The notes under the pieces are model-generated. The model was not told the origin of the DNA, searched no databases, and was given only the letters and a program-made list of their open reading frames with translations. From a virus, in IMG/VR virus record IMGVR_UViG_3300042561_001110, positions 1 through 42,083 of that record: a stretch of DNA of 42,083 nt. One strand, 5' to 3'. Shown here in pieces: positions 1 to 42,083 of the stretch. Position 1 is the first letter of the stretch. Each line of letters opens with the position of its first letter. Made by a program: the position numbers and the translations under genes.

Positions 1-127
1 CCCCTACCTCTCGGTCTCGAGCTGCGATGAGATCAACGCCGCCTGCGACAGGTTCTTAGCCTCCCGAGGAAAAAAGACAGGAAGAGATTACGCAAAACAC
101 ATCAACAAAAAGAATTATGACATCTAA
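1..127. repeat. Left copy of 127-bp terminal direct repeat
   Basis: Bases 1-127 are identical to 41957-42083. Positions 1-126 are the 3' part of the 87-residue gene that lies complete at 41820-42083, so this is not an independent truncated gene. The overlap means the sequence closes into a 41,956-bp circle. An overlap of exactly 127 is the usual maximum k-mer of common assemblers, so it most likely reflects circular or circularly permuted DNA rather than a true short terminal repeat. Confidence 0.95.
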
Positions 128-1145
128 TATACGACACAGCATGTTGCCGAAGCTGGCGGCTTGCCCGAAATTTACCCCGACTCCTGGCGATGCCGGTCCG
201 GCTGCCCAGCGGGGAACCGTAATGGACGAGGCTTTTCGATTGGGGTTGCAGGGCGACCGCACCAAGATCGACGCGCTGCCGGTGGAGGACCGACCAGCGG
301 TGGAGTGGGCGGTCGCCCTTATGGAGGACTACAAGCGGACGGGCACCATCGAGGCTCGGGAGGAATACTTGGCCATGCACACTCCAGGCATCGCCCATGT
401 CGGCACGGCGGATGCGCTTTGCGAGAAGCTGGGCTGGGTGGCAGATTTGAAGACAGGGGCCCTACGCGGATACATGGAACAGGTCGCAGCCTACTGCTAC
501 GCGATGATGCACAAGAACTTTGAGCAGGACTACGCTGCGCATGTGCTCTACTGCGACCAGCAGGTGGTGAAGAGCTACCGATTCACGCTGGAACAGGCGA
601 AGCAGATCGTGGAACGCATTATTGCGGAGGTCAATGACCCCGCAGCGGAGCCTCGGGCGTGTGACTATTGCGGATGGTGCGCCAATCAAAACACATGCCC
701 TGCCGTTGTGAAGCCTGTGGAGCAGGGGTTGGCGCTGGCAGCACAGCCAGTCACGAGCCTCGAAACGATCCTCGGCACCATCATGGATTCGCCCGAACGG
801 ATGGGGGAATTTTTCGCCCAATGGAAGATGGCCGAGAAGCTGGTGGCCGAGCCGGTGGAGAAATTCATGCGGGCTCGCCTGGAGACTGGCGCCGAGATAC
901 CCGGCTGGAAGCTCACCGATGTGAAGGGCCGCGAATATGTGGACATCGAGGGCATCGCTTGGGCCGTGAAGGAGGGGAACGCTCCGCTCGGGCAAGTCAT
1001 CGAGGTCATGGGCGGGAAGATGACCGGCACCAAATTCCGCGAGTGGGTCTCGGCGATGCTCGGGACGAACCCGCCGGAGGGTCTCATCCGCACCGGCACC
1101 AGCAGCAAACAACTTCGCCAGGTCAAAGTCACCAAGAGCAAATAA
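117..1145 (+). CDS. Cas4/RecB-like PD-(D/E)XK nuclease with Fe-S cysteines (DUF2800-like)
   Basis: This 342-residue protein looks like a phage recombination exonuclease of the PD-(D/E)XK superfamily. The core shows GTADAL with Asp99, then VADLKTG with Asp110 and Lys112, then a QVAAYCYA helix resembling the QxxxY motif of RecB/Cas4 nucleases. Cys16 (in LAACPKF) together with Cys182, Cys185, Cys188 and Cys194 matches the one-N-terminal plus C-terminal cysteine arrangement that binds a 4Fe-4S cluster in Cas4 and AddB proteins. The first residues resemble the SMLPKLAACP-type opening of DUF2800 phage proteins. The ATG overlaps the stop of the 87-residue gene by 10 bases across the circle junction. 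It sits between a Sak4-like ATPase and an SSB-like gene, which fits a phage recombination module processing DNA ends. The family assignment is from visible motifs; the activity is inferred. Confidence 0.8.
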   Translation: MTSNIRHSMLPKLAACPKFTPTPGDAGPAAQRGTVMDEAFRLGLQGDRTKIDALPVEDRPAVEWAVALMEDYKRTGTIEAREEYLAMHTPGIAHVGTADALCEKLGWVADLKTGALRGYMEQVAAYCYAMMHKNFEQDYAAHVLYCDQQVVKSYRFTLEQAKQIVERIIAEVNDPAAEPRACDYCGWCANQNTCPAVVKPVEQGLALAAQPVTSLETILGTIMDSPERMGEFFAQWKMAEKLVAEPVEKFMRARLETGAEIPGWKLTDVKGREYVDIEGIAWAVKEGNAPLGQVIEVMGGKMTGTKFREWVSAMLGTNPPEGLIRTGTSSKQLRQVKVTKSK

Positions 1146-1223
1146 TTTCTTCGCCAACCTGGTGAACACCGGGGGCAGGAGACAAGGGGGGCTGCGCATC
1201 CCAAAAAACGCAGACCAAACATT

Positions 1224-1730
1224 ATGCCTACATACCAAGCAAAAAAACCAGAAGCGCCGCAGAGCGGCAACAAATACCATGTCGAGCCGGGGGTCTATAA
1301 GTGTGAAGTTTTCACAGCAGAGGAGAAACGGAGTAAGAAGAAGCCGGACGGCTCGGGCGGAAACCCGATGATCGAATTGACTCTCAAGGTCATTCTGCCA
1401 GATGGCAAGACAGGGCCAGAGATCCGCGACTACCTTGTTTTCACCCCAAAGAGCGGATGGAAGATCGACGCCTTCCGTGCCTCCTCGGGCGAGGCAGTGC
1501 TCGAGGGCGATGCCGAACTCACCGCAGAGTCCTGCGAGACCCGCGAGGTGGTGGCCATGATCGGCGACAAGCCGGGGGATAAGGAAGGCATCTTCTGGAA
1601 CACCATCGAATACTACCTCCACGGCGAAGAGCGTGCCGAGTTCCTCTCGGGCAAGTCGGTAGCTCGACCTGTGGCCAAGCCTGCGGTGAAACCTGCGGCA
1701 GTCGCTGACGGTGACGACATCCCATTCTGA
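1224..1730 (+). CDS. Single-stranded DNA-binding-like protein with SSB acidic tail
   Basis: A 168-residue protein with a beta-rich body (residues 20-140) and a low-complexity Pro/Ala/Val/Lys linker (repeated VAKPAVKP-type units) that ends in DGDDIPF. The terminal DDIPF is the hallmark of bacterial SSB proteins, whose acidic tip recruits replication and repair partners. The body resembles DUF669-type phage proteins found beside Sak4 and RecB-like nucleases. It likely coats single-stranded DNA during phage replication and recombination. The 78-base gap before it contains purine-rich stretches. The SSB role rests on the tail, the length and the neighbours; no OB-fold alignment could be run. Confidence 0.72.
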   Translation: MPTYQAKKPEAPQSGNKYHVEPGVYKCEVFTAEEKRSKKKPDGSGGNPMIELTLKVILPDGKTGPEIRDYLVFTPKSGWKIDAFRASSGEAVLEGDAELTAESCETREVVAMIGDKPGDKEGIFWNTIEYYLHGEERAEFLSGKSVARPVAKPAVKPAAVADGDDIPF

Positions 1731-1732
1731 AT

Positions 1733-1960
1733 ATGAGAGGCGTTCTGGAATTCGATCTACCGCAAGACTCGGCAGAGATGCGTTACGCACAGGCAGGGCT
1801 CGACGCCCTGCTGCTGCTTAACGACCTAGACCAAGAGTGCCGGAGCCGTCTCAAGCACGGCGCCGGCGCGTTTGCCGACCTCGATGAGAGCACCATCGAG
1901 CGGGTCCGCGAGTGGGTGCGAGGCGAGTCGGTGCGCAGGAATCTGCCGGAGTTGGAATGA
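1733..1960 (+). CDS. Small conserved phage protein, early operon
   Basis: A 75-residue mostly helical acidic protein. It opens with LEFDLPQDSAEM followed by a helix and ends with a charged helix. Short proteins with an N-terminal FxLPE(D)xxE motif are common beside SSB and recombinase genes in phages, often described only as hypothetical. It starts two bases after the upstream stop, so it is co-translated with the SSB-like gene. No catalytic motif is visible and the function is unknown. Confidence 0.7.
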   Translation: MRGVLEFDLPQDSAEMRYAQAGLDALLLLNDLDQECRSRLKHGAGAFADLDESTIERVREWVRGESVRRNLPELE

Positions 1961-1963
1961 GGC

Positions 1964-2170
1964 ATGATCTGGAACCGGCCAGTCACAGCGGCGTGCAATT
2001 TCAATGCACGCCGCTGCATGTGCCTGAAGAAGAAACGCTACGACACAAAAGAAATGGCCGCCGCGCTCTTAGCAAGGCGGCTGGCCTCGGAGAAAAACCC
2101 ACCAGAATACCTGCGAGCCTACCACTGCATCGTGTGTAAGGGCTGGCACTTAACGAAACAGAAAAGATGA
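1964..2170 (+). CDS. Small Cys/His-rich putative zinc-binding protein
   Basis: A 68-residue basic protein. It has Cys residues near position 11 and 18-20 and a C-terminal CIVCKGWHLT motif, with a helical middle (KEMAAALLARRLAS). The paired Cys and the final CxxCxxWH suggest a small zinc ribbon of a kind common in phage early operons (CxxCGGWHLT type). It starts three bases after the preceding stop, and its own stop overlaps the next ATG as ATGA. The specific role is unknown; nucleic-acid binding is a reasonable guess. Confidence 0.7.
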   Translation: MIWNRPVTAACNFNARRCMCLKKKRYDTKEMAAALLARRLASEKNPPEYLRAYHCIVCKGWHLTKQKR

Positions 2171-2601
2171 GATTATTTATAGGAATAGACCCTGGCATCA
2201 ACGGCGGCATCGCATTCATCCCAAGCACTGGAAACCCTTGGGCGCACAAGATGCCTGAGACGGACAAGGATTTGATGGAGCTCCTGCGGGATTCCATCAA
2301 CATCGCCACGCCGAAAGCGCTCATCGAGCTGGTGCATTCCTCGCCGCAAATGGGTGTCAAGTCGGCGTTTACTTTTGGTGAGGGCTACGGCCGTTTGCAG
2401 ATGGCACTGACGGCGCTTGGCATCCCCTACGAGCGCATCAGGCCCGCCATGTGGCAGAAGGCGATGGGTTGCCTCACCAAAGGAGACAAGAATGTCTCGA
2501 AGAGCAGGGCGCAGGAGCTTTTCCCCTCTATAAAGGTCACGCATGCCATTGCAGATGCTCTCCTTATAGCCGAGCACAACCGCAGAACGGCGAAGGAATA
2601 G
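2167..2601 (+). CDS. RuvC-like Holliday junction resolvase
   Basis: A 144-residue RNase H-fold nuclease. It opens with FIGIDPGINGGIAFI, where Asp8 is the first acidic ligand. Glu54 lies in ALIELVHSS, and the helix HAIADALLIAEH supplies Asp130. These are spaced as in RuvC/phage resolvases. The segment SAFTFGEGYGRLQ and the IPYERIRPAMWQKAMG stretch match the family pattern (WQK before a Lys-rich loop). It probably resolves branched recombination or replication intermediates before packaging, acting as a dimer. It is coupled to the upstream gene by an ATGA overlap and sits between the SSB-like and helicase genes. Confidence 0.85.
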   Translation: MRLFIGIDPGINGGIAFIPSTGNPWAHKMPETDKDLMELLRDSINIATPKALIELVHSSPQMGVKSAFTFGEGYGRLQMALTALGIPYERIRPAMWQKAMGCLTKGDKNVSKSRAQELFPSIKVTHAIADALLIAEHNRRTAKE

Positions 2602-2603
2602 AA

Positions 2604-2858
2604 ATGCAACTCGAACTCTTCGGGAAACTTCCAAACGAGGAAAGGCATCGCTATTGGCGCAGCCGTCTCAAGCAATGGCCGTGCGAAGTTTTTGAATCGA
2701 GGCACCATCCAGACTCAAGCGGATGGGGCATGGCTGCGCAGGGCGGCAAGTTTGCCGACTGGCTCTACAAGGCCGGAGCCATGACTGAAATGGAATACCT
2801 ACGGTGGACGAAGTTTGATCGCCGGGTGCAACGCTGGGAACAGAAAAACAATTTTTAA
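2604..2858 (+). CDS. Small hypothetical protein before the helicase
   Basis: An 84-residue basic, Trp-rich protein (six Trp residues, for example RYWRSRLKQWP and the C-terminal VQRWEQKN). The ATG at 2604 follows the resolvase stop by two bases. The stop overlaps the helicase ATG as TAATG, so translation of the two is coupled. It contains a charged helix-loop-helix pattern but no motif that I recognise. Its position immediately before a replicative helicase gene suggests an accessory replication role, which is inference only. Confidence 0.65.
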   Translation: MQLELFGKLPNEERHRYWRSRLKQWPCEVFESRHHPDSSGWGMAAQGGKFADWLYKAGAMTEMEYLRWTKFDRRVQRWEQKNNF

Positions 2859-4372
2859 TGCAATACCCTGAGAAAGAAAGCGCCGTCGTCGGCTATATTA
2901 GTGTCGCTGGATTCGCCGGCGTGCCGAAGTCGGCGGTCGTGGAGCCGGAGGCGTTCAGCTCAACGCTGAATGGGCTTTACTACGCCGCTGCGCACCGGCT
3001 TCATCACGCTGGCAAAGCGGTGGTGGGCACGACGATCCTCGAGGCCATCGAGCGGGAGCCGTATTGGCTAAGGCTCGCCGAGGCCGAGGCGAAGGCCGCC
3101 GGGATGGTCTCATGGAAGGATGGCGTGGTCCTGGCAGATACCTCGCTGGCATTCAACCCAGCGGGCGGCGCCATCATTGCCGAATACCTTGCCGACATTT
3201 CCTCAGCCTCGAATACCCGCAAAGCAACCCGAATAGGCCGGAATCTGGCAGATGGCAGCATGCCTGTGGCCGAGGCGCTCGAGGAACTGAAACTCCTGGC
3301 AAAGCCGAAGTCGGCCATGGTCGGCGTGGAGATGCATACTTTCGAGCAGCTCTGGGAATACAAGGCGGAAGACGATTCCAGCACCTTGGTGGGGAACCGT
3401 TGGCTGTGCCGTGGTGGTCAACTTCTGCTTCTCGGGCAGTCGGGCATCGGCAAATCCTCCTACACACTCCAACAGGCGATGACCTGGGCGCTGGGCATGC
3501 CGTTCTTTGGAATGAAGCCGAAGCACAAGCTCAAGTGCCTGATCGTGCAGGCTGAGAACGACATGGGCGACATGGCCGAGGTAGTGCAAGGCGTGATGTC
3601 CTATGTCGTCGCGCAAAGCAAGATGACGCAGCGCGAGGCGGTGGATATCCTGCGAGAGAATGTCATCGTGGCGCGGGTTACAGCACAGACCGGCGAGGCA
3701 TTTATCGAGGTCATCCGCGAGTTGCTTGTGAAACACGGTCCGTTCGATCTGGTGTATGGGGATCCGTTGCTCTCATACATAGGCGACGACATTTCCCAGC
3801 AGGCTGTGGCATCGCACTTCCTGCGCGAGCTGTGCAACCCGCTGGCCTTCGAGCATGGCTTCGCATGGGTATGGAGCCACCACACCGGCAAGCCCCAATC
3901 GGACAGCAAGAGCCGGGCGCATTGGAACGCAAACGACTACGCATACATTGGCCTCGGCTCATCGGAGCTAACGAACTGGGCACGCGCTATCTGTGTGCTT
4001 CAGACGACCAAGCACGAAGGAATTTTCAAAATTCTCCTGGCGAAGCGTGGCAACCGTGCTGCTGTAGTAGACGAACACGGCCACCCGACCACGGACATCA
4101 TCATCAAGCACGCCGACAAGGGACTACACTGGGAAGTCGCAGAACTCCCCGAAGAGACCCAAGAAGAGGGCAAGCCGCAGGGCAAGTCGGGACGCACGCC
4201 GAAGATCGGACCACTCCAAGAGGCCGAGATCATTGCCAAGCATGCGATATGGCCGGATGGCGCCCGTGGATTCTACGGCGAGATGATAGCCAAATACGGC
4301 GTCTCCCGAGACACCATCGAGCGCATACTTAGGCGCTCCAAGAACTCAACCCAAACCCAAAAAGCAGCATGA
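2858..4372 (+). CDS. RepA/DnaB-like replicative helicase (AAA_25-type ATPase)
   Basis: A 504-residue protein with a RecA-like ATPase core. The Walker A motif is LLGQSGIGKSS with Lys199, and the Walker B region is DLVYGDPLL with Asp302. The segment after Walker A (MPFFGMKP...LIVQAEND) is typical of RepA-type hexameric helicases, where the E in QAEND acts as the catalytic glutamate. Residues 1-70 resemble the helical N-terminal domain of DnaB (ESAVVGYISVAG...), and the C-terminus has a helix-turn-helix-like DGARGFYGEMIAKYGVSRDTIERIL segment. It probably unwinds phage DNA at the adjacent iteron array, which starts eight bases after its stop. ATG overlaps the upstream stop by one base. Confidence 0.85.
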   Translation: MQYPEKESAVVGYISVAGFAGVPKSAVVEPEAFSSTLNGLYYAAAHRLHHAGKAVVGTTILEAIEREPYWLRLAEAEAKAAGMVSWKDGVVLADTSLAFNPAGGAIIAEYLADISSASNTRKATRIGRNLADGSMPVAEALEELKLLAKPKSAMVGVEMHTFEQLWEYKAEDDSSTLVGNRWLCRGGQLLLLGQSGIGKSSYTLQQAMTWALGMPFFGMKPKHKLKCLIVQAENDMGDMAEVVQGVMSYVVAQSKMTQREAVDILRENVIVARVTAQTGEAFIEVIRELLVKHGPFDLVYGDPLLSYIGDDISQQAVASHFLRELCNPLAFEHGFAWVWSHHTGKPQSDSKSRAHWNANDYAYIGLGSSELTNWARAICVLQTTKHEGIFKILLAKRGNRAAVVDEHGHPTTDIIIKHADKGLHWEVAELPEETQEEGKPQGKSGRTPKIGPLQEAEIIAKHAIWPDGARGFYGEMIAKYGVSRDTIERILRRSKNSTQTQKAA

Positions 4373-4566
4373 AAACAAGTGCCGCAAAACTACCGCAGAA
4401 TTACCGCAAAATAGAAATTATGCGGCACAGGATGACTGCCGCAAAATTAGTGCCGCATAATCCCCCCTTAAAGGGGGGGAATTATTCTGCGGCACTTAAT
4501 TTTTCGGCGTCGTCATTTCCGTCCTGTATTTGCCGCAAAATAGATTTGTGCGGTAGCACACTATGA
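4369..4566 (+). CDS. Doubtful 65-residue ORF across the iteron array
   Basis: An ATG overlaps the helicase stop as ATGA, and an open frame runs through the whole repeat array. Because the DNA is repetitive, the predicted peptide repeats AAKLPQN/AAKLVPHN-like segments. The lack of a recognisable fold and the strong repeat structure suggest the DNA, not the peptide, is under selection. It could still be translated as a by-product of coupling. Confidence 0.25.
   Translation: MKTSAAKLPQNYRKIEIMRHRMTAAKLVPHNPPLKGGNYSAALNFSASSFPSCICRKIDLCGSTL
4380..4554. other. Candidate replication origin: iteron-like TGCCGCAAAATTA repeats
   Basis: About nine copies of a 12-13-bp unit lie in 175 bases. Direct copies start at 4380, 4391, 4402 (exactly 11 bases apart, one helical turn), 4437, 4451 and 4531. 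Inverted copies of TGCGGCA/TGCGGTA lie at about 4417-4428, 4483-4495 and 4547-4554. Consensus is T(G/A)CCGCAAAATTA. The array sits directly downstream of a RepA-like helicase gene, the arrangement expected for an iteron origin bound by an initiator. The initiator has not been identified; the helicase itself or the HTH protein at 4817 are candidates. Confidence 0.65.
4450..4495. repeat. Large imperfect inverted repeat within the candidate origin
   Basis: GTGCCGCA at 4450-4457 and TGCGGCAC at 4488-4495 are exact complements. Between them a run of six C faces a run of seven G around a TTAAA centre, flanked by ATAAT/ATTAT. The whole could form a cruciform or RNA hairpin embedded in the iteron array. 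It may be an origin structure, or it may stop early transcription passing through; there is no T-run directly after the stem. Confidence 0.6.
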
Positions 4567-4820
4567 ACACCCCCAAAAAACAACACGACCCATACATCAC
4601 CTGCCAAGCCTGCGGCCGCGAATGGCAAGACCACCCAGGCATCACCCACACCTGCCGACTCGCCACCGATCTGGCGACCTACCTCCGCTGGGCCCTCGAT
4701 CATGTCGAGCCGCCCGAATACTCCCGCGACATCGGCGAGCAGGAAGTCTACTGGCAATCCGTCGAGGAAGCCCGACGCCTCGTCGTCGAGGCAAGCAATT
4801 GGAAAGCACGCACCCTATGA
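4563..4820 (+). CDS. Small CxxC zinc-finger-like protein
   Basis: An 85-residue protein with TCQACGREW near residue 13 and a later HTCRLATDL segment, giving a possible Cys3His zinc site. The rest is an acidic helix rich in Glu (GEQEVYWQSVEEARRLV). It starts just after the iteron array and overlaps the next gene as ATGA. No family is recognised. A DNA- or protein-binding role near the origin is possible but unproven. Confidence 0.65.
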   Translation: MNTPKKQHDPYITCQACGREWQDHPGITHTCRLATDLATYLRWALDHVEPPEYSRDIGEQEVYWQSVEEARRLVVEASNWKARTL

Positions 4821-5602
4821 AACCCAAACGATCCGCCAAACCCGAAACAAAGCACAGCATCGCCACCAAGCTGGCCACCGAATTCCAAGTCAGCGTCCAG
4901 ACAGCCACTCAATGGTTCGATGCCGGTTGTCCGATGGATTACGAAGAAGCGAAGGAATGGAAGCTACAACGCCAAGCAGAGGCCGCAATCAAGTCAGAGG
5001 GTAGACAGCCCAGCCGCATAGAAAAAGCCCTACAACAGGCCAAAGCGTGCGAAGAAACGGTGAATTGGGAAGCGATGAGCAGTCAGTTCCGCCAGATGTG
5101 CGATATCGTGGCCGAGTTTTTCCTGATGGGCATGACGGTTACAACCATCAACACCAAGCTCGGTGTCGCCGTGCCTGTCATCAATCGCATCATAGCTAAC
5201 CATCCCGATACCAAAGAGAAGGAAGCTCAAGCCCGCACCAATCGCCTTCGAGAGATCGCCAGGCTGTCATCCGATGCACTGGTTGACATGCTCGGGAACC
5301 CCATGCAACTCGCCAAGATGAAGCCCGCCGAGCTCAACTTCATCCTCGGCACAGCTCAAGACAAGCTCAGAGACTCCGAAGGTGCAGCGCAGCTCACCAT
5401 CAGTATTCACAACAAGATCAATGCTTTGTCATTTGAAGAGCTCATCAACTCCATCCCCAAACAAGTTGATGCCATCGATGGCGAATATGAGTTCGAGACC
5501 CCGTCGGGAACCAGTAGTAGTGTGAGCGCCGCCGTTTCAAAACCTCCGCTCAGTCTCAATAAGAGCACCGAAAACGAGCCCAAATCTGACGCATCCGAGT
5601 AA
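4817..5602 (+). CDS. Helix-turn-helix DNA-binding protein, candidate small terminase subunit
   Basis: A 261-residue protein. Residues 12-45 form an HTH-like segment (IATKLATEFQVSVQTATQWFDAGCP), similar to Nu1/terminase small subunit and excisionase helices. A second HTH-like unit is MGMTVTTINTKLGVAVPVINRIIANHP. The middle is charged and helical, and the last 40 residues are low-complexity Ser/Thr. It could be the small terminase that recognises packaging sites, because it lies a few small genes upstream of the large terminase and next to a poly-G tract. It could equally be an origin-binding protein acting on the iterons upstream. The ATG at 4817 was chosen because the frame upstream overlaps the previous gene. 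Confidence 0.6.
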   Translation: MKPKRSAKPETKHSIATKLATEFQVSVQTATQWFDAGCPMDYEEAKEWKLQRQAEAAIKSEGRQPSRIEKALQQAKACEETVNWEAMSSQFRQMCDIVAEFFLMGMTVTTINTKLGVAVPVINRIIANHPDTKEKEAQARTNRLREIARLSSDALVDMLGNPMQLAKMKPAELNFILGTAQDKLRDSEGAAQLTISIHNKINALSFEELINSIPKQVDAIDGEYEFETPSGTSSSVSAAVSKPPLSLNKSTENEPKSDASE

Positions 5603-5747
5603 GTCATTGCAAATCAACCCAAGCTAACTATCTATTTTAGGTGTTATCAGAAGTTATCAACCAATAATCGCCCGACAGGGGGGGGAGGGGGGTCGGTCCG
5701 CTGGCTCCGCAAAATTACCCCCACTGGTCCAGCCCCCGAAAAATTTT
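5603..5747. other. Non-coding stretch with poly-G tract, possible packaging or regulatory site
   Basis: This 145-base gap holds two GTTATCA repeats (around 5642-5661), an eight-G run, one A, then six G (about 5680-5694), and a GTCGGTCCGC segment. It is the only sizeable non-coding gap between the origin and the terminase gene. Its place beside the putative small and large terminase genes makes a cos or pac site possible. No RNA gene or convincing promoter is visible. Confidence 0.35.
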
Positions 5748-6026
5748 ATGAAAAAAACCCAATCGAACAAGCAAGAACCAAAACAAGATCAAGCGCCTAT
5801 GCCTCCTGAGTGGCCGAGGATGGGCAAGGCCGCGCCTGGGAGACAGCCGCAGAACCCCCGTGTGTTGCGGGTAGACCTCGACGGCGAGGTGGTGAATGTG
5901 CAAGTGCGGTCGAATACCTTCTACCGGGCGAACGAGCCGGTCTTGGTGGGAGTGGACGCCGGAGGTGCGTTGGTAGCTGTGAAGCCAAAGATGAACCCGC
6001 TGTTGCATGGGGGGTATGAGGGATGA
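5748..6026 (+). CDS. Hypothetical small protein upstream of terminase
   Basis: A 92-residue protein. The first 35 residues are Lys/Gln/Pro-rich and probably disordered (KKTQSNKQEPKQDQ). The remainder is a short beta-rich domain (RVLRVDLDGEVVNVQVRSNTFYR). No Shine-Dalgarno sequence is evident before the ATG. It overlaps the next gene as ATGA. No family is recognised. Confidence 0.6.
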   Translation: MKKTQSNKQEPKQDQAPMPPEWPRMGKAAPGRQPQNPRVLRVDLDGEVVNVQVRSNTFYRANEPVLVGVDAGGALVAVKPKMNPLLHGGYEG

Positions 6027-6205
6027 GCGCCGAAAAGCACAGCGCCATGCTCGGCCAGATAGCCTGCTTGGTTGAGGAGTTCTGCACCGCAGAAGAAACC
6101 ACATTACAAGGCGTGGCGCATCTCATGGCCAGGTATTTCGACCTGCGAGCCAAGCAGGCATGGGACTTTGTTGATCAGTTAAAAGAGGAGGCCAACGATG
6201 AGTGA
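6023..6205 (+). CDS. Hypothetical small helical protein
   Basis: A 60-residue mostly alpha-helical acidic protein (AEKHSAMLGQIACLVEEF, then KQAWDFVDQLKEEAN). Its ATG overlaps the upstream stop and its last eight bases overlap the next gene, so the three small genes before the terminase form a translationally coupled string. No motif is recognised. Confidence 0.6.
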   Translation: MSAEKHSAMLGQIACLVEEFCTAEETTLQGVAHLMARYFDLRAKQAWDFVDQLKEEANDE

Positions 6206-6665
6206 TACGCCTGAGACGGACGCGCTGTATGCGCAAATGCTGGCCGAGAACCCCGGCAATCTCATCTATTTGGAGGAGATGCTGGAACTGGCTTGCAGAT
6301 TGGAACGCGAGCGAGCCTCGGCGATAAGGAAAATCCAACGGCAAGCAGAGCGCATCCGCCAATTGGAAGGAACCACAAACCACGCCGGAGGCACGCCTCT
6401 TTCGATTGCTTTAAGAGAACGCGACCAGGCAAGGGCCGATGCGGCTGCGCTGGCGGACAAATTGTCCGGATTGGAACTTCGTTCGACTGAGGAGCTAGCG
6501 AGGCTGGAGCAAGAACGCAACGAGGCTTTGGCTCAAATCAAAGAGCTAATGTATATCGGGGAACGCGCTATTGCGTTGGCTGAAATAGATTTCGAAAACG
6601 ACAAATTTGGCGTCGTTTCTGAACTTCGAGATGGGTTGGAGCGGATCAAGGAGGGCGCGAAATGA
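6198..6665 (+). CDS. Coiled-coil protein upstream of the large terminase
   Basis: A 155-residue, highly charged protein. Long heptad-like helices cover residues 20-60 (ELACRLERERASAIRKIQRQ) and 70-130 (ALRERDQARADAAALADKLS and onward), so a coiled-coil dimer is likely. It overlaps the terminase ATG as ATGA. Coiled-coil proteins with an N-terminal SDTPETDA motif are frequent in phage genomes and have no defined role. It may be an accessory packaging protein, but nothing in the sequence proves that. Confidence 0.6.
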   Translation: MSDTPETDALYAQMLAENPGNLIYLEEMLELACRLERERASAIRKIQRQAERIRQLEGTTNHAGGTPLSIALRERDQARADAAALADKLSGLELRSTEELARLEQERNEALAQIKELMYIGERAIALAEIDFENDKFGVVSELRDGLERIKEGAK

Positions 6666-8287
6666 GCGACACCCCAGTGACATTCACGCAAACCGCCCAC
6701 CCGCTGCTGCCATTTATCCCGCCGGAGCTTTTTGTTTCCGACTTCGAGGCGGCGAGGACCCTCTTGGCCGAGAGGGAGCGCCGCATTGGGTTGGAAAAAG
6801 AGGATCCGATCCGCTACGGCTACGAGCCCGAGCATTGGACTCGAGCCGAAAAAATCGCCAAACGCTACCGCGACCTGTTGGTGTTGGGCGGCAACCGCTC
6901 TGGCAAGTCCACTTGGGCAGGAAAAATGGTCGTCCGCACGCTGCTCGAGAAGCCAGCCAGCCGCGTGTGGTGCTTCCAGACCACAAACGACAACAGCATT
7001 AGCATGCAGCAGCCGATTGTGTGGAATTTCATGCCCGCCGAGCTGCGAACGGCCAAGCGCAGCAAGATCACCAACATTTCCTACACCCAAAAGAACGGAT
7101 TTTCCGAAAATACCGCCGTCCTTCCGAACAAATCGCAGGTGTGGTTCCGCAATTACGCCCAGGACATCACGACAATAGAGGGTGGAGAGATAGATTTAGC
7201 CTGGTGCGACGAATTATGTCCCCTTGAGTGGCTTGAAACAATCCGTTTCCGATTATTAGATCGAAATGGCATTCTCCTTGTGACATTTACGCCGATTGAA
7301 GGTTATAGTCCCACGGTAAAAAACTATCTCCAAGGCGCGAAGACCCTCGAGGAGTGCGATGCCGAGCTTTTGCCGAAGAAAAGCGGGAAAGGATTTGAAA
7401 AAGTCCCTGTGGTGCAGGAATGCGTCACTCGCCACGCCGGCATCATCTATTTTCAGACCAAAAACAACCCGTGGGCAGGCTACGGGCGCATGAAGACCGA
7501 GCTCGCCAAGCAACCGCGAGAAAAAATCCTGTGTCGCGCCTACGGCGTCCCCGTCAAGGCCGCCGCGACGCGCTTTCCCCGCTTCCGCGAGTCGGTGCAT
7601 GTCGTCAAGGCCGACCAGATTCCGAAGGAAGGCACGAACTACCTCTTCTGCGACCCCGCAGGCGGAAAAAATTGGTTCATGCTCTGGATCCGAGTGGACG
7701 CCGCCGAGCGGGCGTGGGTTTACAGGGAATGGCCGCAGACCGATACCTACATCGAGGGCGTCGGCTACGCCGGGCCGTGGGCGATCTCCAGCGGCAAGAA
7801 AGCCGACGGCGAAGCCGGTGAGGGGCAGAAATCCTTCGGCTTCGGCCTGCTCGCCTACAAGGCCGAGATCGAACGCATGGAAGCCCTCGACGGGGTCAAG
7901 ATTTTTGAGCGCTGGATAGACTCAAGGTATGCGAACACCACCGTCGCCGGCACCCGCGAGCAATCTACCACCCTCCTCGAGGAACTCGAAGATGTCGGCA
8001 TGTCCTTCCGATCCTGCCCTGGCGAGAACATCGAGGAAGGCGTCGGCCTCATCAACAACGCACTCTACTATGACGAAGAAGCACCCATCGACCACACCAA
8101 CGCGCCTCGGCTCTATATCTCCGAGTGCTGCACCAACACCATCTGGGCCCTCAAGGAGTGGACCGGATCCGACGGCCAGAAAGGCGCCAGCAAAGACCCC
8201 ATCGACTGCCTCCGCTACCTCCTCACCTCTGGAGTCGGCAATGTGGAAGGAGGAAAGCTCAATGTCACAGGAGGAGGTGCCTATTAA
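6662..8287 (+). CDS. terL: Terminase large subunit
   Basis: A 541-residue packaging motor, the usual length for the family. The N-terminal ATPase has Walker A GGNRSGKST (residues 76-84, Lys82) and a Walker B-like LAWCDE with Asp183 and Glu184. The C-terminal RNase H-like nuclease opens with LFCDPAGGKNW (Asp331), has further acidic residues around DSRYANTT, and ends with DPIDCLRYLL. It cuts concatemeric phage DNA and pumps it through the portal into the prohead. It is coupled to the upstream coiled-coil gene by ATGA and overlaps the following HTH gene by 26 bases. Confidence 0.93.
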   Translation: MSDTPVTFTQTAHPLLPFIPPELFVSDFEAARTLLAERERRIGLEKEDPIRYGYEPEHWTRAEKIAKRYRDLLVLGGNRSGKSTWAGKMVVRTLLEKPASRVWCFQTTNDNSISMQQPIVWNFMPAELRTAKRSKITNISYTQKNGFSENTAVLPNKSQVWFRNYAQDITTIEGGEIDLAWCDELCPLEWLETIRFRLLDRNGILLVTFTPIEGYSPTVKNYLQGAKTLEECDAELLPKKSGKGFEKVPVVQECVTRHAGIIYFQTKNNPWAGYGRMKTELAKQPREKILCRAYGVPVKAAATRFPRFRESVHVVKADQIPKEGTNYLFCDPAGGKNWFMLWIRVDAAERAWVYREWPQTDTYIEGVGYAGPWAISSGKKADGEAGEGQKSFGFGLLAYKAEIERMEALDGVKIFERWIDSRYANTTVAGTREQSTTLLEELEDVGMSFRSCPGENIEEGVGLINNALYYDEEAPIDHTNAPRLYISECCTNTIWALKEWTGSDGQKGASKDPIDCLRYLLTSGVGNVEGGKLNVTGGGAY

Positions 8288-8453
8288 ACGCCGCACGCTC
8301 CGCAAGCGCGATGTCATGGACCTCCTCGGCATTTCGGAGCGCACCTACAAGACCTACATCGAGGTCGGCCTCCTGCACCCGATCCCCGCGCCCAAGCAGA
8401 AACGCCACACCTTTTCACTCGCAGCCATCATCAAAAAATTCCAACTCGCCTGA
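8262..8453 (+). CDS. MerR/HTH_17-like DNA-binding protein
   Basis: A 63-residue basic protein with a winged-helix pattern: RDVMDLLGISERTYKTYIEV followed by a basic wing and a final helix (FSLAAIIKKFQLA). This resembles excisionase/AlpA-type or MerR N-terminal domains. A strong AGGAGG-like sequence lies just upstream of the ATG at 8262, inside the end of terL. It may regulate the early-to-late switch or contribute to DNA recognition in packaging. An alternative ATG lies at 8241 in the same frame. Confidence 0.65.
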   Translation: MSQEEVPIKRRTLRKRDVMDLLGISERTYKTYIEVGLLHPIPAPKQKRHTFSLAAIIKKFQLA

Positions 8454-8457
8454 CCCT

Positions 8458-8739
8458 ATGATCACCCTAAAAAAAACCACCCGCTACATCCTCCCCGACC
8501 GGCTCGACGACGACGACATGACGACCGCGCTGTGCATGCCCGGCAGCAAGCCACTCGTCGTGCAGGCCGTCCTGCAAGTCCTCCGCGACCACATCGACGA
8601 CTCCATCGAATTAGTCGGCAGCATCAAGGTTGCCACCGAGCACGGCCAGCTCGCCCACTGCGCCGGGGCTCTTGATGCCTTGCGCGGCCTTGAGTCCGAC
8701 CTCCTTCAGCGCATCGACGAAGCGAGCAAGAAGATGTGA
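8458..8739 (+). CDS. Hypothetical protein closing the early operon
   Basis: A 93-residue acidic protein. It begins MITLKKTTRYILPDRLDDDD and continues with helices (VVQAVLQVLRDHIDDSIELV; LDALRGLESDLLQRIDEA). It starts four bases after the HTH gene and is followed by a long non-coding gap with a strong terminator. No family is recognised. Confidence 0.6.
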   Translation: MITLKKTTRYILPDRLDDDDMTTALCMPGSKPLVVQAVLQVLRDHIDDSIELVGSIKVATEHGQLAHCAGALDALRGLESDLLQRIDEASKKM

Positions 8740-9021
8740 GAAAACTTTCCGGCGGTCATTGAGGGCATGCCGTCTCGCCGTTCCCAAGGGGTAAGCGAGG
8801 CGACCATGAGCGACCTGAGCCGTCGGACCTTTTTCAGCCCAGCGAACCGTCAAGTAATCCTTGACGGTTCGCTTTTTTCTGCCGTTATAGGTCGGTCGAT
8901 GCCTGTTTCTGCCGCTCTGGGTGCGGCTCTATAGATTTCCAGAATTCTGTCGTCATTCTGAATTTCAACGAGCCCCTGTGCCGCTCGCCCCAGAAGGCAC
9001 TGACCCACTTGGTTGGAAACC
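8740..9021. other. Intergenic region between early and late operons
   Basis: This 282-base gap holds a GC-rich first half with partly self-complementary CTCGC/GCGAG segments, the terminator at 8841-8878, and then about 140 bases before the scaffold gene. The last part has a small GCCGC/GCGGC stem near 8907-8925 and a CAGAATTCTG palindrome near 8939. TATAGG and TATAGA hexamers around 8887 and 8932 could be -10 elements of the late promoter, but no well-spaced -35 supports them. The promoter driving about 28 kb of late genes probably lies here. Confidence 0.45.
8841..8878 (+). terminator. Strong intrinsic terminator ending the early operon
   Basis: A perfect 14-bp stem (AGCGAACCGTCAAG at 8841-8854 with CTTGACGGTTCGCT at 8860-8873), a five-base loop, and a T-run to 8878. 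It ends transcription of the early/terminase operon before the capsid genes. Confidence 0.9.
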
Positions 9022-10044
9022 ATGACGCCAGACACAAACGACACCCCAATGACGCTCTCCGACATTGCAGCCGAAATCGGCTTCGATCTCGAGGAGATAA
9101 CCCCGCAGGAACAACCCACCGCCGAGGAGACCGAGGACGCGCCAGAAGCGCAGCCAGAGGCCACCGAGACGGAGGACGCCTCAGCGGAAACTGATCTTTC
9201 ACAGGATACCGACGAAAAGTCTGAAGACGACAGCGACGCCGAGTCCGAAGAGGACAAAGACGACGCCGAGCCCGAAGAGGAAAAGAACCCCGTCCCCGAG
9301 AAGCTCCTCAAGCGCATCGACAAAATCACGGCCAAGCGCCGCGAGGCTGAAGAACGCGCCGAGACCCTCGAGAGCGAGGTCAGCGAGCTGCGAGCCAAAC
9401 TCGACGCCACCGTTCCCATCCAAGTTACGCCCACTGCGAGCGACCCGCTCGCCGATGTGGAAACGCCCGAGCAACTCGAAGACCGAGTTGCCACCGCGAA
9501 GAAAATCCGCGCTTGGGCGATCAAGAATTTGGAAGGCGGCACCGTCCAGAATGCCGCCGGCGAGGATGTCTACTACGAGCCTTCCCAGGTTCGTGAATAC
9601 CTCGCCACCGCCGACGAGCTCCTCACCGAGCACGCCCCCAAGCGCAAGGAATGGATCTCGCACCGCAGCATGGTCCTCAACGAAGCCAAAGCCGTTTACC
9701 CGGCTCTGTTCAAGGCAGGCACCCAAGAGCACGAAAGCCTCTTGGCTACCATCAAAGCCCACCCCTACCTCAAGAATCTCCCTCAACTCGAGATGATCGT
9801 AGGCGACGCGATGGAAGGCATGAAGCTCCGCTTCGCCCGCGCCGAGGCCGCCCAGAAAAAAGCCGCAGCGTCCAAGACCGAGTCGAAATCCCCCGTGAAA
9901 GCCAGCAACCCGCCGAGTCCCGCAAAAGGTGCCCGAGTGCCCGCCCAAGACATAGCGAACCGCGAAGGAGCCAGAAACCTGCTCACTCGAGGATCCGCTT
10001 TGAAGACCGACGACATCGCCGCGTTCCTCGAAGGAGCGCTCTAA
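9022..10044 (+). CDS. Putative capsid scaffold/assembly protein
   Basis: A 340-residue acidic protein directly before the major capsid gene, the standard scaffold position. Residues 1-100 are extremely Glu/Asp-rich and disordered. Residues 95-135 form a coiled coil (EKLLKRIDKITAKRREAEER). The C-terminal part has a Lys/Ser/Pro-rich linker and a final helix (GSALKTDDIAAFLEGAL), the type of C-terminal element that scaffolds use to bind capsid subunits. It lacks catalytic motifs. The ATG at 9022 is preferred; an in-frame TTG at 9013 is possible. Confidence 0.75.
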   Translation: MTPDTNDTPMTLSDIAAEIGFDLEEITPQEQPTAEETEDAPEAQPEATETEDASAETDLSQDTDEKSEDDSDAESEEDKDDAEPEEEKNPVPEKLLKRIDKITAKRREAEERAETLESEVSELRAKLDATVPIQVTPTASDPLADVETPEQLEDRVATAKKIRAWAIKNLEGGTVQNAAGEDVYYEPSQVREYLATADELLTEHAPKRKEWISHRSMVLNEAKAVYPALFKAGTQEHESLLATIKAHPYLKNLPQLEMIVGDAMEGMKLRFARAEAAQKKAAASKTESKSPVKASNPPSPAKGARVPAQDIANREGARNLLTRGSALKTDDIAAFLEGAL

Positions 10045-10079
10045 CCCCCCAAATCCAAACCAACACCCCCCCTTAACAT

Positions 10080-11096
10080 ATGCCCGCAACACTCATCACC
10101 TCCCAAACTGGCATCCGCCAGGACCTCTCCGACCTCATCGCGGTCGTGGACGCAAAATCATGCCCCGTCGTCTCCATGGCGAAAAAGGGCGCAGAACCCA
10201 TCAACCCCTTGACACAATGGCAAGCTGACGCCTTCGGCGCTCCAACACTCGCCGGTGTCCTCTCGAACTCGGATGTCACATCTTCCGACTACGAAGACCA
10301 AGCCGCAAACCGCGTGCTCCTCTCGGCCCGCATCCAGAAGTTCCGCCGCGTTCCATCTGTGGACGATCTGGCGAACACCGTTTCCGAGGTTGCCGGAATT
10401 GGCAAAAAGAAGGAAATGGCCCGCGCCGTCAGCAAATCCCTCGAGATGCTCAAGCGCGACATGGAAGCCACCTTCTGCTCAGACCAAGAAGGCCGCGAGC
10501 AATCCGGCTCCAACGCCTACCTCACCCGTGGCCTCGGCCGCTGGATCCAAAACGGCGCGCAAGGTGACCTCCCCGTCAACGCCAACTACCGCACTCCCAC
10601 CGGTTCGATCAACGCGACCGCCACAGCGAGCCTCACCGAAAACAACATCCAGGACATGCTCCAGAGCATCTACTCCCAGACCGGCAAGGTTTCGACCTAC
10701 AGCCTCGTCTGCGGACCGACGCTCAAGCGCCAGTTCACATCCTTCACCCGCACTCAGTTCGGCACGACGAATGTCGCCAGCGCCATCCGCGTGTTGAACC
10801 AGAAGGACGAGAACAAAATCGTCTCGACGGTGGATATCTTCGAGGGCGACTTCGGCACTCTCGAATTAATCCCATCGCTCTTCCTGGCCGCTGACGCGAC
10901 CACCAACGCAGCCGCCGTGCAAAACGGCCGTGGCTATGTCCTCGACATGGACATGGTCGAGCTCCGCTACAACCGCAAGCCCCGCTTCCAAGAACTGGAA
11001 GACCGTGGCGGTGGACCACGCGGCATCGTGGACGCGATCTGCGCCCTCTGCGTCAAGAGCCCTCTGGCTCTCGGCAAGTTCGCACCGACAGCCTAA
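10080..11096 (+). CDS. Major capsid protein, SU10/DUF5309 type
   Basis: A 338-residue protein of the HK97-fold SU10 major capsid family (DUF5309). Recognisable parts are the N-terminal QDLSDLIAVVDAKSCPVVSM segment and NPLTQWQADAF, the E-loop/spine region (LEMLKRDMEATFCSD), and the C-terminal VELRYNRKPRFQELED with GDFGTLELIPS. It forms the icosahedral shell around the packaged genome. It follows the scaffold and precedes the portal. The codon use is strongly GC-biased at third positions, as expected for a highly expressed late gene here. Confidence 0.88.
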   Translation: MPATLITSQTGIRQDLSDLIAVVDAKSCPVVSMAKKGAEPINPLTQWQADAFGAPTLAGVLSNSDVTSSDYEDQAANRVLLSARIQKFRRVPSVDDLANTVSEVAGIGKKKEMARAVSKSLEMLKRDMEATFCSDQEGREQSGSNAYLTRGLGRWIQNGAQGDLPVNANYRTPTGSINATATASLTENNIQDMLQSIYSQTGKVSTYSLVCGPTLKRQFTSFTRTQFGTTNVASAIRVLNQKDENKIVSTVDIFEGDFGTLELIPSLFLAADATTNAAAVQNGRGYVLDMDMVELRYNRKPRFQELEDRGGGPRGIVDAICALCVKSPLALGKFAPTA

Positions 11097-11188
11097 TCCA
11101 GCCTCCCCCGCATAGGCCCTACGGAGGGGCGCTCACCACCCTCCAGATAAACCCTGAGCGCCCCTCCCAATGCGGGACAATTTTCTAA

Positions 11189-11521
11189 ATGTCCGACCTC
11201 GCAGTAGAACTCGAAGCCGATCTTGGTGACCTCGCCCCGCTGGTCACTGAGGAACTCCGCACCGGCTGGCACGCCAGCATGGTCAACGCCGAGATGCGCC
11301 AGCAGCGCATCAAAGCCGCCAGCGACCGCATCGCCGCAGCCCGCAGCACGGTGGACGGCATCGGCCAGCACACCATGAGCGTCGATTTCGATTCCTACAT
11401 CTACTGGAACAACCTCTACCCCGGTTGCTGGAAGGACAAAGGATTCCGCGAGGAATTCAAAAAAGCCAACCCCCACACCGTCGTCACCACCACCGCCAAG
11501 CCGACCATCGTCGTCCAATGA
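11189..11521 (+). CDS. Hypothetical head-module protein between capsid and portal
   Basis: A 110-residue protein with an acidic helical N-terminus (LAVELEADLGDLAPLVTEEL) and a C-terminal half rich in aromatic residues (DFDSYIYWNNLYPGCWKDKGF). It lies between the capsid gene (92-base gap) and the portal gene, which it overlaps as ATGA. It may be a head decoration or assembly factor, but no family is recognised. Confidence 0.6.
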   Translation: MSDLAVELEADLGDLAPLVTEELRTGWHASMVNAEMRQQRIKAASDRIAAARSTVDGIGQHTMSVDFDSYIYWNNLYPGCWKDKGFREEFKKANPHTVVTTTAKPTIVVQ

Positions 11522-13611
11522 AATCCTCCGCCATTTCAGAAATCATCGGCCTCGTCGAAGAAGCGGAAACCGACGCCGCGAATTACTGGTCGCGGAAAAA
11601 TCTCAACTACAACCAGCGCTTCTGCCTCTGGCCAGGGCAAGACGACACCGGCCGCAAAATTTCGTCGAACCTCGGCAAAAACGCATTCCCATGGGATGGG
11701 GCGAGTGATTCGCGCATACGGCTTTCCGATATGTTAATTAATGAGCGCGTGCGGCTTATGAAGAATTCCTTCACCCGCGCCCGTCTCGCTGTGATGCCCA
11801 CCGAGACGACCGACATCATGGCCGGTCGCAAAGTCGAGACCGTCATCCAGTGGCTTCTCAACTCTCACTGCGCCGCCATGACCAAGCGCGAGGTGGAACT
11901 CGCCGCAAACATCCGAGAAACTTACGGCCTCGCCGTGATGGGCGTCTTCTGGCGCCGCACCACTCGCAACGAAAAACTCACCTTCACGCTTGAGTCTCTC
12001 CAGCAGCAATACCTCGAGACCGGCGACCCCCAGCTCGCCATGATGATCGAGGCCATCCTCGACCCCACGCAGGAAGAAGCCGTGGCCCGCGAGATGGATC
12101 TCCTGCTCCCAGGCCAAGGCACCGCTGCCAATGTCCGCAAGCTCCGCGAGACCGGAGCGTTTGAATACGACTCGCCCTACATCTTCGAGAACCTCCCCGA
12201 TTGGCAAGCCTACGAGCCGTGGGAGGACATCATCTTCCCGCCCTCCACCTACGACCTCCAGCGGGCACCCTTCATCGCCTGCCGCGAACTCCTCCGCGAA
12301 GACGAGCTCCGCGAGCGCGAAGTCACCGAAGACTACGACCCACGCTGGATCGAGGAGGCCATCAAACACAAAGGCATCTCCCGCCGCACCGGCCGGAACA
12401 TGTATCGCATCACCGATACATTCCTGCTCTCCGACGACCGCGACATGATCGAGGTCTGGCGCGTCTATCAGAAGAAATGGAACGAAAAGATCGGCGCCAT
12501 GGAGGTCATCTGCACCCACATCCAGCCCAGCGTCGTGGACCGTGTCGCCAAGTCCGAGGCCATGGGCTACGAACACGGTCAGTATCCCTTCATCGAGCTA
12601 CCCCTCGAGCGCACCAGCCGCCCGCTCATCGAGGCCCGAGGCGTGCCAGAGCTGGTCGCCACCCAGCAGAGCGAAATCAAAGTGCAACGCGACTACCGCA
12701 GTGATCGTGCCTCACTGACCATTCTCCCTCCGCTCAAAGTTCCCGCCAACCGAGGCAAAATGGAAATCGTCCTCGGCCCCGCCAAGCAGCTCCCAGAGCG
12801 TCGCCCCGGCGAATTCCAATGGATGGCCCCGCCGGTTAACGACATGGGCACCATCGAAATCGAAGCCGCAACCCGTCGCGATGTGGATGAATATTTCGGC
12901 ATTCCCCGCGCCGACATGGCCCCGCAGCGTGCTCTCCTCGCCCAGCAGGATCTGGTCGATACCTGGCTCGCCGACATGGCCCTCATCCTCGGCCAGACCT
13001 TCCAACTCTGTCAGCAATACCTCGACGACATCCAATTCGTGCGAGTCGCCGGCGGCCTGCCCACCCCCTTCCGCGCCAGCCGCCAAGATATCCAGGGCAA
13101 ATACGACCTCCGCCTTGACTTCGACGCCCGCACGCTCGACTCCGAGGCGCTCAAGATCAAGCTGCAAGGGCTCACCCAGCTCATCCCCCTCGACACGCAA
13201 GGCGTCATCGACCGCGCCGGTCTCGTCAAATTCCTGTTCGGATCCATCGACCCCAATCTCTCCGAGCTCCTCATCCGCGACGCCGAGGCCGCCTCTCAGC
13301 AAGAGATCGACGACGAGCAAGTCCAATATACGAAAATCGCCGCCGGCACCGAGCCACCTCTTAAGAGCGAAGGCCAGAACTTCCAGCTCCGCCTGCAAAC
13401 CCTCCAAAACATCATCCAGAGCAACCCGGCCATCCAGCAGCGCCTCCAGCAGGATCAAATCTTTGCAGCCATGTTGAACGCCCGCATGGAATCCTTCGCC
13501 TTCCAGGTCCAACAACAACAGAACGCCCAAATCGGCCGCGTCGGCGCCCAGCCGGGTCTCCAGAAAGTCGCCGAAGAAATGCAATCCCCCCAACAACCCA
13601 CCCCCCAATAA
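11518..13611 (+). CDS. Portal protein, podovirus (P22-like) type
   Basis: A 697-residue protein of the large portal class used by short-tailed phages. The start at 11518 overlaps the upstream stop. The N-terminal half has RFCLWPGQDDTGRK, a helical RVRLMKNSFTRARLAV stretch and INERVRLM, typical of portal clip/wing regions. The middle has YEPWEDIIFPPSTYDLQRAPF. The end is Gln-rich (QQRLQQDQIFAAML; VQQQQNAQ), matching the C-terminal barrel of P22-type portals. Twelve copies would form the ring through which terminase packs DNA. The assignment rests on length, position and overall composition rather than one signature motif. Confidence 0.82.
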   Translation: MKSSAISEIIGLVEEAETDAANYWSRKNLNYNQRFCLWPGQDDTGRKISSNLGKNAFPWDGASDSRIRLSDMLINERVRLMKNSFTRARLAVMPTETTDIMAGRKVETVIQWLLNSHCAAMTKREVELAANIRETYGLAVMGVFWRRTTRNEKLTFTLESLQQQYLETGDPQLAMMIEAILDPTQEEAVAREMDLLLPGQGTAANVRKLRETGAFEYDSPYIFENLPDWQAYEPWEDIIFPPSTYDLQRAPFIACRELLREDELREREVTEDYDPRWIEEAIKHKGISRRTGRNMYRITDTFLLSDDRDMIEVWRVYQKKWNEKIGAMEVICTHIQPSVVDRVAKSEAMGYEHGQYPFIELPLERTSRPLIEARGVPELVATQQSEIKVQRDYRSDRASLTILPPLKVPANRGKMEIVLGPAKQLPERRPGEFQWMAPPVNDMGTIEIEAATRRDVDEYFGIPRADMAPQRALLAQQDLVDTWLADMALILGQTFQLCQQYLDDIQFVRVAGGLPTPFRASRQDIQGKYDLRLDFDARTLDSEALKIKLQGLTQLIPLDTQGVIDRAGLVKFLFGSIDPNLSELLIRDAEAASQQEIDDEQVQYTKIAAGTEPPLKSEGQNFQLRLQTLQNIIQSNPAIQQRLQQDQIFAAMLNARMESFAFQVQQQQNAQIGRVGAQPGLQKVAEEMQSPQQPTPQ

Positions 13612-13617
13612 ACACCC

Positions 13618-14463
13618 ATGAGAACCGTTACATTCCAATCCGTCCTCGACGGAGCCGCCTCCCGCATCGGTCTTGACCCAACGCAGACTATCCAGCCCTC
13701 CACAGCTTCCGCGCTGACGGAGTATATCAACACCCGCACCCGCTTTGCGTGGGAGGCATACAAGTGGCCTGAGCTCTCGGCTATCGAGAAGCGCCAGTTC
13801 CGCCCGACCTTTGACGCGGCGGCTACCTATGCCAGCGGCGACGAGGTTTTCTACCTTGGCAACTACTACCGCAAGACCGGCACCGGCGCTGCGGGCGTGC
13901 TGCCTACCGTCACGGCGACATGGACCTCGGCCGCGACTCTCACCGATTTCGTGCGCTCGATTGATTTCGACCAGGCGTTCACCGCCGCCTCTGGCTCCAC
14001 AGCGGCCACACCGATTGGCGAGGTGTTGCATGTTTACCGCCAAGACCCCCGCGTTGTTCGCTATGCCGAGCGAGTGAATTTTTGGGTCACCGACTCGGGA
14101 GCCATTGTCGGCCCCACGCAGTTCACAAACGCCACGCCGAACGAGGTCTTCGTGGAGTTCACGATCCGCCCGACCATGTTCAACACAGCCTCGAACTCCG
14201 CCGAGTTCCCTCGCGTCCTCAGCGAGTATGTCAAATTCGCTTCTGCCGCCGACGCGCTGCGCGAGGACGGGCAGTTCGACAAAGCCGCCTACATGGATGG
14301 CCTTGCCACCGATGCCCTCCAAAAAGAGATCGACATCATCGAGCTCAAGCAGGGCCAGACCCGCTTGCAGGGCACGCGCCGCGACCTCTTCCCGAGCACT
14401 CCGATGCAGCGGGCCGCTTCCAGCCCCATCGCCAGCGCACTCGATAAAGCCCCCCGCCAGTAA
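13618..14463 (+). CDS. Head-tail adaptor-like protein, paralog A
   Basis: A 281-residue protein that begins MRTVTFQSVLDGAASRIGLDP and shares this opening, and a following W-P-E helix (RFAWEAYKWPELSAIE), with the next gene, so the two are tandem paralogs. Residues about 66-104 carry a compact module with TYASGDEVFYLGNYYRK, similar to small CBM5/12-like carbohydrate-binding modules. The rest is beta-rich, ending in helices (YVKFASAADALREDGQFDKA). It follows the portal gene by six bases, the usual place for adaptor or tail-tube connector proteins. Function is inferred from position. Confidence 0.65.
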   Translation: MRTVTFQSVLDGAASRIGLDPTQTIQPSTASALTEYINTRTRFAWEAYKWPELSAIEKRQFRPTFDAAATYASGDEVFYLGNYYRKTGTGAAGVLPTVTATWTSAATLTDFVRSIDFDQAFTAASGSTAATPIGEVLHVYRQDPRVVRYAERVNFWVTDSGAIVGPTQFTNATPNEVFVEFTIRPTMFNTASNSAEFPRVLSEYVKFASAADALREDGQFDKAAYMDGLATDALQKEIDIIELKQGQTRLQGTRRDLFPSTPMQRAASSPIASALDKAPRQ

Positions 14464-14466
14464 CGC

Positions 14467-15411
14467 ATGAAAACCGTCCGCCTCCAGCAGCTCCTCGACA
14501 GCATTACAGCCAGGGCAGGGATCGATCCCAACCTGCCTGAGAATGCGCGTCGCGGAGCGCTGGTGATGGATTATGTGCAAGAGGCGGTCAACTACGCTTG
14601 GACATTTTTCGACTGGCCAGAGATAAACCATATCGAGGAGCGCATCGTCCTGGGTGCAGGCTTCGCCGAAGGCGGATACACCTATGAGAGCGACTATGCC
14701 GGGATGGTCTCCTACATTGGCCGCGCCATCGAGGGCAGCACCTTTGACCAAGCCGTGTGGCGCATCAAGCGCGTCACCACCAATGCCGCCGGAGCAGCGC
14801 TCAACATCGACACCGCGCTCAATGTGGCATGGAACAACCGACTCACCGCGACCTATGTCGAGGACAGCCAAAACTCGCCATCTACTGAAATCCCCTATGT
14901 GTTGCTTTATTCGGAGGGCCGCACGCCCATTGGCGCAGTCTCTGCCGTGTATGCGTCAAACCCTGATACCTCGCTCGCGGCGTCGCTGAAATTCAGCGTC
15001 AGCGCCGACCGGCTCTTGATTACCGATACCGCCTACACCGGAGGCAATGTTTACATCAGCTTCTGCGAGCCAGTGCCAGAACTTACCATCGCCAGCTACG
15101 AGGCCCAGACAGCCTACGCAAGCGGCGACCTCGTTTACCACAACCCCACCGGCGACTGCTACCGTGCCACCCTTGCCACCACTGGCAATGCGCCAACAAA
15201 TACCGGCTACTGGTCCAAGCAAGCCATTCCGTTTTTTCTCGGAGACTACATCAAGACCAGCGGCCTTGCCTCCATCATGCTGGAAGAGCCCGGCATGGAG
15301 AACAAAGCGAACTACCTCACCGCCCGTGCCGAGGGTCAACTCCTCAAAGCCATGGACGACGCGTGGCTGCGTAAAGGCGAGGTGCGCCGCTACTCCGCTT
15401 CGTTCCAATAA
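14467..15411 (+). CDS. Head-tail adaptor-like protein, paralog B
   Basis: A 314-residue paralog of the preceding protein: MKTVRLQQLLDSITARAGIDP, then a helix with YAWTFFDWPEINHIEER. Here the CBM5/12-like module (TAYASGDLVYHNPTGDCYRA, then NTGYWS) lies late, at about residues 215-252, not early as in paralog A. The C-terminal helices (ENKANYLTARAEGQLLKAMD) match those of paralog A. It probably forms part of the same connector or neck complex. The moved module suggests domain insertion or shuffling after duplication. Confidence 0.65.
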   Translation: MKTVRLQQLLDSITARAGIDPNLPENARRGALVMDYVQEAVNYAWTFFDWPEINHIEERIVLGAGFAEGGYTYESDYAGMVSYIGRAIEGSTFDQAVWRIKRVTTNAAGAALNIDTALNVAWNNRLTATYVEDSQNSPSTEIPYVLLYSEGRTPIGAVSAVYASNPDTSLAASLKFSVSADRLLITDTAYTGGNVYISFCEPVPELTIASYEAQTAYASGDLVYHNPTGDCYRATLATTGNAPTNTGYWSKQAIPFFLGDYIKTSGLASIMLEEPGMENKANYLTARAEGQLLKAMDDAWLRKGEVRRYSASFQ

Positions 15412-15450
15412 TCACCCCTTGACACCCTTCACCATAATTAAATTAACGAC

Positions 15451-15738
15451 ATGAGTAATCCCACCGTCCAGATCGCCGCCCGCTCTTCTGCTGGCATCGT
15501 GCAACCCGTCCAGGCCACATCAGATGGGGCTCTGCGAGTCACCACCGGATTTCCAGTTCCTCTCTACGACAAGTTTGAAGTCTTCAAAGTCGGTGCCACG
15601 AACAACACCGATTACACCGAATACAGCTTTGGCGGAACCGCAGTCGCCCGCGTCCGCATGACCTATTTCGGCGGCGTTCCCGCGACCGACAACGCCCAAC
15701 TCAAAACCTCTTTCGTTCAGTATCCCCCATTCGCGTAA
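15451..15738 (+). CDS. Small beta-rich virion-like protein
   Basis: A 95-residue protein of mainly beta character (TVQIAARSSAGIVQPVQATS; TEYSFGGTAVARVRMTYFGG) ending in Pro/Ala. Short proteins of this type are often found in phage tail or neck modules. It follows paralog B and is separated from the next gene by two bases. No family is recognised. Confidence 0.6.
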   Translation: MSNPTVQIAARSSAGIVQPVQATSDGALRVTTGFPVPLYDKFEVFKVGATNNTDYTEYSFGGTAVARVRMTYFGGVPATDNAQLKTSFVQYPPFA

Positions 15739-15740
15739 CC

Positions 15741-16013
15741 ATGTCGCAGATCGCCTTCGATCCCCTCACTGGCAACCTCATCAGCACGACCGCCCAGGTC
15801 GCGCAGCTCGACTCCTCGGGTCAAATCTCCGGCGCGATGATCCCCGACGACTTTGACGATGTGCAGCGCTTCGACTCCGTGGCCGATTTCCCGAACCCCG
15901 GCACCGTCGCCCGCATTTACTTTCCCGCAGATACCAACATCCCGCACCGCTGGGATGTGGACACCCTTTCCTACAAGCCCATCTCGTCCGACACGGACGG
16001 CGGTGACTTTTAG
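15741..16013 (+). CDS. Small fibre-associated-like protein
   Basis: A 90-residue protein. The N-terminus TGNLISTTAQVAQLDSSGQI resembles fibre attachment segments. The C-terminal GTVARIYFPADTNIPHRWD resembles the small beta domain (YxDxTTxxxYRW) seen in many tail-fibre proteins. It probably contributes to the tail fibre complex. The assignment is by resemblance only. Confidence 0.55.
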   Translation: MSQIAFDPLTGNLISTTAQVAQLDSSGQISGAMIPDDFDDVQRFDSVADFPNPGTVARIYFPADTNIPHRWDVDTLSYKPISSDTDGGDF

Positions 16014-16054
16014 GACCACCCCGCAGTAACAACCCCCAATACCCCCAAAACATC

Positions 16055-16828
16055 ATGGCTAATACCCTACGCATTAAACGCAGACTCACAGGTGCCTCCG
16101 GCGCCCCTACCGGCCTCGCTCTCGGCGAGTTGGCCCATAGCTTCGTGGATGACAAACTCTGGATCGGCAATGGCTCGACCTCAGTTGTCATCGGCGGCGA
16201 AGGCCACTTCGCTACCAACGCCGACCTCGCATCCGAAGTCTCGACGCTGAACTCCAGCATCAGCTCCGAAAACTCCCGCGCCGTCGCAGCGGAGCAAGCC
16301 CTCGGATCACGCATTGATTCGGTCCTCTCGAACACCACACAAGGATCGCTTGATTCGTTGACGGAGGTTGTCTCGGCCTTCCAGGCCGCAGACTCCAGCC
16401 TCAACGGAGCCATCACCACCCTCGCCAACTCCGCCTCCAGCGCCCTCAGCTCGGCCGTGGCGACACTCGAAGCAGCCGACAGCGCCCTCGACGGACGCCT
16501 CGACACCGCAGAGAGCGACATCAACGCGCTTGAGAGCCGCGCCACGACCATCGAAGGCGACGCCTCCGCTCTGGCCGCACGCGTCACCACAGCCGAAGGC
16601 GACATCGACGCCATCGAGTCAGCAGCCACAGCCCTTGCAGGCCGTGTGTCAACTGCCGAAGGTGACATCAACTCCATCGAATCCGCAGCGACAGCCCTCA
16701 CAGGCCGCGTCTCCACTTTGGAGACCACCGCAGCAGGACTCGGCACGATGTCCACGCAGAATGCCAACAATGTCGCCATCACCGGCGGCAGCATCGACGG
16801 CATCAGCTTCGACGGCGGCAGCTTCTAA
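16055..16828 (+). CDS. Tail fibre protein with trimeric coiled coil
   Basis: A 257-residue fibre. The N-terminus LRIKRRLTGASGAPTGLALG...LWIGNGST is the attachment domain found in many phage fibres. Residues 60-230 are a long coiled coil built on repeats of IESAATALAGRVSTAEGDI and related units of about 21 residues, indicating a rod-like trimer. The C-terminus MSTQNANNVAITGGSIDGIS is a common fibre ending. It would project from the virion and contact the host surface or link to other fibres. Confidence 0.78.
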   Translation: MANTLRIKRRLTGASGAPTGLALGELAHSFVDDKLWIGNGSTSVVIGGEGHFATNADLASEVSTLNSSISSENSRAVAAEQALGSRIDSVLSNTTQGSLDSLTEVVSAFQAADSSLNGAITTLANSASSALSSAVATLEAADSALDGRLDTAESDINALESRATTIEGDASALAARVTTAEGDIDAIESAATALAGRVSTAEGDINSIESAATALTGRVSTLETTAAGLGTMSTQNANNVAITGGSIDGISFDGGSF

Positions 16829-16847
16829 GCTCCCCTCCCTCCCCACA

Positions 16848-16877
16848 GCGGTGGCGCGGTTCATCCCGCGCCATCGC
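16848..16877. other. 12-bp hairpin between fibre genes
   Basis: GCGGTGGCGCGG at 16848-16859 pairs with 16866-16877 (one G-U pair) across a six-base loop. No T-run follows directly, so it is more likely an mRNA-stabilising or attenuating structure than a full terminator. It lies 20 bases after the coiled-coil fibre stop, in a 99-base gap that also contains three CTTAAAAC-like repeats. Confidence 0.6.
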
Positions 16878-16927
16878 CACGGGGCCACTTTCTTAAAACT
16901 TAATCCTTAAAACTTAAAACTTCCCAA

Positions 16928-17296
16928 ATGGCCACGGTCATCCAGCTGCTCCGCTCCACGGTTCCCGGCCGAGTCCCCACCGCCGCGCAAGTGGCGCAAG
17001 GCTCCCTTGCCCTCAACCTCGCCGACCGCCGACTTTACAGCAAAGACCACACCAACGAAGTTTTCCGACTCGCCCGCCCCCGCGACCCCAGCGACTACCA
17101 GCTCCTCCACGCCACCGACGGCAACCACCTCTACCTCGGCCGCCTCGCCTGGGCAGACTTCCCCGCCTCCGGCCCCGCCGAGGAATCCACCGCCTGGACC
17201 ATTTACAAAATCACGACCAACTCCGCAGGCGATGTCGTCTCGGAGCAATCCGCAGTCGGCGCGTGGGCTTTCAAAGAGTCCCTCCAATTTTCTTAA
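16928..17296 (+). CDS. Short fibre N-terminal-domain protein
   Basis: A 122-residue protein opening with VIQLLRSTVPGRVPTAAQVA and SLALNLADRRLYSKD, the classic N-terminal domain of phage fibres and baseplate proteins. The remainder is short, so it is either a small fibre adaptor or a fibre from which the distal part has been lost. It is preceded by CTTAAAAC repeats. It lies between two larger fibre-like genes. Confidence 0.65.
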   Translation: MATVIQLLRSTVPGRVPTAAQVAQGSLALNLADRRLYSKDHTNEVFRLARPRDPSDYQLLHATDGNHLYLGRLAWADFPASGPAEESTAWTIYKITTNSAGDVVSEQSAVGAWAFKESLQFS

Positions 17297-17317
17297 AACA
17301 TCAAACCCACCACCACC

Positions 17318-17602
17318 ATGACAGCCACTACTCCCACGATCATCGATTCAAAAACCTATCCGCTCTATTCGCTCAATCTGGCCATAACGGGCTTCTACAA
17401 ACCGGAAACCGGCCAGCCCGACGCGAATGTAGCCATGCGCCTCGTCCCGACCCGCATCGAAGACGGAGAGGTCATTACCGCTGACGCCGAGGCCAAGGGC
17501 ATCGCTCTCGGATCACTCGCAGGCAGCGACGAGGCAACCCAGCAGGCCGTGGGCGCAATCCAAGCGGCCCTCCAAGCCTACATCACCGCGAAAGGACTTT
17601 AA
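17318..17602 (+). CDS. Hypothetical small protein in fibre module
   Basis: A 94-residue protein. The first half is beta-rich (TYPLYSLNLAITGFYKPETG; VAMRLVPTRIEDGEVI), the second half a helix (DEATQQAVGAIQAALQAYITA). Its place in a fibre cluster suggests a minor tail component or chaperone. No family is recognised. It ends three bases before the beta-helix-like gene. Confidence 0.6.
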   Translation: MTATTPTIIDSKTYPLYSLNLAITGFYKPETGQPDANVAMRLVPTRIEDGEVITADAEAKGIALGSLAGSDEATQQAVGAIQAALQAYITAKGL

Positions 17603-17605
17603 GAC

Positions 17606-19081
17606 ATGCCAACCTACTACGCCCGCAAGGCAGGAAACATTAACGCCACCGATGTCTGGGCCACCACGCCCAGCGGCACGGCCTCGGCGGTCACATTCGC
17701 CGCTGGCGATGTTTTGGTCGCAAACTCATTTGCAATCGCGATCAATGTGGACACCAATTTAGGCGCTTCTGGCCAAGTCCGCAACGACACTCTTGGAGGA
17801 GCCACGGTTGGCGGGACTTTTACGCTCAATGCTGGAGTGACATTGACAGCAAATGTTTTGCATAATACTGCAACAGGCGGAGCTACTGTGGTTACTTTTG
17901 CAGCGAGTGCTCCGAATGTTGCCTATATCGTAGGAAATGTTTCTAGTCCATTGAATACCAGTGGCGGAGTTACACCAATAAATATCTCTAGCAATGGAAC
18001 ATTATTTTTTACAGGAAACGCCACCGGAGATTTGAAATCCGTTTTAGGAGGTGCAGGGGGAGCAATTCAAATTGCTTCCGGCGGCACATTAAATTTTACA
18101 GGAAATGCTACTGGAGGAGGGGGGGCAGCTGGCTACGCAATTTACAACTCGACAACTGGAAATGTAAACATAACTGGAAACTGCCAAGGAGCCGTTGCGC
18201 CCGCTGTTGCAAACAACTCAACAACCGGAATTGTTACCATTAATGGTCAAGCAATAGGATCGACAACCACAGGAGGCGGTGCAGGGGTTATTAACCTCTC
18301 GACAGGCGGCGTGACCGTAAAGCGAGCTATCGGAGGATCGTATGGCCCCGGCTCCACAGGCGTGAGCGCCGCGCCGGGAGTATCTAATTCCGCACTTGGA
18401 GTTGTCAGCGTCGAAGAGCTTGAATACGGCACTAACGGAATGTCGCCCACCAGCGGCGGAGGCATCCGACTTAAAAAAGCCAACACCAATGTCGCCGTCT
18501 TTAATTTCTGCGACACGGCAGGCGCGAAGACACTCATCGACGCTACGGCCAACGCCTCGATGCCCGCCGCCGCCGATGTCCGCAGCGGATTAAGCTACGC
18601 CAGCGGAGCGTTAACCGGCACATGTGCGGTCCCAGCCGCAGGGTCGGTTAGTCTCGGAGTCCCTGTAGACGCAGGCTTTGGCACGGCAGTCCTCACGCCC
18701 GAAGCAGTCTGGGGCCACGCATCCCGCACCATTACCGAAGGCGGCATCACCGCCGCCGATGTGTGGAGCGCAGCCACCCGCACCATCACGGGCGGCACGG
18801 TCACAACTCTGACCAACGCGCCGACCGTCCCAAGCGCCGCTTCAATCCGCGCCGAGATCGACAGCAACAGCACGCAGCTCGCAGCCATTAAGGCAAAGAC
18901 CGACAACCTCCCTGCCTCACCCGCAGCGACCGGAGACATTCCTACAGCCGCGCAGAACGCCACCGCCGTCTGGTCCAAACCGGCAAATGAATTGACGGTG
19001 GCAGACTCCATCGGTGAACGCGCAAAGCAACAAAGCACGGTAGCAATTACTGGCGCTCAACTCGCCGCCGCCCTCAGCTAA
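17606..19081 (+). CDS. Beta-helix-like tail fibre or adhesin
   Basis: A 491-residue protein rich in Gly, Thr, Asn, Ala and Val. Residues 40-270 have short repeated strands such as GGTLNFTGNATG, TLFFTGNATGD and GNVNITGNCQG, a pattern of solenoid beta-helix adhesins. Residues 360-491 have repeats ending in VWxxATRTITxGG. The middle part (about 17.8-18.3 kb) is visibly richer in A and T than the genes around it, suggesting a recently exchanged receptor-binding domain. It likely binds the host surface. Its stop overlaps the next gene's ATG as TAATG. Confidence 0.7.
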   Translation: MPTYYARKAGNINATDVWATTPSGTASAVTFAAGDVLVANSFAIAINVDTNLGASGQVRNDTLGGATVGGTFTLNAGVTLTANVLHNTATGGATVVTFAASAPNVAYIVGNVSSPLNTSGGVTPINISSNGTLFFTGNATGDLKSVLGGAGGAIQIASGGTLNFTGNATGGGGAAGYAIYNSTTGNVNITGNCQGAVAPAVANNSTTGIVTINGQAIGSTTTGGGAGVINLSTGGVTVKRAIGGSYGPGSTGVSAAPGVSNSALGVVSVEELEYGTNGMSPTSGGGIRLKKANTNVAVFNFCDTAGAKTLIDATANASMPAAADVRSGLSYASGALTGTCAVPAAGSVSLGVPVDAGFGTAVLTPEAVWGHASRTITEGGITAADVWSAATRTITGGTVTTLTNAPTVPSAASIRAEIDSNSTQLAAIKAKTDNLPASPAATGDIPTAAQNATAVWSKPANELTVADSIGERAKQQSTVAITGAQLAAALS

Positions 19082-19257
19082 TGGACACGCACCAAGCCAC
19101 CGCCTCGTTCACCGGCCTTCTTGCTACGGCGAGCGGCATCACGCTCTCCATGCTGCCGGAGCTGGAAGCGTGGCTGCGTGTGGCCTCGCTGGTCATCGGA
19201 TGCCTCGTCGGCCTCGCCTCGCTCTATGCAATCCTCCGCAACAAAAAGCACCCATGA
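19081..19257 (+). CDS. Small membrane protein, holin-like
   Basis: A 58-residue protein with two predicted membrane helices: about residues 10-27 (FTGLLATASGITLSML) and 33-52 (VASLVIGCLVGLASLYAIL), then a basic tail (RNKKHP). Size, topology and position directly before a peptidoglycan hydrolase fit a class II holin. It overlaps the next small membrane gene as ATGA. Confidence 0.6.
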   Translation: MDTHQATASFTGLLATASGITLSMLPELEAWLRVASLVIGCLVGLASLYAILRNKKHP

Positions 19258-19421
19258 ATAAATTCCTCTCGCACTTAAAACAACCGTCCACCTTTCGCGG
19301 TTTGGCCGTGCTCGGCGGCCTCGCTGGTTTGAGCCTTTCTCCCCAGCATTGGGAAAGTATTGGCAGCGCCGTGGCGGCGGTCATAGCCCTCATCGAGATT
19401 TTCCGCAACGAGAAGAAATGA
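19254..19421 (+). CDS. Second small membrane protein, holin-like
   Basis: A 55-residue protein with a hydrophobic segment at about residues 16-30 (GLAVLGGLAGLSLS) and another at 38-50 (GSAVAAVIALIEIF), ending in a charged RNEKK. It could be the holin, an antiholin paired with the preceding protein, or a short membrane accessory. The frame overlaps those of both neighbours. Which of the two is the pore former cannot be told from sequence. Confidence 0.6.
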   Translation: MNKFLSHLKQPSTFRGLAVLGGLAGLSLSPQHWESIGSAVAAVIALIEIFRNEKK

Positions 19422-19594
19422 TCCCTCCCGCCCAGATCGTCACCGGCCTCCTGGCGACCGCGTTTGCCGTAGGAGCCCTCCTGCTCCTCGGTGGGTGCGC
19501 CAGCATGGGCTCGCCCCAAGTCTGCCTGAAGACGGACTACGGCACCTTCTGCTACGCGCTGCCGGAGCTGCCAAAGCCTACATCGAGCAAATGA
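19418..19594 (+). CDS. Lipoprotein, candidate o-spanin (Rz1-like)
   Basis: A 58-residue protein with a lipoprotein signal: a hydrophobic stretch ending in LLLLGGC with Cys27 as the lipidated residue. The mature part is only about 32 residues and ends in a Pro-rich segment (YALPELPKPTSSK). Tiny lipoproteins in lysis cassettes usually act as outer-membrane spanins, which implies a Gram-negative-type envelope in the host. No separate inner-membrane spanin is obvious; the overlapping upstream membrane peptide might fill that role. Confidence 0.6.
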   Translation: MIPPAQIVTGLLATAFAVGALLLLGGCASMGSPQVCLKTDYGTFCYALPELPKPTSSK

Positions 19595-20043
19595 CTTTCG
19601 ACGAGCGCACCGAGCGGAATATCTCGACGCTGCACCCGGCTGTTCAGCCGAAAGCGCGAGAGTTCATGCGGCTCGCGCTCGACCTCGCCGCCAAGCACGG
19701 TGTGGTAGTCCGCATCATCAGCGGTCTGCGCAGCTACGCCGAGCAAGATGCGCTCTACGCCAAAGGCCGCACCACCGCAGGCCCGAAAGTCACCAACGCC
19801 CGAGCTGGGTTTTCCAACCACAATTTCGGCACCGCCTGGGACATCGGTCTTTTTAGAGGCAAAGCCTACCTCACCAACTCGCCCATCTACACCGAGATCG
19901 GCCAAGCCGCCCGCAGCCTCGGGCTCACATGGGGAGGAGATTTCAAGAGCTTCAAAGACACACCGCACTACGAAGTTCCCACCGGCCTCACCCTCGCCCA
20001 AATGCGCGAGCGCGTCGCCGCAGGGAAAGACATATTTGCATGA
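19591..20043 (+). CDS. Endolysin, M15-family L-alanyl-D-glutamate-type peptidase
   Basis: A 150-residue peptidoglycan hydrolase. The M15 signature is present: SGLRSYAEQDALYAKG, then SNHNFGTAWDIG with His77 and Asp84 as zinc ligands, then GLTWGGDFKSFKDTPHYE with His126 as third ligand. Its size and single-domain build fit phage M15 endolysins. There is no signal peptide, so release needs the holin-like proteins encoded immediately upstream. It overlaps the o-spanin-like gene as ATGA and the next gene by four bases. Confidence 0.88.
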   Translation: MTFDERTERNISTLHPAVQPKAREFMRLALDLAAKHGVVVRIISGLRSYAEQDALYAKGRTTAGPKVTNARAGFSNHNFGTAWDIGLFRGKAYLTNSPIYTEIGQAARSLGLTWGGDFKSFKDTPHYEVPTGLTLAQMRERVAAGKDIFA

Positions 20044-20279
20044 GCGCCAAACGCAAGCCCGCCACCCGCAAAGCCGTGCTGGAGCGCATCCGAAAAGAAC
20101 TCGTCGAGCAATTCGATGTCGGCCTCGCAGTGGTGAGTTGGGAAGAGGGCGGCGAGACATTCCACATGGATTTTAAATTCGGGAACGAATACGCGGTCGA
20201 AAAGCTCGCCGAGCGGACCAGCGACATATTGTTCCCCATGGAAGACGACGAAGAAGAAGAGGAGGAAGAAGCATCATGA
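20040..20279 (+). CDS. Hypothetical small acidic-tailed protein
   Basis: A 79-residue protein with a basic N-terminus (AKRKPATRKAVLERIRKELV), a beta-rich middle (VGLAVVSWEEGGETFHMDF) and a very acidic C-terminal run of Asp and Glu. It overlaps the endolysin stop and the following metallophosphoesterase gene. The charged ends suggest nucleic-acid or protein interaction, possibly with the phosphoesterase, but no family is recognised. Confidence 0.6.
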   Translation: MSAKRKPATRKAVLERIRKELVEQFDVGLAVVSWEEGGETFHMDFKFGNEYAVEKLAERTSDILFPMEDDEEEEEEEAS

Positions 20280-21283
20280 AAACATCCTGGAGTTCCATAG
20301 CCCGCGAGCAAGCGGACAAAGCGCACAAGACCGAGGTCGATGCGCTTAAAGCAAAACTCGCTCAATACCAAGCCAGCGTCGAGTCGTTGGAGAAGCAACT
20401 CGGCATCGCGCTTTCGCTCGGCAAGACGCGCATCCGGCCGCAGCCCCTCACCGTCTCGATGAACGACAAGGCCGAAGCTGTCGCCATCGCGCTTGCCAGC
20501 GATTGGCATGTGGAAGAAACCGTGGAAGCGGCATCGGTCAACGGCCTCAACGAATACCGCCTGCCCATAGCCAAGACTCGCATCGAGAAATTTTTCGCCA
20601 CCATTGCCCGCCTCACCGAGATCGAGCGCCACGGTGCCAAAATCGACGACCTCATCCTCTGGCTCGGAGGTGATTTGATGACTGGAATGATTCACGAAGA
20701 ACTCGCGGAGTCGAACTCCAAAACCCCGACGCAAGTCATCCTCTGGCTCCAAGACCGCCTCGCAGACGGCCTCGCCACCCTCAAGCCGCATTTCAAGCGC
20801 ATCATCATTCCGACCAGCTACGGCAACCACGGCCGCACGACGATCAAAACCCGCCACGCCACAGGTGCCGCCCACAGCTACGAGTGGCTCCTCTACCGCA
20901 TCCTCGAAGGCCGCTTCCACGGGGACCAGCAGATCGAATGGCAGATTGCGGATTCCTACTTCAACTTCATGACGGTCTTCGACCGCCGCCTGCGATTCCA
21001 TCATGGTGACTCGCTGAAATTTTTTGGCGGAATCGGCGGGTTGTCCGTTCCCGTCGAAAAATCCATCGCCTCTTGGAACAAGTCGCCGAACCGAGCCGAC
21101 CTTGATCTCTTCGGCCACTGGCACCAATACCAGCAAAACCGCCACTGGCTCTGCAACGGCAGCCTCATCGGCTACAACGCCTACGCTCTCTCGATCAAAG
21201 CCTCCTTCGAGCCCCCCACGCAGACCTATTTCCTCCTCGATAAGAAGCGCGGCAGGACCATGACAGCCCCCATCTACCTATGA
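20276..21283 (+). CDS. Calcineurin-like metallophosphoesterase
   Basis: A 335-residue protein with the metallophosphoesterase motifs in order: DWH (Asp76, His78), GGD (Asp133), GNH (Asn184, His185), HHGD near residue 244 and GHWH (His281, His283). A coiled-coil N-terminus (residues 15-50) precedes the domain. Phage members of this family are often nucleases or phosphatases acting on DNA or nucleotides. It is placed unusually between the lysis cassette and the tail nozzle gene. It is translationally coupled on both sides by four-base overlaps. Confidence 0.82.
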   Translation: MKTSWSSIAREQADKAHKTEVDALKAKLAQYQASVESLEKQLGIALSLGKTRIRPQPLTVSMNDKAEAVAIALASDWHVEETVEAASVNGLNEYRLPIAKTRIEKFFATIARLTEIERHGAKIDDLILWLGGDLMTGMIHEELAESNSKTPTQVILWLQDRLADGLATLKPHFKRIIIPTSYGNHGRTTIKTRHATGAAHSYEWLLYRILEGRFHGDQQIEWQIADSYFNFMTVFDRRLRFHHGDSLKFFGGIGGLSVPVEKSIASWNKSPNRADLDLFGHWHQYQQNRHWLCNGSLIGYNAYALSIKASFEPPTQTYFLLDKKRGRTMTAPIYL

Positions 21284-21720
21284 CCTGGAAACACCTCGCC
21301 AAAAAGTCCAACTCCCTCCCGCCCGGTTGGAGCACCACCGACGAAATCGCCGCTGATCTCGATTGCGAGCCAAGTGAAGTCCCAAAAATCCTCGCCGCCT
21401 CGATCCGCGACGGCCTCGTTGAGAAACAGAACTTCCCGCACTGGCAACCCGGCAGCCGACAGCTTCTCTACCAGACCGGCTACCGGCAAAAGACCGGCAA
21501 AGTTGTGTCCGAAAAAAGCCCACAAGTTTCTGACAAAAACCCAGACTCTATCCCTGGCATCCCCTCCGATTTGCTGCCTAAGGTGCGAGACAAAATCCTC
21601 GCCCACCCGCACAAAACCGCCAGCGCCATCAAGGATCTGTTTTCCACAAACAACCGAGCACGCCTGAGCGTAGCAGCCATTCGAGGGCTACTTGACAAGC
21701 ATCCGCACAATAGAAGGTAG
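21280..21720 (+). CDS. Winged-helix-like DNA-binding protein
   Basis: A 146-residue protein. Residues 18-50 form an HTH-like segment (WSTTDEIAADLDCEPSEVPKI), followed by SIRDGLVEKQNFPHW, consistent with a wing. The C-terminus has another helix pair. It is coupled to the phosphoesterase and ends directly against the next gene. It may regulate late genes or act with the phosphoesterase. The HTH call is by pattern only. Confidence 0.55.
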   Translation: MTWKHLAKKSNSLPPGWSTTDEIAADLDCEPSEVPKILAASIRDGLVEKQNFPHWQPGSRQLLYQTGYRQKTGKVVSEKSPQVSDKNPDSIPGIPSDLLPKVRDKILAHPHKTASAIKDLFSTNNRARLSVAAIRGLLDKHPHNRR

Positions 21721-23622
21721 ATGCCAGATGACCAAACAATCGTAGAAGGCGACGCCGGATTCACCGGCATGGCCAGCCGCTTGAACCCGCTGCAACTCCA
21801 GCCGGGTATGGTCCAATACGCCGAAAACATGCGCCTCGACCGAGGCGTCGCGCAGACGCGCAAAGGCGCGAAGCGGCTGGGTGATGGCATATCGGCAGGC
21901 ACGCAGCCTCTCACTCTGCCCTTCGTGCTGGATGCCAATGCCCGCGTGCGCACGATCTACAGCGGCGGCATCTTCGCCAGCGGCGTTTTCTCCTCGCCGA
22001 ACTACGACGATGAAAATGAATACATCGTCCTCTGCGGGCCGACCTCGGCATTTCTCTACCGGCAGGATGAGCCTATCGAAGAGATCAGCTATCCCGCCAC
22101 CGGCACAGCGTCCGACGAGATCATCGAGCCCACGGACAGCGTTTCGACGATACAGGCTTTCAATCGTTTCTACCTCCTGCGCGAGGCCGACATGACGCTG
22201 CCGGGCTGGGATTGGAAATACACCACCGCCAGCGGCATCGCGGTCTCTGGCACCACGGCCACCGTCCACATCACTGCCCATGGCCTCGCTGCCGGGCAGC
22301 GCGTGCGGATCGAGGAGGGGAGCCAAGCGGCGTTCCAAGGGCATGAGTATGACATCCTCACCGCGACGGCCAGTGCCTTCACCATTGAGGTGCCTGCTGG
22401 CACAGCGCCGGATGTCGCCGCCGACATCGCAATTTGCCGCGTCAAAGCCCCGCTCTGGTGGGATGGCTCGACGATGGAGTTTCAACGCGCCGCCTCGGGC
22501 GTGCCGGCCGAGGGCGTGACATTCAAGACCCTGCGCTCCACCGGCTGGGCCAGCTACATCGGCAATCGACTCTGGATCCCCGACGGCCGCGACACCGTTG
22601 CCATCTCGGATGTTCTCGACCCCGACCTCTACGATCCGTTTTTCCAATCTTTCCGCGCCAACCAGGGCAGCAACGACTACCTCGTCGCCATTCACCCATG
22701 GGTCGAGGGCCAAGCGCTGGTATTCATGCGTAACTCGATCTGGCTTGCCAACCTCACCGACACGAGCAATGCGACGGGCGACAGTTTCACGGTGGACTCC
22801 GCCGTTTCCAAGCTCACGCTCCTCACCGATGAGATCGGCTGCGTGGCCCGCCGCTCGATCCAGACGGCCGGTCAGTTTGTGTTTTTCCTTTCGGACGCCG
22901 GAGTTTACCGGCTAGACACCCAGCTCGACCTCAAGCTCAGGGCAAACACCCAGCCGCTGTCGGACCCCATCGCCGACCAACTCGACGAGATCAACACCGA
23001 CTACGCGCACCTCGCCGTAGGGAAATGGTGGAACAACCGCTACTACCTCGCCGTGCCCATCGGCGAGAACGCCACGGCCAACAACACGCTCTTCCTCTGG
23101 AACGCCCTCAACTCCCAATGGGAATCCCGCGACACCTACGCCATAAATATCGACGAGCTTCTGGTCGCCGCCTACTCCAGCCAACGCCGCCTCTTCGCAG
23201 CGAGCCGCGCCGGAACGCTCTTCCTGCTCGATGAGCTGGACTACGGCGACGAAGTGCCCTACGCCAACGCGCAAGACCTCTACACCGAAATCCCCTCCGA
23301 ACTCATTACCCGCCGCTACGGGTGGGGGAGCCTCAATACCAAGCGCCTCACCCGAGCCAAAGCCAGCGTGCTCCTGCCAGACGCCTCCGCCTGCACGCTC
23401 GATGCCGTGACTACTGACTACGACGCCGACTTCCAGATCGCCTCACTGGAGAACACCACGGGCGACGAGGAGGACTACACGCTTAAAGCCCCCCTGCGCT
23501 GCAAAGCGACCGGCCTCGACCTCCGCTTCCGCACGCAAAGCGGCCGCCCCATCCTGCGTCAAATCAGCGCCGAAGCCACCCGCTCCGCCCTCGACCCCAC
23601 CGAAACCCGCACCCTCAACTAA
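21721..23622 (+). CDS. Tail nozzle/DNA-stabilisation-like structural protein (P22 gp10 type)
   Basis: A 633-residue beta-rich protein opening with DQTIVEGDAGFTGMASRLNP...YAENMRLDRGVAQTRKGAKRL. This start is widely shared by podovirus tail proteins of the nozzle or packaged-DNA-stabilisation class, which form a beta-propeller below the portal. Repeated WxGxxxxF-like strands and blocks such as KWWNNRYYLAVPIGENATANN (read as propeller blades) support it. It has a Gly-rich inner region and no catalytic motif. It starts at the base directly after the preceding stop. Confidence 0.72.
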   Translation: MPDDQTIVEGDAGFTGMASRLNPLQLQPGMVQYAENMRLDRGVAQTRKGAKRLGDGISAGTQPLTLPFVLDANARVRTIYSGGIFASGVFSSPNYDDENEYIVLCGPTSAFLYRQDEPIEEISYPATGTASDEIIEPTDSVSTIQAFNRFYLLREADMTLPGWDWKYTTASGIAVSGTTATVHITAHGLAAGQRVRIEEGSQAAFQGHEYDILTATASAFTIEVPAGTAPDVAADIAICRVKAPLWWDGSTMEFQRAASGVPAEGVTFKTLRSTGWASYIGNRLWIPDGRDTVAISDVLDPDLYDPFFQSFRANQGSNDYLVAIHPWVEGQALVFMRNSIWLANLTDTSNATGDSFTVDSAVSKLTLLTDEIGCVARRSIQTAGQFVFFLSDAGVYRLDTQLDLKLRANTQPLSDPIADQLDEINTDYAHLAVGKWWNNRYYLAVPIGENATANNTLFLWNALNSQWESRDTYAINIDELLVAAYSSQRRLFAASRAGTLFLLDELDYGDEVPYANAQDLYTEIPSELITRRYGWGSLNTKRLTRAKASVLLPDASACTLDAVTTDYDADFQIASLENTTGDEEDYTLKAPLRCKATGLDLRFRTQSGRPILRQISAEATRSALDPTETRTLN

Positions 23623-23624
23623 CC

Positions 23625-25052
23625 ATGGCCACCATTACTAAAGGCAAAACATTTACCAACGGGGAACTCGTTACGCCTCAGAAACTTCACGAACTCGTCG
23701 ATCTTGGCTCGGTGGCAAACATCGTCAACGCCGACATCTCCGCCGCCGCTGCTATTGCCGACACGAAACTTGCGCAGATCACCACGGCAGGGAAGGTAGC
23801 CAACTCGGCAACCACTGCTACAAACGCCAGCACGGCCAATGCCATTGTGGCTCGCGATGGAAGCGGGAATTTTTCCGCCGGAACAATCACGGCCAACTTG
23901 ACCGGAAATGCCAGCACAGCAACGACAGCAACGACAGCGGCGGCCTGCTCTGGAAATGCCGCTACGGCAACAACTCTGCAAACGGCCCGCACAATCAACG
24001 GCGTTTCTTTTAATGGGTCGGCCAATATCACCGTCACCGCCACCCCAGACGCGCACACGCACGACGACCGCTATTACACAGAGTCGGAGATGAATACTTT
24101 GCTTGCAGGTAAGCAGGCGTCTGGAAGCTATGCGCCTGCAACGGGTATCGCGCCAAGCGCCATCACGGGAACGGCAGTCATCACAACAGACTCCCGTCTT
24201 TCGGACGCCAGGACGCCAACCACGCATACGCATGATGATCGTTACTACACAGAGACCGAGGTCAATAGCCTGCTCGCAGGCAAGCAAGCGTCTGGCTCTT
24301 ATGCCGCTGCCACGCATACGCATTCCGCCGACGACATTACCAGTGGGACTCTTGCAAACGCCCGAACCACCGCGACTAGCGCCAATACGGCCAGCGCCAT
24401 CGTTGCCCGGGACGCCAGCGGAAATTTCAGCGCGGGCGTCATTACTGCATCCGGCCTCAGTGGCAATAGCGTTATCTCTCGCACGCTTGCAACTGAAGTC
24501 TCTGCAACCTCACAAATCAACTACAACAATTACTCAGGGCAATTTTTATCAAAGGTTCCCAAATGCGATGCAGCAGATGCGCAATTACATGTTCCAGGAA
24601 TCAAATGTTTTGGAATTAGCAATTTCTCAAGCGGAGGAAATTCTGGTATCTGTAGCGTCTTCGCAGTTTCCGCATCAGGAACCACATTGGTCGAAACTGG
24701 CATCGGGGGAATTTTAACAAACTCCACGAACAACGGAGTCATTTACAGCACCAGCTCCGACTACCGACTCAAAACCGACCTAGAAAAACTCACCAGCGCA
24801 TTGGATCGTTTGTCGGCCTTGCCGGTCCACCGGTTCAAGTGGGTTGGCCATCCTACCGCACCGAAAGTCGATGGCTTCCTCGCCCACGAAGCGCAGGCCG
24901 TTGTGCCCGAAGCCGTCACCGGCACCAAAGACGCTGTGGATTCAGACGGCAAGCCCATCTACCAAGGCATTGACCAAAGCAAACTCGTCCCGCTCCTCGT
25001 CGCCGCCGTCCAAGAACTCGCCGCCCGCGTCGAAGCCCTCGAAGCCAAATGA
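23625..25052 (+). CDS. Tail fibre/spike with C-terminal S74 intramolecular chaperone
   Basis: A 475-residue fibre. The N-terminal part has short degenerate repeats rich in Ala, Thr and Asn. Two copies of a HTHDDRYYTE...LLAGKQASGSYA unit lie in the middle. The C-terminal 100 residues form a Peptidase S74 domain: TSSDYRLK, with Ser378 and Lys383 as the likely self-cleavage dyad, followed by GFLAHEAQAVVPEAVTG and a final coiled coil. The chaperone folds the trimer and then cleaves itself off. It probably contacts the host receptor. The stop overlaps the SET-domain gene's ATG as ATGA. Confidence 0.85.
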   Translation: MATITKGKTFTNGELVTPQKLHELVDLGSVANIVNADISAAAAIADTKLAQITTAGKVANSATTATNASTANAIVARDGSGNFSAGTITANLTGNASTATTATTAAACSGNAATATTLQTARTINGVSFNGSANITVTATPDAHTHDDRYYTESEMNTLLAGKQASGSYAPATGIAPSAITGTAVITTDSRLSDARTPTTHTHDDRYYTETEVNSLLAGKQASGSYAAATHTHSADDITSGTLANARTTATSANTASAIVARDASGNFSAGVITASGLSGNSVISRTLATEVSATSQINYNNYSGQFLSKVPKCDAADAQLHVPGIKCFGISNFSSGGNSGICSVFAVSASGTTLVETGIGGILTNSTNNGVIYSTSSDYRLKTDLEKLTSALDRLSALPVHRFKWVGHPTAPKVDGFLAHEAQAVVPEAVTGTKDAVDSDGKPIYQGIDQSKLVPLLVAAVQELAARVEALEAK

Positions 25053-25447
25053 CCACCGCCCCCACCATGCTCCGTCCCGAGCCCTACCACGCGACAAAGC
25101 TCGCCGTGCGCCGGTCTCCGCTGCACCGGTGGGGCGTCTTCGCCACGGCGAGCATCGCCAAGCACGAAGTGCTGGAAGAGGCCCCCTACGCCTGCGTGCC
25201 CAAGAAGCAACTCGCCAAAGCCCCAGCCTGCGAGACCTACAGCTACTATCTCGACGACGCCACCAGCATCATCGGCTTCGGCCTCGCCCCCCTCTACAAC
25301 CACCACGACACCCCCAACGCCTGCCACGAGATCGACCAGGTAAACGAACTCATGCGGCACTACGCCCTGCGCGACATTTCCGTGGGCGAAGAGATCACCC
25401 TCAACTACGGCGCAGAAAACGCCAAGCACTTCTTAGAAAAGGAATAA
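25049..25447 (+). CDS. SET-domain protein, putative lysine methyltransferase
   Basis: A 132-residue, nearly minimal SET domain. Visible motifs are HRWGVFATASI (the GxGxFA-like start that helps bind S-adenosylmethionine), LYNHHDTPNA with Asn84-His85 and Asn90 (the NHxxxPN-type motif), and GEEITLNYG with Tyr120 (the catalytic-type Tyr). Such domains transfer methyl groups to lysine side chains. It is translationally coupled to the S74 fibre and lies four bases before the 977-residue repeat protein, so it is expressed late. The target is unknown: a virion protein, or host ribosomal or chromatin proteins. It is one of two modification-enzyme modules in this operon (the other is YcaO-TfuA). Confidence 0.82.
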   Translation: MTTAPTMLRPEPYHATKLAVRRSPLHRWGVFATASIAKHEVLEEAPYACVPKKQLAKAPACETYSYYLDDATSIIGFGLAPLYNHHDTPNACHEIDQVNELMRHYALRDISVGEEITLNYGAENAKHFLEKE

Positions 25448-25451
25448 CCCT

Positions 25452-28385
25452 ATGGCAATGAACATGAGCAACAGCGGCGGAGGAGGGGGAATGTCCGGCG
25501 GAGGAGGAGGCGGCGGTGGCGCGATGAGCGCTCCCGCGATGAGCGCCCCCGCAATGAGTGCAGCCATGTCCGACAACAACATGGGCGGCAACGCCATGTC
25601 CGGCAACAACGCCATGTCAACAGGGTCAACAGGGTCAGCAATGTCCAACGCCATGTCCGGCGGAGGAATGTCCACCGGCGGCATGGGCATGGGCGGCATG
25701 AGCGCCCCGCCAGCCCCACAGCAGCGCAGCCTCTCCGAAGAAATGGCCGCGATCTCAGGCTACGCCCAAGCAAACGCCCAAGCGCAAGCCAACACCACCG
25801 TCGATACCGCAGGCCGCCTCAGCGATCAGGCCATTGAGAACACCGGCGACATTGCGCAAAGACTCCAAGACAGCACCTACACCGCCGCCGCCAACCAAAA
25901 CATCCGCGACGCCGGATCCTCCGCCGCCCAGCTCGGCCAGAGCTACAACCAAGTCGGCCAGACTGCCGACCGCGTAGCCGCCTACAACGACCCCGCCCAA
26001 GCCCGGCTGAACCAGATGGCCCTCGGCCAGCTCTACCGGCCCGACCAGATTTCCTCCCAAAATGTCGCCGCCGACCAGGCGCAAGGTGCCCGCGTTGCTA
26101 ATGTGGGCAACACGCAAACCGCCCAAGTCGGACCCGTGGCCGATGCTCAAGCAGCCCAAGCCCGAGCTGCTCGCATGGGCCAAGTGCAAAATGTCCAAGG
26201 TCCAGCAGGCTATGCTGCCGATCAGGTCCAGGCGCAACGCATCCTGTCCTCGCAGATGGGCCCAGTTGCCGATGTGCAAGCCGCCCAAGCTGGGCAAGTC
26301 AATGATGTCCGCGCCCAGCGTGTCCGCGCCGCCCAAGGCTACGCCTCGCAAATGGACGCCGTTGATAATGTCCAAGCCGCTACCACCGGCGCAATCGAGC
26401 GCGTCGGTGGAACGCAAGTCGGAGCGGTGGACCCCATGGAAGCCGCCCGCGTCCGCCGTGTGCAAGACATCCAAGCGCAGAATGTCCGCGCCAGTGCCGC
26501 CGAGCGTGGCTTGATGAATGAAGCCCGTGGCAATGGGCTCCTCGGTCAACTCGAAGGTCAAGCCAGCAATGACCTCGCCCTCGGCCGGTCTCTCTCCGCC
26601 GAGCAGAGCCGCGACGCGAGCCAATCCTCCCGTGCCGCCTCATCCGCCCGTGGCCTCGGTCTCGGCCAATCCGCCATGGCCGCCGAGCTTCTCAACCGCG
26701 ACCGATTCGCTACTGCCAGGGAAAACGAACGCCGCACCTTTGCTGGCAATGTCCTCGGCCAAGGCACTGCTCTTCGCACCTCAGCCAACCAAGCCTACGC
26801 CCAGCGGCAGGACGCCAACGCAGGGCGCTCCCTCCAAGCCGACAGCACAAACCAATCTGTGGCTCAAGCCCGCGCCATGCAGAATGCGCAGTTTGCCCAG
26901 CAGGCAAATCTCACCGATAATCAAAACGCCCAGCAGCGAGTCCTCGCCGAGGCCGGTTACGCCCAGCAAGCCGGACTCTCAAACCAAGACTTTAGCTTCC
27001 GCGCCAACTCCCAAGACGCTCAATTTTCTCAGCAAGCGAACCTTGCCAACCAACAGGCCGCCCTTCAACAAGGCCAATATAACGCCAGCAACCAGCAGGC
27101 CATGGCATTGGCCAACCTGCAAAACCGCCAGCAGGCAAGCCTTTCCAACCAAGACGCCTTCCTGCGTGCAGGACTCGCCAATCAATCCTCGGGCCTCCAA
27201 CTCGGTCTCACCAACGCCCAGCTCCAGCAACAAGCAGCCCTGCAAAATCAGCAGACCGCTTACAATACCGGCCAAGCCAACTCCCAGCTTGCCCAGCAAG
27301 CCGCCCTCGCCAACCAGAGCACAGGGCTCCAAGCCTCTCAACTCAACCAAGCCGCCAACGCCCGCGCCGCAGAGTTTCAGCAACAAGGCGGCCTTCAAGC
27401 CGCCCTCGCCAATCAGCAAGTTGGATTTCAAACGAACCAATTCAACGCAGCCAACCGCCAAGCCGCCAACCTCGCCAACGCAGGCTACGCTCAACAGGCA
27501 GGTCTCGCCAACCAAGCCACCGCCCTCCAGCTCGGCCAGACCAACGCCCAACTCCGGCAGCAAGGCTACCTCACTGATAATTCCAACGCCCAGCAAGCCG
27601 CCATAGCCGATGCAGGCTACGCCCAGCAGGCTAACCTCGCCAACCAATCGGCCAACCTCAACGCCGCCCAATACAACAGCAGCCAAAACCTCGCCGCCCA
27701 GCAGGCGAACCAATCGGCAAACTACAACGCGAATTACGCCAACCAAAATTTCCTGCAAGGAGTCGCCAGCCAGAACTTCAACCAATTTTCGGGACAGCAA
27801 AGCATGCTCGGATCCCTCTACGGCCAGCAGGCAGGCATCGCCCAAAACCAATACGCCAACAATCTCGGCCTCGCCCAAGCCAATGTCGCCCTCGATCCCT
27901 ACCAACGCGCCCTCGGCAGCAACATCCCTATAGCCAGCCAAGGCAACGCCGCCTCGATGATCGGCCAAGCCTACGGCAACACCATGACCTACGGCAGCGA
28001 CCTCTTCAACACCAACACCAACATGCAGGCCAGCATCTACAACAGCTTCCAAAACAACCAAGCCTCGTTGCAAGGAGCAAAGTTACAAGCCGGTGCAAGC
28101 GCAGCCGCTGGACAAAGCGGCATGATCGGAAGCATTGCTGGTGGTGCTGGAGCGGCAATCGGCGGAGCGGCTATTGCTGCCGTGTGCTGGATCGCTCGAG
28201 CGGCATTCGGCTTAGAGACAGATCGCTGGCAAAAATTCCGCCGCGCCATGCTGCGCCATGCCAGCGACCGCACGATCCGCCTCTATTGCCAGCATGGTCA
28301 ATCCATCGCCGCCACTCTCACCACCCCCCTCCGTCGCCTTGCGGCTCGACTCACGCTCCGCTCGCTGGAATTTGCATGGAAATAA
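25452..28385 (+). CDS. 977-residue low-complexity virion-like protein (Gly/Met/Ser then Gln/Asn/Ala repeats)
   Basis: A huge repetitive protein. Residues 1-90 are almost only Gly, Met, Ser, Ala and Asn, with runs of five and eight Gly separated by MS, and repeated AMSAP and NAMSG units. Residues 100-420 are Ala/Gln/Val-rich with VQNVQ/VADVQAAQA repeats. Residues about 440-830 are tandem repeats of roughly 22 residues built on QQAxLANQxxxLQxGQxNAQ. The C-terminus has a Gly/Ala-rich hydrophobic stretch and a WIARAAFGLETDRWQKF domain with Cys in AVCW and in YCQHG; this is often seen at the end of phage tail or internal proteins. It overlaps YcaO by ten bases. It is probably an internal virion or ejected protein and is the prime candidate substrate of YcaO-TfuA. 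Confidence 0.75.
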   Translation: MAMNMSNSGGGGGMSGGGGGGGGAMSAPAMSAPAMSAAMSDNNMGGNAMSGNNAMSTGSTGSAMSNAMSGGGMSTGGMGMGGMSAPPAPQQRSLSEEMAAISGYAQANAQAQANTTVDTAGRLSDQAIENTGDIAQRLQDSTYTAAANQNIRDAGSSAAQLGQSYNQVGQTADRVAAYNDPAQARLNQMALGQLYRPDQISSQNVAADQAQGARVANVGNTQTAQVGPVADAQAAQARAARMGQVQNVQGPAGYAADQVQAQRILSSQMGPVADVQAAQAGQVNDVRAQRVRAAQGYASQMDAVDNVQAATTGAIERVGGTQVGAVDPMEAARVRRVQDIQAQNVRASAAERGLMNEARGNGLLGQLEGQASNDLALGRSLSAEQSRDASQSSRAASSARGLGLGQSAMAAELLNRDRFATARENERRTFAGNVLGQGTALRTSANQAYAQRQDANAGRSLQADSTNQSVAQARAMQNAQFAQQANLTDNQNAQQRVLAEAGYAQQAGLSNQDFSFRANSQDAQFSQQANLANQQAALQQGQYNASNQQAMALANLQNRQQASLSNQDAFLRAGLANQSSGLQLGLTNAQLQQQAALQNQQTAYNTGQANSQLAQQAALANQSTGLQASQLNQAANARAAEFQQQGGLQAALANQQVGFQTNQFNAANRQAANLANAGYAQQAGLANQATALQLGQTNAQLRQQGYLTDNSNAQQAAIADAGYAQQANLANQSANLNAAQYNSSQNLAAQQANQSANYNANYANQNFLQGVASQNFNQFSGQQSMLGSLYGQQAGIAQNQYANNLGLAQANVALDPYQRALGSNIPIASQGNAASMIGQAYGNTMTYGSDLFNTNTNMQASIYNSFQNNQASLQGAKLQAGASAAAGQSGMIGSIAGGAGAAIGGAAIAAVCWIARAAFGLETDRWQKFRRAMLRHASDRTIRLYCQHGQSIAATLTTPLRRLAARLTLRSLEFAWK

Positions 28386-29551
28386 CCAAACATCGCGCAG
28401 ATGGCGCTCACCGCGCTTGCACCCCTGAGCAGACGCTCGAGCGTATGCGACCGCATTTCCACGCCGCAGGCATTACCCGCCTCGCCGAGATCACCGGTCT
28501 GGACCGCATCGGCATCTGCGTCGCGCAGTGCATCCGGCCAGATGCCATCGTGCTGGCCGTGGATTCTGGCAAAGGAGCCACCCCCGCCGCAGCCAAGTGC
28601 TCGGCCATGATGGAAGGCTTCGAGCGCCATGTGGGCGAGACAAGTCATGTCCCTCACTTTACAGCCACCGCAAGCAGCCTCGGCCAAAGCGCCGAAACGC
28701 GACTGCCTCTTCTAAATGGGGCGGCATTCAATCCAAATATCCCAATCCGCTGGGGCATCGCGCAGGGAATAAAAAGCGGAGCGGCAAAACATCTCCCCCT
28801 TGCAACCATACATCTCACTGCCCGTGGACCCGCTGACGAACCATTGGCGGCATCTATGTTTTCCTGCACAAGCAACGGACTATCTGCCGGGAATACCTAT
28901 GCAGAAGCAATCTGTGGCGGGCTCTACGAAGTCATCGAGCGCGACCAAGTGGCTATAGGGATGGAAAACCCGCAACCTGTGCCGCGTGTTGATCTCGACA
29001 CCATCACCGACAGCACCTTGTCTGGCATTGTCCGCCGCCTGCGACAGGCCGACCTCATGCCTGTGCTCTTCGATTGCACCTCTGATATCGGCGTGCCGAC
29101 TTACACGGCTTATATCTACGACACAGAAGAGCGTGGAGTCGGATTCTACCGAGGCTACGCGGCACACCTCGACCCCGCTGTCGCTCAGTGCCGGGCATTG
29201 TGCGAAGCAATACAAGGACGCCTTGTTTATATCGCCGGAAGCCGCGACGACATCTTGCACGAACGCTACCAAGCAACGAAAGACTCCGACACCGCTCATA
29301 ATCTGGGGCGACTCCTGGCAGTCAAAGATGTCGTCTCAAGCCGCGCCCACCCAGACCGATCAGGCGACACCTTTGAGGAGGATATCGACACCCTTCTTAG
29401 CCTCCTCGCCGCCGCTGGCATCCCCGAGCCGCTCGTCCATGAGTTCACCCATGATTACCCTTGCAGCGTCGTGCGAGTCATCATACCGACCCTTGAAGGA
29501 TACTACAACCGACACATAGCGCGTGGATCCCGCGCCAGGAGGAACGGATGA
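28376..29551 (+). CDS. ycaO: YcaO-family enzyme (ATP-dependent backbone modification)
   Basis: A 391-residue YcaO protein. Conserved ATP/Mg motifs are visible: SAMMEGFE (Ser76, Glu80, Glu83), EAICGGLYEVIERD (Glu177, Glu185, Glu188, Asp190), CEAIQGR (Glu277, Gln280, Arg282) and a C-terminal VVRVIIPTLEGY. YcaO enzymes phosphorylate a peptide backbone amide to form azolines, amidines or thioamides. The C-terminus lacks the PxPxP ending common in azoline-forming members. The partner TfuA follows with an ATGA overlap, the arrangement of thioamide-forming pairs. The start at 28376 lies inside the end of the 977-residue gene. A longer in-frame upstream ORF start at 28184 would overlap that gene's C-terminal domain and is rejected. 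Confidence 0.92.
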   Translation: MEITKHRADGAHRACTPEQTLERMRPHFHAAGITRLAEITGLDRIGICVAQCIRPDAIVLAVDSGKGATPAAAKCSAMMEGFERHVGETSHVPHFTATASSLGQSAETRLPLLNGAAFNPNIPIRWGIAQGIKSGAAKHLPLATIHLTARGPADEPLAASMFSCTSNGLSAGNTYAEAICGGLYEVIERDQVAIGMENPQPVPRVDLDTITDSTLSGIVRRLRQADLMPVLFDCTSDIGVPTYTAYIYDTEERGVGFYRGYAAHLDPAVAQCRALCEAIQGRLVYIAGSRDDILHERYQATKDSDTAHNLGRLLAVKDVVSSRAHPDRSGDTFEEDIDTLLSLLAAAGIPEPLVHEFTHDYPCSVVRVIIPTLEGYYNRHIARGSRARRNG

Positions 29552-30540
29552 AAATCTTTATCGGCCCCACTCGCCCCGGCAATATCCCTGCCGATGCCGA
29601 CATACGCCCTCCAGCGCAGCAAGGCGACATCGCCGCCGCCGCACTGGAAGGTGCCGACACGCTCATATTGATTGATGGATTCTTCCACCAGACTCTCGCC
29701 CCATGGCACAAGGAAATCCTCTTCGCCATCGAGCGTGGCTGCCGCGTCATTGGAGCAGGGAGCCTCGGCGCACTCCGCGCCGTTGAGTGCGCCCGCTACG
29801 GAGCCGAGCCCGTTGGTATCATCGCTGGGTGGTATGCCGAGGAATCCTGCACCGACGATGCCGATGTAGCTTTGGCTCATGCCTGTGCCGAAGACGGCTA
29901 CCGCCCGCTCTCCATCCCACTCGTAAACCTCCGCGCCACAGCAGAAGCTCATATCGACGAAGCCGGTCACATCCTCGCCGTTGCCCGCTCCATCTACTAC
30001 CCCGAGCGCACCTGGCAGCGCCTCCGCCGCGACCTCGGCGATGTGGTGGATATCCTGCAAGCCCGCTACATCGACCAGAAAGCCCTCGACGCCGAGGAAG
30101 CTATCCGCCACGCCCAGCATGTCGCCGCTCCCGTTCGTTGCGATACCCCTCAGCACATCCACACGGCACATCTGCGGGCTTTGCTCGACAACGATCTGCC
30201 AACCCCCGCAGGACGCACCTACACGCTTTTCCCAGACGCCCAGCGCCAAGCGGCAACGGATGCCAGGCTACTCGCCGAGCTCGCCCAAGCGGCAGGCATC
30301 ACCATCACGCCTCACGATATCATCCAAGCCTCCCGCAGTATGTGGAATCGGCTTGGCATACAGAACGAAAAGACCGCCTCAGATTGGCTTTTAGAAAACC
30401 AAATTTCCGAAGCTGCATGGACCCAAGAGTCCATGAACGAAGCCCTGCGCACAGCCGCACGCAACTGGCTCTCCTCTGCAAGTAATTCGTTCGACGCTAT
30501 ACCCATCACAAAACTCCACACAACAATCCACCCCTCATAA
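29548..30540 (+). CDS. tfuA: TfuA-domain protein, YcaO partner
   Basis: A 330-residue TfuA protein. Characteristic segments are MKIFIGPTRPG, a PPAQQGDIAAAALEGADTL block, IDGFFHQTLAPWHKEIL, then GAGSLGALRAVE (residues 69-80, a variant of the usual GASSMGALRAAE) and CTDDADVALAH. The C-terminal 130 residues include DARLLAELAQAAGI and a SDWLLENQ segment, also usual in the family. TfuA proteins help YcaO install thioamides, possibly by delivering sulfur from a thiocarboxylated sulfur carrier. It is coupled to YcaO by ATGA and followed after three bases by a virion-like gene. No sulfur-carrier gene is visible nearby. Confidence 0.92.
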   Translation: MKIFIGPTRPGNIPADADIRPPAQQGDIAAAALEGADTLILIDGFFHQTLAPWHKEILFAIERGCRVIGAGSLGALRAVECARYGAEPVGIIAGWYAEESCTDDADVALAHACAEDGYRPLSIPLVNLRATAEAHIDEAGHILAVARSIYYPERTWQRLRRDLGDVVDILQARYIDQKALDAEEAIRHAQHVAAPVRCDTPQHIHTAHLRALLDNDLPTPAGRTYTLFPDAQRQAATDARLLAELAQAAGITITPHDIIQASRSMWNRLGIQNEKTASDWLLENQISEAAWTQESMNEALRTAARNWLSSASNSFDAIPITKLHTTIHPS

Positions 30541-30543
30541 CTT

Positions 30544-31098
30544 ATGCCATACGCCCCCACCGTAAACGACCGATCTGGAGAAATCCTCGGAAATGCCCAA
30601 GCCAACGCAGCTCAAATCCGCGCCCAAGGCATGATGGCTATGGGCGAGGGAATAGGCGACGGCCTCGCCGCAATCGGCAGCGGACTATCTCAAGGCATGA
30701 CGAAAAGCCAAGAAAACCGCATCGCCTCGGACGGCGCCAACGCCAAGTTCGACATGCTCAAGGACTACAAATTGACAGACGGCCAACCTCTCTTCAGCCA
30801 AGAGACTATCGACAAATTCGACACCATGCCGCTCGGCAAGCGCCAAGGTATTGTGTCCACGGCAGAATCATTCATGGATCACGACCTAAAGCGCTGGATG
30901 TATCAGACCCAATACAACGCCCAAGCCAACCGCGTGAACGCTAACATGCTCGCCCAGCAACCGGCCGCCAACCAAGTCCCCATGAGCCCATCGGCTAATC
31001 CGGCACAAGCAACCAATCCAGCCCCAGCGCCGGCACCAGCAGCTCCTTACACCTTTAACCCGCAAATCAAAACCTCCCCGGCAACCCCTGCAAGATAA
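30544..31098 (+). CDS. Internal virion-like protein, 184 residues
   Basis: A helical Ala/Gln/Met-rich N-terminus (ILGNAQANAAQIRAQGMMAMGEGIGDG) is followed by a charged middle and a Pro/Ala-rich low-complexity end (NPAPAPAPAAPYTF). The composition and its place before two large virion-like genes fit an internal (ejected) protein of a short-tailed phage. It starts three bases after TfuA. No family is recognised. Confidence 0.65.
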   Translation: MPYAPTVNDRSGEILGNAQANAAQIRAQGMMAMGEGIGDGLAAIGSGLSQGMTKSQENRIASDGANAKFDMLKDYKLTDGQPLFSQETIDKFDTMPLGKRQGIVSTAESFMDHDLKRWMYQTQYNAQANRVNANMLAQQPAANQVPMSPSANPAQATNPAPAPAPAAPYTFNPQIKTSPATPAR

Positions 31099-31100
31099 CT

Positions 31101-32027
31101 ATGTCTACCCTTTACCAAAACCCGGCACTGCCCCAGCAGCCCACGGATGAAGACCTCGCGGCATTCACTCGGCCTGTGGCAGAGATAGACATGTCTCAGC
31201 AAGCGGCTCCGGTAGCCCAACCCCGCGCTGCCAAGGGACTCTCCTTCGACTGGTCCGTGCTGAACGCCCAGACCCAAGAGGAATACGATGCCAAGCCCCC
31301 CGCCATCCGCCAATTGATTCACGAAATCCAGACGCAAGGCATTTTGCCCAGTCAAGAAGCCGCTGCCACCCGCGTCATGGAAATCCAGAAAATGCTCGAC
31401 GAGCAGGCTTCGCCAAAAGCGCAAGCCGAAATCGCCAAGGCCAGCGTTGACCTTGAAAAATCCAAACTGGATGTCCAACAAGCGCAGGCAAAAATAGCAG
31501 AACGCAATTCGGTGCAAGCAGAGTTTAAGATACGAAAACAGAATACGCTCAAGACCATTAACGAAATACTTAATGATCCTGGATATAAAAGTTTGGTCGG
31601 CCCGTTTGATGGGACGGCGGGCAGAGTATACGATGCCGCTTTTGATGAAACATTGCAAGCGAAACGAGCGAAGCTGGATCGGTTGGTCAATTTCGATGTG
31701 TTGGAAATGACAAAGTATTTGCGTCCAGTGTCGCAGGACGAGTTGAAGTATTTGCGGACTTTAGTGCCATCGCAGACGCGGCATTGGGAGGTTTACAAAC
31801 AATATCTTACAGAGCAGCGCGATATACTTGAGGCAACTAATAAGGCGCGTGTCAATCCAGCAACAAATGAAACGCTTTTGGACGGCGTGGATGCCTCATC
31901 TCCCGGTCAAGCCGCTCCCGCACAACCCCAGCAACCCGCCCCGCAAAACATTCGCAAAACTCCCGCAGGCGACCTCATCCAACTTCCCAATGGCAAATAC
32001 TATCCCGCTCAATTCTACCGCCCTTGA
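31101..32027 (+). CDS. Internal virion-like coiled-coil protein
   Basis: A 308-residue protein. Residues 85-150 are a coiled coil (EIAKASVDLEKSKLDVQQAQ), then a compact helical region (TLKTINEILNDPGYKSLVG), and a Gln/Pro/Ala-rich C-terminus. The middle (about 31.5-31.86 kb) is noticeably richer in A and T than its flanks, suggesting a mosaic join. It overlaps the start of the giant protein by 38 bases in another frame. It is probably an internal virion protein. No family is recognised. Confidence 0.65.
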   Translation: MSTLYQNPALPQQPTDEDLAAFTRPVAEIDMSQQAAPVAQPRAAKGLSFDWSVLNAQTQEEYDAKPPAIRQLIHEIQTQGILPSQEAAATRVMEIQKMLDEQASPKAQAEIAKASVDLEKSKLDVQQAQAKIAERNSVQAEFKIRKQNTLKTINEILNDPGYKSLVGPFDGTAGRVYDAAFDETLQAKRAKLDRLVNFDVLEMTKYLRPVSQDELKYLRTLVPSQTRHWEVYKQYLTEQRDILEATNKARVNPATNETLLDGVDASSPGQAAPAQPQQPAPQNIRKTPAGDLIQLPNGKYYPAQFYRP

Positions 32028-35000
32028 GGACAGGGAATATTCCCAAGAAGAAGTAGATGCCCTGGCAGCCGCCGAGCTGCCGGTGCAGGAGCCTCTTCCC
32101 CCGAACGCCTCTACGGCAATGGCCGCAAGCGGAGCGCCTGGACAAACAGGCTCACCCGAGTTGATCGCCGGGGAGGGGGCATCTCTTGGCCGTGGACCCG
32201 CCATGGGACCCGTTGCCCAGCTTGAAGATCGTGAATACACGGCCGAAGAAATCGACCTACTTGAGCAAGCCAACCAACCCAAAGGATACACTCAAGACGA
32301 GGTGGACAAAATGGTCGTCGCCGCCCTTGAAGACCCAAACTACATCCCGACTCGCGACGAGTATTTCGACCAAAAGGCCACGAAGGAGCGCCTCAAGGCC
32401 CAAGGAAAAATCCCTGGCAATGGCGAACTCGCAGCCAAGGCCGTCGGCGGGTTGTTTGTCAGCGCCTTCGATGCCTTCAACTCGACTCTCTTTTCGCCCG
32501 TAGAGACTCTCGCCAAATCTCCCGCCACACTCCAGACCGGCATCGGACGCGCTGCCCTCGGTGCCATGCAGCTTGGAGGCTGGGCCAAGCAGGCTCTGGA
32601 AGGCCAGCCTAAATATCTCAACGAGGCCACGGGAGAGTTTTTGTTTGCCGATGCACAAGACCCAATGACCCTTGCCGGGTTCCAAGAGCGATACCCAAAC
32701 CAACCGATCCGCCCCACCAACGAGGAGGATTTGAAGAACTACGAATTCAAAAACCACCTCCAAGAAAAAGGCATCGACGCCGAGTATCAGGCCCTCGGGC
32801 AAAAGACCGCGCCGACCGAGCTGCTCACCCGCGTGCTCACCGGCCGCAACCAGCAAGAGACGCCCATCGAATCGCAGGCGCAGATTGTGGAGATCGCCAC
32901 CGACCCTACTGGCGCTTTCATCCCCTTCAGCGCCGGCGTAAAAGCCATTGGCCTCTCCCGAGGCATGAAGATTGTTAGTTCCAAGACCGCCAGCGGCATT
33001 GAAAAACTCGCAGGCGGCCTCGTCAAAGGCAACGACGCCCTCGCTGAACGCTTCGCCAGAGTCGTCACCGAAAAGACCGGCGTGAGCCCGCAAAACATCT
33101 CTGCCGCTGCAAACGCCATGACCTTTGGCCGGAATGTCGGCATCGGCGGCGGTATCGCCATGGGTGCCACAGCCCTCGGAGCCCCGCCAGAAGTCAGCGC
33201 CACCATTGCCGGGTTCTATCCAGTCTACAAAGCAGGCATGGGCGTGCTCCGCAAGATCGAGACCGCAGCCGGAACCAGCAAGATCATCCTCCGCGAATCC
33301 GCCGACGCCACCAATGGCCTGGACCAAGCCGCCAGAGCCGCCGTGTTGGCGAATCCCGCCGTGCCTTCCATTTTCAAAGAAGTCCTCGAGCGCCCCAGCC
33401 AGTTCGTGAGCATCGAGTCCACACCAGCCCGCCTCGCCGCGAATCAAGCCCTCTCGCCGCAGATGCGTGCCTTCATGGGCAAGCTATCCAATCCCGCCAT
33501 CGTCCAAGCGGTGCGTGGATCCAGCGCCCTCGCCACAGGTGCCGCAAAAGGTGCCGCAGCCAATGTTCCCTTCGCCCTCCTCGCCGCCAATGCCGGTCAG
33601 GATGAAGACGCCGCCGCCATGCTCGCCATGGGCGGCACCTTCGGCGCCCTCGGCGGAGGAGTGGACCGCTTCACCGGCCTCCAGCAACGCCGCCAGCAAG
33701 CCGCTCTCAGCGATGTGTCCCGCATGCTCGTCGATATCGAACTCAACGGTGGAGATGTCGGAAAAATGATGTCTACACAGACGCCCGACAACCTCGTCAG
33801 GCTCGCCGCCATGCAGGGCACCTTCCGCAACGGCCTCGACTTCGTTCCCCTCAGCGCCGAGGACTACGACGCCAATGTCGCCGCCCAAGGCGGAGCAGGA
33901 ACCGCCGGCATGTTTGTGCAGGCCCCGCTCGGCGAACGCGCCAAGGTATTCATCAACCTCGATGCCCGCCGTGGAGGAGTCGAGCCCCACGAATTCGGCC
34001 ACGCCCTCCTCGCCAGCGGCGCCCTCGACGGCCAGCAGAAATACGCCGCCCGCGCTTGGGTGGATAAAACCTACGGCCCCGAAGGCGTCCAAGCCCGTGC
34101 CCGCGAATACGCCAGCAATATCATTCGAGGCAAAAACGCCAGCGCCTTCCCCGACGGCAACTTCGAGATCAGCCCCGGCACACTCGCCGCCGAGATGGAC
34201 AACCTCAGCCAAGGCGGACTGGCCCGAGGTGACATGGACGGCCTCGACTGGGCCCGCGACGAGATTTTTGCCGAGACCTTCGCCAAGGCCAGCAACACCA
34301 TGGATTTCGCCGCCATCCGCCGTGGCGCCCCAGCCGGAGGCAACATGCTCACCTTCGCCGAGAGCGTCCTCGGTGCCCAAGCCCGCGCCCTGAGCGCCAG
34401 CGGTGTGCGCATCGACCCGCAGACCGGCCAAGCCCTCGACACCCCCGGCAGCCTCTTCAAAGAGAACCCCATCCTCGCCACCGACAAGGCCCTCCTCAAC
34501 CAGCTCGGCACCTACATCAACAACTACCGGCAGTGGGCCAACGACCCCTCCCACGAAAAGCCCCGCCCAAGCCGCATCGCCCCCAGCGGCCGCGCCAGCG
34601 ACATCGCCAACAATCCCCAGGTCACATTCTACGACCGAGGCGACGGCGTGAAGGCCACCACCTTCGCCACGCAAGACCCCGCCACCGGCCAAGCCATCCT
34701 CCGCGACCAGCGCGACCTCAACAAAGAACACGCCAAGGTCAAAGAGCAGATCCGAAACATCGTCGGCTCCAAACTCATCGATCCCACAAACCCCGTCCTC
34801 GGCCCCAAGAAGCCAAAGGATGGCGACGGCCCCGTCAGAACTATCGGAACCGTCCTCCCGCCCAGCTTTGATTTTCTCAACGGCTTCATGCCGCACATCC
34901 GAGCCTTCGCACGCCAGTTCGAGGCCCTCGGAGCCGCTGGCGAGAGCATGCAGGTCCGCTACCACGCCATCGGCAGCGGAGACACTGGAGCGTTCAAGGT

Positions 35001-37638
35001 TAAAAAGCTCGGCAACCTCGAAGCCATCACCCGCGAAGTCATCCCCTGGGGATGGGAACTCACCAAAGCAGGCAACCTCAACGCCACCGTGCTCGACCTC
35101 TCGCAATTCCGCAACCGCGCCATGCGAGGCATCGCCGAGCGCAACCCCGCCCTCGCCCCCTTCGACTACGACATGGGCAAGATCGAAGCCGACCTCAAGA
35201 CCTACATGGAGAACCACCGGCAAGAACTCCCCGGCAACACCAAGATCGGCGACGAGAAGCGAGACGCCATCAATGCCATCCTCGGCATCGCCACCACCAA
35301 AAACCGAGAGCGCAACGCCCTCTCCGGCAGCTTCGGCCCCGGCAGCGCCATCAAACAATTCCGCCTCGACCGCGTAGACGCCGCCGTAGGCACCGGCCGC
35401 ACCGGCTTCCACTTCGACTACGACCGCGCCAACCGCAACTTCATGCCCGACAAGCCAGCCCCCATGCCGGACTTGTCAAGAGACCTGCCAGGCCAAGCCA
35501 TGCCGGATGCGGCAGGACCTAAAGGCAAAGATGTTTTTGCACGGTCACTGGAGGATATCAAATTAAGCATCCCAGCAAATGAGCGCTGGATCGGCACCAA
35601 GCTGCCAGGTCAACCCGTGAGAGCCGCCGACGGGCGAAGATTTCTTGAGCACGATCTCAATACAAAAACAGGGCCGATGAATGTGACTCAGGCAGCCCTT
35701 GAAAAGGCATGGGCCGACGCTATCGCAGTCACTGGCCCAGCCGCATCCAGAGCCCTTGCAGAGCTGCAAGAAAAAGGCTTCACAATGAAGCCGCCGCCAG
35801 AGGCCCACTGGAAAGCCGCAGAGAACCTGCCAAACAAAGACCGCCTCTGGTATGAAATCTCCGCCGAAGCCATGACGGAATCATTCCCCGACTTTTCGCG
35901 AGATGAATTGGGCAAAACCATGGATGTCGTAGCGGCAACATCCCCGCTTGCAGATCCAAATTACAACGGGCGCCTCGCCATCGCTATCCTGGCAGAGGAT
36001 TTCCAAAAAACACCCAGCGTCACACCGGCCGTCGTTCAGACTTCGGTCAAAGACGCCTTGATGGGCGAATTTGGAAAAGCCGAACAACGCAAAGTTGGCA
36101 GCTTCGGTGGCACATTCCGGTTCCTTGAAGGAATGAGCGACGACCCACCGCTCACCACCAATGATCGCCAGGTCGCCGCATCGATGGGCATCCCAGATTC
36201 TGCCTTCGGCACCTACCCAGTGCTCTATGAGCTGCAAAGCAGGTTCGTCAATAATCTCCGCGACCACATCAACGCCAACGGCGGCATGAACTCCCAGTTT
36301 GGTCCATTCCAATCTCACCAACTGCAAGCCCTCTCCTGGGTGCAGCAACGCGCCGAGCAGCGGCTCCAACGCCGCACCAACATCACCGAGGAGGAAGCAT
36401 TCAATGGCGACGCTTACGCCAGCGCATTCAAGTTGGCAGCAGACGACCTGCGTGAGGCCGGCATCAATGTGCCACAGGATCCCACCACTGGCCTGCCGAG
36501 ATTTACTGCCAGCGTGCTTTCGGATCCTCGAGTGCAGCAAACCCTCACACCTCCAGGCACCGAATTCCTCAAGAGCACAATCCAGACAATGGAGATGAAC
36601 ACCAAGCTCCGCAAGGACGGTAAGAAATTTGCCGACGCCCTTGAGGAATCAAAAAAGCTGGCCATCCCTGGGAACATCAAGCTCGCAGAGCAAGTGCTAC
36701 AGCGTGCTGCAAAATCTCTCACACTGCGCACAGCAGACAAGGCGGACAAAAGCATTAAGCTCCCATCCCCACTCAGCAAACTCGCCAGCGTCTTCGGAGC
36801 ACCCAACGCCGACATCACGCGAATCGAATTCGGCCGAGGCACATTCCAAGGCGATGTCTCGCCCAATGTCCGCATCCCCATGGATGCCATCCCAGAAAAA
36901 TATCGGCCGGCATTCATGTCCGTGCTTGGAAAACATTTTTACCAAGCCGCACAAGCCGCGAGCCGATTCAAAAGTGTGGACCCCGCACAAGCGCAATCCC
37001 ATTCCATCTGGATGCACGGCAAAGCCAGCATGGACGGGCTGGAAGACCTTGCACAGGCTCTCACAAACATAGGACACGAAGCCAACATCTCCCAACGGCC
37101 AAATGGGGTCCTCATCGATGTGCATCCCAAATTCACAGACCAAGGCCCCGTGGCGATTAATAAAGATGACTTGGACTTTGTTGCCGAGAATATTTTAGGC
37201 AAAGGAAATTCCTCTGTCATACCACGCGAATACCAATCAATTTACCTTGAAAAACAGGAATACGACTCGACTATATTAAAAGCAACAAAGGAGCTACTCA
37301 ATGAACACGCCGAACAACTCTCAAAAGCCGCGTCTATCAGTCTTAGAGATGCAAAAAATTCTCTCAGGGGAGACAAAACACTCGCACAAAGCTCGGGTCC
37401 TCTCAATCGAAGAGCAGAAAAGATTAGGAATTCCTACAGACAGCGTATCGATCAGCTTCAATCCTCTGAAAAGGAACTAAAGTCACTTTTCAAAGACTTT
37501 GAAGCGGACACCCGCCAGGCCACAGGCGAAATGCAAAAACGCATTGACGCATTCAAAGCCAAAGCGGCAAGGCAGGCCAAATCCAAAGGCCCGCAGGCAA
37601 ACGCCCCATCGGCAGAAGACCTAGCGAAGTTCAAGTAA
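31990..37638 (+). CDS. 1882-residue internal virion polyvalent protein with metallopeptidase motif
   Basis: The start at 31990 (MANTIPL...) was chosen because the in-frame start 54 codons upstream lies deep inside the previous gene. The N-terminus has three EDREYxxEExD/YTQDEVD repeats near residues 15, 75 and 95. At residues 667-671 lies HEFGH, a zinc metallopeptidase HExxH motif, followed by EIFAETF at 758-764 as a possible third-ligand helix. The 1250-1500 region has a conserved-looking block (KDRLWYEISAEAM; then QLQALSWVQQRAEQRL) typical of large polyvalent phage proteins, where it resembles DUF7178-like domains. The end is a Lys/Ala-rich coiled coil. Giant internal proteins of podoviruses are ejected with the DNA to bridge the envelope. 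It is the last late gene, followed by a terminator. Confidence 0.78.
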   Translation: MANTIPLNSTALEDREYSQEEVDALAAAELPVQEPLPPNASTAMAASGAPGQTGSPELIAGEGASLGRGPAMGPVAQLEDREYTAEEIDLLEQANQPKGYTQDEVDKMVVAALEDPNYIPTRDEYFDQKATKERLKAQGKIPGNGELAAKAVGGLFVSAFDAFNSTLFSPVETLAKSPATLQTGIGRAALGAMQLGGWAKQALEGQPKYLNEATGEFLFADAQDPMTLAGFQERYPNQPIRPTNEEDLKNYEFKNHLQEKGIDAEYQALGQKTAPTELLTRVLTGRNQQETPIESQAQIVEIATDPTGAFIPFSAGVKAIGLSRGMKIVSSKTASGIEKLAGGLVKGNDALAERFARVVTEKTGVSPQNISAAANAMTFGRNVGIGGGIAMGATALGAPPEVSATIAGFYPVYKAGMGVLRKIETAAGTSKIILRESADATNGLDQAARAAVLANPAVPSIFKEVLERPSQFVSIESTPARLAANQALSPQMRAFMGKLSNPAIVQAVRGSSALATGAAKGAAANVPFALLAANAGQDEDAAAMLAMGGTFGALGGGVDRFTGLQQRRQQAALSDVSRMLVDIELNGGDVGKMMSTQTPDNLVRLAAMQGTFRNGLDFVPLSAEDYDANVAAQGGAGTAGMFVQAPLGERAKVFINLDARRGGVEPHEFGHALLASGALDGQQKYAARAWVDKTYGPEGVQARAREYASNIIRGKNASAFPDGNFEISPGTLAAEMDNLSQGGLARGDMDGLDWARDEIFAETFAKASNTMDFAAIRRGAPAGGNMLTFAESVLGAQARALSASGVRIDPQTGQALDTPGSLFKENPILATDKALLNQLGTYINNYRQWANDPSHEKPRPSRIAPSGRASDIANNPQVTFYDRGDGVKATTFATQDPATGQAILRDQRDLNKEHAKVKEQIRNIVGSKLIDPTNPVLGPKKPKDGDGPVRTIGTVLPPSFDFLNGFMPHIRAFARQFEALGAAGESMQVRYHAIGSGDTGAFKVKKLGNLEAITREVIPWGWELTKAGNLNATVLDLSQFRNRAMRGIAERNPALAPFDYDMGKIEADLKTYMENHRQELPGNTKIGDEKRDAINAILGIATTKNRERNALSGSFGPGSAIKQFRLDRVDAAVGTGRTGFHFDYDRANRNFMPDKPAPMPDLSRDLPGQAMPDAAGPKGKDVFARSLEDIKLSIPANERWIGTKLPGQPVRAADGRRFLEHDLNTKTGPMNVTQAALEKAWADAIAVTGPAASRALAELQEKGFTMKPPPEAHWKAAENLPNKDRLWYEISAEAMTESFPDFSRDELGKTMDVVAATSPLADPNYNGRLAIAILAEDFQKTPSVTPAVVQTSVKDALMGEFGKAEQRKVGSFGGTFRFLEGMSDDPPLTTNDRQVAASMGIPDSAFGTYPVLYELQSRFVNNLRDHINANGGMNSQFGPFQSHQLQALSWVQQRAEQRLQRRTNITEEEAFNGDAYASAFKLAADDLREAGINVPQDPTTGLPRFTASVLSDPRVQQTLTPPGTEFLKSTIQTMEMNTKLRKDGKKFADALEESKKLAIPGNIKLAEQVLQRAAKSLTLRTADKADKSIKLPSPLSKLASVFGAPNADITRIEFGRGTFQGDVSPNVRIPMDAIPEKYRPAFMSVLGKHFYQAAQAASRFKSVDPAQAQSHSIWMHGKASMDGLEDLAQALTNIGHEANISQRPNGVLIDVHPKFTDQGPVAINKDDLDFVAENILGKGNSSVIPREYQSIYLEKQEYDSTILKATKELLNEHAEQLSKAASISLRDAKNSLRGDKTLAQSSGPLNRRAEKIRNSYRQRIDQLQSSEKELKSLFKDFEADTRQATGEMQKRIDAFKAKAARQAKSKGPQANAPSAEDLAKFK

Positions 37639-37648
37639 CCCAACCCAA

Positions 37649-37679
37649 CGCCCCGAGCCAAAAGCCGGGGCGTTTTTTT
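37649..37679 (+). terminator. Intrinsic terminator ending the late operon
   Basis: CGCCCCG at 37649-37655 pairs with CGGGGCG at 37666-37672 across a ten-base loop, followed by a seven-T run (37673-37679). It lies 11 bases after the stop of the giant internal protein and separates the late operon from attP and the integrase. Confidence 0.9.
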
Positions 37680-37726
37680 ACAACCCCCAAAACCTCTCTG
37701 CCTCCGCCTGCTGGACGGTTCGCAAT

Positions 37727-37932
37727 ATTGTCAATTTTCCAATAAATCGGAAACCATTGACACTTTCAGTAGGTAAAAAGGTAGGTTCGAATCCCACCTC
37801 CTCCGCTCTTTTGAGTGTCAATGCAAGAGTGTGCAAAATGCCCGCAAAGGTAGACTGGGCGGGGGTTGGCGGCGATTGAAGGCGATTGCAAAAAATTGGA
37901 AGAATTTGCAAAAGTGTCAATGCATGTCAATG
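37727..37932. repeat. Integrase arm-type sites around attP
   Basis: Copies of AGTGTCAATG or close variants lie at 37727-37736 (ATTGTCAATT), 37755-37764 (reverse strand, exact), 37814-37823 (exact), 37913-37922 (exact) and 37923-37932 (CATGTCAATG). The last two are in direct 10-bp tandem, just before the integrase ATG at 37943. They bracket the tRNA-like core and look like arm-type integrase or excisionase sites; those next to the start codon may also autoregulate the integrase. Confidence 0.7.
37784..37806 (+). other. attP core matching a tRNA 3' end
   Basis: GGTTCGAATCCCACCTCCTCCGC reads as a T-loop and 3' acceptor strand. TTCGAAT is the T-loop, CCCAC the 3' T-stem strand, CTCCTCC the acceptor strand and G the discriminator base, which is the identity of tRNA-Ser. 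There is no 5' tRNA half, and one T-stem pair is mismatched just outside the core. The site lies 137 bases upstream of the integrase start. The prophage is expected to integrate into and restore a host tRNA-Ser gene. Confidence 0.8.
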
Positions 37933-37942
37933 ATGTGTCAGT

Positions 37943-38953
37943 ATGAATTTACAGGCTCTGATTCCACGGTTTGACCGAAAGTTGGCGCGGTGGGTGATCG
38001 ACATCCCGAAGGCGCTGAATGGCGGAAAGCGTCGGCGGATGTTTTTCAAGGACGCGGCGGATGCTAACAAGGCTCACGCGGAGCTTGTTTTTTCGCTGGC
38101 TCATACGGGCGAGATTCCGTCGAAGGCGGAGGATGGCGAGACGGTGGCTCATTTTGTGGCGGCGTTCCTTGCCAAAAAATCTGTGGAGGTGGAGCCGGTC
38201 ACGCTGCGCCAACTTAAGTGGGGCCTGCTTAAATTTTCGGATGCGCATGGCAAGAAGCGGCCGGAGGACTTGGATTCGGTGGCGATGCGCAGGTGGGTGG
38301 ACAAGCTGCCGCTCACGACTCGCGGGAGGTTCAATGTTTTTGCAGTGTGCCGAGATTTTTTCTCGTCAACTGCCATGCGGGAGAGGGTGAGCCATAATCC
38401 GTTTTCTGACGCACCGCCGAAGAAGGATAAGGGGTCGCGCTTGCCTATCCTCACGGTGACGCAGATGAGGGCTCTGCTGGAGCATGAGTGGCCGGAATGG
38501 TTCCGTGCTTGGTTGGTTGCGGGAGCATTTGCGGGCCTTCGGACGCGGGAGATTTTTTCGATTCCGGCATCGGCGATTGACTTTGAATATGACGAGATCG
38601 TGATTCGCCATGAGGATGCCAAGCAGGGCGAGGCGGCGAGGCCGCGCTCTGCGACGATCTACGAGGCGTTGCGGCGGCACATGCCTCGCCGAGCTGCGGA
38701 CAAGCCGCTGGTGGATGGGTGGAGCAAGAAACGCTGGAAGCCTGTGATCCGCGAAGCCTGCGAAGTAATCGGCGTGGATCCGCTGGAATGGCCGGCGAAC
38801 TGCCTGCGGCATTCTTTTGCGAGCTACCACCTGGCGCACTTCAAGGACACGGTGACGACGGCGTTTCTCATGGGCACATCGCCGCGCCTCTTATACGAGA
38901 CTTATGCCAATCAAGTATCGAGGCGCGACGCGGCGAAATGGTGGGACCTGTAG
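37943..38953 (+). CDS. int: Tyrosine recombinase (phage integrase)
   Basis: A 336-residue integrase. The N-terminal part (residues 1-60) includes RKLARWVIDIPKAL and the SAM-like core-binding domain spans about 70-160. Catalytic residues are Arg200 (AGLRTREIF), Arg289 in the box CLRHSFASYHLA, and the Tyr321 nucleophile in LLYETYANQV. The His of the HxxR motif is replaced (NCLR) and the usual GH[ST] before the tyrosine is shortened to MGTSP. This LRHSFASYHLA style and the DAAKWW ending are familiar from Verrucomicrobiota/Planctomycetota integrases. It recombines the adjacent attP with a host tRNA gene. It converges on the lipoprotein gene with a one-base gap. Confidence 0.88.
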   Translation: MNLQALIPRFDRKLARWVIDIPKALNGGKRRRMFFKDAADANKAHAELVFSLAHTGEIPSKAEDGETVAHFVAAFLAKKSVEVEPVTLRQLKWGLLKFSDAHGKKRPEDLDSVAMRRWVDKLPLTTRGRFNVFAVCRDFFSSTAMRERVSHNPFSDAPPKKDKGSRLPILTVTQMRALLEHEWPEWFRAWLVAGAFAGLRTREIFSIPASAIDFEYDEIVIRHEDAKQGEAARPRSATIYEALRRHMPRRAADKPLVDGWSKKRWKPVIREACEVIGVDPLEWPANCLRHSFASYHLAHFKDTVTTAFLMGTSPRLLYETYANQVSRRDAAKWWDL

Positions 38954-38954
38954 C

Positions 38955-39350
38955 TTACCGCTGCGTGAGGGCGAGTGGCTTGGGATTTGGGTAGAGGTGG
39001 GCGTGCGGGTGGATGAAGGCGACTTTTTTTGGGGGGATGGCGGTGGTAAAGAAATGTTGTTCCTGGGCGGTGCCGTCCCAGAAGCGGGCTCGGATGATTT
39101 GGACGGGATTGCCGTTGAGGGGCCAGCCTCCTTGGTAGCAGCGCTTGAGCTCAAGGGTGCAGGGGGTAATGCCTACCACATCGCCGTTGAGGTCGACCAT
39201 GGCGCCGTAGGGGAGGGTGTGGATTTCGACGGTGCGGTCGCTGAACTTGGCTTCCCAGGCTTTTTTGCTGGCCTCAAGGTCGATGGTGCTTTTAGTGGCG
39301 CAGCCGCTCAGGAGCAGGGCGAGGGCGCACAGAATAAATAGAGTTTTCAT
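38955..39350 (-). CDS. Lipoprotein with PEGA-like fold, co-transcribed with the repressor
   Basis: A 131-residue lipoprotein. The signal peptide MKTLFILCALALLLSGC ends with lipobox LSGC (Cys17). The mature part contains VEIHTLPYGAMVDLNGDVVG and ITPCTLELKR, a pattern like PEGA domains (surface beta modules). The ATG at 39350 follows the RHH repressor stop by seven bases, so both are on one leftward transcript likely active in the prophage. Such lipoproteins often change the host surface or block superinfecting phages. An upstream in-frame start at 39425 lies inside the repressor gene and is less likely. Confidence 0.75.
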   Translation of the reverse strand: MKTLFILCALALLLSGCATKSTIDLEASKKAWEAKFSDRTVEIHTLPYGAMVDLNGDVVGITPCTLELKRCYQGGWPLNGNPVQIIRARFWDGTAQEQHFFTTAIPPKKVAFIHPHAHLYPNPKPLALTQR

Positions 39351-39357
39351 GGCGAGG

Positions 39358-39690
39358 TCAGGTCGATGACTTGCGCCGTCCAGCCTTCTGGTAGCGGGCC
39401 GTCGTAGCTGTTGATAATCCACCATCTAAGGTCTCTGTGGAGGGCCGGATCAAGTTGTTCTGGGGCGTATGGGGGTCTTCATTGAGCCGGTAGCGGGGCA
39501 TGTCGGGCATGGCTTGGCCGAGTTCTTCGCGTTTTTTCATTTCCTCAATCGCATCAGCAATGATGGCGCTTACAGAGGTTTTCATGCGGCGATCTTTAGC
39601 GTTGAGGCTGGCTTCTTTTTCTTTGACCCAAGACGCGAGGTCTGGCGGCAGCGTGATGGTGATTCGAGAGAATTTTTCTTTGGCGCTCAT
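39358..39690 (-). CDS. Ribbon-helix-helix repressor (candidate lysogeny regulator)
   Basis: A 110-residue protein. Residues 8-55 form a ribbon-helix-helix: FSRITITLPPDLASWVKEKE, then VSAIIADAIEEMKKR. The ribbon (RITITL) reads DNA as a dimer. The C-terminal 50 residues are a Pro/Arg-rich tail. It is transcribed leftward with the lipoprotein gene. Its start codon abuts an ATCATATC half-site, and the same half-site recurs before the facing RHH gene. No Shine-Dalgarno sequence is visible. It probably acts as the prophage repressor, like Arc/Mnt of P22. Which RHH protein keeps lysogeny is inferred from direction. Confidence 0.75.
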   Translation of the reverse strand: MSAKEKFSRITITLPPDLASWVKEKEASLNAKDRRMKTSVSAIIADAIEEMKKREELGQAMPDMPRYRLNEDPHTPQNNLIRPSTETLDGGLSTATTARYQKAGRRKSST

Positions 39691-39716
39691 ATCATATCAG
39701 TAACACCGGATATGAA
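39691..39716. promoter_or_regulatory. Operator half-sites before the leftward repressor
   Basis: ATCATATC (39691-39698) and GATATGAA (39709-39716) are inverted copies, one exact and one 7/8, of the half-site in the palindromes at 39841-39867. The ten bases CTGATATGAT occur exactly here (reverse strand, 39691-39700) and at 39839-39848. They abut the repressor ATG, so binding would shut off repressor transcription or translation. Confidence 0.65.
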
Positions 39717-39840
39717 AAAAGCAAACGACCAGTAAAATTTTTTTTCGCCCGCAGACTTAGTGTTTATGGGCGTGTCAAGTGTTTTTTTGATGTGGGGTGA
39801 TCTACTTATTGACCCGTTTTCGGAATTTTTCTTGCACGCT

Positions 39841-39867
39841 GATATGATCGATCATATCGATATGATC
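39841..39867. promoter_or_regulatory. Overlapping palindromic operators before the rightward RHH gene
   Basis: Two perfect 18-bp palindromes overlap: GATATGATCGATCATATC (39841-39858) and GATCATATCGATATGATC (39850-39867). They supply three GATATGAT half-sites in alternating orientation. They end one base before the ATG at 39869. TATGAT at 39843-39848 could be the -10 of the early promoter, but no good -35 is visible. The site is likely bound by one or both RHH proteins and controls the early rightward operon. Confidence 0.75.
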
Positions 39868-39868
39868 C

Positions 39869-40042
39869 ATGCACACTGCATACGAGAGAACGAGCGTAAG
39901 TCTTCCTTCAAACCTCATGGAGTATCTGAAGGAAAAAAGTGAAGTGCTTGGCACACCTGTCAGCAGACTGATTGCGGGAGCCCTTCGGGAAAAGATGGCC
40001 AGCGAGGCCAAAAGCAAAACCAAGGGGAGGGCGTCGAAATGA
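39869..40042 (+). CDS. Ribbon-helix-helix regulator (Arc/CopG-like), early operon
   Basis: A 57-residue protein, about the size of Arc. It has RTSVSLPSNLMEYLKEKSEV followed by TPVSRLIAGALREKM and a basic tail: a complete ribbon-helix-helix. The ATG at 39869 is needed to keep the ribbon strand; a later ATG at 39917 would remove it. The gene is immediately downstream of the overlapping palindromes and begins the early operon. It probably counteracts the leftward RHH repressor, as a Cro-like antirepressor or autoregulator. The next gene overlaps by four bases. Confidence 0.75.
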   Translation: MHTAYERTSVSLPSNLMEYLKEKSEVLGTPVSRLIAGALREKMASEAKSKTKGRASK

Positions 40043-40212
40043 AGCCGGGATATTTGAGACCCGAGGAAGCGGCCCAATACCTCTCAGTCTCACTCAGCAC
40101 TATCTACAACAAGAAGCGGGCCGGGCTTCTCAAATTCTACAAATTTGGCGGCTCAACCTTGCTCAAGGTGAGCGAACTCGACGCGGCTGTTGAGAAGGGG
40201 GTCCAGGAATGA
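40039..40212 (+). CDS. Excisionase/HTH_17-like DNA-binding protein
   Basis: A 57-residue protein with the HTH_17 pattern: YLRPEEAAQYLSVSLSTIYN, then KRAGLLKFYKFGG as wing, then a closing helix (KVSELDAAVEKG). This fold is used by excisionases and AlpA-like regulators. It lies in the early operon just after the RHH gene. It may direct excision with the integrase or act as an early regulator. It overlaps both neighbours by four bases. Confidence 0.78.
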   Translation: MKPGYLRPEEAAQYLSVSLSTIYNKKRAGLLKFYKFGGSTLLKVSELDAAVEKGVQE

Positions 40213-40361
40213 AGGCGCCGCGACTCTACCTCTGTGAGGGCTATGACCCTTTGTTTGGGCCGGTGCGGCACATGATCAAGGCATGCGGGTTTAGCGATGC
40301 TCGGACGAAATTTTACCACCTGCATGGCATTCAAGCCCTGCATGTCTCGCTGGAGAGATAA
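40209..40361 (+). CDS. Small early protein, 50 residues
   Basis: MKAPRLYLCEGYDPLFGPVR is followed by a region with four His residues (KFYHLHGIQALHV). Two Cys and the His cluster could bind zinc. The frame is coupled to the upstream gene by ATGA. No family is recognised. The gene is supported by position in a tightly packed operon. Confidence 0.5.
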   Translation: MKAPRLYLCEGYDPLFGPVRHMIKACGFSDARTKFYHLHGIQALHVSLER

Positions 40362-40366
40362 TTTTT

Positions 40367-40489
40367 ATGGAACACGAAGTCATAATTAGACAACTGCAGT
40401 TCGCGTGGGAGTTTTTCCGCGCTATCGGCCCAGCCGTTGTGCTGGGGGTCGCAACCTACTGGGTCACCACATGGGGGGAGGCACGATGA
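40367..40489 (+). CDS. Small membrane-like peptide, 40 residues
   Basis: MEHEVIIRQLQFAWEFFRAI is followed by a short hydrophobic stretch (GPAVVLGVATYWVTTW) long enough for one membrane helix. The stop overlaps the next ATG as ATGA. Function unknown. Confidence 0.5.
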   Translation: MEHEVIIRQLQFAWEFFRAIGPAVVLGVATYWVTTWGEAR

Positions 40490-40740
40490 GCTACTGGGTG
40501 ATTGACTCAGAGGCGGAGAAGATTGGAGCCGTAAATATCTTCGGGCCGTTTGAGAACCGCTCGGGGGCGGAGGCTTTTATCCGAAAGGATTTTTCGGACT
40601 GGTGGCAGAACTCGGATACGCCGCTGTCTGACAGGGACGACTTAGCCAGCGGCACCTATTTGATTCTGGAGCAGAAGGCCGAGGTGCGGCCTGTGGGGAA
40701 ACATCAGCTCAAGGTGCAACTGGTGGAGGAGAAGAAATGA
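40486..40740 (+). CDS. Hypothetical early protein, 84 residues
   Basis: A small protein with a beta-alpha pattern (MSYWVIDSEAEKIGAVNIFG; SGAEAFIRKDFSDWW; then LASGTYLILEQKAE). The ATG at 40486 has a GGGGGGAGG-rich ribosome-binding region. An alternative start at 40405 would overlap the upstream gene fully. It overlaps the next small gene as ATGA. No family is recognised. Confidence 0.6.
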   Translation: MSYWVIDSEAEKIGAVNIFGPFENRSGAEAFIRKDFSDWWQNSDTPLSDRDDLASGTYLILEQKAEVRPVGKHQLKVQLVEEKK

Positions 40741-40886
40741 GCGTGACGCTGGGGATATCTATCGCGCTGCTGACGCTGGGTTCGTGCTTTGCGAGCTACA
40801 TGCTGGGCCGCGAGTCGATGCGCTCAGACATACGGGATTTCCATGAGCGCCGGAGGCGCTGGGAAGAATTTGATGACGAGGATTAA
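40737..40886 (+). CDS. Small single-span membrane protein, 49 residues
   Basis: A hydrophobic segment at residues 3-23 (VTLGISIALLTLGSCFASYM) is followed by a charged C-terminal tail (RRRRWEEFDDED). It is probably an inner-membrane peptide with a cytoplasmic acidic tail. It lies just before the Sak4-like gene. Function unknown; superinfection exclusion or signalling are possible. Confidence 0.55.
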   Translation: MSVTLGISIALLTLGSCFASYMLGRESMRSDIRDFHERRRRWEEFDDED

Positions 40887-40890
40887 AATT

Positions 40891-41823
40891 ATGAAACTGA
40901 ACATAGTAACAGGAAAACTACAGCGGGCCCAGCGGGTCTGCGTTTATGGGGTGGAGAGCGTTGGCAAAACTACGCTGGCCGCCAAGATGCCACAGCCGGT
41001 CTTTTTGGATGTGGAGAAGGGGACGGCGCACCTCGATGTGCCTCGCCAGGAGATCGGGACTTGGGCTGAGCTGCTGGAGGTGGTGCGGGAGCTGGCCTCG
41101 GGGAGCTATGGCTACAAGACGGTGGTGCTGGATTCCATCGACTGGGCGGAGCGCCTGTGTATCGAGGACTTGAAGGCGGAGAAGAAGATCAAGTCGCTGG
41201 AGGAGATTCCGTATGGCAAGGGCTTTACGATGGCCTCGGAGCGGATGGCTCGTTTTCTGAACGATCTGGATCGGCTCATCGATGCGGGAATCCATGTGGT
41301 GCTGATCGGTCATGCACAAGTCAAGCGGGTGGAGCCGCCTGATCAAGTGCAAGCCTACGACCGCTATGAGCTGAAGCTCATTAAGCAGACGGGGCCGCTG
41401 GTGAAGGAGTGGGTGGACCACCTGTTCTTCCTTAACTTCAAAACCCGCATCGTGGAGTCGGAATCTGGCAAGGCCAAGGGCCGAGGCGGCAAGGAGCGGG
41501 TGCTGTATACGACCCATACGGCGGCCTACGATGCGAAGACTCGCTCGGAGCTGGCGGATGAGTTGCCTCTGGACTATGCGAGCATTTCCTCGCTTTTCGG
41601 GCCGGTGAAGACTCCGGTGGCGGCTGCGGCTCAGGCTTATGCGGCGGCTCAACCTCTGGAGACTTACCTCGAACCCCATGAACAGGCTGTGAATGCCTGG
41701 CTCTTGGCTAAGGGCAAGATCACCGAGGGGCAGACTTGGCGGGATATGCCGCCAGCGCTGCGGGACCAGGTATCGGCGAGGCCGGAGGATTTCCTACAAG
41801 CGGTGGCGAAAGCGGCTGCGTGA
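40891..41823 (+). CDS. Sak4-like RecA-fold ATPase (AAA_24, phage nucleotide-binding protein)
   Basis: A 310-residue RecA-like ATPase. Walker A is VYGVESVGKTTLA with Lys26, followed by PVFLDVEKGTAHLD and a Walker B-like KTVVLDSIDWAE. Sak4-type proteins are phage single-strand annealing or strand-exchange recombinases and share this motif order. The C-terminal 70 residues form a small helical domain after an Ala-rich linker. The ATG at 40891 follows the membrane peptide stop by four bases. Together with the Cas4-like nuclease and SSB-like gene it forms a recombination module. It overlaps the next gene by four bases (GTGA). Confidence 0.82.
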   Translation: MKLNIVTGKLQRAQRVCVYGVESVGKTTLAAKMPQPVFLDVEKGTAHLDVPRQEIGTWAELLEVVRELASGSYGYKTVVLDSIDWAERLCIEDLKAEKKIKSLEEIPYGKGFTMASERMARFLNDLDRLIDAGIHVVLIGHAQVKRVEPPDQVQAYDRYELKLIKQTGPLVKEWVDHLFFLNFKTRIVESESGKAKGRGGKERVLYTTHTAAYDAKTRSELADELPLDYASISSLFGPVKTPVAAAAQAYAAAQPLETYLEPHEQAVNAWLLAKGKITEGQTWRDMPPALRDQVSARPEDFLQAVAKAAA

Positions 41824-42083
41824 GCGTCGAGCGCACATGTCGCGAGGTGCTGGGGGAGGACATTGGGTATTTCCTATTCAAAATCTCCCCCGATGGGGGG
41901 ATCCAACGCCGATTGCGTTACGAGACCTACTCGCACAACGACATCCGCGCTTTAGGCCCCTACCTCTCGGTCTCGAGCTGCGATGAGATCAACGCCGCCT
42001 GCGACAGGTTCTTAGCCTCCCGAGGAAAAAAGACAGGAAGAGATTACGCAAAACACATCAACAAAAAGAATTATGACATCTAA
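41820..42083 (+). CDS. Hypothetical 87-residue protein across the circle junction
   Basis: The GTG at 41820 overlaps the Sak4-like stop as GTGA, so translation is coupled. The protein (SVERTCREVLGEDIGYFLFK) has a beta start and a basic tail (KKTGRDYAKHINKKN). Its last 126 bases are duplicated at 1-126. It may assist the recombination module, since it lies between the Sak4-like ATPase and the Cas4-like nuclease. No family is recognised. Confidence 0.6.
   Translation: MSVERTCREVLGEDIGYFLFKISPDGGIQRRLRYETYSHNDIRALGPYLSVSSCDEINAACDRFLASRGKKTGRDYAKHINKKNYDI
41957..42083. repeat. Right copy of 127-bp terminal direct repeat
   Basis: Identical to 1-127. Removing one copy joins the 87-residue gene directly to the overlapping Cas4-like nuclease gene and gives a 41,956-bp circle. 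Confidence 0.95.

Follow-up and report, generated by a model that had tools for sequence, protein, structure and literature searches.

Can two ribbon-helix-helix (RHH) proteins stand in the place of a CI/Cro pair in a temperate phage? This question is raised by a 42,083-bp IMG/VR virus contig (the whole of this stretch is hereafter called the window), in which a preliminary description had noticed two divergent RHH genes around a gap of 178 bp. The coordinates of the genes and of the gap (39691-39868) agree with our own. We consider it quite probable that a temperate Verrucomicrobiota phage has its immunity (lysis-lysogeny) region here, that the region employs RHH regulators only, and that these regulators share their half-sites.

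The divergent gene pair and its repeated half-sites

The pair and the repeats around it are the following:

39358-39690, minus strand: left RHH gene, 110 aa, candidate lysogenic repressor
39869-40042, plus strand: right RHH gene, 57 aa, candidate for the Cro-like gene that opens the early operon
39691-39698 (minus), 39841-39848 (plus), 39851-39858 (minus) and 39859-39866 (plus): copies of GATATGAT
39691-39716: putative left operator, with half-sites at 39691-39698 (minus, exact), 39700-39707 (minus, GTAACACC) and 39709-39716 (plus, GATATGAA)
39841-39867: putative right operator, with half-sites at 39841-39848 (plus), 39851-39858 (minus) and 39859-39866 (plus)

Both proteins are predicted to be of the RHH (MetJ/Arc/CopG) type on the basis of a short strand followed by two helices and of profile and structure matches. 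Their Pfam RHH_1 scores, 19.6 bits for the right protein and 16.4 bits for the left, are just under the curated cut-off of 20.5. The right protein, with the strand RTSVSLP, matches an Arc-like repressor in PHROGs (E 0.001), and its AlphaFold2 model (pLDDT 83) is nearest to CopG, the top match, and to Arc according to Foldseek (probability 0.99). The model of the left protein is weaker (pLDDT 66; Foldseek ParD2, probability 0.63), and its best PDB profile match is CopG (E 0.35); it consists of the strand RITITLP, helices at residues 16-32 and 40-56, and then a low-confidence tail. This C-terminal tail (39358-39515), with the pattern ...PSxETxxGGxSTxxTxRxxKxG, is recognisable across the classes of relatives described below despite exchange of the RHH domain; it may serve recombination as a handle or have a function of its own.

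The sequence GATATGAT occurs exactly four times in the 42,083 bp, every time inside the gap, compared with 0.57 copies expected; a count of four is attained in one of 100 shuffles. Directly before the rightward gene, GATATGATCGATCATATC (39841-39858) and GATCATATCGATATGATC (39850-39867) form the two perfect 18-bp palindromes that had been described there, with 9 bp in common. No other perfect even palindrome in the whole 42-kb record reaches 14 bp, and a palindrome of at least 18 bp was present in 33 of 20,000 random 178-mers of local composition. The exact repeat previously noticed at both gap ends is likewise real: CTGATATGAT is an inverted repeat at 39691-39700 and 39839-39848 (10 nt, 100%). 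Each end of the gap thus carries about three half-sites, with centre spacings of 10 and 8 bp on the right and of 9 and 9 bp on the left. Dimers of the RHH superfamily place a two-stranded sheet in the major groove at half-sites repeated in this way. The left set is more degenerate than the right set, and the place equivalent to the left operator varies by class in the relatives. The earlier statement that inverted half-site copies precede the leftward gene holds for the exact copy at 39691-39698 but not for GATATGAA, which is a near copy in direct orientation; the weaker GTAACACC lies between these two. No Rfam family matched in the gap region. Exact matches to the palindromes in two viral contigs (L029 and L031) were inside unrelated coding sequence and were dismissed as chance.

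Relatives, the conserved core and joint change

By anchoring searches on the RHH proteins and on Sak4, we gathered 36 non-redundant cassettes with intergenic regions of 157-189 nt, and additional cassettes were obtained from metagenome-assembled genome (MAG) loci and L052 and by searching for the conserved core described below. A gap of this length together with a divergent RHH pair is present in all complete Sak4-anchored relatives with a recognised pair and in the MAG locus L116. In total, 92 non-redundant viral cassettes of 15 protein classes retain the divergent pair, and the sites of the classes include GATATGAT (this record), GGTATGAC, AGTAGCACC, TTACTACCAAG, GTGCACC, TTTGTGCACAAA and GTGAGCACAC. 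Sak4 relatives in genomes belong chiefly to Verrucomicrobiota MAGs, among which the loci L114-L116 bear the divergent pair. This virus family appears to infect Verrucomicrobiota and to exchange its switch as a cassette, of which there are at least 15 versions. Among isolated phages, no close DNA relatives and no protein relatives of the left RHH protein were found, and the right RHH protein had matches only at E values of 1 or worse.

Between the two operators, the alignment and the conservation profile reveal a core that is independent of the RHH class and is retained even when the left gene is missing:

39733-39782: class-independent core, consisting of an A-rich tract, CGCCCGC (39746-39752), 13 nt and ATGGGCGTGTCAA (39766-39778)
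39794-39814: degenerate copy of a central GGTGATCACC-like palindrome plus TTGACC (39809-39814)

Its consensus is an A/T tract, CGCCCGC, 13 nt and ATGCGG(A/G)TGTCAA. Read leftward, ATGGGCGTGTCAA gives TTGACA, and several relatives show GGGGTGATCACCCC in the alignment at the place of the central palindrome. The core may hold promoter elements (the leftward TTGACA and the GGTGATCACC-like palindrome) or be bound by a common factor, and it is possible that 39794-39814 is part of a rightward promoter. A sigma-70 scan returned TATGAT -10-like boxes within the operators; the start points that they imply fit the start codons poorly, and we claim no promoter from them.

A search with the core pattern recovered more than 100 viral contigs (for example, L150-L228), in which ordinary annotation gives only small hypothetical proteins. 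By reading, 103 distinct core contexts had RHH genes on both sides in 76 cases and on the right only in 14; six were cut by a contig end, and seven had no RHH gene, which is about the number expected by chance. In some relatives the core is thus accompanied by only one RHH protein, and the left repressor is not universal. Contexts without a left RHH gene include L068 (4755-5423), L192, L203, L246, L201, L160 and L268; in such variants the right RHH gene lies behind a palindrome (GGTTATAGTAACC, GGTGTCTGACACC or GGGTGCAATGCACC), and L068 apparently has two overlapping tandem RHH genes. In another class (L161, L167, L172, L194, L204 and L227), the right gene is preceded by three direct TTGGCAAGA repeats rather than by an inverted arrangement, and no left site was clearly identified.

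The sites at the two ends of the gap change together. Their similarity is higher within than across classes, a difference reached by 21 of 362,880 permutations for nine classes. With 15 classes, 92 cassettes and G+C-containing words only, the difference was reached by none of 300,000 permutations, in a data set where the left flanks of L161, L167, L150, L174 and L196, misextracted for want of a recognised start codon, add noise, chiefly in the L161 class. The proteins change along with the sites. The DNA-facing strand residues (positions 1, 3 and 5) match between partner proteins within classes (3 of 200,000 permutations), whereas the core-facing residues of the strand do not (149,565 of 200,000). 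At position 1, both proteins of the class of this record have Arg, and both have Lys in nearly all other classes; examples of matched residues are R/R for GATATGAT, G/G (position 3) for GTGCACC and R/R (position 5) for TTTGTGCACAAA. In Arc and Mnt, specificity is set by the N-terminal strand; Knight and Sauer (1989) are cited in PMC3325190. However, the helices also match between partners within cassettes (0 of 200,000), and the match of the strand residues is therefore a weaker sign of shared DNA binding. The similarity of the partners may derive from a common ancestor of both genes or from mutual contact. Joint change of the sites and matched DNA-facing residues lend indirect support to the reading of the same half-sites by both proteins.

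An alternative is that only one protein, most likely the left, binds these sites and represses both the early promoter and its own gene, and that the right protein has another target and is no analogue of Cro. Co-variation of the sites with both genes would also be expected if the partner were merely carried in the same cassette. However, the DNA-facing residues are matched in both partners, and some phages lack the left gene but have the core and a right RHH gene with a palindromic site, which suggests that the right protein binds there alone. We regard this alternative as unlikely, and we retain the reading in which both proteins use the half-sites.

A comparison of this record with the closely similar contig L056 gives an identity of 93-100% on both sides of the region and of 30-60% across 39520-40005. 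The breakpoints are inside both genes, just behind their RHH domains, and the replaced block contains an island of the core (39760-39789) with 83% identity. In addition, L044 and L045 have an identical left-protein tail and different RHH domains and sites. On this evidence, the RHH domains and the operators have been replaced as one block between near-identical phages, in the style of lambdoid phages.

The genomic setting and a proposed switch

The neighbours of the pair are as follows:

37755-37922: attP candidate, with a tRNA 3'-end-like core at 37780-37806, upstream of the integrase
37943-38953, plus strand: tyrosine integrase, convergent with the left operon (PHROG 1 integrase, 2.9e-22)
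38955-39350, minus strand: PEGA-domain lipoprotein gene just downstream of the left RHH gene; accessory, absent from some relatives
40039-40212, plus strand: HTH_17 (excisionase-like) gene, overlapping the end of the right RHH gene
40891-41823, plus strand: early gene for a Sak4-like annealing ATPase (PHROG 124, 2.6e-50)

The HTH_17 protein matches Pfam HTH_17 (1.3e-10) and PHROG 66, excisionase/regulator (3.6e-6), and small genes lie between it and the Sak4-like ATPase. If the record is a permuted circle, the early genes resume at its start with an exonuclease, a Holliday junction resolvase, a primase and a terminase. Because the integrase is on one side of the pair, and HTH_17 followed by the series Sak4, exonuclease, resolvase and primase is on the other, we read the position of the pair as that of CI/Cro. 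The tRNA 3'-end-like segment is surrounded by copies of CATTGACACT at 37755-37764, 37814-37823 and 37913-37922, and it is a probable attP with arm sites. The lipoprotein gene is probably co-transcribed with the left RHH gene, and its product is a candidate for a prophage-expressed surface or superinfection-exclusion protein. A weak PHROG match of the lipoprotein to Cor (E 0.0012) was also observed.

The preliminary description had named a different repressor elsewhere in the genome as evidence that would count against an RHH switch. We found no match to a CI-like HTH_3 or Peptidase_S24 protein in this record, and a search for HTH_3 in 14 relatives gave nothing over the cut-off and weak matches below it. 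One of these weak matches, in L148, was considered as another repressor and set aside as a ParB/RepB-like protein by eye.

The fold and the setting allow two other functions to be considered. According to the first, the left or the right RHH protein is the antitoxin of an autoregulated toxin-antitoxin module; RHH antitoxins (ParD and CopG-like) are the nearest folds to the left model, and such antitoxins bind palindromes upstream of their own gene. This function is extremely improbable for the present pair. The neighbours are lipoprotein, integrase, HTH_17 and replication genes, with no toxin family found by Pfam and PHROGs beside either RHH gene; one operator system is common to two divergent RHH genes, and the block is swapped like an immunity region. 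According to the second, the pair is not a lysogeny switch and provides plasmid-type copy-number or partition control (CopG/ParG-like) for an episomal phage. The fold of the right protein matches CopG best, and no integrated prophage was found among the viral contigs or at the MAG locus L116, a contig that was checked for integration and has phage tail genes left of its int. We nevertheless judge such control very unlikely in view of the integrase and attP-like site that adjoin the region, the lack of a replication initiator or ParA beside the pair, and the early recombination operon that comes after the right gene.

Under the preferred reading of a lysis-lysogeny switch, the left RHH protein would be the lysogenic repressor and would hold the early operon off in the prophage, where the lipoprotein would be co-expressed with it. 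The left protein probably has this role, given its position away from the early operon and a lipoprotein that possibly acts in the prophage. The right RHH protein would be the first early lytic product, a Cro-like counter-repressor that shuts the left operon in the lytic cycle. Both proteins would act through the same half-sites directly before both start codons, would cover the promoter and start-codon region, and would compete there. Since the two promoter-proximal operators each offer some three half-sites with one common sequence, both proteins could repress both promoters. The core contexts with a right RHH gene only, the lack of an integrated prophage among the loci above, the matching helices of the partners and the poor fit of the -10-like boxes count against this switch. 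A more elaborate form of this switch, in which a paralogous pair shares every operator, possibly as mixed dimers, the classes have orthogonal specificities and the fixed core binds a third factor, is rather doubtful.

If the reading is correct, the smallest DNA-binding fold is sufficient for a bistable switch of the CI/Cro type. Furthermore, about 15 natural protein-operator classes would be available for decoding RHH recognition, and the family would offer a system for studying how phages acquire new immunity specificities as well as a recognisable lysogeny marker for Verrucomicrobiota phages.

Comparison with known switches

In phage P22, mnt and arc are divergent with operators between them, and the operators of Arc and Mnt differ from each other. 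The immI region is secondary and governs the antirepressor; the primary switch, immC, relies on HTH proteins. Within immI, mnt, arc and sar control ant (PMC2629481). The present region is similar in having two RHH repressors in the immunity region of a temperate phage. However, its RHH pair occupies the CI/Cro position, searches for HTH_3 and S24 proteins found none, and both genes are preceded by the same half-site. Moreover, no Pfam or PHROG match to an antirepressor was found downstream of the right gene, which leads into the HTH_17 and Sak4 genes, and HTH_3 and S24 searches of this record gave no second, HTH-type immunity region.

Heteroimmune versions have been described for lambda and 434 (PMC6550527). 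As in lambdoid immunity regions, a divergent repressor and a first early gene have operators beside both promoters, which are putative here, and versions are replaced as a block, as seen here in sequence. The differences from cI/cro are the RHH rather than HTH fold, the lack of an S24 cleavage domain and the size of the proteins (57 and 110 aa); the class-independent core retained between the operators is also unlike lambdoid regions. The isolated Akkermansia phage Chambord (ON453894) has a divergent repressor, Sak4, exonuclease, Holliday junction resolvase and helicase in comparable order, but the divergent repressor at the syntenic position is a CI-type Peptidase_S24 protein. Together with the position of the pair, the missing HTH_3 and S24 matches and the block replacement, this S24 repressor supports the original proposal of an RHH pair in place of CI/Cro.

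The 55-aa RHH protein F55 of SSV1 keeps dormancy by occupying repeated sites that lie in early promoters and in its own promoter (PMC9608457); unlike the present phage, SSV1 is an archaeal virus with a single RHH regulator and no divergent RHH partner. Open-access full-text searches on RHH phage immunity repressors gave no CI/Cro-like RHH pair. RHH repressors of temperate viruses are thus already known from P22 Arc/Mnt and SSV1 F55, and the new elements are the many exchangeable specificities and the class-independent core between the operators. We rate the region as lambda-like in layout and P22 immI-like in fold, and as distinct from both in its position and its shared half-site.
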